This document shows positions 1 through 64,000 of a DNA stretch of 64,000 nt, in pieces; the stretch's first letter is position 1; every line of letters begins with the position of its first letter. The DNA is from Thomasclavelia saccharogumia DSM 17460. Its GTDB lineage: Bacteria > Bacillota_I > Bacilli_A > Erysipelotrichales > Coprobacillaceae. Below the pieces are notes generated by a model. That model saw only the letters and a program-made list of their open reading frames with translations, made no database searches and was not told the origin of the DNA. The stretch covers positions 1 through 64,000 of the forward strand of contig NZ_JMLH01000008.1 in assembly GCF_000686665.1 (NCBI RefSeq), given 5' to 3'. A program made the position numbers and the translations under genes.

Positions 1-1
1 G

Positions 2-175
2 ATGACACATATGATCATGCAGTTAATGGAGCAGCATGAAAGGAACAAGGGGATATTTGAAACGATACATAAAATGGCGCTAAGAATAAAAGAAGCACTT
101 AGGACACAAGCCCTAAGTGCAAGTGATGTAAGGGAAATAGCGCAACCTTTACATCTAAGTAGAATATCTCTATAG
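2..175 (+). CDS. C-terminal fragment of a possible transposase (runs in from left edge)
   Basis: An open frame enters from the left edge and stops at a TAG, giving 57 visible residues with a helical, basic tail (…HMIMQLMEQHERNKG…). The style recalls the C-terminal tail of DDE transposases of low-GC Firmicutes, but no catalytic residue lies inside the window, so the family cannot be named. There are several in-frame ATGs, yet none has a ribosome-binding site, so this is most likely the end of a longer gene. The alternative is an unrelated conserved protein tail. Confidence 0.35.
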   Translation: MTHMIMQLMEQHERNKGIFETIHKMALRIKEALRTQALSASDVREIAQPLHLSRISL

Positions 176-821
176 ATATTGTACCATGAGGACCTTGAAA
201 AGTAAAAAAAAACAGTAAAAAATTCACAGGGTCTTTTTGCCCAAAAAAACAGAAAAAAATATAGCAGTCATAAACACTTAAGATATTTATCATTAAAACT
301 GCTTAAATTAAAAAATTTACTCGTCGTTGCTGTTCAAAGCTGAATGCTTATTAACAATAGATTAAAAACATGTTAAAATAATTGTATAGCAAAATTATAT
401 AAAGAGCTAATAATTAAAATTTAAATGATTTTTATGAAAGATTTAAAAAATTAAATTAGCTGGAAGTATGTGAAAACTTTGAAAATTTAGGTAGTTATCT
501 TTTTTGATTTTAAGATGTTTGTCTAGTATTAGAAATTAGTATAAGCAGTATTTTAATAGGATACATAATGATTTTAATAATAAAGATGAGTGTTCTAATA
601 TACTTATTTAAATAAGTATATTATTTTAGAGGCATTAGCTTTTATTTAAGTTACTGGTTAAAGTAAAATAATTAAAATCATAAATATGGGTTTATTTCAT
701 ATACTTCAATTCTTTATATCTTTTACCGTAATCAGCCACGGTTTAAACGGTTGATAGAAAGGAGAGGTATATTTATAGATAATTAATACAGAGATTATTT
801 ATAATATACTAGAAAATAAAT
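176..821. other. Gene-free AT-rich interval
   Basis: Nothing coding is supported here. The interval is highly AT-rich with frequent stops in all frames. Its notable content is a perfect 28-bp palindrome (596-623) and a short ACCGT/ACGGT hairpin near 724-741, just upstream of the GAAAGGAGAG ribosome-binding region. A 64-residue minus-strand reading frame at 99-293 is Phe/Leu-rich and looks spurious. Confidence 0.5.
596..623. repeat. Perfect 28-bp palindrome
   Basis: The sequence TAATATACTTATTT is followed directly by its exact reverse complement, centred between 609 and 610, and then by a short T-rich stretch. With no loop it is more like a protein-binding palindrome than a classical terminator, although a weak bidirectional terminator is possible. 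No gene ends immediately beside it. Confidence 0.5.
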
Positions 822-1163
822 ATGCCATTTATTTCATTTACAACAAATCATAAACTAACTCTTAGACAAGAAAATGATATTGCTAAAAAGACAGGTGAAT
901 TAATTACGATTTTACCTGGAAAAAAAGAGGAAAATTTAATGCTTCATTTAGAAGATAACCAAATTATGTATTTTAGAGGTGAAGATATTCCATGTATGAT
1001 GATAGCTATAAAATTATATAGATCAATTGATTTTGAAGCTAAAAAGAAGTTTACTGAAGAACTAATAAAAATGATCAAAGATACAACTAATATTGATCCT
1101 AAAGATATATATGTTTCATTTGATGAATATCAAAATTGGGGAAAGCAGGGAACACTTTTTTGA
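822..1163 (+). CDS. MIF/tautomerase-superfamily protein
   Basis: The 113-residue protein has the length of macrophage migration inhibitory factor-type tautomerases (about 115). Pro2 would become the N-terminal catalytic proline after removal of Met. The C-terminal segment IYVSFDEYQNWG matches the family's conserved V-Y-I-x-F-x-D/E…W-G region, and GEDIPCMMIAIKLYRSID matches the central beta strand before helix 2. The family performs keto-enol tautomerisation (for example of phenylpyruvate); the physiological substrate here is unknown. The gene stands alone, downstream of a purine-rich ribosome-binding region and followed by a hairpin terminator. It is probably cytoplasmic. Confidence 0.75.
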   Translation: MPFISFTTNHKLTLRQENDIAKKTGELITILPGKKEENLMLHLEDNQIMYFRGEDIPCMMIAIKLYRSIDFEAKKKFTEELIKMIKDTTNIDPKDIYVSFDEYQNWGKQGTLF

Positions 1164-1245
1164 TTAATACTGCTGGATTTTAATGGTAAATTAAGTTTTG
1201 AAAAGATAGTAGCTAGTTGTAAATCTTGTTTAATAATCAATAACT

Positions 1246-1298
1246 AAAAAAGAGATTAAAGACTGTGTATTTATTAGCGGATAGAAAATCTCTTTTTT
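1246..1298 (+). terminator. Rho-independent terminator after the tautomerase gene
   Basis: The stem AAAAAAGAGATT / AATCTCTTTTTT encloses a loop of about 29 nt and ends in a T run. It lies 80 bp after the stop codon. The long loop makes it weaker than average. The rest of the interval up to 1641 is AT-rich with no supported gene. Confidence 0.55.
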
Positions 1299-1641
1299 AT
1301 TCTAAATAAGAGAAACTGATTTTATTTTTAATAATGTAACTTAATGTACAGTAATTGTAAAATATTAGTTAGATGTATAAAAAAATAGTTGGTCAAAAAA
1401 GGGGAAAAGAACTATTTGTAATGAAAAAAGACTGATGAATATTTGATCTGCATCATTTTATATATAAGATTGAAAAGTAATAAATTAATTAGAAAAATAA
1501 TTATTTTCAATAAGAAAGTCTAAAATTTTGAATTTTTATTTATTATTTTTTTAAATGTACCAAAAAATTAATGTATATAACCGGTTGATATTTTACATAT
1601 TTGAAGAGATAAAGTAGAATTAAAGTACTGGAGGAAAATGT

Positions 1642-2709
1642 ATGGGAGATATTAGCAATGGTACAAGAATTTTGTTAACAGAGTATCTTTTAAAAAGATT
1701 AACAGATGAAAATCATGCTCTTTCTAGAGATGAGCTGATTTTAAGAATAGGTGAATTAGGAACTAGCATATCAAGTAATACTATTAAGGCTGATATTGAA
1801 TCGATAAAATCATTTAACGATATCATTAATAATCATCAAGATAAATTATTGGCACCTTTTAATGCTGCTAAAAGTGGTAAAATTGAGTATACCACAAAGC
1901 AAAAAAGAGGAGCGTTTGTTGAAAAGACATTTTATAATGATATTGAATTAATCGTATTAACAAGGTTATTACGGAAGTGTTTATGTTTAGATAAAAAAAA
2001 TAATTCTAAATTAATTGAGAAGGTATTGTCGGATACATCATTACATAAGATCAATCAATATCGTTTATTAGATAATTTAAATGAAGAGGATTTTCAAAAT
2101 AATACTCTTACATATTTGGAGAAAATAATTAGTGCTATAAATAATTTTAATTGCGTATTATTTAAACGACTAGATTATGTTGTAAATGAAAATGAGTTAA
2201 AAGAAGTAATGGCTAATAAAGCTGTTTTGATGTTTCCAACTAATATTGATATTATTGATAATCAACTTTATCTAGTGGGGTATCATATTAATAGTGGTGA
2301 GAATTTAGAATTAGAATATTATCGTATTGATCGTTTGGCTGAATTGAGGGTGGTAAGAACGCCTAAATATGTCCAAAATAAAGTTGCGTCATTTAAGGAT
2401 AAAATTTGGCAGTTTAATGATCCTCTACATATTGCAAATGATGTTTTAATAAATTTACAAATTAGAGTGTACGCAGTTAATAGTAATAAAGTTTTTGAAA
2501 TGTTGCACGATCGTTTTAAAGATAGTGCTTTTATAGTTAATCAATTTCATCAATTTGTAGATATTTCGATTGAAAATGCTATTTATGATGAAAGTCTTGT
2601 AGGCTGGTTTTTACAATTAGCTAACTATATTGAAGTTTTTAAACCGTTAGAATTAAGGGATAAGATTAAAGAAGAGATTCGTAAAATGAATATGATGTAT
2701 CGTAGTTAA
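1642..2709 (+). CDS. WYL-domain transcriptional regulator
   Basis: The 355-residue protein has an N-terminal winged-helix-like region (residues 5-70: TEYLLKRLTDENHALSRDEL…SSNTIKADIESI) and a central WYL domain (about 150-250) containing LYLVGYHINSGENLELEYYRIDRLAEL, the usual pattern of a strand, a Tyr-rich turn and R-x-D-R. A C-terminal WCX-like extension follows (about 270-350). WYL regulators bind ligands or nucleic acid through this fold and usually repress neighbouring genes. GGAGG lies just upstream of the ATG at 1642. It is monocistronic, with its own terminator. WYL proteins often occur near defence genes, but an IS remnant separates this one from the NACHT gene, so linkage is only suggestive. 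Confidence 0.85.
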   Translation: MGDISNGTRILLTEYLLKRLTDENHALSRDELILRIGELGTSISSNTIKADIESIKSFNDIINNHQDKLLAPFNAAKSGKIEYTTKQKRGAFVEKTFYNDIELIVLTRLLRKCLCLDKKNNSKLIEKVLSDTSLHKINQYRLLDNLNEEDFQNNTLTYLEKIISAINNFNCVLFKRLDYVVNENELKEVMANKAVLMFPTNIDIIDNQLYLVGYHINSGENLELEYYRIDRLAELRVVRTPKYVQNKVASFKDKIWQFNDPLHIANDVLINLQIRVYAVNSNKVFEMLHDRFKDSAFIVNQFHQFVDISIENAIYDESLVGWFLQLANYIEVFKPLELRDKIKEEIRKMNMMYRS

Positions 2710-2711
2710 AG

Positions 2712-2742
2712 CAGTTCTCTTTATGGGAACTGTTTATTTTTT
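2712..2742 (+). terminator. Rho-independent terminator after the WYL regulator gene
   Basis: The stem CAGTTCTC / GGGAACTG with loop TTTAT is followed by TTTATTTTTT, beginning 3 bp after the stop codon. Confidence 0.85.
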
Positions 2743-2778
2743 GTTTGTATAACTTATTAATAAGAAGGGGAGAGTATA

Positions 2779-3057
2779 ATGAATTTGAATGAATTGTTTG
2801 GAAAACATTTGGAAGATGTAGTAATATATCAGACTATACCAATAGATATTATTAAATATAAGTATAACCCACATATTAAATCTATTTTTTGGTAGTTGGT
2901 AGAAAGGAAATAGAAAAAATAATTTTTTAAAAGTAGAAAATATCAGAAAGAGCTGGTAAATAGACTGTATAGATCAAGAAGGAATCATGTATTTACACCT
3001 ACTTATATAAATATTATCTTTGGACTTTTAAAAGGATTATTAGAATATGCTAATTGA
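2779..3057 (+). pseudogene. Short or broken reading frame(s), unrecognised
   Basis: A 38-codon frame starts at an ATG (2779) behind AAGAAGGGG and ends at 2895. About 35 bp later a second open stretch reads YQKELVNRLYRSRRNHVF and continues to a TGA at 3057. Together they look like a decayed small gene rather than two functional ones, but I recognise no family. It sits between the WYL regulator and the IS21 remnant, a region that is otherwise non-coding. Confidence 0.25.
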
Positions 3058-3303
3058 GAGAAATATATTTAGTTGTGATTTCATAATAAAATAGTCTATG
3101 TATGAATAAAGAAAGGAAGATATACATTTTTTGGTTTTTTTCTTACTTTAGGGTAAATGTAAAAAAAGGGATTTTTTATGCTACTGATAAAATATAGTGG
3201 TTTTTGAAATCTCTTATTTTTAATTACCCATTATTGAGTAAGAACCTTGCATACGGCAATTGTTCTCTTTTTTATGAAATTTCTTGAAATATTTAGTTTG
3301 TCT

Positions 3304-3363
3304 CCTAAAGTGGCCCCTAACTTTTAACAGAGTTTTCTCAAAACCCCTAAAGTTGTCCCCTAA
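3304..3363. repeat. IS21-type terminal repeats (direct repeats)
   Basis: Two near-identical copies, CCTAAAGTGGCCCCTAA (3304-3320) and CCTAAAGTTGTCCCCTAA (3346-3363), lie just beyond the 3' end of an istB-like remnant. IS21-family elements carry multiple short repeats at their ends that bind the transposase, so this is probably the surviving right end of such an element. The matching left end is not visible. Confidence 0.55.
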
Positions 3364-3383
3364 ATTATTTGGTTACCCTTTTT

Positions 3384-3625
3384 TTATTCTTTATTCATCT
3401 TTGATTCAACTTCTTGTATGTTAATATCACCTGCATTTATAGTTATAGAATTATGAATAATTCTATCCATTATTGCATCTGCATGTACCCTGCCACCAAG
3501 TCTGGCATGCTACCATGATTCTATCTTAAATTGAGTAGAGTCAAACTAATACATCTTTTGTATAGCATGAGCGAATATATGATATTCACCATGCAAAGCA
3601 CATCTTAGTTTCACACTCATTATAT
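3384..3625 (-). pseudogene. istB: istB remnant (IS21-family helper ATPase), C-terminal part
   Basis: Translated on the minus strand, the last 45 or so codons read …HARLGGRVHADAIMDRIIHN… and end in INAGDINIQEVESKMNKE before a TAA at 3384-3386. This is the typical C-terminus of IS21-family IstB (GGRVHADAIMDRIIHN is highly characteristic). Upstream the frame is interrupted by stops at the Y*F and W*H positions, and no Walker motifs remain, so the gene is dead. Together with the terminal-type repeats at 3304-3363 it marks an old insertion. Confidence 0.7.
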
Positions 3626-3711
3626 CAAAATTTAAAGAAAACTTTTATTAATGCGAAATTTTGATATAATTTGTTAACAATCGAAGTACAATAATAAATT
3701 TGTATTTCTTT

Positions 3712-6700
3712 TTAATATTTGCGTTTTAATAATGCACCATAATAACTTAGCATGTATTCTAATCTTTTTGTTTCAAGATTGCAATTTATGAATTGACAAT
3801 TTTTTACATTTAACGAATACTCAATATTTTCAAATATATTAAATTTCATCTGATCTATGCTATATTCTATAATTTGATTATCGCTTGAATTACTCAGAAC
3901 GTTTTTTTCATTTTTATTAAAAATTATTGAATGAATATTAATTTGCATATTCTTATTTAATACGCATTTTTGTAAATTTAAATCATGTTTGTTTTCAATG
4001 CTAGCTATATTGATGCTGTTATCATCACACAAGTAGATAAGTTCATTTAATATTTTTCTATAAAGAACACATTTTAAATTGAGATTAGATTTAATAAATT
4101 GTTCGTCATAAAATTCTTTTATAATAACTATATTTCCACTGACTGTCCATAAAATAATACTGTCATTTTGAAAATTAATTCCCTTTAAACAATCATTTTC
4201 AAATTGTTTTTTATATTTTAAAATAAGCATATCATTTTCAAATTGGTGTATTTCTATACTATGTTCATCTCTATAAACGATATATTTTTTATCCCTATAT
4301 TCATAAAATGATATTTTTTTTGTTTTATTTATGGAAAAACTATTTAATAAATAAGATTCATTTTTTTTCTCTAAAAATATATTGCCTTCTCTATCAATAA
4401 TTATAAATTGATTATCAATGGTCATAAAATCAATTATTGAATAATTGATTTTATGTGAATTTATATTATATAATTCATTATTTTTACAATAATAATTGTA
4501 AATGTAATTATTACTTAATATATTTAGAATGCCATTATCTGGGTTATATTTGAATTGTTCAACAAAATCAAATATCTTATTTTTTAAAGATAATTCATTA
4601 ACCAAATCAAAATTATACTTGAACAATAGATTATCTAATGTTAATACAATAAAACAATATTCATTTTTTATTGAAACAACTTTTTTAATACCAAAGTTGG
4701 AAAAATGATTACTAAATTCTTTTATTTCTTTTCCATTATTTATATTGAACACTTTTATTTTTGGTGATGATAGTGAATATATTAATACATATTTACCATC
4801 ATAACTGTAAAGAGAATGGTATAATTCATCAATTACTTTTATTTCATGAAAGTTATCTTTGTTATCTATAGTATATTCTTTGACAGTTCTATCCCACGAA
4901 CTAGAAATAACAGTATTTTTTGTAATATCTATATCTATGTCTTCAATTGCTTTAGTATGATGATCATAGATTATTGCATCTTTAACAATAATTTTTTTTT
5001 GATTAAAGTCTGTTAATTTCCACCCTCTTATTGTACCATCTGCACTACATGAAAATAACTGTTGTGATTTTTTATGATAGCATAGTCCAGTAATTACATC
5101 TTTATGTCCTACATATTCTATAATATTCATATTATCATTTTCCATTCGATGAACAGTATATTCTTTAACAAGATAATCTGTTCCACCAGAAGCAATTCGT
5201 GATTCATCTGGACTATAAGTACAATATGCAACACCATTATTTTTATGATACTTATAAATATAATATGGTTCATCTACAATGTGTATTTCTGGATTATTAT
5301 TTTTTAAAAATTCTACAACATCACCATTGCCATATGAAGCAAGAATGTACTCTTCAGTTTTGTTATAAATTGCATTATTTGCAATTTCTACATCATTATT
5401 ATGATATTCACATAATAGTGATCCTGTATTATAATCGTATTCTCGTATTATTCCATCCAAAGATGAAGTTAAAATAACAGTATTATTGTAGTTATATATT
5501 GCTCGTGTAATAATTCCATTATTACCACCAAATTTTCGATAACCATTTTTTGGGAGTCCTACATCAAATTCAAGAACATCACGCCCAAAACATGCTAGTA
5601 TTTTTTTTCCATCATTTCTGTAAAGTGCATTTTCAACTTCATTATCTGTACCAAAATAAATATACTCTATTTTTTCTGTTTTAATATTCCATTCTTGTAC
5701 TGTTCCATTGCATGATGCGATAACGATTCGATCATTTATTTTGGGATGATAAACTGCACCATTTAAAACAGTTCCATCAAAATCTGACAAAAAGGAATCT
5801 TCTTTAAAAGTACAACTATAAAAATCAGAATTATCATTATCTGTATGAAAATTTATACCTGATAGTTGACAATTTGAGAAATCAAGGTCATAAAATTGCC
5901 CAATAATATTATTATTTTTAGCATTTTTCCATATTTCTAATAAATTTGAAAGTATATAATCATTTTCTTTAGTGTAAAAAGTGCATTTATCCAAAACTTT
6001 ATGTTTTAAGAATGTACCAATAGTATAAGAATTAGTATTGTATTCGTGAAGTATTTCTCCAATATAAGTTAAAATTATAGAATTAAGTTGATTGTTAATT
6101 AATAAATTTTTACCATTATTATTATATTTTAAATCATTAATAATATATTGTGAGGCAAAAAAATCTCTTATATGTTGATGAAAAAATTTATATACCATAA
6201 TATTTTCTTGATCTTTTCTACCAATTAAAATCCTGAGATTATTTCTTAACGTATAGATTAATTGTGCTTCTTTATTGAAATAAGAATTATAAAACTCATC
6301 CATTAAATGCACATCATCAATATCGTTAATGTATATTTCTTGCTTATTATATAATTCAAAATAGTTGTTAATAATAGATTTAAGTTGTAGATGACTAATC
6401 TCGATTTTATCTAAAATAAATACCATTTGATAAGCAATATAGGGTACGACATATTTGAACAATAGGGAAATGTCTTCATAAAATTTAATAGATTTATACC
6501 GTTTATATTGATTGTAAAACTCATTTTTTTTGGAGTATTTGGGGTAAAAGAATATATCTAATAATTCTCCTTTAGTTGATATTTGAGATAAATTCTCTTT
6601 TTTATTTTTTGTTTTTAGTTCAATGTAAATAGTTAGAAATAGAGGAATTGTTAGAATTTTAAACAATTCAATTCTTTCATTTGATACATTAATTTTTTTT

Positions 6701-8865
6701 GTTTTTAAATATTGATAAACCTGTGGAATGGTTAAAGCTTTTAGCTCAATATGGCTTAACTCATCAATATGAATGCCATCATAATAGCGATCACTTATGA
6801 TAATTTGTACATTCTCGAAACGTTTTACATAAGAAATACATTTTTCAGCTATATTTCTTTTAGATTCTGCAATCTCATTAAATCCATCTAATAAAAGTGT
6901 AAAATGCATAGAAAATTCATCTTTCCATAATTTTTCAAATAAATCATATGTAATATCTTCATTTTTTAAATAATAGTCAAAAATATAAACCATTAAACCA
7001 TTATCATTAACATCTTTTTCTTTTAGGTAATTTGAAAAATTGGCTAATTCAATAAAAAAGAAAGTCTCAAAATCATTGTTTTGATTAATATAATTTTCCA
7101 TAATATATCTTAATGTTACTTTTTTTCCTATTCCACCTTCTCCAAATACAAGGCAAGAGCGCCCATTTAAAGTATCCATTAATTTATCTGATGAAATAGT
7201 TTTATTTCTATAATAAAATAATGTGTCAAAATGATCTAACGACAGATATGGCATAATGTTTGTATCTATTTCAAAATTTTTTTTATAATTTACTTTTGTT
7301 AAATTATTTAGTGTATGTGCAATACCAAATATTTGAGGATTATCAAAATAACTTTTCAATATATTATTAATTGAGTTGTAGCTGTTTATATTTTGCTTGA
7401 TTTTACTAATTAAGCAAAATAAATCATTGCTTTGATAATTAATTGTTAACTTTTCTGGGTTAATTTTATTCAAAATGTTAAGTATTAATTTTGTTTTAGT
7501 ATGCAATATATTTGTATTTTCATTTATTTGAATTATTTCTTTCATTTTATTAAATATTTCAATTAAATAGATTGTATATTTTTCATCATCAGAAAAATTC
7601 AAATAATCTTTATTATATACTTTATATAATCCACCACAAAACTCATCTGCTTGTTCTGTAGATAAATTCAATTTTTTAATTGCCTTTTTATCAATATCAT
7701 ATGTAAATACTTCTTTTAATATTAGCATTATTACAGATATTTTATGATTATTTGAAAAAAAATTATTAAAATTATTTTTTAAATAATCTGAAAACTGTTG
7801 ATTATCATTTTCATCTTCAATATATGTTTTAGCAATATCAATAAATTGATATATCTTTATATATTCAATTTTAAAAGGTTTCCAATTTTGATGCTCATTT
7901 AATATTTTATTATCTAAACAATACATTATATTTACAGCTTTTTTTATTGCATCAAAATATTTTTCTTCTTGTGGATGAAATTTATAAAATTTAAAAGAAT
8001 AAATTTCTAAATTATTATTTTTTCGATTATATAATTCTACTAAATCTCTTGCATATTTTATTAAATCATATAAAAATTTATCAAAATTATTTTCATTGAG
8101 CAATTCTGTAATAATATTTAAATTATTAGTTTTATAAAATGGATAACTATCTAAGCTATTCAGTAAATAGTCCTTGACTTTTTCCATAAATCTATTTTGT
8201 ATATATTCAAAAATTTTTTTATATTCGTCTAATTGTTGACGTATTGAAGTATATCTAGCATCATCAATCATTTTATCTTCGATAATATTAAATAGGTTAT
8301 TATTACCTAGAGAAACATTAAGATTAAATAGAAGTTTCCATCTTTTCGTTATATCTGAATAATATGAAGTATAATTATACGTACTTAAATATTTTCTATC
8401 TTGACTTGATGTAAATCCTTTATTATAAAATTCATTACGATCACTAAAATTTTGGGAATCTAAACACAATTCATAAAATAATAATTTTCCGTATTCAGAT
8501 GCACCAATACTTATCCAATTTGGATTTGGATTTTTTAACTTATACGTTCTGTAAATTTCAAAACAGTTACCTTTATTGGTAAATAATGTAATAGACCCAA
8601 TTTTGTAATTAATATCAATCGATTTATCAAAATAGATGTAGGCCTTCTCATAATTGTTTTTAATCTTTTTAAAACTATTATCATCTTTAATATTCAAATC
8701 ACAAAATAATTTAGTTAGTTCTTTTCTTATAATAAGCATAATTTTTTTTATATTAGTTTCATAATCAAAAATTTTTATATTAAAAGATGTATTGATATTT
8801 TCCTGCATAATTGAATTTATTATCGTACGTAAATCATTTATTGTAATATAATCATTTCTATCCAT
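3712..8865 (-). CDS. NACHT-type STAND NTPase with C-terminal WD40 repeats
   Basis: This 1717-residue protein has an unrecognised N-terminal region (1 to about 520). An NTPase follows, with Walker A GEGGIGKK (about 573-580) and Walker B LLLDGFNEI (about 656-664); the D-G-x-[N/D]-E form is typical of NACHT NTPases. After a helical region (about 700-980) comes a short pentapeptide-like stretch (FSNCQLSGINF, about 992-1002), then many WD40-type repeats (about 1028-1680; for example SCSADGTIRGWKL and SSSWDRTVKEYTI), enough for two propellers. It closes with another pentapeptide-like motif (NCQFINCNLETKRLEY). No signal peptide or clear membrane span is visible, so it is probably cytosolic. STAND proteins oligomerise after ligand sensing, and bacterial NACHT proteins include antiphage factors. 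The start is supported by AGGAGA about 9 nt upstream. The effector activity is not evident; a regulatory role is the alternative. Confidence 0.85.
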   Translation of the reverse strand: MDRNDYITINDLRTIINSIMQENINTSFNIKIFDYETNIKKIMLIIRKELTKLFCDLNIKDDNSFKKIKNNYEKAYIYFDKSIDINYKIGSITLFTNKGNCFEIYRTYKLKNPNPNWISIGASEYGKLLFYELCLDSQNFSDRNEFYNKGFTSSQDRKYLSTYNYTSYYSDITKRWKLLFNLNVSLGNNNLFNIIEDKMIDDARYTSIRQQLDEYKKIFEYIQNRFMEKVKDYLLNSLDSYPFYKTNNLNIITELLNENNFDKFLYDLIKYARDLVELYNRKNNNLEIYSFKFYKFHPQEEKYFDAIKKAVNIMYCLDNKILNEHQNWKPFKIEYIKIYQFIDIAKTYIEDENDNQQFSDYLKNNFNNFFSNNHKISVIMLILKEVFTYDIDKKAIKKLNLSTEQADEFCGGLYKVYNKDYLNFSDDEKYTIYLIEIFNKMKEIIQINENTNILHTKTKLILNILNKINPEKLTINYQSNDLFCLISKIKQNINSYNSINNILKSYFDNPQIFGIAHTLNNLTKVNYKKNFEIDTNIMPYLSLDHFDTLFYYRNKTISSDKLMDTLNGRSCLVFGEGGIGKKVTLRYIMENYINQNNDFETFFFIELANFSNYLKEKDVNDNGLMVYIFDYYLKNEDITYDLFEKLWKDEFSMHFTLLLDGFNEIAESKRNIAEKCISYVKRFENVQIIISDRYYDGIHIDELSHIELKALTIPQVYQYLKTKKINVSNERIELFKILTIPLFLTIYIELKTKNKKENLSQISTKGELLDIFFYPKYSKKNEFYNQYKRYKSIKFYEDISLLFKYVVPYIAYQMVFILDKIEISHLQLKSIINNYFELYNKQEIYINDIDDVHLMDEFYNSYFNKEAQLIYTLRNNLRILIGRKDQENIMVYKFFHQHIRDFFASQYIINDLKYNNNGKNLLINNQLNSIILTYIGEILHEYNTNSYTIGTFLKHKVLDKCTFYTKENDYILSNLLEIWKNAKNNNIIGQFYDLDFSNCQLSGINFHTDNDNSDFYSCTFKEDSFLSDFDGTVLNGAVYHPKINDRIVIASCNGTVQEWNIKTEKIEYIYFGTDNEVENALYRNDGKKILACFGRDVLEFDVGLPKNGYRKFGGNNGIITRAIYNYNNTVILTSSLDGIIREYDYNTGSLLCEYHNNDVEIANNAIYNKTEEYILASYGNGDVVEFLKNNNPEIHIVDEPYYIYKYHKNNGVAYCTYSPDESRIASGGTDYLVKEYTVHRMENDNMNIIEYVGHKDVITGLCYHKKSQQLFSCSADGTIRGWKLTDFNQKKIIVKDAIIYDHHTKAIEDIDIDITKNTVISSSWDRTVKEYTIDNKDNFHEIKVIDELYHSLYSYDGKYVLIYSLSSPKIKVFNINNGKEIKEFSNHFSNFGIKKVVSIKNEYCFIVLTLDNLLFKYNFDLVNELSLKNKIFDFVEQFKYNPDNGILNILSNNYIYNYYCKNNELYNINSHKINYSIIDFMTIDNQFIIIDREGNIFLEKKNESYLLNSFSINKTKKISFYEYRDKKYIVYRDEHSIEIHQFENDMLILKYKKQFENDCLKGINFQNDSIILWTVSGNIVIIKEFYDEQFIKSNLNLKCVLYRKILNELIYLCDDNSINIASIENKHDLNLQKCVLNKNMQINIHSIIFNKNEKNVLSNSSDNQIIEYSIDQMKFNIFENIEYSLNVKNCQFINCNLETKRLEYMLSYYGALLKRKY

Positions 8866-9184
8866 TTTAAATATCTCCTCTTTTAATTTTAATCTAATTT
8901 TACTATATCAGAAAAAATAACAATAAGATAATATTGTAAAGAAAAAGTTTTTGTTATTGGAAAAAAAATGTAATTGATTTGAAAAAAACTTATATGAATA
9001 AATCGAATTTTTTCATATATGGTAATTATATTTTTATTCATGAGTTTTTTTAGATTGTACTTTTAATATTTGATAACACAATAATGGTATAATGGTAATG
9101 TAAAAGGGAGGGATCGTATCATGTTAAATTAATAGCAAATATTGGAGTTGCATAATAATAATGTGAAAAAAGGAGGATAATCAT
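8866..9184. other. Intergenic region between two divergent genes
   Basis: This 319-bp AT-rich interval separates the minus-strand NACHT gene from the plus-strand membrane protein and must carry both promoters. It contains the minus-strand ribosome-binding site (GAGGAGA as read on that strand, near 8872), a plus-strand extended -10 at 9085-9093, and AAAGGAGGAT upstream of 9185. An aborted three-codon frame at 9121 is not a gene. Confidence 0.6.
9085..9093 (+). promoter_or_regulatory. Extended -10 promoter element
   Basis: TGGTATAAT is a perfect extended -10 (TGnTATAAT) about 90 bp upstream of the 9185 start codon. No good -35 lies 16-18 bp upstream, as is usual for extended -10 promoters. Confidence 0.5.
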
Positions 9185-10039
9185 ATGATTGATTTACAAA
9201 AAATGTTTTATGAAAATCAGTTTGCAATTAATGGTATACTTAGTCTTATAAATATATGTTCTGTCATTATAAATGTCTATATTGGATATAAAAATTACAA
9301 AATTACAGAGAAAAAAGAAATGCCTTGCTTAATGATAGAACGTGTTCAGTCTACACCTTGTCAAAACAAAAGAAAAAATGGCGTAACGTTAATCAATGGC
9401 TATTATCATAGGCGATTTTATCATGATATTCCTTATTTGGATGACTTAACAATTAATGGCAATGTACCAATAAATGAATTAGATAGGAATAAACTATCTG
9501 AATCTTTGAATAGGGTTTCTAATGTATATTTTCATAATTTTAATAACCATTTAGGAATAGTATTTAATCTCTTAAATCCAAGTGGGAGCCAAAATGATCG
9601 AGAAAAACATATAGTTTTGGATCAATCGATGGTTATTGTGAAAGTAAAAAATATCGGTAACACCATTACCTCGCTATTAGTTAGAGGAGCCGATATCACA
9701 TATGTTAATGGGAATCATCGTCATTTAAGTGGATTATCAAAAAGTCTTAATAAAATTTTGAGAACGAATGATAGTTTATATTTAGGATTTGATGAAATTA
9801 CAAATAATTTTATTGATTCCATTTGTAAAATTTCAAGAGAGTTATATGAAACATTGGTATATGGCACAGATCTTGATAGCATACCCGTTAATCCATATAT
9901 TTTAAATTATATAGAAATTGGTATAGAATTGGAGATTTGTACACAAGATGGAAGATATCTACAAACTTTATACATCAAAAAAAATGAGGATTTACAAGAA
10001 ATGGAGTATGGTTATACAAAACCTGTAGTAATTAAATAA
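9185..10039 (+). CDS. Membrane-anchored protein of unknown function
   Basis: I do not recognise this 284-residue protein. A single hydrophobic segment near the N-terminus (about residues 14-35, INGILSLINICSVIINVYIG) followed by KNYKITEKK suggests a membrane anchor with a soluble, mostly beta-type domain in the cytoplasm. The soluble part contains VIVKVKNIGNTITSLLVRGAD, a pattern seen in small beta-sandwich domains of membrane-tethered bacterial proteins. It has a near-perfect AAAGGAGGAT site and its own extended -10 promoter. It is divergent from the NACHT-WD40 gene, so a shared function is possible but unproven. Confidence 0.6.
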   Translation: MIDLQKMFYENQFAINGILSLINICSVIINVYIGYKNYKITEKKEMPCLMIERVQSTPCQNKRKNGVTLINGYYHRRFYHDIPYLDDLTINGNVPINELDRNKLSESLNRVSNVYFHNFNNHLGIVFNLLNPSGSQNDREKHIVLDQSMVIVKVKNIGNTITSLLVRGADITYVNGNHRHLSGLSKSLNKILRTNDSLYLGFDEITNNFIDSICKISRELYETLVYGTDLDSIPVNPYILNYIEIGIELEICTQDGRYLQTLYIKKNEDLQEMEYGYTKPVVIK

Positions 10040-10088
10040 TAACTTTATAATTAAAATATAAAATTTTATTAAAACTATTGATATATTG

Positions 10089-10122
10089 TAAGCGGTAAAT
10101 ACACTATATTATTTACCGCTTA
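10089..10122. repeat. Perfect 13-bp inverted repeat (hairpin)
   Basis: TAAGCGGTAAATA and TATTTACCGCTTA flank an 8-nt loop. There is no T run on either side, so it is not a standard terminator, although its position 50 bp after the 9185 gene would suit a weak terminator or an mRNA-stabilising hairpin. Confidence 0.6.
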
Positions 10123-10276
10123 AAGAAGAAATTTTAGAAATGTATTACAGTAAATCTGAAAAAACAACTAATTTTAAAATTAAGAGTCTTAGTAATGATA
10201 GTATTCAAACTAGGTGGTTAAAAACTACAATATTAGTAATAATATCACAATAAATTAATACAAAAAGAGTTGAATT

Positions 10277-10535
10277 ATGGAAGAAATATTACTTTATTTT
10301 TTATTGAAATACAACAGTGATTTTGATGGAATATATAATGCTGTAAAAAATAAAGAACAAGTTAATGATGAATAAAAAAAAGATTTATTTAAAAAATTAA
10401 AAAGTAATTACACAATTATCATATCTAAAGATTATCCACAAGCATTAAAAAATTATGTGTCCTCCATAAGCACAAAAAGAACTAGCAGTTCAGTTAGAAA
10501 ATGCAGTAGAAAATAAAAAAGTTTCTATAGATTGA
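10277..10535 (+). pseudogene. Broken DprA-like gene fragment
   Basis: The first frame begins MEEILLYFLLKYNSDFDGIY and runs 32 codons to a stop. Directly after it, open sequence reads KKDLFKKLKSNYTII…KDYPQALKN, and a further frame continues QKELAVQLENAVENKKVSID to 10535. 'DYPQALK…' followed by a Pro-Pro motif in the shifted frame (CPP) is the pattern preceding the Rossmann domain in DprA/Smf-like proteins, including short phage-type versions. A stop, at least one frameshift and the absence of the rest of the domain show a decayed gene. The family call rests on these short motifs only. Confidence 0.35.
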
Positions 10536-10593
10536 AGAAACTTTGTTATGTATGTCAGTTAACAAAAAATGACTATGAAATTTGTTAAAAAAT

Positions 10594-10617
10594 GGGGCGG
10601 ACGATGGGGATCGAACC
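10594..10617 (-). other. tRNA 3'-end fragment, probable attachment-site scar
   Basis: Read on the minus strand the segment is GGTTCGATCCCC followed by ATCGTCCGCCCC: a T-arm half (GGTTCGATCC) directly joined to a 3' acceptor strand. The 5' two thirds of a tRNA are absent, as no D-arm or anticodon arm follows on the minus strand. Integrative elements commonly duplicate a tRNA 3' end at their boundary, so this is probably an att core. It lies 120 bp before the first gene of the plasmid-like region. No second copy was seen elsewhere in the window. Confidence 0.5.
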
Positions 10618-10637
10618 AAAAAATTAATTTCATAAGT

Positions 10638-10682
10638 AAAAAAGTAAAGGGTGTCAGTAAGATGACACCTTTTACTTTTTTT
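10638..10682. terminator. Strong, probably bidirectional terminator
   Basis: A long stem pairs AAAAAAGTAAAGGGTGTCA with TGACACCTTTTACTTTTTT around a 6-nt loop, with a T run on one side and an A run on the other, so it can act on both strands. It insulates the plasmid-like region beginning at 10714 from upstream transcription. Confidence 0.85.
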
Positions 10683-10713
10683 AATTAATTAATTCTTGGA
10701 GGGTTTATTAATC

Positions 10714-11640
10714 ATGATTACAAACGGGGATTATGTTAAATATGATATTTTTCCTACTGCTGAGTCAGTATGGGAGTTTCTTAATAAAGGAATTATTTAT
10801 TCAAAGATTGAAAATTTTCGTGATGAAATCACGAAACTAGTTGAGTATAAAAAAGCCAATTTGTATGGCTATAAGCAAAAAGAAGGTAAACGTAAGTATG
10901 AAAATATTTTCGCGCATTCCTTAGAAATATTAATACCTAAATGTATTTCAGATGATCAATATGATCAGTTTATTCATAAGTACATTGTTAATCTAGATAA
11001 ACGCTTTAAAAACTTACTTTATGTATATAAAAAGGCAACAAGACATGATGCGCGATATTGTATGGTGATGCTTTTTCCTAGGTATGTATATAAGAAAAAG
11101 CATTATCGGACGCAAAAATGGACTTTTGATTATTGGTGGAATCCAAAAACGAAAAAAAGATCTAAGCCTAATGATCCGCAATCTATCTTACTGCACAAAA
11201 AAGGTGATGTAAAGCTAGATAAAGATGGGAAACCGATAAGAAAACTTTTAGATGTAAAAGCAAAGGCCGAACGCGTATTTACATATAGTAGTTTTAGAAA
11301 ATTCAGTAATAGGCTGAAAGAAAAATTACTTTTAACAACTACTGAATTTGAAGGAGGGAAAGACAGCTATAAAAGAATTTCAAAGATAACAGTAAATTCT
11401 GATGATAGCAAATTAGTAAAAAAACTTAAGATAAAGCGCAATAGCTTTATTGAAGGAATAAATCGCTATTTATTTAACTACCAAGAGTCAGCAGTAATGA
11501 TGAGGGCAGAAGACTGGTTAGATGAGAAATTAGAAGACTTTTATATAGCAGTGAATCGCATGATTCATGTTGATAAGATTGAAGGTCATAAAGTTCTATC
11601 TTTTGTTAAAGAATGGTGGATAAATGAAGTTTTAGATTAA
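10714..11640 (+). CDS. Basic protein of unknown function at the left end of the plasmid-like region
   Basis: The 308-residue protein begins MITNGDYVKYDIFPT at an ATG preceded by GGAGGG (10699-10703); a TTG at 10696 overlaps that site and is not a credible start. It is rich in Lys, Arg, Tyr and Trp (for example YKKKHYRTQKWTFDYWWNP, about residues 128-146) and probably binds nucleic acid. I recognise no replication-initiator, relaxase or integrase motif, although its place beside parA, parB and a primase would suit a replication or mobilisation role. No membrane segment is visible. The next gene, parA, is 400 bp downstream beyond a highly structured region. Confidence 0.6.
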   Translation: MITNGDYVKYDIFPTAESVWEFLNKGIIYSKIENFRDEITKLVEYKKANLYGYKQKEGKRKYENIFAHSLEILIPKCISDDQYDQFIHKYIVNLDKRFKNLLYVYKKATRHDARYCMVMLFPRYVYKKKHYRTQKWTFDYWWNPKTKKRSKPNDPQSILLHKKGDVKLDKDGKPIRKLLDVKAKAERVFTYSSFRKFSNRLKEKLLLTTTEFEGGKDSYKRISKITVNSDDSKLVKKLKIKRNSFIEGINRYLFNYQESAVMMRAEDWLDEKLEDFYIAVNRMIHVDKIEGHKVLSFVKEWWINEVLD

Positions 11641-11718
11641 TAAATTTGCAAATAATGCATGTTTATATATTCGAGATCTTTAACAATTTAATAGGATTGA
11701 TTAATACTTTTACTGCAA

Positions 11719-12005
11719 AAATGAGCTGTGACAAAATAGCGCCACGACCTTGTTTCGCAAGCGAGCGATTATATTATTTATGTCAATTATTCTTAGCAAG
11801 AATAAGCCATGATCTTTTGTAGGATAATGATACTCTCGCTTTGCTATTTGCAAAAATAGGAGTGAATAGACCATAAGAATGGATATCTGATCTTTACCCG
11901 CTCTTTAAATAGATGGTAAATCAGGTGAGATGTAGCTACACATCGTTAATCAATTCAGCCCTCGGTGGGCAATTAATGCGTTTTTATACAATTCGCATTA
12001 ATTAT
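11719..12005 (+). ncRNA. Candidate structured non-coding RNA or structured leader upstream of parA
   Basis: This gene-free interval is richer in G+C than its surroundings and packed with perfect short helices, in order: CTTG/CAAG (near 11749), TTATTCTT/AAGAATAA (near 11788), a nested ACTC…CTATTT/AAATAG…GAGT, CTGAT-TTACC/GGTAA-ATCAG around an AT-rich loop, GATGT/ACATC, GCCC/GGGC, and AATTAATGCG/CGCATTAATT (to about 12002). TGACA near 11727 can also close with TGTCA near 11780. I cannot assign a known family. It could be a free RNA, a replication-control or origin region, or a long parA leader. The strand is assumed from the flanking genes. Confidence 0.5.
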
Positions 12006-12046
12006 CTACTGAAAAGTATTTTAAGTTATGAGAGGAGGATTTTATT

Positions 12047-12919
12047 ATGAGAATTATTTCAGTTATTAACGAAAAGGGAGGTGTTGGTAAAACAACTGCA
12101 GCAGTCAATATTGCATGTGGATTTGCAAAATCTTTAGCTGCTAAAGGAGAAAAAGTACTTTTAATAGATATGGACGCACAAGGAAACGCAACTAAATATT
12201 TTATGCCAGAGTATAAATCTATATCTTTAAAAGAATTTAATAGTTTGCAAGTTTCTAAAAATACAGATATTAGAGAATCGGTTTCAGTTATAAAAAAGAC
12301 ATTGCGTAAAAATCTTGGAGAGAGGGCGGACATAAATACTCTTCTTTTAAATGGTAAAGAAGTTATAAGAAAATGTATCTTTAAAACTGACTATGATGGG
12401 CTTTCAATTATCCCCTCTTTAGAAACCCAACTGATTAAAACAGATAAATTACTTGCTGCAAGCACGGGGCAAAGACATGCTATTTTAAAGCGTGCTTTAA
12501 GAGAAGTAAGAAATGAGTATAATTATGTAATTATTGATCATGCTCCTACTTTTAATAATATTACTGTTAATGGTCTTTTCTGTTCAAATGAGGTCATTAT
12601 ACCGATCAAACCAGGAGGATTTGAATTGGGCGGATTTATTGATACTATGGAGGAATTGTTCAATATTGAAGATGATTATGAATGTGAGTTTAAAATCAAG
12701 ATTTTGATGAACATGATTCCAAGAGGAAATCGTCCAGATTATTTAAATTATATTAAAAAGATGAGGGAGTTTTTTAAAGAAAATGTGATAGATACTACTA
12801 TTGGATTTCAAGATGCAGTTGCATCTCGTTCTACAATGACATCTAAAGTATTAATTTACGATTCTTCAAAAATAGGTAACGATTATCGAAATCTTATAAG
12901 TGAACTTATAAATAACTAA
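12047..12919 (+). CDS. parA: ParA-family partition ATPase
   Basis: The 290-residue protein opens MRIISVINEKGGVGKTTAAV, carrying the deviant Walker A motif KGGVGKT with its signature lysine (about residues 10-16). VLLIDMDAQGNAT (about 40) is the A' motif, and VIIDHAPTFNN is the Walker B-type strand. ParA-type ATPases form dynamic gradients on the nucleoid that position plasmids or chromosome origins together with ParB and parS. There is no N-terminal HTH, so it is of the short type and autoregulation would need another protein. The start codon follows GAGAGGAGGATTTT. parB lies about 400 bp downstream with a small gene and repeats between, arguing for a plasmid-type par locus. Confidence 0.93.
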   Translation: MRIISVINEKGGVGKTTAAVNIACGFAKSLAAKGEKVLLIDMDAQGNATKYFMPEYKSISLKEFNSLQVSKNTDIRESVSVIKKTLRKNLGERADINTLLLNGKEVIRKCIFKTDYDGLSIIPSLETQLIKTDKLLAASTGQRHAILKRALREVRNEYNYVIIDHAPTFNNITVNGLFCSNEVIIPIKPGGFELGGFIDTMEELFNIEDDYECEFKIKILMNMIPRGNRPDYLNYIKKMREFFKENVIDTTIGFQDAVASRSTMTSKVLIYDSSKIGNDYRNLISELINN

Positions 12920-12931
12920 GGAGTTATATAG

Positions 12932-13177
12932 ATGAAGGCTTTTATTTATATCGCTGGTAAAAAAGATATTGAAACGATTAAAAGTATCAATAGAGCAATG
13001 GATAATGGAATTAAAAATACTTATACAATCAATAACATTAAGTATAGCTGTTATATAGCATTTCAGAACGGTAACATATGTATTATGTTTAGCGACCATG
13101 GTCTTATTGCTGAAAAATACAATTTAGTCTGTATTAAACATATACAAATAGATAGTAAAAAATGTCATTATTTATGA
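12932..13177 (+). CDS. Small protein of unknown function in the par locus
   Basis: The 81-residue protein begins 12 bp after the parA stop behind TAAGGAG, so it is translated from the parA transcript. It is a compact mixed alpha/beta sequence (MKAFIYIAGKKDIETIKSIN…) with no signal peptide or membrane span, and I recognise no family. Its stop codon lies inside the terminator stem that ends the transcript. The position between parA and parB suggests an accessory partition role, but nothing in the sequence proves it. Confidence 0.65.
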   Translation: MKAFIYIAGKKDIETIKSINRAMDNGIKNTYTINNIKYSCYIAFQNGNICIMFSDHGLIAEKYNLVCIKHIQIDSKKCHYL

Positions 13178-13186
13178 CATTTTTAT
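13157..13186 (+). terminator. Rho-independent terminator of the parA transcript
   Basis: The stem AAAAATGTCA / TGACATTTTT with a TTATTTA loop and T-rich tail overlaps the 3' end of the preceding 81-codon gene. Confidence 0.85.
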
Positions 13187-13204
13187 TATTAGATAATAAA
13201 AAAA

Positions 13205-13294
13205 ACATTAAAGAAGCTTTAATGTCTATTCAATTAACGAATAGATATTAACCTTATAAAAAACATTATAGTACCTATAATGTCTATTCAATTA
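13205..13294. repeat. Two phased palindromic repeats, candidate parS or operator
   Basis: Two related units each consist of a 9-bp inverted repeat with a 3-nt spacer followed by the same 11-bp tail, CTATTCAATTA. The palindromes are ACATTAAAG-AAG-CTTTAATGT (13205-13225) and ACATTATAG-TAC-CTATAATGT (13263-13283), centred 58 bp apart. They lie in the short gap between the parA transcript terminator and parB, the expected place for a centromere or a par operator. One or both could also form hairpins in the parB leader. Confidence 0.6.
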
Positions 13295-13331
13295 TAACTA
13301 TAGCTACTTTATTCAAAGGAGGTAACATAAC

Positions 13332-14024
13332 ATGGCACTAGTTGACTTGATGGGGGATAATCCTAATGAAAACAGAATTTACAAACGTCCAAAGTTTGTC
13401 TTGATTGATATTGATGATATTATCCCAAACGAACTCAATGATGCACCAATTAATAACATTGAAGAATTAATGAAGTCATTAAAAGACGATGGCTTAATGA
13501 AACCACTTGAGGTATATAACTATTATGGAAAATATAAACTTATTGGTGGAGAGCGACGCTATATTGCTTTAAAAAAACTTATTGCTAATAATGAATTTGA
13601 GCCTGAAGTAATGTGCCTTTTATATAATTTTCCAGAAAATATAGATTCTGATACTATAAAAATGGCAATTATTCAAAGTAACGCTCAACGTCCAAGTAAA
13701 GAACACATCCTTCAAGACACAAAAAGTTTACTGGTTATTTATGATAACTTAGAGATTAAGCCAAAAGGTCTTAAAAGACAGTGGATAGCTAATAAATTAG
13801 GAATAAGCGAAAGAACAGTTCAGAACTATATTGCACAGCTTGAAGGAAAAACTGGGAAAAGCAATAAGAAGGAATTACCATTACAGTATCAAGCAATTAG
13901 AAAAAAATTAGAAGATTATTTTGATACTAAATGTACAATTACAGAAAATAATAAGATAACTATTAATTGTGTTGATATAGATCATCTAAATACAATTCTC
14001 GAAAAATTAGGATTAATAGATTAA
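13332..14024 (+). CDS. parB: ParB-family partition protein
   Basis: The 230-residue protein has an N-terminal ParB/Srx domain (about residues 20-100), including IEELMKSLKDDGLMKPLEVY and the conserved GGERRYIALKKL. Another conserved segment (IQSNAQRPSKEHI) follows, then a helix-turn-helix (LGISERTVQNYIAQLEG, about 150-167). ParB loads on parS, probably with CTP as cofactor as for the family, and stimulates ParA. It is shorter than chromosomal Spo0J (about 280) and ends in a small C-terminal domain, consistent with a plasmid-type protein. The start follows AAAGGAGGTAAC. The phased palindromes just upstream are the likely binding sites. Confidence 0.9.
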   Translation: MALVDLMGDNPNENRIYKRPKFVLIDIDDIIPNELNDAPINNIEELMKSLKDDGLMKPLEVYNYYGKYKLIGGERRYIALKKLIANNEFEPEVMCLLYNFPENIDSDTIKMAIIQSNAQRPSKEHILQDTKSLLVIYDNLEIKPKGLKRQWIANKLGISERTVQNYIAQLEGKTGKSNKKELPLQYQAIRKKLEDYFDTKCTITENNKITINCVDIDHLNTILEKLGLID

Positions 14025-14065
14025 TTTATCCGTAAATTAAATAATTAAATGAAAGGGGAAGTAGC

Positions 14066-14095
14066 ATGGTAAACTTGCCATGTTTTTATACATAA
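14066..14095 (+). CDS. Nine-codon leader frame overlapping a hairpin
   Basis: ATG at 14066, 8 nt after AAAGGGG, encodes MVNLPCFYT and stops at 14095, immediately before the next gene's likely start. The sequence CATGGTAAACTTGCCATG followed by TTTTT can fold as a weak terminator. A close relative of this palindrome (CATGGCAAATTTGCCATG) terminates the lipoprotein gene at 16435. Leader translation could modulate the hairpin; this is inference. Confidence 0.3.
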   Translation: MVNLPCFYT

Positions 14096-14097
14096 AA

Positions 14098-14799
14098 ATG
14101 TATGAGTACAGTATAAACAATAAAAGATTTAAAAGCTTGTATGGTGTACAAAAGTATTATTTAAATAATTATAAAGGAATACTAAAAGATGGTTTTACTT
14201 TTCATTATAAAAATGATAATGAGGTATATCTCGTATTAAATATTAATAAAGTACACATCAGAACGTCAATCTTATTTGAAACATTATATTATCAAGGATA
14301 TGATCTCGTGTTATTTGGTAAGTCTAATAATGATATTATGCAAACTATAATAGAATTATATAGTGAGTATTTAAGTTATGAAAGCTATTTATTATATGGG
14401 ATAACTGATGACATTAATTTTTTCATGGAAAGTTCATATAAAAATTTTTCTAATCCAAAAGATTATATTACATCAGAAGAGATAAACATAATGGCTTATA
14501 AATGTGCAGAGTATGATTTGGAAAATGATAAAACAAAAAAATTTGATATGGTTTTTGCAGAGTATTTAAATATTTCTAAAAATGATTTAATAGAAGAATT
14601 TTATAATAAATATAATTATGATTATCATGAAAAGGTTCTAAAGGATCTAATTGTTATAATTTCTTTACCAATAGCATCTTCAATACTAAATGATTCTATT
14701 AGTAATTATCAAATTGCAAAAAAAGAATATTTGTACAATAAAAAAAATTCACAAAAATTGGCTCTATCAAAAATAAATAAGTATGGAGGAAAATTATGA
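14098..14799 (+). CDS. Protein of unknown function in the plasmid-like region
   Basis: The sequence MYEYSINNKRFKSLYGVQKY… runs about 233 residues with no signal peptide, membrane span or recognised motif; it is Tyr- and Asn-rich like its neighbours. The start is uncertain. An in-frame ATG at 14080 lies within a CATGG/CCATG hairpin, and neither it nor 14098 has a close ribosome-binding site. The only good site (AAAGGGG, 14053) fits a 9-codon leader frame at 14066-14095, so translation may restart after that leader. The 3' end overlaps the next gene by 4 bp (ATGA), implying coupling to the primase-like gene. Confidence 0.6.
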   Translation: MYEYSINNKRFKSLYGVQKYYLNNYKGILKDGFTFHYKNDNEVYLVLNINKVHIRTSILFETLYYQGYDLVLFGKSNNDIMQTIIELYSEYLSYESYLLYGITDDINFFMESSYKNFSNPKDYITSEEINIMAYKCAEYDLENDKTKKFDMVFAEYLNISKNDLIEEFYNKYNYDYHEKVLKDLIVIISLPIASSILNDSISNYQIAKKEYLYNKKNSQKLALSKINKYGGKL

Positions 14800-15743
14800 A
14801 TGGAAAAGATACACGAAGAAAAAACACGCGTAATTATCCACTGCTACAGTTAGCTGAACAGTGTGGTTATACAGTATTGCCTGTTGGAGGTAGTGGTAAA
14901 TACTATAACTTAAAAGAACATGATAGTCTAATGATAAATACTAGGAAGAATACATTTTATCAGTACAGTTGTTCCTATGGTGGCGATTGTGTAGCATTCT
15001 TAATGAAATTTGGTAGAGATCCACGATTTAAAAGCTTAGATTTTTGTATAAGGTGGTTAGAGAAGGAATTAAAAATAGCACCTGCAAAAAAAATTGAAAT
15101 ACCTGTTACTAAATCAAAAATAGAATTAATAATTCCTGATCAAGATACTAATAATGATAAGGTTATTAAATATTTAACCGAAAAACGTTGTATCAGATTA
15201 GAAGTTGTTGAAAAAATGATTAAGAACAAATATATATATCAGGAGAAAAGTAAATTTCATAATTGTGTATTTGTCTCTTATAGTGATGATGGAAAACCTG
15301 TTTTTGCAAGTAAAAGATCATCTCAAGATCATTACAGATTTGTAGGTGATATTCCAGGCAGTGATTATAATCACTGCCTATTTATCAAAGGAAGCACTGA
15401 TAATCTAGTAGTAACAGAGAGTATGATAGATGCAATGTCACTTATGACATTGCATTACGATGGCTTTATTGGGAATTTTAGTGAAAATTCTTTTTTAGCA
15501 TTAAATAGTGTAAGTAAGTATAAAGCTATAATTCATCACTTATCAAAAAATAAAAATATTGATACTGTAATTTTAGCTTTAGATAATGATCAGGCAGGAA
15601 TAAAAGCTTGTGAAATAATTAAAAAAGAAATAAAAGAATATAATAAATCTATTTGGGTATGCAATCATTTACCTGAAAATTGTAAAGACTGGAACGAAGA
15701 GTTAAAAAATTCTTTTTTAAAAAAGAACACATTAAAAAAATAA
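14796..15743 (+). CDS. CHC2-like zinc-finger/Toprim primase-like protein
   Basis: The 315-residue protein has a DnaG-like N-terminal region (about 25-75): GSGKYYNLKEHDSLMINTRKN with F-Y-Q-Y-S-C and YGGDCVAFLM, matching the zinc-binding CHC2 fold of primases although not all ligands are obvious. A middle region (about 110-190) follows, then a Toprim domain (about 195-300) with the acidic motifs VVTESMIDAM and VILALDNDQAGIKA, whose E and DxD coordinate metal. Such short primase-like proteins are common on plasmids, ICEs and phages; here it would start replication of the element or process DNA during transfer. The helicase-interaction domain of full DnaG (about 600 residues) is absent. It overlaps the upstream gene by 4 bp. 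Confidence 0.8.
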   Translation: MNGKDTRRKNTRNYPLLQLAEQCGYTVLPVGGSGKYYNLKEHDSLMINTRKNTFYQYSCSYGGDCVAFLMKFGRDPRFKSLDFCIRWLEKELKIAPAKKIEIPVTKSKIELIIPDQDTNNDKVIKYLTEKRCIRLEVVEKMIKNKYIYQEKSKFHNCVFVSYSDDGKPVFASKRSSQDHYRFVGDIPGSDYNHCLFIKGSTDNLVVTESMIDAMSLMTLHYDGFIGNFSENSFLALNSVSKYKAIIHHLSKNKNIDTVILALDNDQAGIKACEIIKKEIKEYNKSIWVCNHLPENCKDWNEELKNSFLKKNTLKK

Positions 15744-15755
15744 AAGGAGGTAAAA

Positions 15756-16436
15756 ATGAATAAGAAAAAAATGTTTCTTTTAGCATTGCTTTTAATAATA
15801 AGTACAGCTTGTACAACAAAAAATGCTGAAATAAAAACAAATCATAAAGATGTATCAATAGAAAATAAATCGGATGCAGTATTTATATTTACAAATGAAT
15901 TTCAAACGTCATTGACTGGATTTGATTTTTATTGGCCAATACCAAATAAATCGTGGAATAAAATCGTCTCAAATAAAGAAGATGATTGCATAATTTATGA
16001 AAATAAATCAAATAAAATCTATCTTTTAAAGAATATAGATTTGAAAGATTGTGCAGGAGCAAATATATATGATGAAAATTATTATGATTATCTTAAAGAA
16101 TTAAATGGAAATGAAATACCGTATTATCTTTCAAATATTTTTAAAAAGTATTTGAAAGTAGATTATGAGGAAGGTTTTAATGAAAACTCTAATAAAATTG
16201 TTTATTCATCAAATAAGAAAAAATTTTATCATACTTCTGGAAAAGCAAAAATTAATAAACAAAATGTTTATTATGAGGCTGTTTTTTTTCAAGGTAATTA
16301 TAATGTACCATCAATATGTTCCTTATATTCACCAACCGTTTTTATGATAACATATAATGACATAAATGATAAAAACGCAGTAGTAAATATGGTAGAAGAA
16401 TTTCAGGAAAAATTATTTTTTAATGCTGACGAATAG
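15756..16436 (+). CDS. Predicted lipoprotein of unknown function
   Basis: The 226-residue protein has a classic lipoprotein signal, MNKKKMFLLALLLIISTACT, with lipobox STAC, so Cys20 or close to it should be lipidated and the protein displayed on the outer face of the membrane. The mature domain (…NEFQTSLTGFDFYWPIPNKSW…) is rich in aromatic residues and has no recognised family. AAAGGAGGTAAAA precedes the ATG. It begins 12 bp after the primase-like gene and ends inside a strong palindromic terminator, closing that operon. Confidence 0.75.
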   Translation: MNKKKMFLLALLLIISTACTTKNAEIKTNHKDVSIENKSDAVFIFTNEFQTSLTGFDFYWPIPNKSWNKIVSNKEDDCIIYENKSNKIYLLKNIDLKDCAGANIYDENYYDYLKELNGNEIPYYLSNIFKKYLKVDYEEGFNENSNKIVYSSNKKKFYHTSGKAKINKQNVYYEAVFFQGNYNVPSICSLYSPTVFMITYNDINDKNAVVNMVEEFQEKLFFNADE

Positions 16437-16462
16437 ACATGGCAAATTTGCCATGTCTTTAT
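16435..16462 (+). terminator. Rho-independent terminator (perfect palindrome)
   Basis: AGACATGGCAAA pairs with TTTGCCATGTCT without a separate loop, followed by TTATT. It overlaps the last base pairs of the lipoprotein stop codon. Confidence 0.85.
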
Positions 16463-16501
16463 TATACACGCAAATTATAAATATTATATCTGAGGAGAAT
16501 A

Positions 16502-16837
16502 ATGATGAGATCAAAAATAAATGTAGAATTAGTAAAAGATAGACATGAATTCAAAAAAGTAGAACTACATGGTCATATTTTTAACGGAAAAATTCGTAAT
16601 GTAACAAATGTTTATTATATGCAGATGGCTGTAAAACAGTCCGTCGATAAAATGATGAAAAAATACAGGATATATGATTATACAGAACTTGAATTAAATT
16701 TATATGTAACAGGTTTAACTGTCGCTTTAATTGAAGTAATAAATTTTTGCAGCTTGTATGGGATAAAATTAATATTACATCATTATTGTAAAGAAAAGGA
16801 TGATTATTATAAACAAGATGTTTATTTGAAATATTAA
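16502..16837 (+). CDS. Small protein of unknown function with a VTGLTVAL motif
   Basis: The 111-residue protein is preceded by GAGGAGAATA. Its C-terminal half contains ELELNLYVTGLTVALIEVINFCSLYGIKLILHHY with an ending D-D-Y-Y…V-Y. A strand, a VTGLT turn and a helix of this kind look like part of a small Rossmann-like fold; the motif reminds me of conserved small proteins on mobile elements, but I cannot name a family. There is no signal peptide, and the hydrophobic stretch is too polar for a clear membrane span. It is the first gene of a run of five small genes. Confidence 0.6.
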   Translation: MMRSKINVELVKDRHEFKKVELHGHIFNGKIRNVTNVYYMQMAVKQSVDKMMKKYRIYDYTELELNLYVTGLTVALIEVINFCSLYGIKLILHHYCKEKDDYYKQDVYLKY

Positions 16838-16865
16838 AGAAGATTATTTTAGAAAGGAGAAACAT

Positions 16866-17156
16866 ATGTTAGGCATTAATTACAATAGGAAAGAAGACTT
16901 AATAAAAGATATTAATAGTGGTCGAATTCAGACAAAAATTTATAATTATTTCGCTGAGTTGCAAGAATTTAACGGAGATATTAATGAAAATGAAATATAT
17001 GAATATTTTGAAGCTGAATTTAATGATATGGGTTTCATTGACTGGAAAATGATAAGCAATCCACAAAGTGAACTTGAATTAATATTACATAATTTGATTA
17101 CCAATGTTTATACAAGATTTAATGAAGATAAAGTTTGTAAATTAGTGATCAAGTAG
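16866..17156 (+). CDS. Small acidic protein of unknown function
   Basis: The 96-residue protein (MLGINYNRKEDLIKDINSGR…) starts behind AGAAAGGAGAAAC, 29 bp after the preceding gene. It is acidic and probably helical, with no membrane segment and no recognised domain. It belongs to the same transcript as the flanking small genes. Confidence 0.6.
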   Translation: MLGINYNRKEDLIKDINSGRIQTKIYNYFAELQEFNGDINENEIYEYFEAEFNDMGFIDWKMISNPQSELELILHNLITNVYTRFNEDKVCKLVIK

Positions 17157-17167
17157 GAGGAATTAGG

Positions 17168-17323
17168 ATGAGTTTATTTAAAAAAGGTAAAAATATTATT
17201 CTAGAAAAAAAGGATAATTATCTGATAAATACTGTAACAAATGAGAAGGTTGGAAAGGTAGAAGGTAATAAAATTGTATTTATAAAAAATCTTCCGGAAG
17301 GAAATTACATGATGAAAAAATAA
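17168..17323 (+). CDS. 51-residue protein of unknown function
   Basis: ATG at 17168, 7 nt after AGGAGG, opens a 51-codon frame (MSLFKKGKNIILEKKDNYLI…) ending in TAA at 17323, 16 bp before the next start. The excellent ribosome-binding site, tight spacing on both sides and lysine-rich composition support a real small gene. The beta-strand pattern (NIILEKKDNYLINTVTNEKVG) suggests a small barrel-like domain; its function is unknown. Confidence 0.6.
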   Translation: MSLFKKGKNIILEKKDNYLINTVTNEKVGKVEGNKIVFIKNLPEGNYMMKK

Positions 17324-17338
17324 ATAGAGGAGAATTAT

Positions 17339-18001
17339 ATGAAGAAATTAAAATCAGTTATACTATTGATAACTCTAATTCTTGTATTTAATATAAATAT
17401 TTCTTATGGAAGAGAAAATAAAATTAGTAATCATACAACACATATTGTTACTGTAGAGAAAAATAATTTATTAGCATTTATTCAAGATAGTAGATTACAA
17501 CAAAATCATTCTATTGATGAAAATGATAATAGTACAGATAATGACAGTAAATCCACGAAAGTATGTGATTTTAATCCACAAAAGGTTGAAGTAACAAAAG
17601 ATAACACTATAACTATTCCTGATGTATGCACTAATGCTTGCCTAAGCATTGGTTCTACGCAGGAAGCAGTAAATCAGTATGATATCTGTATTATGACTGA
17701 AGCAAATAATAGTAATTTTGGAGATGATAAACTTAGACCTGTTTTGCTTGGTGGACATAACACAAAATCACTAAAATATTTATATAGTGCACATCTAAAC
17801 GATGTTATTACTGTTTATTATAACAATAATCAATATGAATATAAAATTATATACAGTAATGAATGTATCAATGACGGATATAAATTATATGATATTGATA
17901 CAGGTATAAATATGCTTGATTATTATGTGAATCAGGAGATTTTATATATATATACATGTTATGGAAAAAATAACTGGTTAGTAAAAGCTGTCAGAATTTA
18001 A
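17339..18001 (+). CDS. Secreted sortase-like protein
   Basis: The 220-residue protein has an N-terminal signal or anchor (MKKLKSVILLITLILVFNINISYG), a low-complexity Asp/Asn linker, and a sortase fold (about 90-220). The catalytic His is in LLGGHNTKS (His140) and the catalytic Cys in YIYTCYG (Cys207), with HLNDVITVYYNNNQYEYKI between them as expected. Sortases anchor LPxTG-type proteins to peptidoglycan or polymerise pili. In most sortases an Arg follows the Cys by about 6-9 residues; here that stretch reads GKNNWLVKAVRI, so the first candidate Arg is 12 residues on and activity is not assured. The LPETG adhesin at 27499 is a plausible substrate. GGAGAATT precedes the start. Confidence 0.75.
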   Translation: MKKLKSVILLITLILVFNINISYGRENKISNHTTHIVTVEKNNLLAFIQDSRLQQNHSIDENDNSTDNDSKSTKVCDFNPQKVEVTKDNTITIPDVCTNACLSIGSTQEAVNQYDICIMTEANNSNFGDDKLRPVLLGGHNTKSLKYLYSAHLNDVITVYYNNNQYEYKIIYSNECINDGYKLYDIDTGINMLDYYVNQEILYIYTCYGKNNWLVKAVRI

Positions 18002-18018
18002 TTAAAGGAGTAAAAATA

Positions 18019-18111
18019 ATGATAATAAATTTAATACTGTTGGTTGTAGCGGATTTGTTTTTAGTCGCAGGTTATTATCTTCTTGAACTATTTGAACAGA
18101 AAATGCATTAA
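18019..18111 (+). CDS. 30-residue single-span membrane protein
   Basis: ATG at 18019 behind AAAGGAG encodes 30 residues (MIINLILLVVADLFLVAGYY…) ending …FEQKMH at 18111. Nearly the whole protein is one hydrophobic helix, and it follows the sortase-like gene by 17 bp. It may be a small membrane modulator or an anchor partner; the function is unknown. Confidence 0.5.
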   Translation: MIINLILLVVADLFLVAGYYLLELFEQKMH

Positions 18112-18154
18112 AATAATTGTGCTGGTAAAAAATAGCAATACTGTTCTAACAGTT

Positions 18155-18182
18155 TTGATCATATGCCAAAATATAGTATAAT
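18155..18182 (+). promoter_or_regulatory. SigA-type promoter
   Basis: TTGATC and TATAAT are separated by 16 bp, about 35 bp upstream of the 18218 start codon. This begins a new transcript for the 18218 and 18721 genes. Confidence 0.6.
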
Positions 18183-18217
18183 ACAATAAATTTTAGATAA
18201 TAAATTGGAGGAATTAT

Positions 18218-18664
18218 ATGATTCAAATTATAATCTCTGACACATGGGCAGAAAGAGAAAAATTGATTGGATATTCTAAAGAAAAAGGATTTTCTGAAAC
18301 AATAAGTAGATTAAAGGAAATTAAATCAGATACGGATCTTGCAGGTATAGTTACATCTTCGTTTGAAAAATTAATACGGTTATTTACCCAATTTACCATA
18401 GTTGATGGTAGAAGCTGTGGTAGTTCTATCTTGATAAATAGCAAGAAAGAATTATATCAAGTTGTTGAAAGAAATATTATATCATTCCACGAAGGTTGGT
18501 TATTAATTCTTCACGATTTGAGCGAAGATATTGATGAATTATTTCGATATGGTGCAACTGATAATGCTGAAGATGTTATTTTTTTAAAAAATTTACTTTT
18601 GTTTTTGACATTTGTTGATATATATGATGATAGAGAAAAATTTTTAAATAGTAGAGATATTTGA
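18218..18664 (+). CDS. Protein of unknown function
   Basis: The 148-residue protein (MIQIIISDTWAEREKLIGYS…) starts behind TTGGAGGAATT and has its own upstream promoter. It appears globular and mostly helical, with no membrane segment, and I recognise no family. A hairpin terminator begins inside the last codons. Confidence 0.6.
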   Translation: MIQIIISDTWAEREKLIGYSKEKGFSETISRLKEIKSDTDLAGIVTSSFEKLIRLFTQFTIVDGRSCGSSILINSKKELYQVVERNIISFHEGWLLILHDLSEDIDELFRYGATDNAEDVIFLKNLLLFLTFVDIYDDREKFLNSRDI

Positions 18665-18682
18665 TATCTTTGCTATTTTTTA
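18647..18682 (+). terminator. Hairpin terminator
   Basis: AATAG…AGATAT-TTG-ATATCT…CTATT forms a two-part stem followed by TTTTT. It overlaps the stop codon of the 18218 gene. Confidence 0.65.
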
Positions 18683-18720
18683 TTGGTAACAAATTAATTA
18701 TGTTTGGAGGTTGAATTGAA

Positions 18721-20172
18721 ATGGAGCAAGAAAAAATTAGACAAAATTTAGAAAAATATATCGAAATTATAAAAAATAAAAATTTATCAGATCGAGAAGT
18801 AATTAATTATTTTGGAAAAATATTTAGTGATGAACTAATATATGTTGAAACAGCATTCCGTAATGATTATCGATTGTATATTAAGGGTTCTTGTGGAATA
18901 AGTTTAATAACTGTTATTAATTCTCCTGAAGATAGAATTGTTAGTTTATCATCACATTTTGCAAAAGATGAATATATAAGAAATGGTGTTACAATATTTG
19001 ATGGAAGAGTAGTTGTTGAAAATATAAAAAACTTTAATCTTAATAAATTTTTTGATATAGATTTCAGTTTAGAAAACATTGAGCAAAATTTTAGTAGTGA
19101 TGTACTTAAAACTTTTCCAAAGGAAATATTACAAGATGAGAAATATATATTTGATTTAATGATCAATGAAGCAATACAAGAACATAGAAAATTAAAAGAA
19201 TATGGAAATGATGAATTAAAATCAGTTGAACATATTCTTTTTAATAATATAAATAAATTAAAAGATGATAAGCCTTTTTTCGATAAAGAGATGTATTTTT
19301 TCAATAACACATATCCTGAATTTTTAGATAAACAAATAGAAGATTACAAACGAGCCTTATATATTATTGAAAATAAAAATGCTTATAGAGATATGTTAAT
19401 TAATGAAACTAATATTATGGATTATGAGTCAAATATATATAATTGCATAAGTGATATAACTAATTTATTTAATAAACGTGGAATTATATATCAAAAAAAT
19501 GATTATGAGATAAAAGATGAAATATTTGCTAATGGAAAGAGTCAAATCATTGAAAATATACTTAAAGATATAAAACAAAAAATAGATAATTTGCAAAATG
19601 ATTTAAAGGAGTTAAATGATGAGGTAAAACAATTGTTAGAAAAAAAATATAGTTTTACTGATATTGCAAGTGGTCAAAAAAGAAAGGATATGCTGTATTT
19701 AGAACAGCTTGGATGGATAGAAAATAATACATTAGAGGGAGAAGGGAAAATAGCTAAAGTAAGTTTAAAAATCATGGATTACAAAGATGCTTATGAAGAA
19801 ATTTCTGAAAAATATGATTTACTAAAAAGTGATTTTCAAATAATGTTAAAAATGAAAAATAAAGAATTTAATTTAAAATATCCATTTAAAAATTATACAG
19901 TATTGCCTAAATTATATAAAGGGAATACCGACTATATCAATGATGAATTTACTGCTTTAACCAGTCTTGATAAATTGGTTAATAGAAAAGATGAATATAT
20001 TGTTAAATTTAATGAATTAAAGGAAATCAAAGTAGATATCGATAAATTGAATAAAAAAAATAATAACTTAAAAACATCTGATTTAGAAAAGAAAAAGGAC
20101 GTATATTCTAAGGGGTCAAACCATGGAAATGAGATAGAATATAAAAATAATTCACATATTATTAAAATGTAA
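18721..20172 (+). CDS. Coiled-coil protein of unknown function
   Basis: The 483-residue protein is preceded by TTTGGAGG. Residues 1 to about 130 form a compact domain containing NDYRLYIKGSCGISLITVI; about 270-320 is a strong coiled coil (NILKDIKQKIDNLQNDLKEL…); another charged helical region ends the protein. It has no signal peptide or membrane span and no motif I recognise. A cytoplasmic scaffold or an exclusion-type element protein is possible, without direct support. Confidence 0.6.
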   Translation: MEQEKIRQNLEKYIEIIKNKNLSDREVINYFGKIFSDELIYVETAFRNDYRLYIKGSCGISLITVINSPEDRIVSLSSHFAKDEYIRNGVTIFDGRVVVENIKNFNLNKFFDIDFSLENIEQNFSSDVLKTFPKEILQDEKYIFDLMINEAIQEHRKLKEYGNDELKSVEHILFNNINKLKDDKPFFDKEMYFFNNTYPEFLDKQIEDYKRALYIIENKNAYRDMLINETNIMDYESNIYNCISDITNLFNKRGIIYQKNDYEIKDEIFANGKSQIIENILKDIKQKIDNLQNDLKELNDEVKQLLEKKYSFTDIASGQKRKDMLYLEQLGWIENNTLEGEGKIAKVSLKIMDYKDAYEEISEKYDLLKSDFQIMLKMKNKEFNLKYPFKNYTVLPKLYKGNTDYINDEFTALTSLDKLVNRKDEYIVKFNELKEIKVDIDKLNKKNNNLKTSDLEKKKDVYSKGSNHGNEIEYKNNSHIIKM

Positions 20173-20202
20173 TGTATTCAAACTTAATCGATAAACTGTA
20201 TT

Positions 20203-20246
20203 CCGCCTATAATCAACAGCAGTAGAAAATTTTTAATTTTCGGCGG
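20203..20246 (+). repeat. Nested hairpin
   Basis: CCGCC and GGCGG enclose a second perfect stem (GAAAAT/ATTTTC) with a TTTTA loop. This folded element comes immediately before the terminator at 20252 and may stabilise the 3' end of the 18721 transcript. Confidence 0.45.
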
Positions 20247-20251
20247 ATGTT

Positions 20252-20294
20252 GGGTGATACATGTTCCTCTCCTATTGTATCGCCCTTAATTTTT
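20252..20294 (+). terminator. Rho-independent terminator
   Basis: GGGTGATACA pairs with TGTATCGCCC (one G-U pair) around a 14-nt loop, followed by TTAATTTTT. It ends the 18721 transcript. Confidence 0.75.
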
Positions 20295-20350
20295 AGAGTT
20301 ATATGACTGGTTAATAATTATTTTACCAATATTCAAAAGTTTCAATTTGT

Positions 20351-20384
20351 AGCAATGTTACCTAAAGTAACATTGCTTTTTATA
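20351..20384 (+). terminator. Rho-independent terminator or attenuator upstream of the XRE gene
   Basis: A perfect 10-bp stem (AGCAATGTTA/TAACATTGCT) with loop CCTAAAG is followed by TTTTAT. It lies only 25 bp upstream of the XRE regulator start codon, so it either ends incoming transcription or attenuates the regulator. Confidence 0.75.
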
Positions 20385-20408
20385 TGCTATCTTCGTGAGG
20401 AGGGTTGT

Positions 20409-20645
20409 ATGGATATTGGTGAACGATTAAAAAAACTTCGTATTGAAAGAAATTTAACACAATATGAAATAGAAGAATTAACTGGAATAAAAAGATCAAC
20501 AATTGCGTTGTATGAGTCTGGTATAAGAAAACCACCTATTGATAAATTAATACAATTGGCTTTCCTATATAATGTGACTTTAGACTATATTTGTGGTATT
20601 GATAATCGCACTATAAAAACTAAATCAAATGAAAGTAAAGTATAG
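20409..20645 (+). CDS. XRE-family HTH regulator
   Basis: The 78-residue protein is almost entirely a lambda-repressor-type helix-turn-helix: MDIGERLKKLRIERNLTQYE…LTGIKRSTIALYESGIRKPP, then the conserved IDKLIQLAFLYNVTLDYICG. The start at 20409 follows GAGGAGGG; longer in-frame extensions upstream run through the terminator stem and are rejected. Such small cytosolic regulators usually control mobile-element genes; the neighbouring envelope cargo (20722 onward) is a possible target. Confidence 0.9.
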   Translation: MDIGERLKKLRIERNLTQYEIEELTGIKRSTIALYESGIRKPPIDKLIQLAFLYNVTLDYICGIDNRTIKTKSNESKV

Positions 20646-20721
20646 ATATTATTTATCTAAAAAATAATAGAAAATGTTAGTTCAAACAGTGAATGAGATT
20701 TTTTATTTGAAGGGAGAAAAA

Positions 20722-21563
20722 ATGAGAATAAAAAAAGTATTTAATACAAAGAAAAAGATTATTGCAGGCAGTATTATATTAGGAGTAGTTATAATTGCAA
20801 CTGGTGCAATTTATGCTTTAACAAGATCACAAGAAGTATTGAAATTAAAGAAAGAGGAAATGATTATTGAATATGGTCAAGCGATTTCAACTGATCCTAA
20901 AGATTATTTGAATTTTGATGAGGTAGACAGTAAGAAAAAAATAGAAATTTTAAAAAATGCAAAACTTAAATCCAATATTAGTAATGAAGTTGAAATCATT
21001 ACTAACGAAGACGGTTCGACAAGTGAAAAAGATAAAGGATATGCTAAAGCTGGTAACTATGAAATAACTTTAACTTATAAAAAAGAAAGTAAAACGGTAA
21101 AGATTAAAGTAAAAGATACAGTTGCTCCAGAACTAACAGTTCCTGAAAGGGTGGAAATAGTTCAGGGTACTGATCTATCAACTTATGATTTTAAATCATT
21201 AATGATGGCAACTGATTTAGCACAGTTATCTGATTATACGATCGATACTGCTATGATCGATGTAAACGTACCTGGTGAGTATAGTGCAAAAGTTAGTATT
21301 GAAGATACCAGTAAAAACAAAACAGAAAAAGAATTTAAGGTCATTGTTGTTGCACCTGCAGCTGATCCAAATGTAGAGATAACTAGTGAAGTTCAAACAG
21401 ATCCAGTTACAGGGCAGAAAAAAACAGTTGTAACAACAAAACCAAAACAAAATACAACTACTAATAGTTCATCAAATTCTGGTAGTTCAAGTAGCAGTAA
21501 TCATGGTTCTAATAAACCTTCTAGTGGAAATACAAATAATTCATCAAGTGGGAGTAGCAGTGG
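20722..21563 (+). repeat. Direct repeat copy 1 (shared N-terminal coding region)
   Basis: This roughly 840-bp segment is almost identical at the nucleotide level to 26218-27050, apart from scattered substitutions and a 3-bp difference in the membrane segment. Identity fades within the Ser/Gly-rich linker. The offset between copies is 5496 bp. Confidence 0.85.
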
Positions 21564-22161
21564 AGTAAAACAAAGTTTTGTTGCTAATATGAGTATATCG
21601 AATCAAACTACGCAGGCAATAACAGTTATTGGCAACGGTGGAAGCTATGCAACTTTAACGTTGCATACAAAACAGAATGGCATCTGGACAGAAACATTAA
21701 GTTGCTCTGCGCGAGTTGGAAAAAATGGTATTTCTTCTAATAAAAAAGAAGGGGATGGAAAAACCCCAACAGGAATTTATAGTTTTGGTCAAGCGTTTGG
21801 AGTAGCAGGAAATCCAGGTACTTCTAGAGGATGGCTACAAGTCAACAACAGCCATTATTGGGTTGATGATTCAAACAGCCTATATTACAACAAATTAGTT
21901 GATGCGAGTCAAACTGGTATCCAGTGGAGCAGTGCAGAGCATTTGGTTGCTTATCCAACAGCGTATAAATATGCTATTGCTGTTAATTATAATACCGCAT
22001 GTACACCAGGTGCGGGTAGTGCTATTTTCCTGCACTGCTCAACAGGTGGATCAACAGCAGGATGTATAAGTGTGAGTCAGTCAAATATGATTCAAATTCT
22101 ACGGAATTTACAAAATGATGCACTTATTGGAATTTATCTAAATTCAAATAATTTGTATTAA
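20722..22161 (+). CDS. Membrane-anchored L,D-transpeptidase (YkuD type) with Ig-like domains
   Basis: The 479-residue protein starts behind AAGGGAG. It has a basic N-terminus and one membrane span (about 13-33), then two Ig-like/DUF5011-type domains (about 40-230; VKDTVAPELTVPERV is typical), a Ser/Gly/Asn-rich linker (about 244-285), and a C-terminal YkuD domain with active-site motif FLHCSTGGSTAGCISV (His438, Cys448). L,D-transpeptidases make 3-3 peptidoglycan cross-links or attach proteins to stem peptides outside the cell. The N-terminal 280 codons are nearly identical to those of the gene at 26218, which has a different C-terminus. It is followed after 14 bp by an acyltransferase gene. 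Confidence 0.88.
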   Translation: MRIKKVFNTKKKIIAGSIILGVVIIATGAIYALTRSQEVLKLKKEEMIIEYGQAISTDPKDYLNFDEVDSKKKIEILKNAKLKSNISNEVEIITNEDGSTSEKDKGYAKAGNYEITLTYKKESKTVKIKVKDTVAPELTVPERVEIVQGTDLSTYDFKSLMMATDLAQLSDYTIDTAMIDVNVPGEYSAKVSIEDTSKNKTEKEFKVIVVAPAADPNVEITSEVQTDPVTGQKKTVVTTKPKQNTTTNSSSNSGSSSSSNHGSNKPSSGNTNNSSSGSSSGVKQSFVANMSISNQTTQAITVIGNGGSYATLTLHTKQNGIWTETLSCSARVGKNGISSNKKEGDGKTPTGIYSFGQAFGVAGNPGTSRGWLQVNNSHYWVDDSNSLYYNKLVDASQTGIQWSSAEHLVAYPTAYKYAIAVNYNTACTPGAGSAIFLHCSTGGSTAGCISVSQSNMIQILRNLQNDALIGIYLNSNNLY

Positions 22162-22175
22162 GAAGGATTAAAGAA

Positions 22176-23204
22176 ATGAATTATAAAATTTCAAAAGAAT
22201 ATTCCGAAGCTATAGATACATTAAAAATTATAGCAATAGTTATGGTGGTGTACATTCATTCTGCAGGAGTAGTAATACATGAAAATATTGTAGAAGCAGG
22301 ATGGTTAATAAATTTTAAGTATTTTATATCTAGCATAGTTTCTAGTTGTGCTGTACCTATTTTCTTTATGTTAACTGGTATTTTACTATATAAAAGAGAT
22401 TTTACTTGGAAATATAATATAAAGAAAAAAGCAAAAACATTATTAATACCGTATTTGTTAGTGAATTTAATATGGATAATAATATTTTTAGTAGCCTATC
22501 AATTTGATTTTGCTAAATCTTTCTTTGTTAATAAAGATTGGATAATACAGGAGTGGAATATAAAAGATTGGATAGATGCATTTATAGGCAATCCGATGTA
22601 TTCAATGGTTTTTCCGTTATGGTTTATAAGAGATTTGCTTGTTTTGAATATCTTATCAAAAATGATAAAAATATTGATTGACTATTATCCTAAGATATTA
22701 TTTATTATTATGTTTTGTTTATGGATAGTTAATTTTAATCTTCATGTATTTTTCTTACAGTATCAGTCTTTATTTTTCTTTAGTATGGGCTATTACATAG
22801 TAAAATTTAAAATTAATTTAAACACAGCAAAGAAAGTTAATTTAACATGGTTAAGTATAATGTATATTCTAGTAATTATTTTAGAATTAATTACTAGAAA
22901 TATATATATACATCAATTGCAGATTTTAATAAGTATTGTATTTTGGTTTAAAATAGTGATTAAAATTAAAAATAAAATTTTTATGAAGTATTCAAAATAT
23001 GTTTTTGGAATATTTTTATTTCATGAATGGTCATTGACAATTCTAAAAAAAATATTAATTAAAGTAATTTCAATAAATAGTGTTAGTAATATATTTATAT
23101 ATGTGTTTGCACCAGTAATAATTATATTTTTACTTATATTCTTTTTAAAATTATTTGAAAGGTATGCAAACAGATTATATAAGATTGTAATGGGTTATAG
23201 ATAA
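22176..23204 (+). CDS. Acyltransferase family 3 membrane protein
   Basis: The 342-residue polytopic protein has about ten membrane spans. It starts with the family hallmark IDTLKIIAIVMVVYIHSAG, whose histidine (YIH) is the catalytic candidate, and continues with AVPIFFMLTGILLYKRDF and PLWFIRDLLVLNIL. Family 3 acyltransferases (OafA/WecH type) O-acetylate cell-surface polysaccharides, peptidoglycan or teichoic acids. It lies 14 bp after the L,D-transpeptidase gene behind AAGGATTAAAG, so the two are co-transcribed cell-envelope modifiers. A terminator follows. Confidence 0.85.
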   Translation: MNYKISKEYSEAIDTLKIIAIVMVVYIHSAGVVIHENIVEAGWLINFKYFISSIVSSCAVPIFFMLTGILLYKRDFTWKYNIKKKAKTLLIPYLLVNLIWIIIFLVAYQFDFAKSFFVNKDWIIQEWNIKDWIDAFIGNPMYSMVFPLWFIRDLLVLNILSKMIKILIDYYPKILFIIMFCLWIVNFNLHVFFLQYQSLFFFSMGYYIVKFKINLNTAKKVNLTWLSIMYILVIILELITRNIYIHQLQILISIVFWFKIVIKIKNKIFMKYSKYVFGIFLFHEWSLTILKKILIKVISINSVSNIFIYVFAPVIIIFLLIFFLKLFERYANRLYKIVMGYR

Positions 23205-23248
23205 GCATAATTATTAAGGAAATGTAATAAATGATAAAATAACTAATA

Positions 23249-23278
23249 AGATGGAAATAATCTCCATCTTTTTCTTTT
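23249..23278 (+). terminator. Rho-independent terminator after the acyltransferase gene
   Basis: AGATGGA and TCCATCT pair around a 7-nt loop, followed by TTTTCTTTT. A near copy of this element ends the next gene at 24015. Confidence 0.75.
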
Positions 23279-23352
23279 AGGATAGAAAAATATAGAGGTT
23301 CAAACCATAGACAATCTTTGAATTTTCTTTTTTGTTAAGGGGGATAGTGTAT

Positions 23353-24000
23353 ATGTTATATAAAAATATTAAATGTTCATTTTCAATATCGGATGATTTA
23401 ATAACATATTTTTATATTTTTTATCCACTTATATTTTTTATGATATACTTTTCATATATAATAATTTGTGGAGGTAAATATTTAATGGATGGAGTTGTTA
23501 TTGCAGCGTTAATTACTGGTACTGTATCGTTAATAGGAATTGTTGTTCAAATGCACCGCTCTCGAAGAACTGATGATAAAAGATTTGATGATTTAGAAAA
23601 TGAATTACATAAAAAACATACTTTGGAAAAAGCAACAACATTTCACAACGAAACACAAAAAGAAATATTAGAAACGAGAAGGGATATAAAAAATAGAACT
23701 GATAACACAAAAGAAATTATTGTTACAAGTTTAAATCACATTTCTAATCATCTAAATTCATATCAGCAAAACATCTTATTGGCAAGCGGTCAAAATATTG
23801 ATATTAAACATGCATTGGAAACAATAGAAGGAGTCATTCAAGAAAACGGAATTTTAAAAAGGGAAAAAAATGATTTGATTAAAAAAAATATTATTTTACA
23901 AAATCAAATAGAAATCTTAAAAAAAGAAAATAAAGAACTTCAGCAAAATATAAATCATATTAAAGAACGTGATATGGATGATTTTTCTTTATCGAGATAA
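23353..24000 (+). CDS. Membrane protein with cytoplasmic coiled coil, unknown function
   Basis: From the ATG at 23353 (behind AAGGGGGAT) the protein is 215 residues, with two hydrophobic segments (about 15-38 and 45-65, VVIAALITGTVSLIGIVVQ), then a long charged coiled coil (about 70-205, KREKNDLIKKNIILQNQIEI). An internal ATG at 23485 also has a good site (GGAGGT) and would give a one-span protein of 171 residues; both starts are credible. No family is recognised. The coiled coil suggests an oligomeric membrane-tethered factor. Confidence 0.55.
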   Translation: MLYKNIKCSFSISDDLITYFYIFYPLIFFMIYFSYIIICGGKYLMDGVVIAALITGTVSLIGIVVQMHRSRRTDDKRFDDLENELHKKHTLEKATTFHNETQKEILETRRDIKNRTDNTKEIIVTSLNHISNHLNSYQQNILLASGQNIDIKHALETIEGVIQENGILKREKNDLIKKNIILQNQIEILKKENKELQQNINHIKERDMDDFSLSR

Positions 24001-24014
24001 ATAGACAATAAAAA

Positions 24015-24040
24015 GATGGAAATAATATCCATTTTTTATC
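24015..24040 (+). terminator. Hairpin terminator
   Basis: ATGGA/TCCAT around AATAATA is followed by TTTTTATC. It resembles the terminator at 23249 (both contain GATGGAAATAAT), suggesting duplication. Confidence 0.6.
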
Positions 24041-24142
24041 TTAGGAAGGTATAAAAAATTAAAATTATGATCAAAAAAATATTATATATTTTAGTATCTC
24101 GTATAATAAAAGGGCATATTTTATATAAGAAGTATATTTTTG

Positions 24143-24171
24143 TTGACGTACGCTATAACGTACGTTATAAT
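24143..24171 (+). promoter_or_regulatory. Promoter and operator of the toxin-antitoxin operon
   Basis: TTGACG and TATAAT are spaced exactly 17 bp apart. Two copies of ACGTACG (24146-24152 and 24158-24164) overlap the -35 and spacer, and the second forms the palindrome AACGTACGTT. This is the typical layout for autorepression by a Phd/YefM antitoxin and its toxin complex. Confidence 0.8.
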
Positions 24172-24191
24172 AATGTAAAGGAGATGATATT

Positions 24192-24443
24192 ATGAGTCAA
24201 ATTTCAGTTACTAAGGCAAGAGAAAATATTTATCAATTATTATCAGATGTTAATGATAACTGTCAACCGATAATTATTACTAATAAAAATGGCAAAAATG
24301 GTGTTTTAATTAGTGAAGATGATTGGAATGCAATACAAGAGACGCTGTATTTAAATTCAGTTAGTGATTTAGCTAACACTATTATTGATGGAATGAATAC
24401 AAGTATAGATGATTGTATTGATGAAAATGAGGTAGAATGGTAA
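24192..24443 (+). CDS. yefM: YefM/Phd-family antitoxin
   Basis: The 83-residue protein begins MSQISVTKARENIYQLLSDV, the characteristic Phd/YefM N-terminal dimerisation and DNA-binding fold, with QPIIITNKNGKNGVLISEDDW as the following conserved strand-helix segment. An acidic C-terminal tail (…SIDDCIDENEVEW) would wrap around and inactivate the toxin. It should bind the ACGTACG repeats upstream. It abuts the toxin gene directly (stop TAA then ATG), behind AAGGAGATGAT. Confidence 0.92.
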   Translation: MSQISVTKARENIYQLLSDVNDNCQPIIITNKNGKNGVLISEDDWNAIQETLYLNSVSDLANTIIDGMNTSIDDCIDENEVEW

Positions 24444-24737
24444 ATGTATCGAATTGTATATACAAAAAGGGCAGTTAAAGATATAAAGTATTTAAAAAGT
24501 GCTAAATTAGATGAAAAGGCAAAAAAACTTATAGAAATTGTAAGAAATAATCCATTTCAAAATCCACCTGCTTATGAAAAACTGGTTGGAAATTTGTCAG
24601 GTGCTTATTCAAGAAGAATTAATATACAGCATAGATTTGTTTATCAGGTCATTGAAGAAACATGTACTCACGAAAATATCTGTTACAATGGAACTGTTAA
24701 AATATTATCTATGTGGTCACATTATGAAAAGATATAA
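24444..24737 (+). CDS. yoeB: YoeB/Txe-family mRNA interferase toxin
   Basis: The 97-residue RelE-superfamily toxin (MYRIVYTKRAVKDIKYLKSA…) contains PPAYEKLVGNLSGAYSRRIN and ends with LSMWSHYEKI. The Glu, Arg and C-terminal His-Tyr residues correspond to the catalytic set of YoeB, which cleaves mRNA on the ribosome. It is slightly longer than YoeB (about 84) because of an insertion before the last strand (EETCTHENICYNGT). The pair probably stabilises the surrounding element or arrests growth under stress. Confidence 0.92.
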   Translation: MYRIVYTKRAVKDIKYLKSAKLDEKAKKLIEIVRNNPFQNPPAYEKLVGNLSGAYSRRINIQHRFVYQVIEETCTHENICYNGTVKILSMWSHYEKI

Positions 24738-24794
24738 ATTAATTATTCAAGACAAATATTCACTTTAAAAAAAGGAAGTATATTAAAATTACAC

Positions 24795-24818
24795 AAAGAG
24801 GCAATTTGCCTCTTTTTT
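24795..24818 (+). terminator. Rho-independent terminator of the toxin-antitoxin operon
   Basis: AAAGAGGC and GCCTCTTT pair around AATTT and run into TTTT, 58 bp after the toxin stop codon. Confidence 0.85.
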
Positions 24819-24916
24819 GTATCAAAAAAGGTATGAGAAGATTTATTAAAAATAAGAAAACGAAGAGGTAAAGAAATATAACATGAAAATTAGAACAAGA
24901 ATAATGCTTGCTACAC

Positions 24917-24994
24917 TTAAAAAAAATATATAAAAGATGAATAACATTCATCAATGATTGATTTCCAGTATTGCTTCCATTGTTCTTTTGTCAT
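24917..24994 (-). CDS. Short minus-strand reading frame, possibly a truncated gene
   Basis: On the minus strand AAGTGGAGGTGTTAAT precedes an ATG at 24994 that encodes only 25 residues (MTKEQWKQYWKSIIDECYSS…) before a TAA. The ribosome-binding site is too good to be chance, but the product is very short, so this may be the 5' remnant of a disrupted gene. No downstream homology is visible. Confidence 0.3.
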   Translation of the reverse strand: MTKEQWKQYWKSIIDECYSSFIYFF

Positions 24995-25033
24995 ATTAAC
25001 ACCTCCACTTATTGATGACTCTATTATTATATA

Positions 25034-26131
25034 TTGAGATGTTTTTTACTGTTAGGTGTATGCTATTTGACGCTTACGATTGATGAAAACCAATTGAATG
25101 ATGAACAGGTTCAATATGTTATCAAAAATACAAATATAAATGAATATATTTCATATAATACACTTATTATTGCTAAAGCGTTAAAAGATGAGGTGTCCAT
25201 AGAAGCTATAGAATATACTGCTGGTTTGCTTAACGATATGTGTGGAGTTAGTGAATTTGCTTTAGAAAATGGTAGAGGATTCTTATTTAACAAAGATGGT
25301 TCGATACTGAAATATTTATTAAATACTACAAATGTTAAATCTTTTATGGAATTAGATAAAATTAAATTAAAAAAAGCCGTAGAAATTTACAATGTATCAC
25401 GAAACATGTGTACTATAAAGTTATATCGTATGGAAAAACTTTGGGAATTAATAATTGAAAATAACAGCATAAATGAAATAAATTGTTCTTTGATTGAAAA
25501 ATATAATAATTCTGTTGTTGACTTTTTTACTAATGGACATGATATTAGTGAAAAAATTGTATCAAGGCCACCCTATATAAATGATCTGCTGGAAATAGGT
25601 TTGACGTTAGATGAAATAGCAAATATAGATTTTAAAAAGGTTGAATTATTTAATAATTTAATTCTAAAAAATTCTAATTATCTTATGAAGAACGATAAGT
25701 TTAAGGAGATAATATACGAAACTGATAACAGTGATTTTTATTTAAAACTGGAGAAAGTTGATTGTGTTAGACTAGTAAGTGATTTGAGTGAAGATACGGG
25801 TGTTAAAGAGGAATATTATAAAGATGTAGTAAAAGCATTAATGCTCAAAGAAGATGAAGATAAATACTTTATCCTAAAAGAAAATGTAGAATCTAATATA
25901 AGTGCACATTTTATTCAGTTCGTCCTTTCAAACCCTAATATTGAATTTATTTATGATGATAAATATACTCAGAAAAAAGAAGATGTGCTTGATCATATTA
26001 AAGAAAATGATGATTTAAAAAAATTGAGTATTTATGAGATGGATGATTCGAATAAGTTGGAATATGAAAATAAGTTGATAGAAGATGATGTACTTGAACA
26101 AGAAGGTGATTGTCTGAAATTTCATTTTTAA
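25034..26131 (+). CDS. Protein of unknown function, 5' end uncertain or truncated
   Basis: The frame is open for 365 codons. The only upstream initiator is TTG at 25034, with no ribosome-binding site, and the first residues (RCFLLLGVCYLTLTIDENQL) look like mid-protein sequence joined to a new end. The remainder is an acidic, helical, soluble protein with no family I recognise. It probably lost its original start by rearrangement, perhaps the same event that left the short minus-strand frame at 24917. It could still be a functional gene started at TTG. Confidence 0.5.
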   Translation: MRCFLLLGVCYLTLTIDENQLNDEQVQYVIKNTNINEYISYNTLIIAKALKDEVSIEAIEYTAGLLNDMCGVSEFALENGRGFLFNKDGSILKYLLNTTNVKSFMELDKIKLKKAVEIYNVSRNMCTIKLYRMEKLWELIIENNSINEINCSLIEKYNNSVVDFFTNGHDISEKIVSRPPYINDLLEIGLTLDEIANIDFKKVELFNNLILKNSNYLMKNDKFKEIIYETDNSDFYLKLEKVDCVRLVSDLSEDTGVKEEYYKDVVKALMLKEDEDKYFILKENVESNISAHFIQFVLSNPNIEFIYDDKYTQKKEDVLDHIKENDDLKKLSIYEMDDSNKLEYENKLIEDDVLEQEGDCLKFHF

Positions 26132-26217
26132 TTGTTATATTTTTAAATGTTAAGAACATAGTTTATATTATTTTTAATTGTAGTATGTTATTATTAAAAT
26201 GAAGGGGATGAGAAAAA

Positions 26218-27050
26218 ATGAGGATAAAGAAAATATTTAATACAAAGAAAAAGATTATTGCAAGTATTATATTAGTAGTAGTTATAATTGCAACTGGTGC
26301 AATTTATGCCTTAACGAAATCACAAGAAACATTGAAATTAAAGAAAGAGGAAATGATTATTGAATATGGTCAAGCGATTTCAATTGATCCTAAAGATTAT
26401 TTGAATTTTGATGAAATAGACAGTAAGAAAAAAACAGAAATTTTAAAAAATACAAAACTTAAATCCAATATTAGTAATGAAGTTGAAATCATTACTAATG
26501 AAGACGGTTCGACAAGTGAAAAAGATAAAGGATATGCTAAAGCTGGTAACTATGAAATAACTTTAACTTATAAAAAAGAAAGTAAAACGGTAAAGATTAA
26601 AGTAAAAGATACAGTTGCTCCAGAACTAACAGTTCCTGAAAGGGTGGAAATAATCCAGGGTACTGATCTATCAACTTATGATTTTAAATCATTAATGATG
26701 GCAACTGATCTAGCACAGTTATCTGATTATACGATCGATACTGCTATGATCGATGTAAATGTACCTGGAGAATACAGTGCAAAAGTTAGTATTGAAGATG
26801 CCAGTAAAAACAAAACAGAAAAAGAATTTAAGGTCATTGTTGTTGCACCTGCAGCTGATCCAAATGTAGAGATAACTAGTGAAGTTCAAACAGATCCAGT
26901 TACAGGGCAGAAAAAAACAGTTGTAACAACAAAACCAAAACAAAATACAACTACTAATGGTTCATCAAGTTCTAGCAGTTCAAATAGTAGTAATAGTTCT
27001 AATAAACCATCTAGTGGAAATACAAATAATTCATCAAGTGGAAATTCAGG
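26218..27050 (+). repeat. Direct repeat copy 2 (shared N-terminal coding region)
   Basis: Near-identical to 20722-21563, in the same orientation. Recombination between the copies would delete about 5.5 kb, including the acyltransferase and toxin-antitoxin genes, and leave a single fused surface-protein gene. Confidence 0.85.
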
Positions 27051-27327
27051 TAGCATAAATCAACCACCAAGTGGAGGTAATTCAAGTTCTGGAGGAAGCG
27101 GTAGTTCGGGTAATTCTTCGGGTGGAAACAGTAATTCAGGAAGTTCTTCTAGCGGTAGTACGAATAATAATGGATCTTCAGGAGGAAGTATACAGATTAT
27201 TTCTAAATATAAATGCAATTTGCATGGTGGAGAATATAATTCACTTGAAGAACTTATAGCTGCAGGGCATTTTACAGGAGGATGTGGTAGCAGTTATTCA
27301 CAATATGGTAGTACAATAATTAAGTAG
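26218..27327 (+). CDS. Paralogue of the L,D-transpeptidase N-terminus with a different C-terminal domain
   Basis: The 369-residue protein shares its membrane span (about 13-32) and two Ig-like/DUF5011 domains with the gene at 20722, almost residue for residue over the first 240. After a longer Ser/Gly/Asn-rich linker (about 245-322) it ends in a 47-residue domain (KYKCNLHGGEYNSLEELIAA…HFTGGC) instead of the YkuD catalytic domain. Two Cys and two His in that tail could bind zinc; this is inference. It is a surface-exposed, non-catalytic relative, perhaps an adaptor or decoy on the same scaffold. A ribosome-binding site (GAAGGGGATGAG) is present. Confidence 0.75.
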   Translation: MRIKKIFNTKKKIIASIILVVVIIATGAIYALTKSQETLKLKKEEMIIEYGQAISIDPKDYLNFDEIDSKKKTEILKNTKLKSNISNEVEIITNEDGSTSEKDKGYAKAGNYEITLTYKKESKTVKIKVKDTVAPELTVPERVEIIQGTDLSTYDFKSLMMATDLAQLSDYTIDTAMIDVNVPGEYSAKVSIEDASKNKTEKEFKVIVVAPAADPNVEITSEVQTDPVTGQKKTVVTTKPKQNTTTNGSSSSSSSNSSNSSNKPSSGNTNNSSSGNSGSINQPPSGGNSSSGGSGSSGNSSGGNSNSGSSSSGSTNNNGSSGGSIQIISKYKCNLHGGEYNSLEELIAAGHFTGGCGSSYSQYGSTIIK

Positions 27328-27382
27328 GCAATTCATTTAAATGGATTGCTTTTATTTTGAAAACAATAGGAAGGGAAAAATT

Positions 27383-27469
27383 ATGAGCATATACAATTGT
27401 AGAGATCCATGTTTTAAGCAACTATATAAGTTGCTTTTTTATTATAAAAATAAAAAGAAAGGAATTTAA
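27383..27469 (+). CDS. 28-codon frame overlapping a terminator (doubtful)
   Basis: ATG behind GGAAGGG encodes MSIYNCRDPCFKQLYKLLFY… for 28 residues. It runs through the hairpin at 27416-27441, so it may be a short leader for the downstream adhesin or spurious. Confidence 0.25.
   Translation: MSIYNCRDPCFKQLYKLLFYYKNKKKGI
27416..27441 (+). terminator. Rho-independent terminator or attenuator upstream of the adhesin gene
   Basis: AAGCAACT and AGTTGCTT pair around ATATA and are followed by TTTT. It separates the 26218 gene from the adhesin gene. Confidence 0.75.
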
Positions 27470-27498
27470 TGAAAAAAATTAAATGAAAGGTTAGACAA

Positions 27499-30400
27499 AT
27501 GAAAAAAATAATACGAAATTGGAAACAGCTGATCATTGTTATGGCAATGATTTTTAGTGTTATATCTACAAATTTAAGTACAGTTAGTGCTGATGGAGGT
27601 ACAGTTAGTTTCACATGGGGTGAAGAGATCATGTATCCCAGCTGGCTTGGGAACTGGAGTACGAAAATGTGCTATATTGATGGAAAGCTAGCGTACTGTT
27701 TAGAAGCCAGTAAGGATACGCCTCCAGAAAATCTCAATGCATCTTATGTGATTGTAAATAACGAAGCACTGCTTAAAGTTTTATATTACGGTTATGGTGG
27801 ACCTGCTGATGTATTTAAGGATGATACAGTGTCGACAGATAGGGAAAAATATTTATTTACACATATCATGGCCAGTTATGCCTACAGTGGTGATCTATAT
27901 GGGGGCAATACCTGGGATTATTTGACCAGTATTGGTGTTGGCTTGAAAACAAGATATGATCAGATTCAATCGCTGCCTCTTCCAACTAATACATTGACTT
28001 TTAATGGTTCAAATGATTTTACAACTAGTGCATATTTTGATGAGTCAGGTAAAAAACAAAGAACAGAGGATATCACATTAAATACTAGTGAATCTGCCAC
28101 TATCAATATTCCATTACAGGATGAAGTTGAACTGCATAATGTAACAAAAGGAACTGTTAGTACTGGAACTGTCGCTGTAAATGGTGGTGATACTTTTTAT
28201 TTGAGTGCGCCAATGAAAGTTTTAGATGATTATTCTAGTAATTGGCTAACTGCTGATGGTTTGTTGAAATATGCTCCTTTAGTTATTCAGGGAACGGGGA
28301 ATTATCAAAGTGAAGGAACACTAACTTATTATCAAGATCCAGAAACTTTGCGACTAAATGTCAATTGGTTAAAAGTCGGTTCTTTAGAACTTACTAAAAC
28401 TAATACTAATAAAGACTTGATCGATGGGGCTGTTTTTAATTTAAAATCAGTATCTTTTGATGGTTATGATGAAAATATTACAGTCACTGATGGTAAGATC
28501 AAAGTTGATAATCTGCTTGCCGGTACTTATAAATTGAAGGAAGTTTTGGCTCCTGATGGTTATCTCCTTGATGAAACAGAATATGAAGTTACTATCAATG
28601 TCGGTGAAACTACTTCTAAAGTAGTGGAAAATAATGAACCTACTGGTTCTGTTTCACTGACAAAAGAGATCAATACCGCTCTAACTGACGGCAAGTCCGG
28701 TGATGCTTATTTACAGGGCAATGAGTATAAACTTATCGCAAGAGAAAATATTACCAATAAGGCTGATACAGTTACTTATTTTAATAAAGGTGATGTCGTC
28801 GATACTCAGACAACTGATAATGCCGGTAAATTAGTATTTGATGATCTGCATATCGGTAAATATTATATCGAAGAAAGCAGGAGCAATGAATCATTAGTGT
28901 TGAATTCTAAAGATATCAATGTCGATATTGAATATGAAGGACAGACTGTTTCTAAAGTTCTACGCTCTACCAATACTGATAATCGTGTCAATATGCAAAA
29001 GATTCAGATCCATAAATCAGGTGAAAAAGACGGTATAAGCGGTCTTGTTAAAGGACTGCAGGGGGCTGAATTTACTTTCAAATTAAAAAGTGAAGTAGAC
29101 CATGTAGGCTGGGATAACGCTGAAGTATACGATGTCATTACTACTGATGAAAATGGTCAAGCTAATACTAAGTATCTGCCTTATGGTGAATATTTAGTTC
29201 GTGAAACAAAAACACCTAAGGATTATATCACGGCACCTGATTTTACAGTATCAGTGACTAAAGATTACAGTGAATATCCTGATATCGCGCAAATCAAGAT
29301 CATTGATATCAATAATCGCCCTTATACAACCCAGTTAAAACTTGTTAAAAAGGACCTCGACAGCAATAAGACTGTTACTTTGAATAGTGCAACGTTTAAA
29401 GTAAAAGCCAGAGAAGATATTGTTTCTAATGGTAAGATCATTTATAAAGCCGGAGAGACGATCAAACAAAAAGTTGGCGGTAAGACTTATGACAGTTTTA
29501 CGACATCTGCAGATAATGTAGTGATCCCATCAGGGTCTTACAATGTTAATGACAGTGATAAAGGTACAATAGTTTTACCATTACAGTTAGATGCCGGTAA
29601 ATACTATATCGATGAAATAAAGACACCGACTGGTTATTTATCATTAGAAGATAGAGTTGAATTTGATGTCGAAAACATCAGAGACTATGATAAAGATCCT
29701 GATGGTGATCCAATTCTTGAAATAGTCATTAAAAATGATAAGCCGGTAGGAGAATTGGAAGTATATAAAGATGTATCATATGGAATATTGGCAGTACCTA
29801 ATTCTTTAGAAAGAGCGCATTTAGGTGATGGATATGATTTTGTTGACAGATCTGATCTAAGTAAGATCAAGTTTAGACTGACAGCTAAAGAAGATATCTT
29901 AGATATGGCTGATGGCAGTATCATTTATGCCAAAGGAGCTCTTGTAGGAGAATATAATTTAGATCGCAGTGGATACTTGAAGGTATCTGATCTGCCGATG
30001 GGAATATATGAACTGCAGGAGATCGAAACATTAGATGGTGTAGTATTAGATGAAACTAAATATGAAGTCAAATTTGAACAGACAGATCTAACTACTAAAG
30101 TTTATAATGTTACTAAAGAACTTGTAAATGAACCAACGATCGTTGAAATAAGTAAAACTGATGTTACTGGTGAAGCTGAATTACCAGGAGCCAAGATGAG
30201 TGTTAGTGACGATGAAGGAAATATCATTGCAGAGTGGATTTCAGGTGAAAATGCGATGGTCATTCAGGGACTTAGTGTAGGGAAAACTTATACATTGAAA
30301 GAAGATCTTGCACCACTGGGATATGTTCAGGCTAAAGAAATTAAATTTACTGTAGCCAGTACTACAGATATTCAAAAAGTCCAGATGATCGATAAAGTTG

Positions 30401-31488
30401 TAACAGTAAGAAAAGCTGAAACAAATGGAAAAGCAGTAGAAGGAGCCGTGTTACAGGTCGTATCGAATAAAACGAAAAATGTTGTCGATCAGTGGACAGT
30501 TGATGCAGGTGGAAATCATAATGTAAGAGGACTGCTTGCAGGTGAAATATATATTTTAAAAGAAATCAATGTACCAAAAGGATATGTAAAAGCAGATGAT
30601 ATGATGTTTACAGTTGTAGATGATAATAAAGATCAAATGATTGAAATGACAGATAATCAAGTTCAGGTCATTAAAGAAGATGAGGAAGGCAGTTTATTAA
30701 AAGGGGCCAGACTTCAAGTCATCAATAATAAGACGAATGAAATTGTTGATGAATGGATCAGCGGCAGACATATTATTGATATAAGTAAAGAAATGAAGTC
30801 ACTTTTACAAAAGGGAGAGACCATAAATGATATGTATATTGATGAAGAAGATTCATCAGTATTATACAGAATCACACCAAATAAAGATGCCAAAGATTAT
30901 ACATTGATGCTGCAGTCTAATGGTGAAACAGAATATTATCGTATCGATATTGAAGGGAATGAAACCAGTCATTTAGTAAGAGGATTAAATCAAAATGATG
31001 AGTACTTACTTAAAGAAGTGGAAGCACCAAAAGGCTATGCAACTGCAGATACTCAGGAGCTAAAAGTTGATAATAAAGATATTGTATTGAAGATGGTAGA
31101 TGAAATAACGAAAATCGAGATTTCTAAATTAGATATCACAACATCAAAAGAATTACCGGGAGCGCATTTACAGGTGAGTGATGAAGAAGGGAATATCGTA
31201 GACAGCTGGATTTCTGGTGAAGAGGCACATATGATCAAAGGGTTATATGTAGGAAAGACTTATACTTTGACAGAAACGATTGCGCCTGATGGTTATCAAG
31301 TAGCTCAAAGTATTGAATTTACTGTTGATGATACAGGAGATATTCAAAGAGTTGAAATGTATGATGATTTACTAATACTACCTGAAACGGGAGATAATAT
31401 GAGTATTGATTCAATTATTCAAATGTGTTTATTATCAGGAATAGTATTTTTAGGTATTTATATCTATTTGAAAAGAGAAAGTGTTTAA
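27499..31488 (+). CDS. LPxTG-anchored SpaA/Cna-repeat surface adhesin
   Basis: The 1329-residue protein has a signal peptide (about 1-32). Its N-terminal head (about 35-290) contains KLAYCLEASKDTPPENL, typical of TQXA/thioester-type heads, although the usual Gln-containing motif reads FTHIMASYAYSGD here. About nine SpaA/Cna-B-type repeats follow (293-1285), each with a Lys-containing first strand (GSLELTKTN, TIVEISKTD, KIEISKLD) and a late Glu (YKLKEVLAPDGY), so isopeptide bonds are expected. The sorting signal LPETGD (about 1294) is followed by a hydrophobic helix and KRES. It should be covalently attached to peptidoglycan by a sortase and bind host or partner surfaces. It is the last gene of the plasmid-like region; a terminator follows. 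Confidence 0.93.
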   Translation: MKKIIRNWKQLIIVMAMIFSVISTNLSTVSADGGTVSFTWGEEIMYPSWLGNWSTKMCYIDGKLAYCLEASKDTPPENLNASYVIVNNEALLKVLYYGYGGPADVFKDDTVSTDREKYLFTHIMASYAYSGDLYGGNTWDYLTSIGVGLKTRYDQIQSLPLPTNTLTFNGSNDFTTSAYFDESGKKQRTEDITLNTSESATINIPLQDEVELHNVTKGTVSTGTVAVNGGDTFYLSAPMKVLDDYSSNWLTADGLLKYAPLVIQGTGNYQSEGTLTYYQDPETLRLNVNWLKVGSLELTKTNTNKDLIDGAVFNLKSVSFDGYDENITVTDGKIKVDNLLAGTYKLKEVLAPDGYLLDETEYEVTINVGETTSKVVENNEPTGSVSLTKEINTALTDGKSGDAYLQGNEYKLIARENITNKADTVTYFNKGDVVDTQTTDNAGKLVFDDLHIGKYYIEESRSNESLVLNSKDINVDIEYEGQTVSKVLRSTNTDNRVNMQKIQIHKSGEKDGISGLVKGLQGAEFTFKLKSEVDHVGWDNAEVYDVITTDENGQANTKYLPYGEYLVRETKTPKDYITAPDFTVSVTKDYSEYPDIAQIKIIDINNRPYTTQLKLVKKDLDSNKTVTLNSATFKVKAREDIVSNGKIIYKAGETIKQKVGGKTYDSFTTSADNVVIPSGSYNVNDSDKGTIVLPLQLDAGKYYIDEIKTPTGYLSLEDRVEFDVENIRDYDKDPDGDPILEIVIKNDKPVGELEVYKDVSYGILAVPNSLERAHLGDGYDFVDRSDLSKIKFRLTAKEDILDMADGSIIYAKGALVGEYNLDRSGYLKVSDLPMGIYELQEIETLDGVVLDETKYEVKFEQTDLTTKVYNVTKELVNEPTIVEISKTDVTGEAELPGAKMSVSDDEGNIIAEWISGENAMVIQGLSVGKTYTLKEDLAPLGYVQAKEIKFTVASTTDIQKVQMIDKVVTVRKAETNGKAVEGAVLQVVSNKTKNVVDQWTVDAGGNHNVRGLLAGEIYILKEINVPKGYVKADDMMFTVVDDNKDQMIEMTDNQVQVIKEDEEGSLLKGARLQVINNKTNEIVDEWISGRHIIDISKEMKSLLQKGETINDMYIDEEDSSVLYRITPNKDAKDYTLMLQSNGETEYYRIDIEGNETSHLVRGLNQNDEYLLKEVEAPKGYATADTQELKVDNKDIVLKMVDEITKIEISKLDITTSKELPGAHLQVSDEEGNIVDSWISGEEAHMIKGLYVGKTYTLTETIAPDGYQVAQSIEFTVDDTGDIQRVEMYDDLLILPETGDNMSIDSIIQMCLLSGIVFLGIYIYLKRESV

Positions 31489-31519
31489 AAAAATGGAGCT
31501 TTTTGGGCTCCATTTTTTT
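31487..31519. terminator. Bidirectional terminator after the adhesin gene
   Basis: A 13-bp stem AAAAAAATGGAGC / GCTCCATTTTTTT surrounds a TTTTTGG loop. A and T runs on either side allow it to stop both the adhesin transcript and the convergent gene at 31533. Confidence 0.88.
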
Positions 31520-31532
31520 GATTAGAATAATG

Positions 31533-31769
31533 TTATTTAAGAATAAGATTATAAGGATTGATAATACCAGGTGCTACTTCTAAATATTCATTTTTTAAAA
31601 ATTCATTGATGATACTACATAGTTCATTGATATCAGCATCGTTGCCTATACATTGTAAGAAAAGACTTTGACTGCCGCAAGTATCTTTAAGTTTTAAAAT
31701 ATAATCATAATTTTTTTGTTTTAATAAGTTATTAATATCTTGTACTTGAAAAATAGAAATAGTTTTCAT
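31533..31769 (-). CDS. Small RDAC-family-like protein
   Basis: The 78-residue protein starts at the ATG at 31769 behind AAAGGAGTC (minus strand); a longer upstream frame has no ribosome-binding site. MKTISIFQVQDINNLLKQKN… contains LKDTCGSQSLFLQC, reminiscent of the R-D-A-C-G-x-Q motif that names the RDAC family of small Firmicute proteins, and ends in a beta-rich tail. Its function is unknown. It is divergent from the 31835 gene and marks the return to core-type sequence. Confidence 0.55.
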   Translation of the reverse strand: MKTISIFQVQDINNLLKQKNYDYILKLKDTCGSQSLFLQCIGNDADINELCSIINEFLKNEYLEVAPGIINPYNLILK

Positions 31770-31834
31770 GTTTTTGACTCCTTTTATTAAAATAATGATA
31801 TAATTTCGATATAGAAATGTCAAGGAGGATGAAT

Positions 31835-32095
31835 ATGACAAATTCAGAAATAGAGAAGGCAACTAAATTAGCTCATAAATTAGTTGCTTATGAAGAAAGT
31901 GAACAAAGTGATATTAAGGCTAGTGATAATAAATTTGATGCTTTATGGCAAAGTATTTATGATGTTTGCTCACTAGTACATTTTGGAATTTTAGATGAAG
32001 TTTTAAGTGAAGAAGAATATTTAGAAGGAGTAAATTGGTTAAAAAAGTATCAATCTTTAACAAAAGATTATCAAGAAAAAAAATTAGAATTATAA
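31835..32095 (+). CDS. Small protein of unknown function
   Basis: The 86-residue acidic helical protein (MTNSEIEKATKLAHKLVAYE…) starts at the second of two close ATGs, 6 nt after AAGGAGG; the first ATG at 31829 sits on the ribosome-binding site. No family is recognised. It precedes the dipeptidase gene by about 75 bp and may share its transcript. Confidence 0.6.
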   Translation: MTNSEIEKATKLAHKLVAYEESEQSDIKASDNKFDALWQSIYDVCSLVHFGILDEVLSEEEYLEGVNWLKKYQSLTKDYQEKKLEL

Positions 32096-32169
32096 GATGG
32101 GTTAAAAATATAAAATTAATGATGATGAATAGCATGATATTATGCGCATAAGATGAAGTAGGTGAGAAA

Positions 32170-33144
32170 ATGAAAATAGTTGATATGCATTGTGATACCA
32201 TTTTAAAAATATATGATGATGGTGGTAGTTTATTAGAAAATGATTTTAACATTGATTTAAAAAAAATGTTGGCGGGAGATTATTTGTTGCAGAATTTTGC
32301 GATGTTTGTAGATCTTAAAGATTCGCTGGATCCTTTAACAAAAGCTCAAAGATTGATAGATTTATATTATCGTGAAATTGATAAGTATAAAGATTTAATT
32401 AGACCCGTATTTAGTTATGATGATATTATTAGTAATTATGATAAAGGAATAATGTCAGCGATGTTAACCCTTGAAGAAGGTGCAGTAGTAAATAATGATT
32501 TAGCGATACTTCGAAACTATTATCGTTTAGGAGTTAGGATGATTACTTTAACTTGGAATTATCCTAATGGGATAGGATATCCTAATTTGGCAGGTACAAA
32601 AGAATATCAAGATTTGTATCGTATCAATGACCATGATGGGTTAACTGATTTTGGAATTGAATATATTAAAGAAATGGAACGTCTAGGGATAATTATTGAT
32701 GTTTCTCATTTAGGTGATGCTGGTTTTTATGATGTTCTAAAATATACAACTAAACCATTTGTAGCATCACATAGTAATGCTCGTAGTGTTTGTGGTGTTG
32801 CTCGAAATATGTCGGATGACATGATTAGACAGTTAGCTAAACGTAATGGGGTTATGGGAATAAATTTTTGTGGCGATTTTTTAAGACCTTCATCTAGTGG
32901 TGGAGCACGTTCGTGTATAGAAGATATGGTAAAACATATTTTGTATATTAAAGATCTAGTAGGGATCGATTATATTGGTTTAGGAAGTGATTTTGATGGA
33001 ATTAGTCAAAATCTTGAGATAAAGGATGCTTCAATGATGCCGTTGTTAGAAAAAGCATTATTAGAAGCAGGCTTGACGGTTGAAGAAGTTGAAAAAGTAT
33101 TTTATAAAAATGTATTACGATTATATAAAGAGGTTTTACGTTAA
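32170..33144 (+). CDS. Membrane-dipeptidase family (peptidase M19) enzyme
   Basis: The 324-residue protein has the M19 metal-site signature: MHCDT near the N-terminus (His7, Asp9), LTLEEGA (bridging Glu), DVSHLG and SHSNARSVCG (two His), and GLGSDFDG (Asp). Members are binuclear-zinc dipeptidases that hydrolyse dipeptides, including D-residue-containing ones and dehydropeptides. There is no signal peptide, so it is cytoplasmic despite the family name. The start follows AGGTGAGAAA. A terminator overlaps its stop codon. Confidence 0.92.
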   Translation: MKIVDMHCDTILKIYDDGGSLLENDFNIDLKKMLAGDYLLQNFAMFVDLKDSLDPLTKAQRLIDLYYREIDKYKDLIRPVFSYDDIISNYDKGIMSAMLTLEEGAVVNNDLAILRNYYRLGVRMITLTWNYPNGIGYPNLAGTKEYQDLYRINDHDGLTDFGIEYIKEMERLGIIIDVSHLGDAGFYDVLKYTTKPFVASHSNARSVCGVARNMSDDMIRQLAKRNGVMGINFCGDFLRPSSSGGARSCIEDMVKHILYIKDLVGIDYIGLGSDFDGISQNLEIKDASMMPLLEKALLEAGLTVEEVEKVFYKNVLRLYKEVLR

Positions 33145-33168
33145 CATGACGATTCGTCATGTTTTTTC
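33143..33168 (+). terminator. Rho-independent terminator of the dipeptidase gene
   Basis: AACATGACG pairs with CGTCATGTT around ATT, followed by TTTTC. Confidence 0.85.
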
Positions 33169-33190
33169 TATTGAGTTAATGTGTAATTTA

Positions 33191-33730
33191 TTACATATTA
33201 ACTAATTTTTTTACTGTATTTGCTGTGCGAATCGTAATTTTATCACTTATATTTGAAGTGGCGGTTTTTGACCACCAATTTGTTTTTTGATAATTTTTAC
33301 GACTAAAAGACCAAAAAATAGAATTTTTATAATTATATACTCTTTCATATTCTTCTTTAGGATTTCCGATTTCATTTAAAAGTTCATTATAAGATAAAGA
33401 AGGAAACATAAAAATAAGATTATCATATATCTCTTTATTCTTATTTCCCCACCAGTCGGGAGCATTATCTAAGATATTTTTTATTTCTTTTTGTAAAAAA
33501 ATAAGAACAGGTATATCCAATTTGAATTTATTTTTTATCATTGATTCTATTGTATTTGTAAGAACATTTAGATCATCTATATCACTTAAAAAGATAACAT
33601 TACCACTATTAAGATATGTTGATACTTCTATAAATCCTAGTTCTATAAAATTTGCTTTTAATTCAGACATAGATATCTTATTTTTCCCGCTTACGTTTAT
33701 TCCCCTTAATAATGCAATATATTTTTTCAT
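33191..33730 (-). CDS. DUF1697 family protein
   Basis: The 179-residue protein begins MKKYIALLRGINVSGKNKIS, the signature of DUF1697, with LNSGNVIFLS and the C-terminal block SFSRKNYQKTNWWSK also typical (family length about 180). The biochemical role is unknown; it is a cytoplasmic alpha/beta protein. Transcription is convergent with the dipeptidase gene. The ribosome-binding site on the minus strand (GAGGTGAAAT) is about 7 nt from the ATG. Confidence 0.88.
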   Translation of the reverse strand: MKKYIALLRGINVSGKNKISMSELKANFIELGFIEVSTYLNSGNVIFLSDIDDLNVLTNTIESMIKNKFKLDIPVLIFLQKEIKNILDNAPDWWGNKNKEIYDNLIFMFPSLSYNELLNEIGNPKEEYERVYNYKNSIFWSFSRKNYQKTNWWSKTATSNISDKITIRTANTVKKLVNM

Positions 33731-34271
33731 ATAACAATTTCACCTCTAATAATTTTTATTTATATTTTCTGTTTTTACATTAGTTATGATAAAGATCTTT
33801 TTACTTTTCAGAATTTTATTGCTATCATCATATTTTCTTATTTGATTTTCAAATCTTGTTTGTAAAAAACATAATAAAGAATATTAATATGATAACATAT
33901 TTATTTTATCGATACATAAATATATTGATAACAATTTAAATACTGGTTACTTGTTATTAGTATATTTTATTGCATTAGGATCTAATTGTTAGATAATATT
34001 TTAAAATATACGACCAAACTATTTTAATTAGATATTCAAAAGTTGTTTGTTTAATAAAAAATATTTTTTATTGAATATGTAAACATGCTTACATATTTTG
34101 ATTTTATATATAGCTTTTAATCGATATAAATTCAATATTTTTTTAATTCGTCTTTTTTATATAAAAATAGTAGGTTATAAAATTTGGAAAAAATAATTAC
34201 GAAAGCTACAAATTGTAAGAAATTATGAATGATATTATACTAAAATTAGATAATAATTAAGGAGAGAGAAT
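33731..34271. other. Long AT-rich intergenic region
   Basis: I see no gene, RNA fold or repeat in this 541-bp stretch. It must contain the promoters for the divergent DUF1697 and GH92 genes; TATTATAC near 34233 and AAGGAGAGAG upstream of 34272 are the only signals noted. Its length and composition would allow several regulator sites, but no convincing dyad stands out. Confidence 0.5.
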
Positions 34272-37200
34272 ATGGAAAGAATGGAAAGGAGATTATTTAA
34301 GATTTTTATTAGTGCTGTATTGGGATATTCAACAATTATTACTAGTTTTCCAGGATTATATGCTCAGAGTCAAACTACTAATAGTGATGAAGAAATTACT
34401 TTATGGCAGGAAAGTTTTGAAGGTTCACAGGATGAGTTTATAAATTCATTAGTGGATGAAGACAAGGGAAGTAAAAATGTAAATCGAATTCAAGATGAAA
34501 CAACACTTGAAGGTGATATTATGAGGTTTTTGGATTTGGGATCAATAGAAGCTTCAAAGCCACATAATTCAACCGAAATTGTTGATAATCTATTTGATGG
34601 AACGACGGTGTCAAAGTTTTTAACAAATGCAAATGTGCCTAGCTTAGATAATCCGATTTGGGTAAAATTTGCTTTAAGTCAGGGAATATCTATTAGTCGT
34701 TATCAGATAGCTAGTGCAAATGATTTTGAAAGTAGAGATCCAGCGTCATGGAAATTATATGGTTCAATAGATGGGATAACATATGATCTTATTGACGAGC
34801 AAAATGACATTATTTTTAATGATAGATATGAAAGAAAGACTTTCGATTTAGCTGGGGTTACAAATAAATATCAATATTATCGACTTGATATTACAAAAAA
34901 TCGTGGAAATGGGGAAATGACCCAGTTTTCAGAAATTGTTTTAGGTAGTGATGAAGAATTTTTGGAAGAAAATGAACAAGAAGGTATGACGACAAAGATC
35001 GTTGGAGGTCCAATTTCAGCCTGGGTCGGAGCCCAGGGTGTAGGCTGGAGTGGTGATAAATCATTAGAAGTTAGTGGAATTCATTATGGAAAAGAACGTG
35101 GATATTCATATAATAAACTTTATGATTTAAGTAATCAAAATATTGTTGTCACAAAAGATACAAAGCTGGAATATATGATTTTTCCAGATTTGATTGATGA
35201 AGCTGATTATGATTATAACTATACTCAGATGCATATGGCAGTAGATATAAAATTCACAGATGGTACATATTTGAGTGATTTAAAGGCTTTAGATGATCAC
35301 GAAAATGTACTTGCTCCAATGGAACAAGGTGATAGTCGAACTTTGGTAACTAGACAATGGAACCATGTAAGTGGAAATATTGGCAGTGTTGCTTTAGGTA
35401 AGAAAGTTGATAGTGTTTTAATTGGTTATGATAATGATAAAAATGATCAGTTCCCAGAAGATCGTGATTATCGAGCATTTCGTAGTTATTTAGATGATAT
35501 ACGTATTTATCAAGCAAGTGATCCTGTGTATGAGCATTTAGCTGATTATGTAAATATATTACGAGGAACTAATGATTCACCTGATTTCTCTCGGGGATTA
35601 AATGTTCCAGCTGTTACTTTACCACATAGCTTTAATTTTTGGGTACCGGCAAATACTCAGGTGAATGGTCGCGGATATGCAGAACAAAGAAAGATATATA
35701 CTTATCAAGAAAATGATAATTATTTTAAACATATGACCGTTAGTCATGAAGCGAGCTATTGGGTTGGTGATCGTGGTACATGGCAATTTATGGTCAATAC
35801 TTCGATTGATCCAAAAACGGGGACATTTGGAGTAGATGAAAGAAAAGTTCCTTTTTCACATGATAATGAAATTGCAAGAGCATATTATTATGGAATTACA
35901 TTTGATGAAGGTTCTAATGCATCTAACACTAAGATGGAGCTTTCACCAACTGATCATGGGGCAGTAGTTAGATTTACGTTTCCGCAGGATGCTAAATATA
36001 AAAATGTAATTTTTGATTCTTTATATGGAAATAGTAACGAACCAAATACAGAAATTTTAGAATATGATGAAGAAACAAACAGTTTTAAAGCATTTACTAA
36101 TGATACAAGTAATGGCATTGGAATGAAAGGAATGTATATTTATGGTACTTTTGATAAACCAATGACTTATTCTAGAGCTGTAGATGGAAAGCAGGGCGTG
36201 GCTTCTTTTGAAGATGATGTAGTAGAAATGAAAGTAGCAACATCTTTTATAAGTTTTGATCAAGCTAAACATAATTTAGAATTAGAAATAGCAAGTGATG
36301 ATACATTTGATACGATTTATGATCGAGCATTAAAAACTTGGGATGATAAATTAGATGTTATTGAAGTTGAGGGTGGAACATTTGATCAAAAAGTATCATT
36401 ATATTCTAATATGTATAGAATGTTTATGTATCCAAATTTATTAAGTGAAAATGTTGGAACGAACGAAGATCCAGAATGGCAATATTCAAGTCCATATGGT
36501 GGAAGTAATACTGAACCAGAAATCAAAGATGGTAAAATGTATTACAATAATGGATTTTGGGATACTTTTAGAGCAGCATGGCCAGCATATAATATTTTTT
36601 CAACAGATATGAGCAGTGAGCTAGTAAATGGTTTAGTACAACATTATAAAGATGTTGAATGGGTACCTAGATGGTCAGCACCTGGAGGTACATACTTTAT
36701 GTCAGGTACTAGTAGTGATATTGTCTTTGCTGATGCAATGGAAAAAGGAATTGAATTTGACAAAGAAGATGCATTTAAATCAATGATTAAAAATGGTGCA
36801 GTTGTATCAAAAGATGATAATTATGGAAGAAAACAACTAACAACATCAATATTTAGAGGTTATACTTCAAAAGAACAAGATTGTGGTTTTTCATGGTCGA
36901 TGGAAGGTTATATCAATGATTTTGGAATTGCTAAAATGGCAGAAGATCTAGGTTATGAAGATGAAGCGGCATATTATGCTAATCGTTCTTTAAATTACGT
37001 TAATTTATTTGATAAACAAGGTGATGATGTTGATGAAATGTGGTTTAAAGGTAAAGATGCTTCAGGTAACTGGTATGGACCAAGTCTTTATGGAAGCGAT
37101 ATTTTTGATCCGTTATATTGGGGTGAAAATTATGATGAGACAAATGCCTATAACATGGCGGTTACAGTTCAACATGATGGTCAGGGATTAGCTAATCTTT

Positions 37201-40076
37201 ATGGAGGTCGTGATAAACTTGCTGAAAAATTAGATTCTATTTTTGAAACAAAAGGTGAAATAAACGGATGGGGCAGTGATATTAATGGTGTTGGTTATGG
37301 ACATAAAGAGTTAAAAGAAGCTCGAGAAGTGAAAATGGGTCAATATCATCAATCAAATCAACCAGCAAATCATATTATTTATATGTATAACTATGCTGGA
37401 CAACCTTGGAAAACTCAAAAATATATTCGTGATTCATTACAACGTTGTTTTATTGGAAGTGAAGTAGGTCAAGGAATGATTGGCGATGAAGATAATGGTG
37501 GAATGGGAGCATGGTATGTATTTAGTGCTCTAGGTTTCTATCCAGTAACTGTAGGTAGTGATGAATATGCGATTGGTTCGCCACTGTTTGATAAAACAAC
37601 GATTCATTTAGATAATGGTAATGATATTACAATTCGCGCTAATGGTAATAGTAAAGAAAATGTTTATATTCAATCTATGACTTTAAATGGTGAAACTTAT
37701 AATAAAAACTATTTACGTCACGAAGATTTGATGAATGGTGCGGATATTGTAATGGAAATGTCTAATACACCTTCTAAATGGGGAAGCGCTGAAGATAGTG
37801 TTCCAACATCAATTACTAAAGGAAATGAGGTAGCTGATCCTGAAGAAGATGTGACCTCAAAAGATGTGCATGTGACAGATAGAATTACTGGTGATGTATA
37901 TTTAAATAGTGCAAGTGCTCAAAATATCGAAGATGTTAAAAATTTATTTGATAACACATCTGATACTAGTGCAAAATTAACAAAAGATGGTTCTGAACTG
38001 ATTTACAGTTTTACTAAACCACAATACGTTGATATGATTACGCTTACTTCTGCAAAAGAAGGTAAAGCTCCTGATAGTTTTAAAGTATATGGTTCTAATG
38101 ATGCAAATGAGTGGCAATTGATAGAAACGAGAAGTGATTTAGAATTTACCTGGTCACAATATACAAGACCATTCATCATTCATCAGGCTGATAAATATAA
38201 GCATTATAAAATAGAATTAACTGGTGGTGAAAATTTAGCTGAAATTGAGTTATTTTCACAATTAGAAGATTTAAATGAAGTAACTTTGGATGATTTAAAA
38301 GGACTAGTAGCACACAGTGAAAACGTTGATTTATCAAATAGTCATGAAGAAGTAGTCAAATTAATTCATCAAAGAATTGATGAAGCTAAGGAAGTAATAA
38401 ATCAAGAAGGGGTTGAAGCAGAAAAAATGAGACAAGTTTATCAAGCTTTACAAAAAGCATTGCAAGCTATATCTTCAACTAGTTTAGCTTATGAAAAACA
38501 AGAAGCTGAAAATTATAATAGTCATTCTGGAATAGTTAATGATGGACCAAATATTGGAAGTTTAAATCCTGGTGATTGGGTTTGTTATTACGATATGATT
38601 TTTGAATCAAACGCTAACTTTTTTGAATTATATTATTCTGTTGAAGACTTCACTCAATGTGATAATCCTTTGATTGAGGTTCGTTTAGATAGTCGAGATA
38701 ATGATCCAATCGTAACATTTGTACCACAAAAAACAGGAACTTGGAAAGATTATATATATGGTAGTACAATGTTTGATTCATCACAGAATATTCAAGGTGT
38801 TCATGATGTTTATTTAACATTTAGCGGTGATGTAAAAGCTGGTGAAAATGGTGGACTAGCAAGACAAAATGTAGCTAATATCGATTGGTTTAGCTTTAAA
38901 GAATTAATATCACTTGATGTAAAAGAAATGGAACACGGAAAAGTTTTAAATGAGGATCTGACAGTTGAATATGGAAAAGATTATACAATTAACTTTGTTC
39001 CTGATGAAGGTTATGTTTACGATCAGATCTTAATTGATGGTAAATCATTTGAAGGTAAAGTAGAAAATAATAGTTTTACTTTAGAAAATATTAAAAAGGC
39101 TCATGAAATCGTTATTACATTTAAATTAAAAGATGAACAACCAGTTAATAAAAGTGACTTGAAGATTGCTGTAGAATTAGCCAATAATATAACCGAAGAA
39201 GATTTAGAAAAAGTTGTTCCAGTAGTGGTAGCTGAATTTAAGATTGCTTTACAAGAAGCAAATAACGTTTTAGCAGATGAAGCAGCTAGTCAAGAAACAG
39301 TCGATTTAGCGTTTAGTCGTTTAGCCAATGCAATGCATATGCTGGAATTCTATAAAGGTGATAAAACAGAATTACAAAATTTGATCAATCAAATAGAAAA
39401 ATTAGATGTAAATAATTATACAGTGGATTCTTGGATGGCATTAACAGAAGCATTACAAGAAGCTAAAGATGTAATTGATAATGAAAATGCTTTAGAAAGT
39501 GATGTTGAAGAGGCTTATAAAAATTTAAGCAATGCATTTACAAGTTTGCAATTACGAGTAGATAAAACAAGATTACAAAATTTTGTTGATAGTGTAGAAG
39601 ATTTGGATAAAAACAAATATACAGATACATCATGGGCTCGATATGAATTAGTATTACAAAAAGCAAAAGATGTTTTAACAAAAGAAGATGCAACACAGTC
39701 AGAAGTAGACAGTGTATATAATGAAATCATTAAAGCATACTTGGATTTAAGACTAAAACCAAATAAAGATGCTTTAAATGAATTAATTAATAAAGCTAGT
39801 TTATTGAATAAAGCAAATTATAGTGAAGCATCATGGAAAGTAATGCAATCAGCATTAGAAGAAGCTAAAAATGTTTTAGTTGATCCAGAAGCAAATGAAC
39901 AAGAAGTAAAAGCAGCTGTAGAAATATTAGAAGCAAGTATCGAAAAATTAGAAATGAAAACAAGTATAAAAAAAGAAGCTGTGAAAACTGGTGATACAAC
40001 AAGCATGTTTAGTGCATTAGGATTGATGGCATCATTGAGTGCGGTTGCATATCTTTCAAAAAAAAGAAGAAAATAG
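34272..40076 (+). CDS. Cell-wall GH92 alpha-mannosidase with carbohydrate-binding and FIVAR modules
   Basis: The 1934-residue protein has, in order: a signal peptide (about 1-32); an F5/8-type C domain (about 92-230); GH92 N-domain (from about 426, LNVPAVTLPHSFNFWVPANT) and catalytic domain (WDTFRAAWPAYNIFSTDM at about 763; GDEDNGGMGAWYVFSALGF at about 1071, carrying acidic catalytic residues); a second F5/8 C domain (about 1188-1331); a CBM6/35-type module (about 1408-1545, YEKQEAENYN); and four FIVAR repeats (about 1620-1900). The C-terminus, VKTGDTTSMF plus a hydrophobic helix and KKRRK, is a sorting-signal-like anchor lacking the usual proline. GH92 enzymes are calcium-dependent exo-alpha-mannosidases acting on N-glycans, mucins or yeast mannan. 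It is monocistronic. Confidence 0.93.
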   Translation: MERMERRLFKIFISAVLGYSTIITSFPGLYAQSQTTNSDEEITLWQESFEGSQDEFINSLVDEDKGSKNVNRIQDETTLEGDIMRFLDLGSIEASKPHNSTEIVDNLFDGTTVSKFLTNANVPSLDNPIWVKFALSQGISISRYQIASANDFESRDPASWKLYGSIDGITYDLIDEQNDIIFNDRYERKTFDLAGVTNKYQYYRLDITKNRGNGEMTQFSEIVLGSDEEFLEENEQEGMTTKIVGGPISAWVGAQGVGWSGDKSLEVSGIHYGKERGYSYNKLYDLSNQNIVVTKDTKLEYMIFPDLIDEADYDYNYTQMHMAVDIKFTDGTYLSDLKALDDHENVLAPMEQGDSRTLVTRQWNHVSGNIGSVALGKKVDSVLIGYDNDKNDQFPEDRDYRAFRSYLDDIRIYQASDPVYEHLADYVNILRGTNDSPDFSRGLNVPAVTLPHSFNFWVPANTQVNGRGYAEQRKIYTYQENDNYFKHMTVSHEASYWVGDRGTWQFMVNTSIDPKTGTFGVDERKVPFSHDNEIARAYYYGITFDEGSNASNTKMELSPTDHGAVVRFTFPQDAKYKNVIFDSLYGNSNEPNTEILEYDEETNSFKAFTNDTSNGIGMKGMYIYGTFDKPMTYSRAVDGKQGVASFEDDVVEMKVATSFISFDQAKHNLELEIASDDTFDTIYDRALKTWDDKLDVIEVEGGTFDQKVSLYSNMYRMFMYPNLLSENVGTNEDPEWQYSSPYGGSNTEPEIKDGKMYYNNGFWDTFRAAWPAYNIFSTDMSSELVNGLVQHYKDVEWVPRWSAPGGTYFMSGTSSDIVFADAMEKGIEFDKEDAFKSMIKNGAVVSKDDNYGRKQLTTSIFRGYTSKEQDCGFSWSMEGYINDFGIAKMAEDLGYEDEAAYYANRSLNYVNLFDKQGDDVDEMWFKGKDASGNWYGPSLYGSDIFDPLYWGENYDETNAYNMAVTVQHDGQGLANLYGGRDKLAEKLDSIFETKGEINGWGSDINGVGYGHKELKEAREVKMGQYHQSNQPANHIIYMYNYAGQPWKTQKYIRDSLQRCFIGSEVGQGMIGDEDNGGMGAWYVFSALGFYPVTVGSDEYAIGSPLFDKTTIHLDNGNDITIRANGNSKENVYIQSMTLNGETYNKNYLRHEDLMNGADIVMEMSNTPSKWGSAEDSVPTSITKGNEVADPEEDVTSKDVHVTDRITGDVYLNSASAQNIEDVKNLFDNTSDTSAKLTKDGSELIYSFTKPQYVDMITLTSAKEGKAPDSFKVYGSNDANEWQLIETRSDLEFTWSQYTRPFIIHQADKYKHYKIELTGGENLAEIELFSQLEDLNEVTLDDLKGLVAHSENVDLSNSHEEVVKLIHQRIDEAKEVINQEGVEAEKMRQVYQALQKALQAISSTSLAYEKQEAENYNSHSGIVNDGPNIGSLNPGDWVCYYDMIFESNANFFELYYSVEDFTQCDNPLIEVRLDSRDNDPIVTFVPQKTGTWKDYIYGSTMFDSSQNIQGVHDVYLTFSGDVKAGENGGLARQNVANIDWFSFKELISLDVKEMEHGKVLNEDLTVEYGKDYTINFVPDEGYVYDQILIDGKSFEGKVENNSFTLENIKKAHEIVITFKLKDEQPVNKSDLKIAVELANNITEEDLEKVVPVVVAEFKIALQEANNVLADEAASQETVDLAFSRLANAMHMLEFYKGDKTELQNLINQIEKLDVNNYTVDSWMALTEALQEAKDVIDNENALESDVEEAYKNLSNAFTSLQLRVDKTRLQNFVDSVEDLDKNKYTDTSWARYELVLQKAKDVLTKEDATQSEVDSVYNEIIKAYLDLRLKPNKDALNELINKASLLNKANYSEASWKVMQSALEEAKNVLVDPEANEQEVKAAVEILEASIEKLEMKTSIKKEAVKTGDTTSMFSALGLMASLSAVAYLSKKRRK

Positions 40077-40130
40077 TTTTTAAATTATTGGAGGGGTAGG
40101 TCTAAAATTTATAAATAAATTAGACCAAAC

Positions 40131-40166
40131 AAAAAGTACCATTTGATATCAAATGGTACTTTTTTG
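40131..40166 (+). terminator. Rho-independent terminator of the GH92 gene
   Basis: AAAAAGTACCATTTGAT is followed by its perfect reverse complement ending in TTTTTT, 55 bp after the stop codon. Confidence 0.9.
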
Positions 40167-40695
40167 TCTTATAGAAAATAAGATTCTTTTTGAAAGAAAA
40201 ATTTAATTATATGGATGTAGATACAGGTTAGATTTTTGGGGTTATAAAATACATCTTAATTTTTAAATAAAGAAATATGTAAAATTTTAATTTAAGAAAT
40301 CATATTAGTAGAATATTACGATATGATGTTTCAATTAACTTAGGAAGGGGTTATCCTATATGTTGTTTTATTTAGATTAAGTTATTGTATTAGATAATAA
40401 TTTGCTTTAAATATTTTTATTTTATAAATGAAAAATGACAAGCCGGGAAATTACTTGCCATTTTTCTTTATTAGTTATCAGGGAAAGGATACTAATAATT
40501 ACATGATATCAAAGAAGGATATCTTTATGATTTTGTAGTCAATATTATATTGAAGGGAAAATCGAATATTTCTTTTGACTACATTGTTAGTATAGAATTA
40601 AAGAATGGTAATAATATATCAAAAATATCTTAAAATATGTGATAATAATTTTTAGTGATAGTAATGGTACTATTTTAAATTGTCGAAATTTAGTG
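40167..40695. other. Gene-free interval with one isolated hairpin
   Basis: No coding frame is supported. Apart from the hairpin at 40431-40469 this AT-rich stretch shows nothing clear; it leads into the promoter and structured leader starting at 40696. Confidence 0.45.
40431..40469 (+). terminator. Isolated terminator-like hairpin
   Basis: AAAAATGACAAG pairs with CTTGCCATTTTT (one G-U) around an 11-nt loop and is followed by CTTTA. No gene ends nearby, so it might close an unannotated small RNA or be a remnant. Confidence 0.5.
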
Positions 40696-40850
40696 TATAA
40701 TACAGCTGATGGAGAGTAGCATCAGTTCGCTTGATATTAAAGAACGACTATTTTTTAAGAATTGTTTGGTATTCCCTCAGGTTATATTATAAGAAAACAA
40801 TTCTGTAGTACTCGGGGTTGTTTTGATTAAGAAATTGTAATATTTAAAGA
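40696..40850 (+). promoter_or_regulatory. Structured leader with mutually exclusive helices upstream of the fumarase genes
   Basis: A consensus -10 (TATAAT, 40696-40701) is followed by a hairpin CTGATG-GAGAGTAG-CATCAG (40706-40725), then GTTC/GAAC, then a 10-bp helix AGAATTGTTT (40758-40767) with AAACAATTCT (40795-40804). AAAACAA (40794-40800) can instead pair with TTGTTTT (40818-40824). The two foldings exclude each other, as in a riboswitch or attenuator. It lies about 70 bp upstream of the fumarase alpha start. No known class is matched with confidence; a small independent RNA is the alternative. Confidence 0.45.
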
Positions 40851-40919
40851 ATGCAAAATGTAGAATTGATAATGAAATATGTTATTAAAAATTTTACTTT
40901 TTTTGTGAAAGGAAAAATT

Positions 40920-41762
40920 ATGCGAGAAATAAAATGTATAGATATTATTGAAAAGGTTAAGCAGTTGTGTATTGAAGCAGCGTGTGATTTACCTGACGAT
41001 GTTTTAAATGCACTTATTAATAAAAAAAATGAAGAAGATTATTCTTTGGCTAAAAAAACACTCGATGTTTTGATAGATAATGCTGATCTAGCCCGTGAAA
41101 ATATGATGCCGATTTGTCAAGATACAGGGATGGCATTTGTTTATGTGACGATGGGCCAAGAGGTACATATTGATGGTGATTTAAAAGAAGCTATTAATGA
41201 AGGGATTCGCCAAGGATATCAAGAAGGATATTTACGGAAATCGGTTGTTGACGATCCGCTATTTGATCGTATCAATACTAAGGATAATACACCAGCGATT
41301 ATTTATTTTGATATCGTAACAGGTGATGAATTTAAAATCGTTGTTGCTCCAAAAGGTTTTGGTTCAGAAAATATGTCACAGATAAAGATGTTAAAACCAA
41401 GTGATGGAGTACAAGGGGTTAAAGATTTTGTTTTAAAAGTCGTTAATGATGCGGGACCAAATGCTTGTCCGCCAATGGTAATTGGTGTTGGAATAGGAGG
41501 ATCATTTGATAAAGTAACGTTGCTTTCAAAGCAGGCGATGATGCGTGAAATAGGGAGTCATCATCCCGATTCACGTTATGCTGATTTAGAAACAGAACTT
41601 TTAGAAATGATAAATGCGACAGGAATTGGACCAGCTGGATATGGTGGTAAAACAACAGCTTTATCACTGAATATTGAAACTCATCCAACACATATTGCAG
41701 GGATGCCGGTTGCTGTTAGTATTTGTTGCCATGTGGCACGTCATAAGGAGGCTAGTTTATGA
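40920..41762 (+). CDS. Class I fumarate hydratase, alpha subunit (or related tartrate dehydratase)
   Basis: The 280-residue protein starts at MREIKCIDIIEKV behind GAAAGGAAA; an upstream in-frame extension to 40851 has no ribosome-binding site. Conserved iron-sulphur/hydro-lyase blocks include MMPICQDTGMAFVYV (Cys66), NACPPMVIGVGIGG and SICCHVARHKE, whose cysteines bind an oxygen-labile 4Fe-4S cluster. The enzyme interconverts fumarate and malate in the reductive branch of anaerobic metabolism; some members act on tartrate, which sequence alone cannot exclude. It overlaps the beta-subunit gene by 4 bp (ATGA), ensuring stoichiometric translation. Confidence 0.88.
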   Translation: MREIKCIDIIEKVKQLCIEAACDLPDDVLNALINKKNEEDYSLAKKTLDVLIDNADLARENMMPICQDTGMAFVYVTMGQEVHIDGDLKEAINEGIRQGYQEGYLRKSVVDDPLFDRINTKDNTPAIIYFDIVTGDEFKIVVAPKGFGSENMSQIKMLKPSDGVQGVKDFVLKVVNDAGPNACPPMVIGVGIGGSFDKVTLLSKQAMMREIGSHHPDSRYADLETELLEMINATGIGPAGYGGKTTALSLNIETHPTHIAGMPVAVSICCHVARHKEASL

Positions 41763-42313
41763 TAAAGTTAACAACACCACTTACAGTTGAAAAAATAAAA
41801 CAATTGCATGCTGGTGATGAGGTGATGCTTAGTGGTATTGTTTATACTGGTCGCGATGCGGCTCACAAGAGATTGATGAGTCTGATTGAAGAAGGAAAAG
41901 AATTGCCATTTCCACTTATGGATCAAGTCATTTTTTATGTTGGACCTACTCCGAGTAAACCAGGAAAAGTCTTTGGTAGTGGAGGACCTACAACATCAGG
42001 AAGAATGGATGCTTATGCGCCAACATTGATCAAACTTGGTTTACGTTCGATGATTGGAAAGGGTTATCGTCTTCAAAGTGTTAAAGATGCAATTGTTGAA
42101 AATAATGGTATTTATTTTGGAGCAATTGGTGGTGCTGGAGCACTAATGTCAAATTGTATCAAGAAATGTGAAATAATTGCATTTGATGATTTAGGTCCTG
42201 AAGCAATTCGGAGATTAGAAGTAAAAGATATGCCATTAGTAGTTATTATTGATAGTTATGGTAATGATCAATATATTTTAGGTAGAAATGATTATTTAAA
42301 TATGAGTAAATAA
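41759..42313 (+). CDS. Class I fumarate hydratase, beta subunit (or related tartrate dehydratase)
   Basis: The 184-residue protein (MIKLTTPLTVEKIKQLHAGD…) contains VMLSGIVYTGRDAAHKRL, VFGSGGPTTSGRMDAY and IGAIGGAGALMSNC-type blocks typical of the beta or C-terminal domain, which binds substrate and completes the active site with the alpha subunit. Split alpha/beta organisation is common in anaerobic Firmicutes. It is translationally coupled to alpha. Confidence 0.88.
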   Translation: MIKLTTPLTVEKIKQLHAGDEVMLSGIVYTGRDAAHKRLMSLIEEGKELPFPLMDQVIFYVGPTPSKPGKVFGSGGPTTSGRMDAYAPTLIKLGLRSMIGKGYRLQSVKDAIVENNGIYFGAIGGAGALMSNCIKKCEIIAFDDLGPEAIRRLEVKDMPLVVIIDSYGNDQYILGRNDYLNMSK

Positions 42314-42331
42314 GTTAGGAGTAATGTTATA

Positions 42332-43579
42332 ATGTTTAAAAAAAGAAGAGATTATTCATATTATAGTTCATATAACAGCGGTCATAGAAGTCGTTTAAAA
42401 GTAGGACGAGTTGTAATCGTTGCAGTGATTGCTGTAGTTTTGATTGTAGGGGTAACAACTTTTTTAAATCTAAATCGAATTAAATTGTTGGTGAAAGGAT
42501 ATTCTTTTTCTCAAACAAGTGAAATTTTATCTTTACCAAAAGAAGATGAAGAAGAAATCATATCTCATGATAAGATGGATCATATCACTAATTGGATCAA
42601 CGAGTCATCTAAAGTTACATTATATGATGAATACGAAAAGTATTTAGGAATGAATAAGAAGATGGAATATGCTGATGTAGTAGCATATGTTGATAACTTA
42701 TTTGAAAGTCAGGTACCAAAGTTAAAAAGTATGGACTATACTGAAAAATTGATTTGGAATTTAATCGATGAAGGAGCTCTACAAGACGATTTTCAATATT
42801 TGATCGATCATAAATACACAGCTAGTGATCTAGCACCATATCGTAAGGTAAAGGGTTATAAACTTCAAAATTTAGAAGCTTATATGAATGCATATAGTAT
42901 CTATAATAATTATAATTATGCAGTTTGTATTACTAATTATCCATTTATTATTTCAAGCAACGGGGAACCAGCAGATAAATATACAATTACTAATCCAGAT
43001 AATTTATTAACATTAGTAAAGAAAGGATTTTATTTACCAGAAGATTATGAACCTGAATTAGTTGATCCAGAAATTCCAGTTGCGCCTGATTGTCAAAATT
43101 CAAAAATGACCAAAGAAACATCTGCAGCTTTAACGAAGATGTATGAGGCAGCTAAAAAAGAAGGACTCGAATTAGTCTTAAATAGTGCTTATCGTTCATA
43201 TCAAACTCAAGTTGAGACAATGGCTGATTTTGTAAAACGCTACAATACCCAATATGCCAATGAATATGTTGCTCAGCCTGGAGCAAGTGAGCATCAAACA
43301 GGATTAGGAATTGATTTAACAGCCCAAAGTGTTGTTGAAGGTAAACGAATTACTTTTGGTGATACTGATGAATATAAATGGGTGATCAAAAACTGTTCTA
43401 AGTATGGATTTATCATTCGTTTTGAAGATGGAACTGATGGGATTACGGGAATTGCTCATGAACCTTGGCATTTACGATATGTTGGTGAAGATGTAGCAAA
43501 AGAAATCGTAGAAAAAGGCTGGACTTTTGAAGAATATTGTTTGTATAATAATGTTATGCCAGAAGTGAAGAAACAATAA
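42332..43579 (+). CDS. VanY-type D-alanyl-D-alanine carboxypeptidase (M15B), membrane-anchored
   Basis: The 415-residue protein has a basic N-terminus, one membrane span (about 25-47, VVIVAVIAVVLIVGVTTFL), a long stalk, and a C-terminal VanY domain (about 250-400). The zinc ligands are in SEHQTGLGIDL (His, Asp) and EPWHLRYVG (His), with LNSAYRSYQTQ as the conserved substrate region. The family trims the terminal D-Ala from peptidoglycan stem peptides outside the cell. It lies 18 bp after the fumarase beta gene, so it may share the transcript, and ends in a hairpin. Confidence 0.9.
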   Translation: MFKKRRDYSYYSSYNSGHRSRLKVGRVVIVAVIAVVLIVGVTTFLNLNRIKLLVKGYSFSQTSEILSLPKEDEEEIISHDKMDHITNWINESSKVTLYDEYEKYLGMNKKMEYADVVAYVDNLFESQVPKLKSMDYTEKLIWNLIDEGALQDDFQYLIDHKYTASDLAPYRKVKGYKLQNLEAYMNAYSIYNNYNYAVCITNYPFIISSNGEPADKYTITNPDNLLTLVKKGFYLPEDYEPELVDPEIPVAPDCQNSKMTKETSAALTKMYEAAKKEGLELVLNSAYRSYQTQVETMADFVKRYNTQYANEYVAQPGASEHQTGLGIDLTAQSVVEGKRITFGDTDEYKWVIKNCSKYGFIIRFEDGTDGITGIAHEPWHLRYVGEDVAKEIVEKGWTFEEYCLYNNVMPEVKKQ

Positions 43580-43605
43580 TCTAGAGAATTTCTCTAGATT
43601 ATTTT
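43578..43605 (+). terminator. Rho-independent terminator
   Basis: AATCTAGAGA and TCTCTAGATT pair around ATT and run into ATTTTAA; the hairpin overlaps the stop codon of the carboxypeptidase gene. Confidence 0.75.
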
Positions 43606-43619
43606 AATGAGGTAAATAA

Positions 43620-45251
43620 ATGAAAATATTGATTACAACTTTAAACTCAAAATATATTCATAAGTCGCTGGCATTACGGCTTTTATATGTAGCCACTAAA
43701 GATTATCATGATGTGGACTTTAAAGAATATACGATCAAAGAGGATCTTGAAAAAATCGTAGATGATATTATTTCTATGGAGATCCAGGTATTAGCTATCA
43801 GTGTCTATATTTGGAATGTTGATTTAATTAAAGAATTATGTGTTAAGTTGAAAAAAAGAAATAAACATTTAATTATTGTTTTAGGTGGACCTGAAGTTAG
43901 TTATGAAATAGATTATTTTTTAGATAATTTTGAAATAGATTATGTTATTAGTGGTGAAGGTGAAGTTGCTTTTAAACAATTATTAGATTGTTTAAAGAAC
44001 CAGCAGGAAATTGTGATTCAAGGTGTTAGTAAAAAAGATAAACGTGATTATCGACAAACGCACCCTGTTGATCTGCAATATTTACAGACACTTGATTCCC
44101 CCTATTTATTAACACGGGATTTGGCTGATATGTCAAAAAGAGTTTTATATTTTGAAACTAGTCGTGGCTGTCCGTATCAGTGTCAGTACTGTTTATCATC
44201 ATTAGAAAAAGGATTACGCTTTTTTAGTCTCGATTATTTAAAAGAGCAGTTAGATTTATTGATGGCAACTGATGTAAAAATAATTAAGCTGTTAGACCGA
44301 AGTTTCAATGCTAAAACTGAGCACGCTCTTGCGATATTGGAACATATATTTAAACATTATCGTCCAGGAATACAATTCCAGTTTGAAATCAATGGTGATG
44401 TCTTGGATCAAAGAATTATTGATTATATTAATGAGTATGCTCCAGATGGTCTACTTAGGTTTGAAATAGGGATTCAGTCAACTTATGAACCTACTAATGA
44501 AATAGTTAAAAGATATCAGAATTTTGAGCGCTTGAGTGAAGTTATCAAACAGTTGCAAACGAATGATAAAATAGATTTTCATCTAGATTTAATTGCCGGT
44601 TTACCATTAGAAAATTTAGAAAGATTTGCTAAATCATTTGATGATGTATTTAGCTTTTATCCTAAAGAATTACAGCTTGGTTTTTTGAAACTTCTTCGTG
44701 GTACTAGTTTACGAAAAGAAGCCAAAAAATATGGTTATGTATATGATGAAAATCCCCCTTATGAATTGCTTTACAGTAACGATCTATCAAAAGAGGATAT
44801 TGTTAAAATCCATTTAGCAGAAGATATGTTAGAAAAATATTGGAATAGCGGTAAGATGAAGATCACAATGAATAAAGTGATGAGAAAAGCAGCTTCACCG
44901 TTTTATTTCTTTTTAGATCTGGGAAATTATTATCAGCTTCATCATTTTAAAAGAATCGGTTATCAAAATGATGAATTATTTAAATACTTAAATGAGTATT
45001 TAAAGGGAGAGTATTTAGATGAATTAATTGAAGATTATTTGCTTTTAACAAAAATCAAACCTAAAAGATGGTGGAAAACAACTCTTAATAAAGAAAAAAG
45101 TCGGATAATAATGCATAAATTAATTGAAAAATATAATTTAAATCAAGAAGATTTATTTAGATATAGTATTATTGAGGAACTTAGAGATTGTTATATAGTA
45201 GCAACATATAAAAACTATCAGCCAGTAATCAAAAAATACCCTAAGATATAA
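43620..45251 (+). CDS. B12-binding-domain radical SAM protein (DUF4080 type)
   Basis: The 543-residue protein has an N-terminal cobalamin-binding-like Rossmann domain (about 1-140, MKILITTLNSKYIHKSLALR…, LGGPEVSYE, ISGEGE), a radical SAM core with CPYQCQYC (Cys184, Cys188, Cys191) binding the 4Fe-4S cluster, and a C-terminal DUF4080-like domain. Such class B radical SAM proteins often methylate unactivated carbons; the substrate here is unknown. It is monocistronic between two hairpins, starting behind GAGGTAAATA. Confidence 0.88.
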   Translation: MKILITTLNSKYIHKSLALRLLYVATKDYHDVDFKEYTIKEDLEKIVDDIISMEIQVLAISVYIWNVDLIKELCVKLKKRNKHLIIVLGGPEVSYEIDYFLDNFEIDYVISGEGEVAFKQLLDCLKNQQEIVIQGVSKKDKRDYRQTHPVDLQYLQTLDSPYLLTRDLADMSKRVLYFETSRGCPYQCQYCLSSLEKGLRFFSLDYLKEQLDLLMATDVKIIKLLDRSFNAKTEHALAILEHIFKHYRPGIQFQFEINGDVLDQRIIDYINEYAPDGLLRFEIGIQSTYEPTNEIVKRYQNFERLSEVIKQLQTNDKIDFHLDLIAGLPLENLERFAKSFDDVFSFYPKELQLGFLKLLRGTSLRKEAKKYGYVYDENPPYELLYSNDLSKEDIVKIHLAEDMLEKYWNSGKMKITMNKVMRKAASPFYFFLDLGNYYQLHHFKRIGYQNDELFKYLNEYLKGEYLDELIEDYLLLTKIKPKRWWKTTLNKEKSRIIMHKLIEKYNLNQEDLFRYSIIEELRDCYIVATYKNYQPVIKKYPKI

Positions 45252-45268
45252 TTTTTATCTTAGGGTTA
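45239..45268 (+). terminator. Hairpin at the 3' end of the radical SAM gene
   Basis: CCCTAAGATA pairs with TATCTTAGGG around an AT-rich loop. The tail (TTAAATATT) is not a clean T run, so termination strength is uncertain. Confidence 0.5.
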
Positions 45269-45346
45269 AATATTGCTAGTAATAGTGTATTTTAAATGAT
45301 TTTTTGTTTTGGGTAAGTTATACTGAATATGCGTGGAGGAAAAAAT

Positions 45347-47650
45347 ATGATAGAAAATATAAGAAAAAGAGACGGCCGTTTAGTACCTTTTGAAACAGAT
45401 AAAATAGCCGGAGCTATTTATAAGGCTTTTGAGGCTTGTGGTGGTAAATATGAATTAAAAACTGCAATTGATATTGCAAAAATGGTGGAAAATAAGTTAG
45501 AGAAAAAGAAAAGTGCGCTGCCAACTGTTGAACTTGTTCAAGATACGGTTGAAGAAGTGCTGATTGAACAAGGATATGTTCGTGTAGCTAAGGCGTATAT
45601 TTTATATCGAGCTAATCGTACGCGAGAAAGAGATATGCGATCACGATTAATGAAAACGTTTGAGGAAATAACATTTGCCGATAGTAAAGATAGCGATTTA
45701 AAAAGAGAAAATGCTAATGTAAATGCTGATGCACCAATGGGAACAATGTTAAAATATGGTACTGAGGCAGCAAAACAGTTTAATGAAATGTTTGTGTTAA
45801 ATCCTAAACATGCACGAGCTCATATTAATGGTGACATTCATATTCATGATATGGATTTTTTGACTTTGACAACGACATGTTGTCAAATTGATATCGTTAA
45901 ATTATTTGAAAAAGGATTTTCTACAGGACATGGAGTTTTAAGGGAACCTAATAGCATTAGTGTTTATGCAGCTCTTGCATGTATTGCAATCCAGTCAAAT
46001 CAAAATGATCAACATGGCGGACAAGCTATTCCTAATTTTGATTATGGGATGGCACCAGGAGTTAAAAAGTCTTATATAAAACATTTTTATGATAATCTTG
46101 CTAAAGCCATAACTTTGCTTGCAAAATTGGATGGTGATAAAATTGTTGCTTCTGTTAAAGAACAAATACAGTTACAGCCGACTTTAGATGTTGATTTAAA
46201 ATTTAAGCAAATGCTAAAAGAAATTTTAATTACAAATAATATTGATGAATCAATACTTGATGAAATCATTGATTTTACAATTTCAAGTGCTTATAAAGAA
46301 ACGGATAAAGAAACCTATCAGGCAATGGAAGCGTTTATTCATAATTTGAATACGATGCACTCAAGGGCTGGAGCTCAAGTACCATTTAGTTCCATAAATT
46401 ATGGTATGGATACATCAAGTGAAGGTAGAATGGTAATGCGTAATATTTTATTGGCTACAGAAGCGGGATTAGGGCATGGTGAAACACCAATCTTCCCAAT
46501 TCAAATTTTTAGAGTTAAAGAAGGTATTAATTATAATGAAGGAGAGCCAAACTATGATTTGTTTAAATTAGCGTGTAAAACTTCTGCAAAACGGCTATTT
46601 CCTAATTTTTCATTTGTTGATGCTCCTTTTAATTTACAATATTATAAAGGTACGCCAGAAACAGAAATCGCTTATATGGGATGTCGAACAAGGGTTATGG
46701 GAAATGTTCATGATAAAGAGAAAGAAATTAGTTTTGGACGTGGTAATTTAAGCTTTACATCAATTAATTTGCCAAGACTGGCAATTTATTCTAATGGTGA
46801 TGTTAATAAATTTTTTGATAAATTAGATGAGATGTTAGAGTTGTGTATTCAACAGCTTCTAGAACGTTTTGAAATTCAATGCCGTCGTAAAGTTAGAAAC
46901 TATCCTTTTTTAATGGGGCAAGGTGTTTGGCTAGATAGTGATAAATTGAAAGCGGATGATGAAGTTCGTGAAGTTTTAAAGCATGGGACATTGACGGTAG
47001 GTTTTATCGGGCTTGCTGAAACTTTAAAATCTTTAATTGGTGTTCACCATGGTGAAAGTGAGCAAGCTCAAGTTTTAGGACTGCAGATAGTTGGACATAT
47101 GTCTAAAGCAATGGAAGCGGCGACAAAGAAATATAATTTGAACTTTAGTTTGATTGCAACACCAGCCGAAGGATTGTCAGGTCGTTTTGTGAGAATGGAT
47201 AGAAAACTGTTTGGAAAATTAGAAGGAATTACAGATCGAGATTACTATACTAATAGTTTTCATATTCCGGTGTATTATCCTATTAGTGCTTTTAAGAAAA
47301 TAAAATTAGAAGGACCATATCATGCTTTAACTAATGGTGGACATATAAGTTATGTAGAAATGGATGGTGATCCAACTAAAAATTTAGCGGCGTTTGAAAA
47401 AATAGTTCGGGCAATGCATGATAATGGAATTGGATATGGAGCAATAAACCATCCTGTAGATCGTGATCCTGTTTGTGGCTATAATGGAATTATTGATGAT
47501 ATTTGTCCGTTATGTGGAAGAAGTGAAGAAGAACATCATGGTTTTGAAAGAATTCGTCGTATTACCGGTTATTTAGTTGGAACTTTGGAACGATTTAATG
47601 ATGGAAAAAAAGCTGAAGAACAAGAGCGCGTTAAACACGGTATTGAATAA
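45347..47650 (+). CDS. nrdD: Anaerobic ribonucleoside-triphosphate reductase (class III, large subunit)
   Basis: The 767-residue protein starts at MIENIRKRDGRLVPFETDKI, behind TGGAGGA; an upstream in-frame ATG overlaps the ribosome-binding site. It has an N-terminal ATP-cone (about 1-95), the 10-stranded barrel with DIHIHDMDF, a zinc site (VCGYNG…CPLCGR, near 713-731), and the glycyl-radical motif RRITGYLVGTLERFND (Gly about 740). It reduces NTPs to dNTPs with formate as reductant, without oxygen. NrdG overlaps its last base. The ATP-cone predicts allosteric control by dATP/ATP. Confidence 0.96.
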   Translation: MIENIRKRDGRLVPFETDKIAGAIYKAFEACGGKYELKTAIDIAKMVENKLEKKKSALPTVELVQDTVEEVLIEQGYVRVAKAYILYRANRTRERDMRSRLMKTFEEITFADSKDSDLKRENANVNADAPMGTMLKYGTEAAKQFNEMFVLNPKHARAHINGDIHIHDMDFLTLTTTCCQIDIVKLFEKGFSTGHGVLREPNSISVYAALACIAIQSNQNDQHGGQAIPNFDYGMAPGVKKSYIKHFYDNLAKAITLLAKLDGDKIVASVKEQIQLQPTLDVDLKFKQMLKEILITNNIDESILDEIIDFTISSAYKETDKETYQAMEAFIHNLNTMHSRAGAQVPFSSINYGMDTSSEGRMVMRNILLATEAGLGHGETPIFPIQIFRVKEGINYNEGEPNYDLFKLACKTSAKRLFPNFSFVDAPFNLQYYKGTPETEIAYMGCRTRVMGNVHDKEKEISFGRGNLSFTSINLPRLAIYSNGDVNKFFDKLDEMLELCIQQLLERFEIQCRRKVRNYPFLMGQGVWLDSDKLKADDEVREVLKHGTLTVGFIGLAETLKSLIGVHHGESEQAQVLGLQIVGHMSKAMEAATKKYNLNFSLIATPAEGLSGRFVRMDRKLFGKLEGITDRDYYTNSFHIPVYYPISAFKKIKLEGPYHALTNGGHISYVEMDGDPTKNLAAFEKIVRAMHDNGIGYGAINHPVDRDPVCGYNGIIDDICPLCGRSEEEHHGFERIRRITGYLVGTLERFNDGKKAEEQERVKHGIE

Positions 47651-48162
47651 TGAAGATTCGTTTATTTGGAACTGTTGATGATTCAATCGTTGATGGGCCA
47701 GGACTTAGATATACAATTTTTACTCAGCGTTGTTTTCATAATTGCAGCGGTTGTCATAATCCTAAAAGTCATGATATAAATGGTGGCTATTTAAAAGATA
47801 TTCAAGATATTTTATCAGAAATAACTGCTAATCCACTATTGGACGGAATAACTTTATCTGGTGGAGAACCGATGTTGCAGGTAAAGCCATTAATTGAGAT
47901 ATGTAAAGAGGTTAAAGCAATGGGATTAAATATCGTTGTTTATAGTGGTTTTACTTATGAAGAAATACTTAAAGATGCTAAAAAGAAAGAGCTATTACAG
48001 TTATGTGATATGTTGATCGATGGTAAATTTGAACAGGATAAAAAAAGTTTAGCTTTATTGTATAGAGGTTCAGCTAATCAGCGTTTGATCAATGTACAGG
48101 AGTCATTAAAACAAGGAAAAGTGATTGAATATCAAATCATTGATAATGAAGTTAAAATATAG
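47650..48162 (+). CDS. nrdG: Anaerobic ribonucleotide reductase-activating protein
   Basis: The 170-residue radical SAM protein has the cluster motif CFHNCSGC (Cys28, Cys32, Cys35), then GITLSGGEPMLQ, the conserved SAM-binding GGEP. It abstracts a hydrogen from the glycyl-radical site of NrdD to activate it. Its ATG shares a base with the NrdD stop codon, so translation is coupled. A strong terminator follows. Confidence 0.95.
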   Translation: MKIRLFGTVDDSIVDGPGLRYTIFTQRCFHNCSGCHNPKSHDINGGYLKDIQDILSEITANPLLDGITLSGGEPMLQVKPLIEICKEVKAMGLNIVVYSGFTYEEILKDAKKKELLQLCDMLIDGKFEQDKKSLALLYRGSANQRLINVQESLKQGKVIEYQIIDNEVKI

Positions 48163-48163
48163 G

Positions 48164-48199
48164 GGCAATATTATTACTTTTAATAATATTGCTTTTTTA
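48164..48199 (+). terminator. Rho-independent terminator of nrdDG
   Basis: GCAATATTATTA pairs with TAATAATATTGC around CTTT, followed by TTTTTT, directly after the nrdG stop codon. Confidence 0.9.
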
Positions 48200-48202
48200 T
48201 AA

Positions 48203-48227
48203 TAAAAGAAGCCAGTTATTTGGCTTC
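48203..48227 (-). terminator. Rho-independent terminator of the aminopeptidase gene
   Basis: Read on the minus strand, GAAGCCA pairs with TGGCTTC around AATAAC and is followed by TTTTATT. It lies just downstream of the minus-strand gene that ends at 48235. Confidence 0.8.
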
Positions 48228-48234
48228 AAAATAA

Positions 48235-49983
48235 TTAGTTTTTAATTAATAAGTTTGCTTGTAACCAGGTTCTTTCTTCATTAGATAGATATGGTGCAAC
48301 ATGATCAAAAACTAGCTGTTGATAGTCGTTGATTTGTTTAATTTCATGATCTGATAATAATTTAAGATCCAAACCATCTAAATCAAAAGGAACCATCGTA
48401 ATTGGCTCAAATTTTAAAAATTGTCCATATTCATTGTTAGTGACTTCAACACATAATAATTCATTTTCGTGGCGAACGCCATGACTTCCTTCAATATAAA
48501 TACCTGGTTCATCAGTAGTGATCATCCCTGGTTCAAAAGCACACATTGGTGCCCAGCCAGGACGATCATGCGGTCTAAATCCGTTTGGTCCTTCATGAAC
48601 GTTTAGGTAATGACCAACGCCATGACCAGTTCCACAGCGATAATCTAAATTATATTCGTAAACAATTCCTCTAGCTAAAATATCTAAATTTGGGCCTGTT
48701 GTACCAGCTACAAAATGAGCAGCTTGTAAGCGCATCATAGCTTTTAAAGCAATCGTAAAATCACGTCTTTCCTGGTCACTGATAGGTCCTAAAACAAAAG
48801 TTCTTGTCGTATCGATCGTACCGTCTAAATATTGACCACCAGAGTCAATCAATAACATTCCTTCATTTGTTACTTTTGCACATTTACCAGGCTGAGCTTT
48901 ATAATGCATTAAAGCAGCATTAGCTTTATAACCACAAATAGTATCAAAGCTTAAATCACGAAAATCATTTTGAACTTTTCTAAAAGCAGTTAATTTATCA
49001 CTAATTGAAATTTCATCTAATTCGATTTTTCCAACATTTGTTTTTAGCCAGTACATAAATTTTGTCATGGCAACACCATCTTTAATATGCGCATTTTTAG
49101 TAGCTTTGATCTCGGTCTCGTTTTTTATAGCTTTAAAGCGCTGGGTTGGATTAATCATATTTTTAATTTCACAATTTAAATTACTGCAGATTTGATAATT
49201 AACGATTTGCTTATCTAATAATACTTTACCAGTTAATTTTTTAACATCTTCATAAATGTCATTATATGCTTTGATATTAATGCCATCTCTTTTTAAAATA
49301 GCTGCCATTTTAATATCAACAACATTGTTTTGAACATATAATATAGCATCATCTTTATTGATAAGGGCATAAGCTAAGACAACAGGATTACATTCAACAT
49401 CATTACCGCGGATATTAAATAACCAGACGATATCATCGAGGCTCGTGATAATATGATGTTGGCAATCACCCATTGCTTCACGTAGACGCTGTAGTTTTGA
49501 AGCTCTTGATTCGCCGCAATATTTTTCATCATATAAGTAAGCTGGTTCTTGTGAAATATTAGGACGATCATGCCAAACTTCATCAACTAAATCGATATCA
49601 GTAATCAATTTGTTATTTAGGTGTTCAGCTTCTTGAGCAGACATCACGCGACCATCAAATCCTACCGTTTTATCGATGTTTTGATCAAGATATTCTTTAA
49701 TGGTAGGGACACCTGGCATTGCCATTTTCATTAAAATGATACCACTGCCTTCTAATTGCTGTTTAGCTTGGATAAAATAACGACCATCAGTCCATAGACG
49801 AGCTTCGTTTGAGCTGATGACTAAAGTACCTGCAGAACCAGTAAATCCTGATAAGAATTTACGGCCATTAAAGTATTCACCGACATATTCGCTTTGGTGA
49901 AAATCACTAGTGGGAACGATATAAATATCAATTCCTTTTTCTTTCATTAAATTTTGTAATTTTTTTATATTTTCTTTTATCAT
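48235..49983 (-). CDS. Xaa-Pro aminopeptidase (M24B family)
   Basis: The 582-residue protein has two creatinase-like N-terminal domains (about 1-300, SDFHQSEYVGEYFNGRKFLS, LWTDGRYFIQA) and a C-terminal pita-bread M24 domain. The five metal ligands lie in LLIDSGGQYLDGTIDTTRTF (two Asp), GTGHGVGHYLNVHEG (His), TTDEPGIYIEG (Glu) and RHENELL (Glu). It removes N-terminal residues preceding proline and works in cytoplasmic peptide recycling. The length fits the long, three-domain Xaa-Pro aminopeptidase type. It is monocistronic on the minus strand. Confidence 0.94.
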   Translation of the reverse strand: MIKENIKKLQNLMKEKGIDIYIVPTSDFHQSEYVGEYFNGRKFLSGFTGSAGTLVISSNEARLWTDGRYFIQAKQQLEGSGIILMKMAMPGVPTIKEYLDQNIDKTVGFDGRVMSAQEAEHLNNKLITDIDLVDEVWHDRPNISQEPAYLYDEKYCGESRASKLQRLREAMGDCQHHIITSLDDIVWLFNIRGNDVECNPVVLAYALINKDDAILYVQNNVVDIKMAAILKRDGINIKAYNDIYEDVKKLTGKVLLDKQIVNYQICSNLNCEIKNMINPTQRFKAIKNETEIKATKNAHIKDGVAMTKFMYWLKTNVGKIELDEISISDKLTAFRKVQNDFRDLSFDTICGYKANAALMHYKAQPGKCAKVTNEGMLLIDSGGQYLDGTIDTTRTFVLGPISDQERRDFTIALKAMMRLQAAHFVAGTTGPNLDILARGIVYEYNLDYRCGTGHGVGHYLNVHEGPNGFRPHDRPGWAPMCAFEPGMITTDEPGIYIEGSHGVRHENELLCVEVTNNEYGQFLKFEPITMVPFDLDGLDLKLLSDHEIKQINDYQQLVFDHVAPYLSNEERTWLQANLLIKN

Positions 49984-50370
49984 CTTTACAACCTCACTAG
50001 TTATACTTTATCACAAGTAGTTGGGGCTCTCAATGGATATGAAGACTTTTATTTAAATTTATTTACAAAAGTAATGATGGTAAAAGCAGGGACAAAATTA
50101 TAAATCTCTTGATAAAAGAGCTAGGTATTTTTGATTAGACAAAACTAAAGAATTGTCTAATGAATTTTTTTAGTTAAAAGTTATAATAAAACATGTTAAA
50201 AATGTATATTTGCTTATTTAAAATGTAAAGATAATATTAAGAAATCTCTTGTAACCCCTGATATGACTAGGGTTACAGCAGAAATGATAAAATTTTTAAA
50301 ATGATAGATTATTATCATTGCATTTTTTTTAGATAGGAGTATACTTATCTCAAGCAAAGGGGGTTGTACT
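49984..50370 (+). promoter_or_regulatory. Structured upstream region of the V-ATPase operon
   Basis: This gene-free 387 bp contains several perfect hairpins reading toward the operon: CTCTT/AAAGAG near 50105, ATTAGACAA/TTGTCTAAT with a T run (50134-50172), GTAACCC/GGGTTAC (50251-50276), and AATGATA/TATCATT followed by TTTTTTTT (50300-50330). TATAAT lies at 50182-50187. The first T-tailed hairpin may end stray transcription. The last comes after the -10, only 40 bp before the first gene, and could act as an attenuator of the operon. Confidence 0.5.
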
Positions 50371-50679
50371 GTGGATGATGTAATTCAAAGATTAGTAGAA
50401 ATAGACCGTAAGTGTGTTGAGCGCGTTGAACTTGCAAAAGCAAAGAAATTAGATGCGCAAACAAACATGAATGAAAAAAGAAAAGAGATATATGAAGGTT
50501 TTGTTGCAGAGCAAAACAAAAAGATTGAGGAACATAAGACAGAATTAATGAATAAGAATCAAGAAGATGCTAAACAGCTTGATCAAGATTATAAAGATAC
50601 GTTAGCAAATTTAGAGAATCTTTATAATCAAAACAAAGACAAATGGATAGATGAAATTGTTAAAAGATGTTTAAAGTAA
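50371..50679 (+). CDS. V-type ATPase peripheral-stalk subunit (G/H type)
   Basis: The 102-residue, entirely helical and highly charged protein (VDDVIQRLVEIDRKCVERVE…) starts at a GTG 6 nt after AAAGGGGG. Charged coiled coils of this size at the head of V/A-ATPase operons are the G/H stalk subunits that pair with subunit E. It is the first gene of the ten-gene operon; identity rests on position and composition. Confidence 0.8.
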   Translation: MDDVIQRLVEIDRKCVERVELAKAKKLDAQTNMNEKRKEIYEGFVAEQNKKIEEHKTELMNKNQEDAKQLDQDYKDTLANLENLYNQNKDKWIDEIVKRCLK

Positions 50680-50691
50680 GAAGGTGAAGGA

Positions 50692-51723
50692 ATGGCTTTA
50701 TCGTCAAATGCACTATGTGCTAAGGCAAAAGCGATGTATGGTTATCGAATCGGTGAAGAAGGTTATAGTGATTTATGCCGGAAACAAACACTTGGTGAAA
50801 TGGTAACGTATTTAAAATCGCAAACAAAGTATAATGGTGTTTTACAAGATATTAATGTTAGAAATGTTCATCGCCGTCAATTAGAAGCTTCTTTAAATAA
50901 AGAGTATTTTGAACGGTGTGCTAGATTAATGAAGTATGCACCAAAAAAGAATCAAGATTTTTATAATCAGGAAGTTGTAGGAATTGAGGTTCAATTAATT
51001 GTTGATAAGGTTGTCAGTATTAAGGAAAAGGATCAGGCGAGTTTTTCCTTAGAGATACCGGATTATTTAGCGGGTAAAATGAGTTTTAATATTTATGGTT
51101 TGATCAATGTTGATAATTATAAGGATTTAGTAGTTTATTTAAGAGGTACCAGGTATTATAAAATTTTAGCTAATTTTGATTTTACTGCTCCGATTGATAT
51201 CAATGCATTAGAAAGACAGTTAAAATCTTTGTATTATAATACTTATGTAGATGCTATTAAAAGTAATTTTAAGGGTAAGGAGCAAAAAGAACTATTAGAT
51301 GTTTTATCAACATCGATTGAGTTAGCTAACATTACTAAAATTTATCGATTTAAAAAATATTTTAAAGAATCGAATGAAACAATCAGAAATTCATTATGTT
51401 TAGAACATTGTAGAATGTCTAAAACAATGTTAGATTCATTGATTGAAGCACGGAGTGCTAAAGAATTGTTGGAACTGCTGGCTAATTCAAAATATAAGTT
51501 ATATCTTGGAGATAAGGAGTATGCTTATATTGAATACTATGTAGAGGAGATTAAGTATAATATTGCAAAACGATATATGCGCTTTTCTGGTGATGCACCA
51601 CTAGTTTATTTAACTTATTCAATCTTACAAAAGGTTGAAATCGATAATTTGAAACATATTATTGAAGGGATTAGATATAAAAGAGATGCATCAAGTATTG
51701 AAGAGATGCTGATCTTTGCATAG
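50692..51723 (+). CDS. ntpC: V-type ATPase subunit C
   Basis: The 343-residue all-helical protein (MALSSNALCAKAKAMYGYRI…) has the V/A-ATPase C (yeast d) pattern, with AYIEYYVEEIKYNIAKRYMRF and a conserved C-terminal DNLKHIIEGIRYKRDASSIEEML resembling the family's LR.I..GK…i...l tail. Subunit C forms the socket between the central stalk and the membrane ring. It lies before the subunit-I genes, unlike the more common I-K-E-C order. Confidence 0.85.
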   Translation: MALSSNALCAKAKAMYGYRIGEEGYSDLCRKQTLGEMVTYLKSQTKYNGVLQDINVRNVHRRQLEASLNKEYFERCARLMKYAPKKNQDFYNQEVVGIEVQLIVDKVVSIKEKDQASFSLEIPDYLAGKMSFNIYGLINVDNYKDLVVYLRGTRYYKILANFDFTAPIDINALERQLKSLYYNTYVDAIKSNFKGKEQKELLDVLSTSIELANITKIYRFKKYFKESNETIRNSLCLEHCRMSKTMLDSLIEARSAKELLELLANSKYKLYLGDKEYAYIEYYVEEIKYNIAKRYMRFSGDAPLVYLTYSILQKVEIDNLKHIIEGIRYKRDASSIEEMLIFA

Positions 51724-51735
51724 GAGGGATTATTA

Positions 51736-53097
51736 ATGGCTATTATAAAAACACATTTCTTTAATATTTCTTTTGAACATAAAGATTTAATGAAAGTGTT
51801 GATCAAAATGAGTGAGCATCAAGATGAAATGTTTCCACAAGATTCTAAAAAGATAGCGAATAATGTTAAAGGGGTGTCAATTATGGATGAAGTCAATCCT
51901 TATAATGAACCACTTGATAACATTTATCATATATTAAGTCGTTTAAATCTTAATAGTGATATTCAAGATAAAGAATTTAAGGAAATTAATTTGTATAATG
52001 TAAATAAATTAATTGATGATATTAATAGTCAAATTGATAATATTGTTAATATCAAAGAAGGAATCATTAAAGAAAAAGATGAAAATGATGAGGCTGTTAT
52101 ATTATTAAGAAATCTTGAAGAATCGAAAATAAGTGTAGATGATGTTCAAAATACAAAATATATTACTTGCCGCTTTGGGAAAATTCCTGTAGGTGAGTTT
52201 ACTAAGATTCAATATTATCGAGATTATGAATTTGTTTTTAAAGAATTAAATCGCTCAAAACAATATGTATGGATCGTTTATGCGGGACTTACTAATAACA
52301 TTTCAGAAATTGATAATGCATTTTCTTCAATGTCATTTGAACTTATTAATTTACCTGATTTTGCACATGGTAAAATTCATGATGCAATCAATGAATTAGT
52401 TGAAGAAGCAGCAGCAATGGAAGAATATATAAAAAGAATGGATACAAAATTAGAAGAAGTAAAAAATAAGTATCAAAAAGAATTATTAGAAGTATTTACT
52501 AGATTATATAATTTGAAACGATTATATGATAAATGTCGTTATGTTGTTGATTTTTCACAAAAAGCATCAGTTTATACTTTCAGCAGTCTTGATTTAAAAG
52601 AAGTTGAAACTAAATTTAATGATATCGACAGCATTAAAATAATTGAATTACCAGTTGATATTTATGAAAAAAGAAATATTATTGCTCCAGTTATTGTAAA
52701 GAATAATACGTTGTTTCAACCATTTGAAAATGTTTTAAGTGTTACCCTTGGAGATGTTTTCGATCCAACAGCGTTAGTTGCGATACTTACAATGATAATT
52801 AGTGCTGTATGTGTTGGAGATATTGGTGTTGGTATTTTATTGTTAGTATTAGGATTATTAGTAAATATTAAGAAAACTAATAATTTTGGTGGCATGTTAA
52901 AGCGAATCGGAGCTGCAATTTTAGTTGGCGGATTATTTTATGGAACATTGTTTTATCAAATTGAGTTATATAAACCGCTTTTCAATTTACCAATGCATAT
53001 AATTCATACATTTTTATTTGGATTTGGTATTTGGATCATTACAATGATTATTTTGATAATTGCAAAAAAAGTTACACGGAAGTCAATAAGGATATAG
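51736..53097 (+). CDS. Short V-type ATPase subunit I paralogue
   Basis: The 453-residue protein has the long hydrophilic N-terminal part of subunit I (about 1-330, with RFGKIPVGEFTKIQYY and a coiled coil near 225-250), but its membrane part is cut down to about four spans (350-445). The region that in full-length subunit I carries the essential arginine (MSFLRVGGF in the next gene) is missing. It keeps a shortened match to the channel entrance (SAVCVGDIGVGILLLVLG). It is co-transcribed with the complete subunit I that follows after 10 bp. It may add a second peripheral stalk attachment or be a diverging duplicate; it cannot transport ions alone. Confidence 0.75.
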   Translation: MAIIKTHFFNISFEHKDLMKVLIKMSEHQDEMFPQDSKKIANNVKGVSIMDEVNPYNEPLDNIYHILSRLNLNSDIQDKEFKEINLYNVNKLIDDINSQIDNIVNIKEGIIKEKDENDEAVILLRNLEESKISVDDVQNTKYITCRFGKIPVGEFTKIQYYRDYEFVFKELNRSKQYVWIVYAGLTNNISEIDNAFSSMSFELINLPDFAHGKIHDAINELVEEAAAMEEYIKRMDTKLEEVKNKYQKELLEVFTRLYNLKRLYDKCRYVVDFSQKASVYTFSSLDLKEVETKFNDIDSIKIIELPVDIYEKRNIIAPVIVKNNTLFQPFENVLSVTLGDVFDPTALVAILTMIISAVCVGDIGVGILLLVLGLLVNIKKTNNFGGMLKRIGAAILVGGLFYGTLFYQIELYKPLFNLPMHIIHTFLFGFGIWIITMIILIIAKKVTRKSIRI

Positions 53098-53107
53098 GAG
53101 GGATATA

Positions 53108-55000
53108 ATGGCAATTTCAAGATTAAACTTAGTCAGTATTAATTTTGATAAGTATTGTTACAATGAAGTTTTATTAAAACTTTTTAACCATGATGATTTT
53201 CATCCTGAGTTAGCCTCTAAGTTTATTGATAGTGTAACAGGGCTTAGTGTTTATAATCAAGATAATCTTTATGAAGAAATCTTGGTACGTTTAAATGATG
53301 CCTCTAACAAATATCATTTTAAACTTGAAGAAATACCAGTTGAAAGTAATCAAATAAATGTATTAGGGGTTAAAGAATATTTAGATGATTTGTTACTTGA
53401 TGTTGAACGTATTGATGCGGTAAAAGTCCAACTTGATCAAATGGTGAACGAGAATCAAGAAGCAATCATTCAGTTACAGCATGTTGCGGATATTGATGTT
53501 GATTTTGATGATTTGTTTAGCTGCAAATATCTTCAAGTAAGGTTTGGTAAAATTCCAGCAAACAATGTTGCAAAATTAGATTATTATGAATCATTACCGT
53601 TTGTATTTAAACCGTTTCATAATGATAGTAAATATATTTGGTGCATGTATATTACAACACCTGGTGATGCACCAGAAGTCGATAATATCTTTTCATCACT
53701 GTATTTTGAAAGAATTCATATTCCTGCGTTTGTTCATGGTTCGCCAGAACTAGCAATCAGTGAAATTCAAGAAGAAGCAAATGTAGCTATTGAACATAGT
53801 AAGAAGCTGGAAACGCGGATTAATAAGATATTTGCAAATAATCAGGATAAATTAAATGAAATTTATACGATTGCTAAACACTTAAATGACGTATATATCA
53901 TGCAAAAATACGTAGTTGTTATTGGTGATAAACTTACTGTAAATGGTTTTGTTCCAACTAAAAATACAAAGAAATTTAAAGAAGATTTTGAAAGTATTGA
54001 AGCAGTAACTGTTGATGTAAAACCAGCTAATAGCGATGTTAGGTTGTCACCGCCAACATTACTTAAAAGTAATTGGTTTTCTCGACCATTTCGAATGTTT
54101 GTCGAAATGTATGGTGTACCGAAGTATAGCGATGCGGACCCAACGTTACTAGTTTCGTTGTCGTATACTTTATTATTTGGAATCATGTTTGGTGATGTCG
54201 GGCAGGGAATCATTCTTTCCCTAGTTGGATTAATTGCTTATAAAAAGTTTGGTTTGCAATTAGGTGCAGTAGGAATTCGTTTAGGAATTTCGAGTACTTT
54301 ATTCGGGATTGTTTTTGGATCGGTTTTTGGAAATGAAGAAATTTTAATTCCGATGTTTAATGCTATGTCACCAGATAACACAATGACATTATTGATAGCA
54401 GCAATCTGCTTAGGAATTATTTTAATTATTATTTCAATGTCATTTAATGTTGTTTTGAATTTGAAAAAGAAGAATATTGGTGAAGCTGTTTTAAGCCAAA
54501 ATGGAGTGTGTGGATTAGTATTCTATGTTTCTATTTTAGGTTTAGTGTTGAATATATTTTTAGGATTAGGTTTTGTTAATATGATTTATGTAATTATATT
54601 AATTATTATTCCGTTATTATTTATATTCCTAAAAGAACCGCTAATTAGAAAATTTGAAGAACATGAAGCAATGTTTCCAAATGGATTTGGGGCTTTCTTT
54701 GTAGAAGGGTTCTTTGAATTGTTTGAAGTAGTTTTATCTTTTATCACTAACACAATGTCATTTTTAAGGGTTGGTGGATTTGTTTTGTCACATGCCGGGA
54801 TGATGTTGGTTGTATATACTCTAGCCGAAATGGTTGGAGGCGTTGGTGAATTAGCCGTTATTATATTTGGTAACGTTTTTGTAATGTGCTTGGAAGGATT
54901 GATTGTAGGAATTCAAGTTTTACGTTTAGAGTTTTACGAAATGTTTAGCCGATATTATGAAGGAAACGGTATCCCATTTAAAACTATTAAAGAGGATTAA
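53108..55000 (+). CDS. ntpI: V-type ATPase subunit I (membrane stator)
   Basis: The 630-residue protein has the hydrophilic N-terminal domain (about 1-330, KYLQVRFGKIPANNVAKLDY) and about eight membrane spans (330-610). It carries FGIMFGDVGQG, the family hallmark, and NTMSFLRVGGFVLSHAGM, where Arg554 is the essential stator residue facing the rotor glutamate. It forms the ion half-channels. The C-terminal RLEFYEMFSRYYEGNGIPFKT is also typical. It partners subunit K below and the shorter paralogue upstream. Confidence 0.93.
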   Translation: MAISRLNLVSINFDKYCYNEVLLKLFNHDDFHPELASKFIDSVTGLSVYNQDNLYEEILVRLNDASNKYHFKLEEIPVESNQINVLGVKEYLDDLLLDVERIDAVKVQLDQMVNENQEAIIQLQHVADIDVDFDDLFSCKYLQVRFGKIPANNVAKLDYYESLPFVFKPFHNDSKYIWCMYITTPGDAPEVDNIFSSLYFERIHIPAFVHGSPELAISEIQEEANVAIEHSKKLETRINKIFANNQDKLNEIYTIAKHLNDVYIMQKYVVVIGDKLTVNGFVPTKNTKKFKEDFESIEAVTVDVKPANSDVRLSPPTLLKSNWFSRPFRMFVEMYGVPKYSDADPTLLVSLSYTLLFGIMFGDVGQGIILSLVGLIAYKKFGLQLGAVGIRLGISSTLFGIVFGSVFGNEEILIPMFNAMSPDNTMTLLIAAICLGIILIIISMSFNVVLNLKKKNIGEAVLSQNGVCGLVFYVSILGLVLNIFLGLGFVNMIYVIILIIIPLLFIFLKEPLIRKFEEHEAMFPNGFGAFFVEGFFELFEVVLSFITNTMSFLRVGGFVLSHAGMMLVVYTLAEMVGGVGELAVIIFGNVFVMCLEGLIVGIQVLRLEFYEMFSRYYEGNGIPFKTIKED

Positions 55001-55020
55001 AAATCGAGGAGGAAATTATT

Positions 55021-55452
55021 ATGACAGTTTTAGAATTTATTTTACCAGCATTAGTAGTTATTTTATTATCATTACCTTTAATTAAAGTATTTACAGGAAA
55101 AGTAAGTGTAAAAAGTGCAAAAATTAGATTAGCATCACATGTTGCTGGTTTTGCTGGCGCTGTATGTTTAGCTTTATATTTAGCAGCAATTACTAACGGG
55201 GTATATGCAGAAGAAGCAGCAGTTATTACAGGAACGATTGCTCAAGGTTTAGGATTTGTTGCCGCTGCTTTAGCTACAGGTTTATCTGCATTAGGAGCTG
55301 GGATTGCGGTAGCTGCTGCAGCACCTGCAGCAATTGGAGCATTCTCTGAAAATGAAAAGAACTTTGGTAAGTCATTGATTTTTGTAGCCTTAGGTGAAGG
55401 GGTTGCAATCTACGGGTTATTGATCTCAATTTTGATTATCAACAAAATCTAA
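55021..55452 (+). CDS. ntpK: V-type ATPase subunit K (rotor ring)
   Basis: The 143-residue, very hydrophobic protein with four membrane helices contains the ion-binding glutamate in FVALGEGVAIYGLLISIL. The loop ENEKNFGKSL separates helices 3 and 4. Only the C-terminal hairpin has the glutamate, as in other duplicated K subunits. Helix 3 reads GAGIAVAAAAPAAIGAF, without the glutamine that helps bind sodium in the well-known sodium pump, hinting at protons; ion choice cannot be settled by eye. GAGGAGGAAATT precedes the start. Confidence 0.93.
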   Translation: MTVLEFILPALVVILLSLPLIKVFTGKVSVKSAKIRLASHVAGFAGAVCLALYLAAITNGVYAEEAAVITGTIAQGLGFVAAALATGLSALGAGIAVAAAAPAAIGAFSENEKNFGKSLIFVALGEGVAIYGLLISILIINKI

Positions 55453-55471
55453 TCGAAAGAATGTGATTATT

Positions 55472-55780
55472 GTGCGATTTTATTGTATAAGTGATAATGT
55501 CGATACTCAGATTGGACTTAGGCTAGTAGGAATCGAAGGACAGGTAGTTCATAAAAGAAGAGAGTTTCTAGAACTATTGGAAACAAAATTAAAAGATGAT
55601 TCAATTGGAATCATCTTGATTACTACTAATCTGATTGAACTTGCTCCTGATATTATTTCAGAAATTAAATTAAAACAACAAAAACCGTTGCTTGTAGAAA
55701 TTCCTGATCGTCATGGTGAATCAAAGATTGGTGAGACTATTGATAAATATGTTTCTGAAGCAATTGGTGTGAAGTTATAG
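55472..55780 (+). CDS. V-type ATPase subunit F
   Basis: The protein of about 102 residues starts with VRFYCISDNVDTQIGLRLVG at a GTG; an upstream GTG at 55463 is only 3 nt from GAAAG and less likely. The ISDN-x-D-T-x-x-G-L-R-L pattern and the central IGIILITTNLIELAPDII with PLLVEIPDRHG are the marks of subunit F, which binds the central stalk and modulates activity. It lies in the operon between K and E. Confidence 0.9.
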   Translation: MRFYCISDNVDTQIGLRLVGIEGQVVHKRREFLELLETKLKDDSIGIILITTNLIELAPDIISEIKLKQQKPLLVEIPDRHGESKIGETIDKYVSEAIGVKL

Positions 55781-55792
55781 AGAGGGAATGCT

Positions 55793-56389
55793 ATGGAAAA
55801 GAAAGAACAAGTATTTCTTTATATGAAAGAAGAGATTGAAAGGCTAGCTAATCTAGAAGAAGAAAAGATTTTGGCTGAAGCTAAAGAACTTGAAGAAGAG
55901 GCTTATAATCAAATTAAAGCTGAAGCTAAAAAAGATGCTGAGGCATTATTAGCTAAAGAACTAGTAGAGATTTCTTCTAGTGCTAGTGTCGAGGCTTCTT
56001 TATCTCAAGAGGAAAAAACTAAAAAATTAGTTGTTAAAAGAGATGAGTATGTAGCAAATATTTTTAAAGAAGCTAAAGAAAAATTAGTTGCATTTGTAGC
56101 TAGTAAGGATTATCAAAAGTATCTTATTGAGCATATCGAAAAGATTGGTAAATTATATCAAATGGAAGATTCAACTCTTGAACTTAGAGAAGAAGATATG
56201 AGATATAAAGATGAATTAGTAAAAGCTTATGGTGTGGATTTGGAAGTTGAAGTAAGCGATAAAATTAAGATAGGTGGTTTTATTATTGAAAATAAAGCTA
56301 CTAATGTCGTTGTTGACGAATCATTAGACTCTGCTTTAGAAAACCAAAAAGACTGGTTTTATAAAACATCAGGATTAATGATTAAATAG
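55793..56389 (+). CDS. ntpE: V-type ATPase subunit E
   Basis: The 198-residue protein is a long coiled coil (about 1-110, EEEKILAEAKELEEEAYNQI) followed by a small globular domain (about 115-198), with KIGGFIIENKATNVVVDESL as the conserved C-terminal block. Subunit E forms the peripheral stalk with the G/H subunit and holds the A/B ring static. Spacing to F is 12 bp with AGAGAGGGAATG. Confidence 0.92.
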   Translation: MEKKEQVFLYMKEEIERLANLEEEKILAEAKELEEEAYNQIKAEAKKDAEALLAKELVEISSSASVEASLSQEEKTKKLVVKRDEYVANIFKEAKEKLVAFVASKDYQKYLIEHIEKIGKLYQMEDSTLELREEDMRYKDELVKAYGVDLEVEVSDKIKIGGFIIENKATNVVVDESLDSALENQKDWFYKTSGLMIK

Positions 56390-56404
56390 ACAGGGGGTTA
56401 ACAT

Positions 56405-58156
56405 ATGAAAAATGATGTAATTTATTCAATTAATGGGCCCGTTGTAAAAGTAAAAGATACAGTTTCTTTTTCAATGTTAGAAATGGTATATGTAGGTAAT
56501 GATTCATTAATGGGGGAAGTAATTTCTGTTTCTAAAGAATTTACTACTATTCAGGTATATGAAACTACTACTGGTCTTAAACCTGGTGAACCAGTTGTTT
56601 CAACCGGATCACCAATTTGCGCAACGTTAGGTCCTGGGATCTTAAGAAATATTTTCGATGGAATCGAACGTCCTTTAAAAGCTCTTGAAAAAGAATCTGG
56701 AGCATTTATTAGAGCAGGAAGTAATGTTGATTCTTTGGATGTAAATAAAAAATGGGATGTAACAATGACAGTTAAAGCTGGTGACCAAGTTAAAGGTGGC
56801 GATATCTACGCAACAACTCCAGAAACTGATTTAATTGTTCATAAATGTATGGTTAGCCCGTTGATTAGTGGTAAAGTTATTGAAGTGGCTAAAGATGGTC
56901 AATATACGATCAATGATGTAATTATGAAAATTGAAGATGAAAATGGAAAAATCATTGAATGTACATTATGTCAAAAATGGCCAATCAAACAAGCTCGCCC
57001 AGTAACAAAAAGATTACCGATAGGAATTCCTTTAGTAACAGGACAACGAGTTATTGATACGTTATTCCCAATTGCTAAAGGGGGTACCGCAGCTATCCCA
57101 GGTGGTTTTGGAACTGGTAAAACAATGACGCAGCATCAAATTGCAAAATGGTGTGATGCCGATATTATTGTTTATGTAGGATGTGGAGAACGTGGTAACG
57201 AGATGACACAAGTTCTTGAAGAATTTAGTGAATTGATCGACCCTAAAAGCGGTAAACCACTTACTGATAGAACAGTGCTGATTGCTAATACTTCAAACAT
57301 GCCGGTAGCAGCTCGTGAAGCCAGTATTTATACAGGAATCACTTTAGCTGAGTATTATCGTGATATGGGATATCATGTTGCTATCATGGCGGATTCAACT
57401 TCACGTTGGGCTGAAGCACTTCGTGAAATTTCGGGACGTCTTGAAGAAATGCCAGCTGAAGAAGGTTTTCCAGCATATCTGCCATCACGTTTATCACAAT
57501 TCTATGAACGCGCTGGTTACATGGAAACATTGAATGGAAAAGAAGGATCAGTATCGATCATTGGTGCAGTTTCACCTCAAGGGGCCGATTTTTCAGAACC
57601 AGTTACTCAAAATACTAAACGATTCGTTCGTTGTTTCTGGGCTCTTGATAAAGCATTAGCTTATGCTCGTCACTATTTTGCAATCAACTGGACGCAAAGT
57701 TATAGTGATTATGTTTATGATCTAGAAAAATGGTATAGTAAAAATGTTGGTCCAAAATTTGTAAGTGATCGTCAGGAAATTGCTTATATCTTAGCTGAAG
57801 AAGCGAAGTTAAATGAAATTGTTCAATTGATGGGACCAGATGTGTTACCAGAAGATCAAAAATTAATTATTGAAGTTGCTAAGGTAGTTAGAGTAGGATA
57901 TCTACAACAAAATGCTTTCCATAAAGATGATACTTATGTTCCAATGGAAAAACAATTGAAAATGATGGAAGTAATTTTATACTTAAATAAGCGTTGTAAA
58001 GAAGCTGTTAGTCAAGGTAAGGTTGTCAGACGAATCGTCGATACAGGTATCTTTGATCAAGTTATTAAGATGAAATATGATATTCCTAATGATAATATCG
58101 ATAAATTAGATACTTACTATCAGGATATTGATGAAGCAATTAAATCAGTAGCGTAG
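56405..58156 (+). CDS. ntpA: V-type ATPase catalytic subunit A
   Basis: The 583-residue protein has a beta-barrel N-domain (1 to about 75), the bulge region typical of A subunits, the Walker A motif GGFGTGKT (about 232-240), the catalytic GCGERGNEM, and the Walker B strand [20 protein letters not shown]. It hydrolyses (or synthesises) ATP at the A/B interface and drives rotation of the central stalk. Length and motifs match the family. It is translated behind GGGGGTTAAC and followed after 7 bp by subunit B. Confidence 0.96.
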
Positions 58157-58169
58157 GAGGAAAATGATT

Positions 58170-59612
58170 ATGTCACTACAATATGTAGGATTAAATGAAA
58201 TTAATGGACCATTAGTTGTTTTAGACCACGTTAAAGGTGCTTCATACGATGAGATGGTTGAAATACAATTAAAAGATGGAACAACTCGAGCTGGTCGAAT
58301 TGTTCAAATTAAAGGTGAAAAAGTTGTTATTCAAGTATTTGAAGGAACGAACGGCTTATCACTTGAAAATACTAAAACAAAATTATTAGGTAAACCAATG
58401 GAGTTACCAGTTTCAAAAGAAATTTTAGGACGAATTTTTTCTGGAGCTGGTCGTCCAATCGATGGTTTAGGTGAAGTTTATGCTGAAGCTGAGATGGATA
58501 TTAATGGATTACCATTAAATCCCGTATCACGTGTTTATCCACGTAACTATATCAATACAGGAATATCTTCAATCGATTGTTTAGCCACTTTGATTCGTGG
58601 TCAAAAATTACCGATTTTCTCAGTGTCTGGGTTACCTCATGATCGTTTAGCAGTTCAAATCGTTAAACAGGCAAAAATTGCTGATGAATCTGGAAAAGGA
58701 TTTGCTGTTGTTTTTGCGGCTATGGGGGTTACTAATGATGTTGCTGAATACTTTAAACGCAGTTTTAAAGAAGCTGGAGTTATGGAAAGAGTAGTAATGT
58801 TCTTGAATCTATCAAATGATCCAATTATCGAACGTATCTTAACGCCACGTTGTGCTTTAACTGCTGCTGAATATTTAGCGTTTAAACAGGATATGCATGT
58901 ACTAGTAATTTATAGTGATGTTACTTCTTATTGTGAAGCTTTACGTGAATTCTCTTCTAGTAAAGGTGAAATTCCAGGACGTAAAGGATATCCAGGATAT
59001 TTATATTCCGATTTGGCTTCATTATATGAAAGAGCAGGAATCATTAAAGATGCTAAAGGATCAGTAACTCAAATTCCGATCTTAACAATGCCGAATAATG
59101 ATATTACTCACCCTGTTCCCGATTTAACAGGTTATATTACTGAAGGACAGATTACCTTGGATGTTGATCTAAATTCAGCAGGTATTTATCCTCCAGTTGG
59201 AGTTTTACCATCACTTAGTCGTTTGATGAAAGATGGTATTGGTGAAGGGTATACCCGATCTGATCATCAAGATATCGCAAACCAGTTATTTGCGTGCTAT
59301 GCCCATGTTCAGGATGTACGTTCTTTGACATCGGTTATTGGTGAAGATGAATTATCAGACATAGATAAAAAATACATTAGTTTTGGTCGTTTATTTGAAG
59401 AATATTTTATTAATCAAGGATTTAATGCTAACCGTAGTATTGAAGAGACATTGGATCTAGGTTGGGATTTAGTATCCGTTCTACCTCGTGAGGCATTAGA
59501 TCGTTTGGATAATGCGTTGTTAGATCAATACTATAATCATGAAAAAGCATTAGAACGTTTTAATATTAAAGAAAAGAAGATTATTAAAGAATTACAAGAA
59601 GCAGGTGATTAG
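58170..59612 (+). CDS. ntpB: V-type ATPase subunit B
   Basis: The 480-residue protein starts at [18 protein letters not shown], 9 nt after AGGAGG; an ATG two codons earlier is only 3 nt from the site and less likely. It has the F1/V1 nucleotide-binding fold, with [20 protein letters not shown] and [20 protein letters not shown]. The position of Walker A reads [11 protein letters not shown] instead of a P-loop, as expected for the non-catalytic B subunit. It completes the hexameric head. Confidence 0.96.
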
Positions 59613-59614
59613 TT

Positions 59615-60223
59615 ATGGCTTTGAAAGTAGTTCCGACTAAGGGTAATTTAATTGCAATGAAAAAATCATTGCAGCTTGCAAACTTAGGATATAATCTAAT
59701 GGATAAAAAACGTAATGTTTTAATTAAGGAAATGATGACTTTATTGGATGATGTTAAAATTATTCGTGATCAAATTACTTCATCATATCAAGAAGCTTAT
59801 GATGCTTTGCAGGAAGCTAATATTTCAATGGGATTAATTACGGATATTGTCAATAGTACACCAGAAGATTATGGGATTTCGATTGCATATCGTAGTGTTA
59901 TGGGGGTAGAAATTCCTAAGATTTCATATGATAAACAGCCTTTAAAGATGGCTTATGATATTGAACGTTCTAATTCAAAGGTAGATTATGCATATAATTG
60001 CTTCTACAATGTAAAACAATTAACTGTTTTATTAGCTGAAGTAGAAAATAGTGTTTATCGTTTGGCGAATACTATTCGTAAAACCCAAAAACGTGCTAAT
60101 GCTTTAAAGAATATTTCAATTCCACGTTTTGAATCAACAATTAAAGTTATTACAGAAGCATTAGAAGAAAAAGATCGAGAAGAATTTACACGTCAAAAAG
60201 TTATTAAGGAAATGAAAAAATAA
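59615..60223 (+). CDS. ntpD: V-type ATPase subunit D (central stalk)
   Basis: The 202-residue protein begins LKVVPTKGNLIAMKKSLQLA after Met-Ala, the standard start of subunit D (PTKG.L..L...L..A..G..LL..KR..L), and ends with a long helix (RTQKRANALKNISIPRFEST, RTQKRVNALE-like) typical of the family. It is the rotating shaft inside the A/B ring. It is the last gene of the operon; a strong terminator follows. Confidence 0.94.
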   Translation: MALKVVPTKGNLIAMKKSLQLANLGYNLMDKKRNVLIKEMMTLLDDVKIIRDQITSSYQEAYDALQEANISMGLITDIVNSTPEDYGISIAYRSVMGVEIPKISYDKQPLKMAYDIERSNSKVDYAYNCFYNVKQLTVLLAEVENSVYRLANTIRKTQKRANALKNISIPRFESTIKVITEALEEKDREEFTRQKVIKEMKK

Positions 60224-60245
60224 GAATATATCAATTTAAGTTATA

Positions 60246-60292
60246 AATAAAAGATGGTTTGATTAATAATAATTAAACCATCTTTTATTTTT
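60246..60292. terminator. Bidirectional terminator of the V-ATPase operon
   Basis: AAATAAAAGATGGTTT and AAACCATCTTTTATTT form a 16-bp stem with a 14-nt loop and T- and A-rich flanks. It ends the V-ATPase operon and may also end the convergent gene at 60332. Confidence 0.9.
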
Positions 60293-60331
60293 GATAATAC
60301 TATTATTGAAATTAAATTATTAAGAAAGATT

Positions 60332-60760
60332 TTATTTTTGAATAAATTTTATGTTTTCATTCGTTAGTGAATATGTTAAATCTGTAGGTAATTTAGAACG
60401 AATATGGGTTAATTTATCATTTTCGATTTTCCCATTCCATGTTGCTACAACGACAATTTTATTAGCTAGTTCTTTTAAAAATGCTAACATATCAATATTA
60501 GAATCTTTTGCATAAAGAATTCTCTTATTATCTAATAATAATACGTCTTTATCGTATGTTTTTAGAAAATCATTCATCACTTTGACTAAATCAGTAGAAT
60601 TGTCTTTAAAAATATTATCTAAATTTAAAATAGGAGTGCCGCTTTCTTTACTATATTCGTGAATAAGTTTTGATTTGCCACTACCAGGGGTACCAATAAT
60701 TAAGATTAATTTATTATTGGTGTTTTTTGCTGCTTCGATTTCTTTAAGTAGTTGATCCAT
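60332..60760 (-). CDS. BrxF-like P-loop protein without BREX neighbours
   Basis: The 142-residue protein starts at MDQLLKEIEAAKNTNNKLIL behind AAGGAGGTAAATAAC; a longer frame to 60811 has no ribosome-binding site. It has Walker A LIIGTPGSGKSKLIHEY, a hydrophobic strand ending DKDVLLLDNKRILY (Walker B-like), and VVVATWNGKIENDKLTHIRS, the block (V-A-x-W-x-G…L-T) that I associate with BrxF of type 3 BREX phage defence. The length fits (about 150). No other BREX gene is nearby: the neighbours are the V-ATPase operon and a secreted protein. It may be a domesticated or moonlighting copy. Confidence 0.7.
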   Translation of the reverse strand: MDQLLKEIEAAKNTNNKLILIIGTPGSGKSKLIHEYSKESGTPILNLDNIFKDNSTDLVKVMNDFLKTYDKDVLLLDNKRILYAKDSNIDMLAFLKELANKIVVVATWNGKIENDKLTHIRSKLPTDLTYSLTNENIKFIQK

Positions 60761-60931
60761 GTTATTTACCTCCTTTTTATTAAAATGAATCGTATATTCA
60801 TATTTTAACATTGTTGGTAATTATTTAATAGTAATATTATAAGATATTTCCTGGGGAATAATGTTTAATTGGGTAAAATTATTGTGAATTTTAAATTATT
60901 TTGATTAATGACTAATAAATTATAATATAAG

Positions 60932-60998
60932 TGTACTAGCTATTGTAATACAGTTAATGAGATGTTATAATAAAACTGTACTAGTTAGGATAATACAG
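60932..60998. promoter_or_regulatory. Candidate operator: two direct repeats flanking the promoter
   Basis: Two related segments, TGTACTAGCTATTGTAATAC (60932-60951) and TGTACTAGTTAGGATAATAC (60977-60996), each continuing with AG, lie about 45 bp apart, one over the -35 and one over the start region. Each is an imperfect dyad (TGTACTA…TAATACA), the style of operators for GntR/YtrA-like regulators. No candidate regulator gene is in the adjacent sequence. Confidence 0.5.
60943..60971 (+). promoter_or_regulatory. SigA-type promoter of the FG-GAP-like gene
   Basis: TTGTAA and TATAAT are spaced exactly 17 bp apart, about 43 bp upstream of the 61014 ATG. Confidence 0.75.
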
Positions 60999-61013
60999 AT
61001 AGGAGTGGATATC

Positions 61014-64000
61014 ATGAAAAAATTATATTATTGATCATGGTTTTAGCGATGGTTGTGCCAATACCGGTTCAAGCCGTTAATAAAACAACAAGTATTGATG
61101 CTTATAGTCAGGGCGATGAAATTAAAGGTGATTGCTTAGCTAAAGAGGTTGATCTAGGCGATAACTTAAAGGGAACTTTAGCTGTTAATAATGAAGGATT
61201 AAAGTTTATTGATAATGATGATTTTGTGATTAATATCAATCAGCCGGTCAAACTTTTTGAGGTAATTGATGATATTGATAATGATGGTATAAAAGATATT
61301 GCAGTATATGTAAAGGCTAATAGTGGATATACTAATTTTAGAATAATAAGTTCTAAGAATTCTAAAATTCTTTATGAAAAATCATTAACTCACAAAACAA
61401 TTGATACAAATAATAATTTAGTTACAGAAAATTCAATAATCAGAGAGATATTATACAGCCAAAATATTGTTTATTTGATCTACGATCATCATTTACTAGC
61501 AATCGATGTTAATAAAAAGAAAGTTATTTTTGATCATGAAGAATCTGATAATATTTGGCAAATGGCAATAGTTGAAGAACAAATTATTTTTACTACCCAG
61601 CAGGGACAATTGGTTAGTCTTGATAAGATAAATGGAAGTGAAAATTATCGGCAGTCATTAACTACACCAATTGAAGCGAAGAATAAATTATATAATAAAA
61701 CTCAAGAAGTAAATTTAAATTTATGGGATCTTTTATATGTAGATGACAAATTGTATGTTAGTAGTGAAGAAGATAAAATTTATCAAATAAATAGTAATGA
61801 TGGTAATGTTATCAAAGAGTTAGAATTGGGGATAGTGGATCAAGATGAACTTAGTAAACGATTAACAGAACAAACAACATATAATTATAATGACGGAGAA
61901 TTAAGTGTTTTTTCAACGGGAGTTTTTTCTAAAGCGTTTAATGGTTATAAAATGAAAATGCTCAAAGATAATTTGATGCTTGTTGAAGCATATTTAGGTG
62001 ATCATAACTATTATTCGCTTGAAGAGTTTGGAGATTTGAATAAGGGAATAGAACCAGCATTATTGTTGATCGATACAGAAAATTTAGAAATTAAAACTAA
62101 GATCAAGCTAGAACAGTATAATTTAGCTAGTTCCAATGCACTTTTAACAACTTATCAAGGTCAAGAGGTTTTAGTAATTCCAAGCAGTATTAATAAAGGA
62201 GTATTAAGAATTTCTATTTACTCAGCTGATAGTGGTAAGTTGATTGGACAAAATGATTTAAAAAATTTAGGTGTTGGTTTAGAAAATGTAAAAGTAAGAA
62301 TCAATAAGTACGAAAATAATTATTTACTGCAGATCAATGATGGTGGTAGTTATATTTTATATGATGATTTAAAAACGATTGGATCATTAGGAAGTTCAAA
62401 AATCGTTAATAAAATTATTGATTTAAATGATGGAATATTGGTTTCTAATAATCAAAATGGCAAAATTGATGAGATATGTAAATTAGGATTAAATGGTAAA
62501 GATGATATTTTGATGCAGGTAAGAGTACCATCAAATTATTTAAATAATGGTTTTGAAGGGATCACTTATGATCAAGACAGTAATCAAGTATTAACATTAG
62601 TTAATGAAATAAATAATCAAGGAGAAATTATTGCTAGTCATGTATTAATAATTAATGTAAATGATGGTAATATTATTGCTGATAAAAAAGTATTATTGGA
62701 AAAAGGAATCGATGAAAATAATAAATATTTTGAAAATTATTTAATTGGTAGTGAAATCAAGTATTTTAGTGATTTAAATAATGATGGCAAAAAGGAAATA
62801 TTAGTAGATGATAAGATAATTGATGGAAATACTTTTGCTTATAAATCACAATATGAACAGATAGTAGAGGATAATGGTACGATTATTGATGTAGGTGATT
62901 TGAATAATGATGGAATCAGTGATCTTGTAAGTGTTGGTGAAACAGAAATGCGTGTTTATTATTCAAGTAAGAATGGTTTTGAGATAAGTTATCAAAAAAC
63001 TAATATTGTAAAAAAATACGATAAGAATTTGTTGAATAATCAACAGGTTAAAGTTATTGATGATCTAGATCATAATGGTGCTGATCTATTTGTGATAAAT
63101 GCTCGTAATAGTAATGATTGTCAATATTATCAGGTAATCAATCCCAAAGATTTATCGGTTAGATTTAATCTAATGGAAGAAGGGGTGTATGACTGGGGTG
63201 AGTCATTTATGATAACACAGATGGATTTTAATCAAGATGGTATCGATGATTTGATTTTTAATATGCCAGAGGGTAATCAAAGAATATTAAGTGGTAAAGA
63301 TGGTAGTGTAATTAAAGAAATAGCTAGAGATGATTATGATGGTGGAAGTAGTTCACCAACTGCTTTAGAAGAAGTTATACCAATTAATTTTATTGATGAT
63401 GGTAGTAAAGTTTATCAATTAGAAGATTTGAATAATGATGGAATTAAAGAATTTGGTTATAGCTGTTATGACTATAGTTATGATAATATTAAATTTAAAA
63501 TTCTAGATGGAAAAAATTTAGAAGAGTTAAAAACATGTAGTTTGGATAACACTGATCTTTATGATTCTACGATTATTCCTGTTCGGGGACAAAATAAGAT
63601 AATAATTAAAGATAGTAATCATAATCAAATTTATGATTATAAAGATGAAGTATTAGTTGCCGGTTGCCAAATCGACGTAAAGAGTGCAAGTTCTTTAGCA
63701 GATGGTCGGATTTTGATTGAGGGTAATGATAGACAGTTATATGCATTTAATGATCAATGTGATTTTAAATTAGTTGATTTTGAAGAAAAGTATCATAGTG
63801 GTAATATTACGATTAAATATCAAAGTGAAAAATCAGGTATAATTAGTGTTTATGATCAAGGGGTATTGATTGCAACTAGCACTAAACCAGAAGTTGATCT
63901 AAAGTTATTGGAAGGAAAACATCGGTTAGTTTTTTCTTATGATGATGGTCAAGGTAAGATTATACATATAACGAAACAAATAGAGGTAAATAAATCTTCT
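61014..64000 (+). CDS. Large secreted protein with FG-GAP/EF-hand-like repeats (runs off right edge; frameshift at start)
   Basis: A single frame without stops runs from about 61017 to the window end (about 990 residues seen). It opens (K)KIILLIMVLAMVVPIPVQA, a signal peptide. The body has many repeats around D-x-D/N-x-D-G motifs, such as IDDIDNDGIKDIAVYVK, FSDLNNDGKKEILVDD, VGDLNNDGISDLV, MDFNQDGIDDLIFN and LEDLNNDGIKEFGY, typical of calcium-binding FG-GAP/VCBS beta-propellers of extracellular proteins. The ATG at 61014 (6 nt after AGGAGTGG) leads into six As then TTATATTATTGA: its own frame stops after six codons, and only one extra A would join it to the long frame. The first in-frame ATG is 61037, which would lack the basic signal-peptide start. 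Confidence 0.75.

Follow-up and report, generated by a model that had tools for sequence, protein, structure and literature searches.

A conserved structured RNA precedes the parA gene in the analysed stretch of Thomasclavelia saccharogumia DSM 17460 (64,000 nucleotides, hereafter the window). By sequence, structure and covariation it belongs with the class of RNAs that includes canT of the conjugative transposon Tn916. The Rfam pemK RNA (RF02913) and canT are parts of one RNA. Judged from its sequence, the window RNA is probably a cis-acting antiterminator of the canT type, placed within a mobile element at the head of the parA-parB operon.

Structure of the RNA upstream of parA

A sequence-only reading of this DNA had pointed to a gene-free gap of about 400 bp with excess secondary structure and a G+C content above the local average. 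All three observations hold. The gap between the gene for a 314-aa protein and parA is 406 bp long (11641-12046). Region 11700-12020 folds more stably than any of its dinucleotide shuffles (100 per strand; z = -3.47 for the plus and z = -3.52 for the minus strand). The G+C content is 35.9% in 11719-12005, compared with 28.5% for the window as a whole and 20-22% in non-coding DNA close by. The abundance of perfect hairpins, which the same reading considered remarkable, is ordinary: five non-overlapping stems of at least 5 bp are present, while shuffled sequences contain 3.4 +/- 1.4 and 93 of 500 reach the same count.

The interval that had been singled out, 11719-12005, is indeed structured, but the conserved RNA begins further upstream, at 11675, with a boxA that forms no hairpin. 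It spans about 11675-11956 of the plus strand and, together with the sequence just 3' of it, has the following parts:

11675-11693, plus strand: boxA-like element GATCTTTAACAATTTAATA, identical to the boxA of the family at 17 of 19 positions; within model match 1-165
11694-11705, plus strand: 5' strand of P1, 12 bp with 11945-11956; pairing in the window ranks 1 of 31
11713-11720, plus strand: 5' strand of P2, CTGCAAAA, pairing with TTTTGTAG at 11815-11822 (helix 1 of the model alignment)
11729-11738, plus strand: 5' strand of P3, pairing with 11775-11785 (TGACAaAATA / TATTTATGTCA; helix 2 of the model alignment)
11740-11748, plus strand: conserved motif CGCCACGAC, whose CGC pairs with the GCG of GAGCGA (helix 3, 98.7% of cells paired)
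11749-11761, plus strand: P4 hairpin CTTG-TTTCG-CAAG (helix 4, changes on both sides at 3 of the 3 pairs counted)
11763-11768, plus strand: motif GAGCGA, conserved in the family comparison
11786-11806, plus strand: P5 hairpin (helix 5 of the model alignment)
11807-11813, plus strand: motif CCATGAT, conserved in the family comparison
11815-11822, plus strand: 3' strand of P2, TTTTGTAG, ending just before the core ATAATGATAC
11824-11833, plus strand: near-invariant core ATAATGATAC, which the inactivating canT(S3) mutation alters in Tn916
11824-11865, plus strand: divergent 3' domain of the pemK type (15.2 bits, Rfam cut-off 34.8)
11945-11956, plus strand: 3' strand of P1, pairing with 11694-11705; end of the conserved RNA
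11958-12003, plus strand: two more hairpins 3' of P1 (11958-11970 and 11971-12003), with no U-tract and outside the conserved RNA

P1 links the base just 3' of boxA to the 3' end of the RNA; it replaces an enclosing helix proposed earlier (11703-11711/12012-12020), which was rejected because the family does not conserve it. P3, the CGC/GCG helix, P4 and P5 all lie inside the span of P2. Both P1 and P2 are long-range helices and are missing from the single-sequence MFE fold of the window.

Homologues and covariation

Other genomes of the family encode relatives of the proteins that flank the gap on either side. Collecting homologous loci, a check proposed with the first description of the gap, revealed that relatives with a long gap (L023, L024, L025, L032/L048 and L033/L047) share with the window a series of motifs in the same order: boxA-like GATCYTTRACAATTKAATA, GAGCTG, CGCCAYGAC, GAGCGA, CATGAT and ATAATGATAC. 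The series is absent from short-gap loci (L026-L028, L046); thus, the RNA is a module that is gained or lost relative to parA. Close relatives of parA in four genomes (G036, G016, G014 and G290; L043-L046) have a gap of 120-140 nt and no RNA, and serve as natural RNA-less controls. At one locus (L034, G018:C157) the order is parA, a relaxase-like gene and the RNA; since parA lies upstream, the RNA there is linked to the relaxase-like gene, not to parA.

Scanning viral contigs with the pattern GCCATGATN{8,13}ATAATGATAC yielded 17 stretches, about nine or ten of them with the complete motif series. The pemK RNA was matched in seven of the eight stretches examined (61-74 bits), and a boxA-like CTTTGAMAA is found at the 5' end of nearly all loci scanned. 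BLASTN of the gap against plasmids, phages and 43 genomes of the family gave noise only, searches for ParA and for the upstream protein in viral contigs, plasmids and phages found neither, and a scan of genome contigs with the ParA alignment returned generic ParA proteins only.

A covariance model, R1, was trained on 16 loci from which the window and all rep-parA relatives had been excluded. It matches the window at 11675-11837 of the plus strand with 65.3 bits (E = 4.9e-15), and the second-best match in the 64 kb has 14 bits; R1 was calibrated on little sequence, which makes its E-values approximate, but the two scores lie far apart. The complete 3.1-Mb genome contains only two clear matches, in the window and on contig C18. 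The second copy (L191, G000:C18:4986-5157, 76 bits) follows sigma-factor and orf8-like genes, an arrangement also found in Tn916, and precedes a serine recombinase. Relatives that had been found through their proteins (L023, L024, L025, L034, L047 and L048) match R1 with 27-66 bits, and the short-gap parA loci gave no R1 match. In a phylum-wide sample the RNA is largely confined to this order and certain other families of the class; short AT-rich matches (40-70 nt, in small genomes) were taken as false positives. The RF02913 model has at least one match in about a quarter of the searched genomes of the order (78 of 295), with up to 10 copies per genome.

Compensatory changes, likewise suggested as a check, are strongly evident. 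In the R1 alignment, which comprises 54 matches (51 of them distinct), 84% of the cells pair, and 302 cells are changed on both sides, compared with 103 in shuffles and at most 99 with slid partners; none of 500 shuffles was as good, though the alignment was fitted to the model and so leans towards its helices. A duplex test independent of this alignment compared the pairing of each strand with its own partner and with those of other sequences. Among 31 non-redundant sequences, none of 20,000 permutations was as good for P1 or for P2, and the result holds with a stricter redundancy filter and after removal of the window and the helix-defining loci. MAFFT with RNAalifold misaligned P2 in divergent members and found just six pairs; for this reason, the helices were derived by hand comparison and then tested by permutation and by the model alignment.

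These data bear on the idea that the gap holds a plasmid replication-control RNA, an origin or a parS-like centromere, as its position between a possible Rep/relaxase gene and parA might suggest. The covariation is strand-specific and of the RNA type, there are no iterons or tandem repeats, and the RNA is absent from the parA relatives with short gaps. Moreover, the same RNA precedes genes with no replication role (xis, serine recombinase, parB-like and pemK genes). We regard this explanation, whose replication-control and origin forms were among the early candidates, as barely credible.

The pemK RNA and canT as parts of one RNA

A search of the window against Rfam, the remaining check proposed at the outset, found no family at threshold. 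The pemK RNA scores below its gathering cut-off at 11824-11865 (E-value 3.3, counting all 4227 Rfam families); the match has the expected position and strand, beginning at the core of the larger RNA, and the pemK start AUAAUGAUAC stands where it should. The loci read show the 61-nt pemK motif as the 3' portion of a longer RNA that begins with boxA, and strong pemK loci carry the same 5' domain upstream. By contrast, RF02913 models 61 positions and is typed Cis-reg, with neither boxA, P1-P5 nor a link to antitermination. The initial remark that no known family was recognised is superseded: the RNA joins the pemK RNA, through the 3' domain, and canT.

The Tn916 sequence was taken from pCTN1046 and pCF10. 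Its orf8-xis gap starts with boxA and scores 55 bits for the pemK RNA and 105 bits for R1, the latter value not being independent because the identical sequence L096 was in the training set. In the Tn916-like locus itself, L096, Rfam SQ2397 ('Cis-regulator of HTH transcription factor', 230 bits) is found upstream, at 52-281. The orf8-xis gap is canT, a cis-acting, orientation-specific, processive antiterminator, most likely an RNA, which acts on its own terminators as well as on foreign and distant ones (Wirachman and Grossman 2024, PMC11658703). The authors left the structure of canT open and named neither boxA, Rfam nor pemK (PMC11658703).

The inactivating mutation canT(S3) replaces ATA by TGC; counted from the orf8 stop, the change begins at nucleotide 283 (PMC11658703). 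The stop codon ends at L097:1040, so that the mutation falls on L097:1323-1325, the first three bases of ATAATGATAC, and its position coincides exactly with the core. The deletion canT(delta162), nucleotides 229-390 (L097:1269-1430), begins immediately 3' of GAGCGA and takes in the pemK domain. S3 had little effect in a shorter, 400-bp canT fragment (PMC11658703); thus, the need for the core depends on the context.

The window RNA and canT share boxA, P1-P5, the ATAATGATAC core and a 3' domain of the pemK type. Both head a mobile-element operon behind a co-directional gene, with a strong terminator near the end of the element. They differ in the genes that follow, xis-int of a tetracycline-resistance conjugative transposon for canT and parA-parB for the window RNA. 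Furthermore, canT reads across the closed att junction; the window RNA has a divergent 3' domain, and its antitermination activity is predicted.

In the literature that could be searched, the pemK RNA has so far stood in Rfam as an orphan motif with no function attributed to it, and canT has been a single characterised element whose fold was not interpretable by its authors. Joining the two provides a comparative structure for canT and an explanation of its best mutant, and points to boxA as the likely loading site. The open-access literature yielded no paper that connects the pemK RNA, canT and boxA; as far as this incomplete search goes, the link appears to be new.

Genomic context and predicted function

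The features around the RNA are as follows:

10595-10617, no strand assigned: copy of the 3' end of tRNA-His, an att-like boundary; the intact tRNA-His(GTG) is on contig C31
10638-10681, no strand assigned: strong symmetrical, insulator-like terminator hairpin that separates the tRNA-His repeat from the upstream gene (-24.7 kcal/mol)
10696-11640, plus strand: upstream, co-directional gene for a 314-aa protein whose fold weakly resembles that of HUH relaxases (best E 0.009)
12047-12919, plus strand: parA (290 aa, AAA_31), the first gene downstream of the RNA
13158-13184, plus strand: candidate intrinsic terminator, a hairpin with a U-rich tail, between the 81-aa ORF and parB (-10.3 kcal/mol)
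16435-16458, plus strand: candidate intrinsic terminator further down the operon (-15.7 kcal/mol)
20351-20377, no strand assigned: candidate terminator downstream of the RNA

A Shine-Dalgarno-like GAGGAGG (12032-12038) precedes parA, which is followed by the 81-aa ORF, parB, an unknown ORF, a TOPRIM primase-like gene and further genes. From about 20 kb onward the genes look chromosomal. The tRNA-His repeat and the hairpin at 10638-10681 look like the marks of an element boundary, and relatives carry a tRNA gene immediately before the same module. The 314-aa protein belongs to a family that is conserved beside parA, in many cases a short way behind a tRNA gene, and has a weakly MobA/MobM relaxase-like fold. 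The intact tRNA-His(GTG) gene (L190 1494-1569) is located beside an ORF that resembles the C-terminal part of a tyrosine recombinase.

On the predicted antitermination mechanism, the nascent RNA would form as the polymerase leaves the upstream gene. Its boxA (11675-11693), by the consensus of rRNA operons an rRNA-type NusB/S10 boxA, would recruit NusB/S10. The assembly yielded no 16S gene, and the agreement at 17 of 19 positions is with the boxA of the family, not with the host rrn boxA. The folded body (P1-P5, the core and the 3' domain) would stay bound to the polymerase and confer resistance to terminators. Consequently, parA, parB and the genes past the terminators at 13158-13184 and 16435-16458 would be expressed only from transcripts that traverse the RNA. 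A search for sigma-70 promoters just upstream of the RNA found nothing convincing. Downstream terminators number 20 in 42 kb at parA loci with the RNA and 12 in 40 kb at those without it, which is no difference, and sense terminators downstream of the RNA are no more frequent than antisense ones; with a density no higher than at RNA-less loci, the terminator argument is neutral.

The same-strand genes directly downstream of the RNA include excisionases (xis), serine recombinases, ParA, ParB-like proteins, PemK/MazF toxins and TnpW-like proteins; they were named by eye from sequence, with one TnpW annotation under such a match. This variety fits an antiterminator heading mobile-element operons better than a leader of the next gene only, that is, a cis-regulatory attenuator or riboswitch-like element. 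The latter is how Rfam's Cis-reg type would present the pemK RNA, and it accords with the location of the RNA directly upstream of a gene and near a ribosome-binding site; the early suggestion of a long parA leader came close in the sense that the conserved RNA sits within that leader. Nevertheless, a single metabolite or autoregulator would not be expected to control genes so diverse, none of the hairpins at the 3' end of the window RNA has a U-tract behind it, and the Tn916 member is processive and acts on distant and foreign terminators. We consider a single-gene leader unlikely.

Another early candidate, a large noncoding RNA of mobile elements, also came close, in that the RNA is conserved and belongs to such elements. 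A rival reading is a free-standing, trans-acting RNA similar to GOLLD or ROOL that stands before parA by chance. The RNA is large, ornate and present in many mobile elements, and its long closing helix P1 could be processed. Yet the window has no intrinsic terminator before the downstream gene, a co-directional gene follows closely at nearly every locus where this could be called, canT acts in cis, and there is no Rfam match to GOLLD/ROOL-like families. This makes a trans-acting RNA very unlikely.

The antitermination reading has parallels in several known systems. In rRNA operons, too, a boxA (NusB/S10/NusA/NusG/SuhB) stands 5' of a long structured untranslated RNA; the rrn complexes are described as chiefly blocking Rho, whereas the window RNA has an elaborate body and intrinsic terminators are its expected targets. 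Processive antitermination of long operons by RNA is also the function of EAR (eps operons), the put RNA of HK022 and conAn1/conAn2 of pLS20, the last from conjugative plasmids of the same phylum as the window. The Rfam search placed the window with none of these at threshold. R1 found no match in the whole of pLS20 (best 13.5 bits), so conAn2 is either a different RNA or an unrecognisably distant one.

It is fairly likely that the pemK RNA, canT and the parA-leader RNA constitute one hitherto unrecognised class of boxA-loaded, RNA-based processive antiterminators, which would borrow the host rRNA antitermination machinery and drive operons for excision, recombination, partition and toxin-antitoxin systems across mobile elements of Bacillota. 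Control by RNA-based antitermination is thus predicted for many operons of plasmids, conjugative elements and prophage-like elements, including a ParAB partition operon.

Elsewhere in the window, a 1717-aa protein (3712-8865, minus strand) has, by eye, a P-loop/NACHT-like segment and WD40-like repeats; it matched nothing in PHROGs or NCBIfam and is possibly a defence protein. Two large surface-type proteins are encoded further downstream, one with a thioester domain and eight SpaA repeats (27499-31488) and the other with a GH92 glycosidase accompanied by CBM6 and FIVAR domains (34272-40076).
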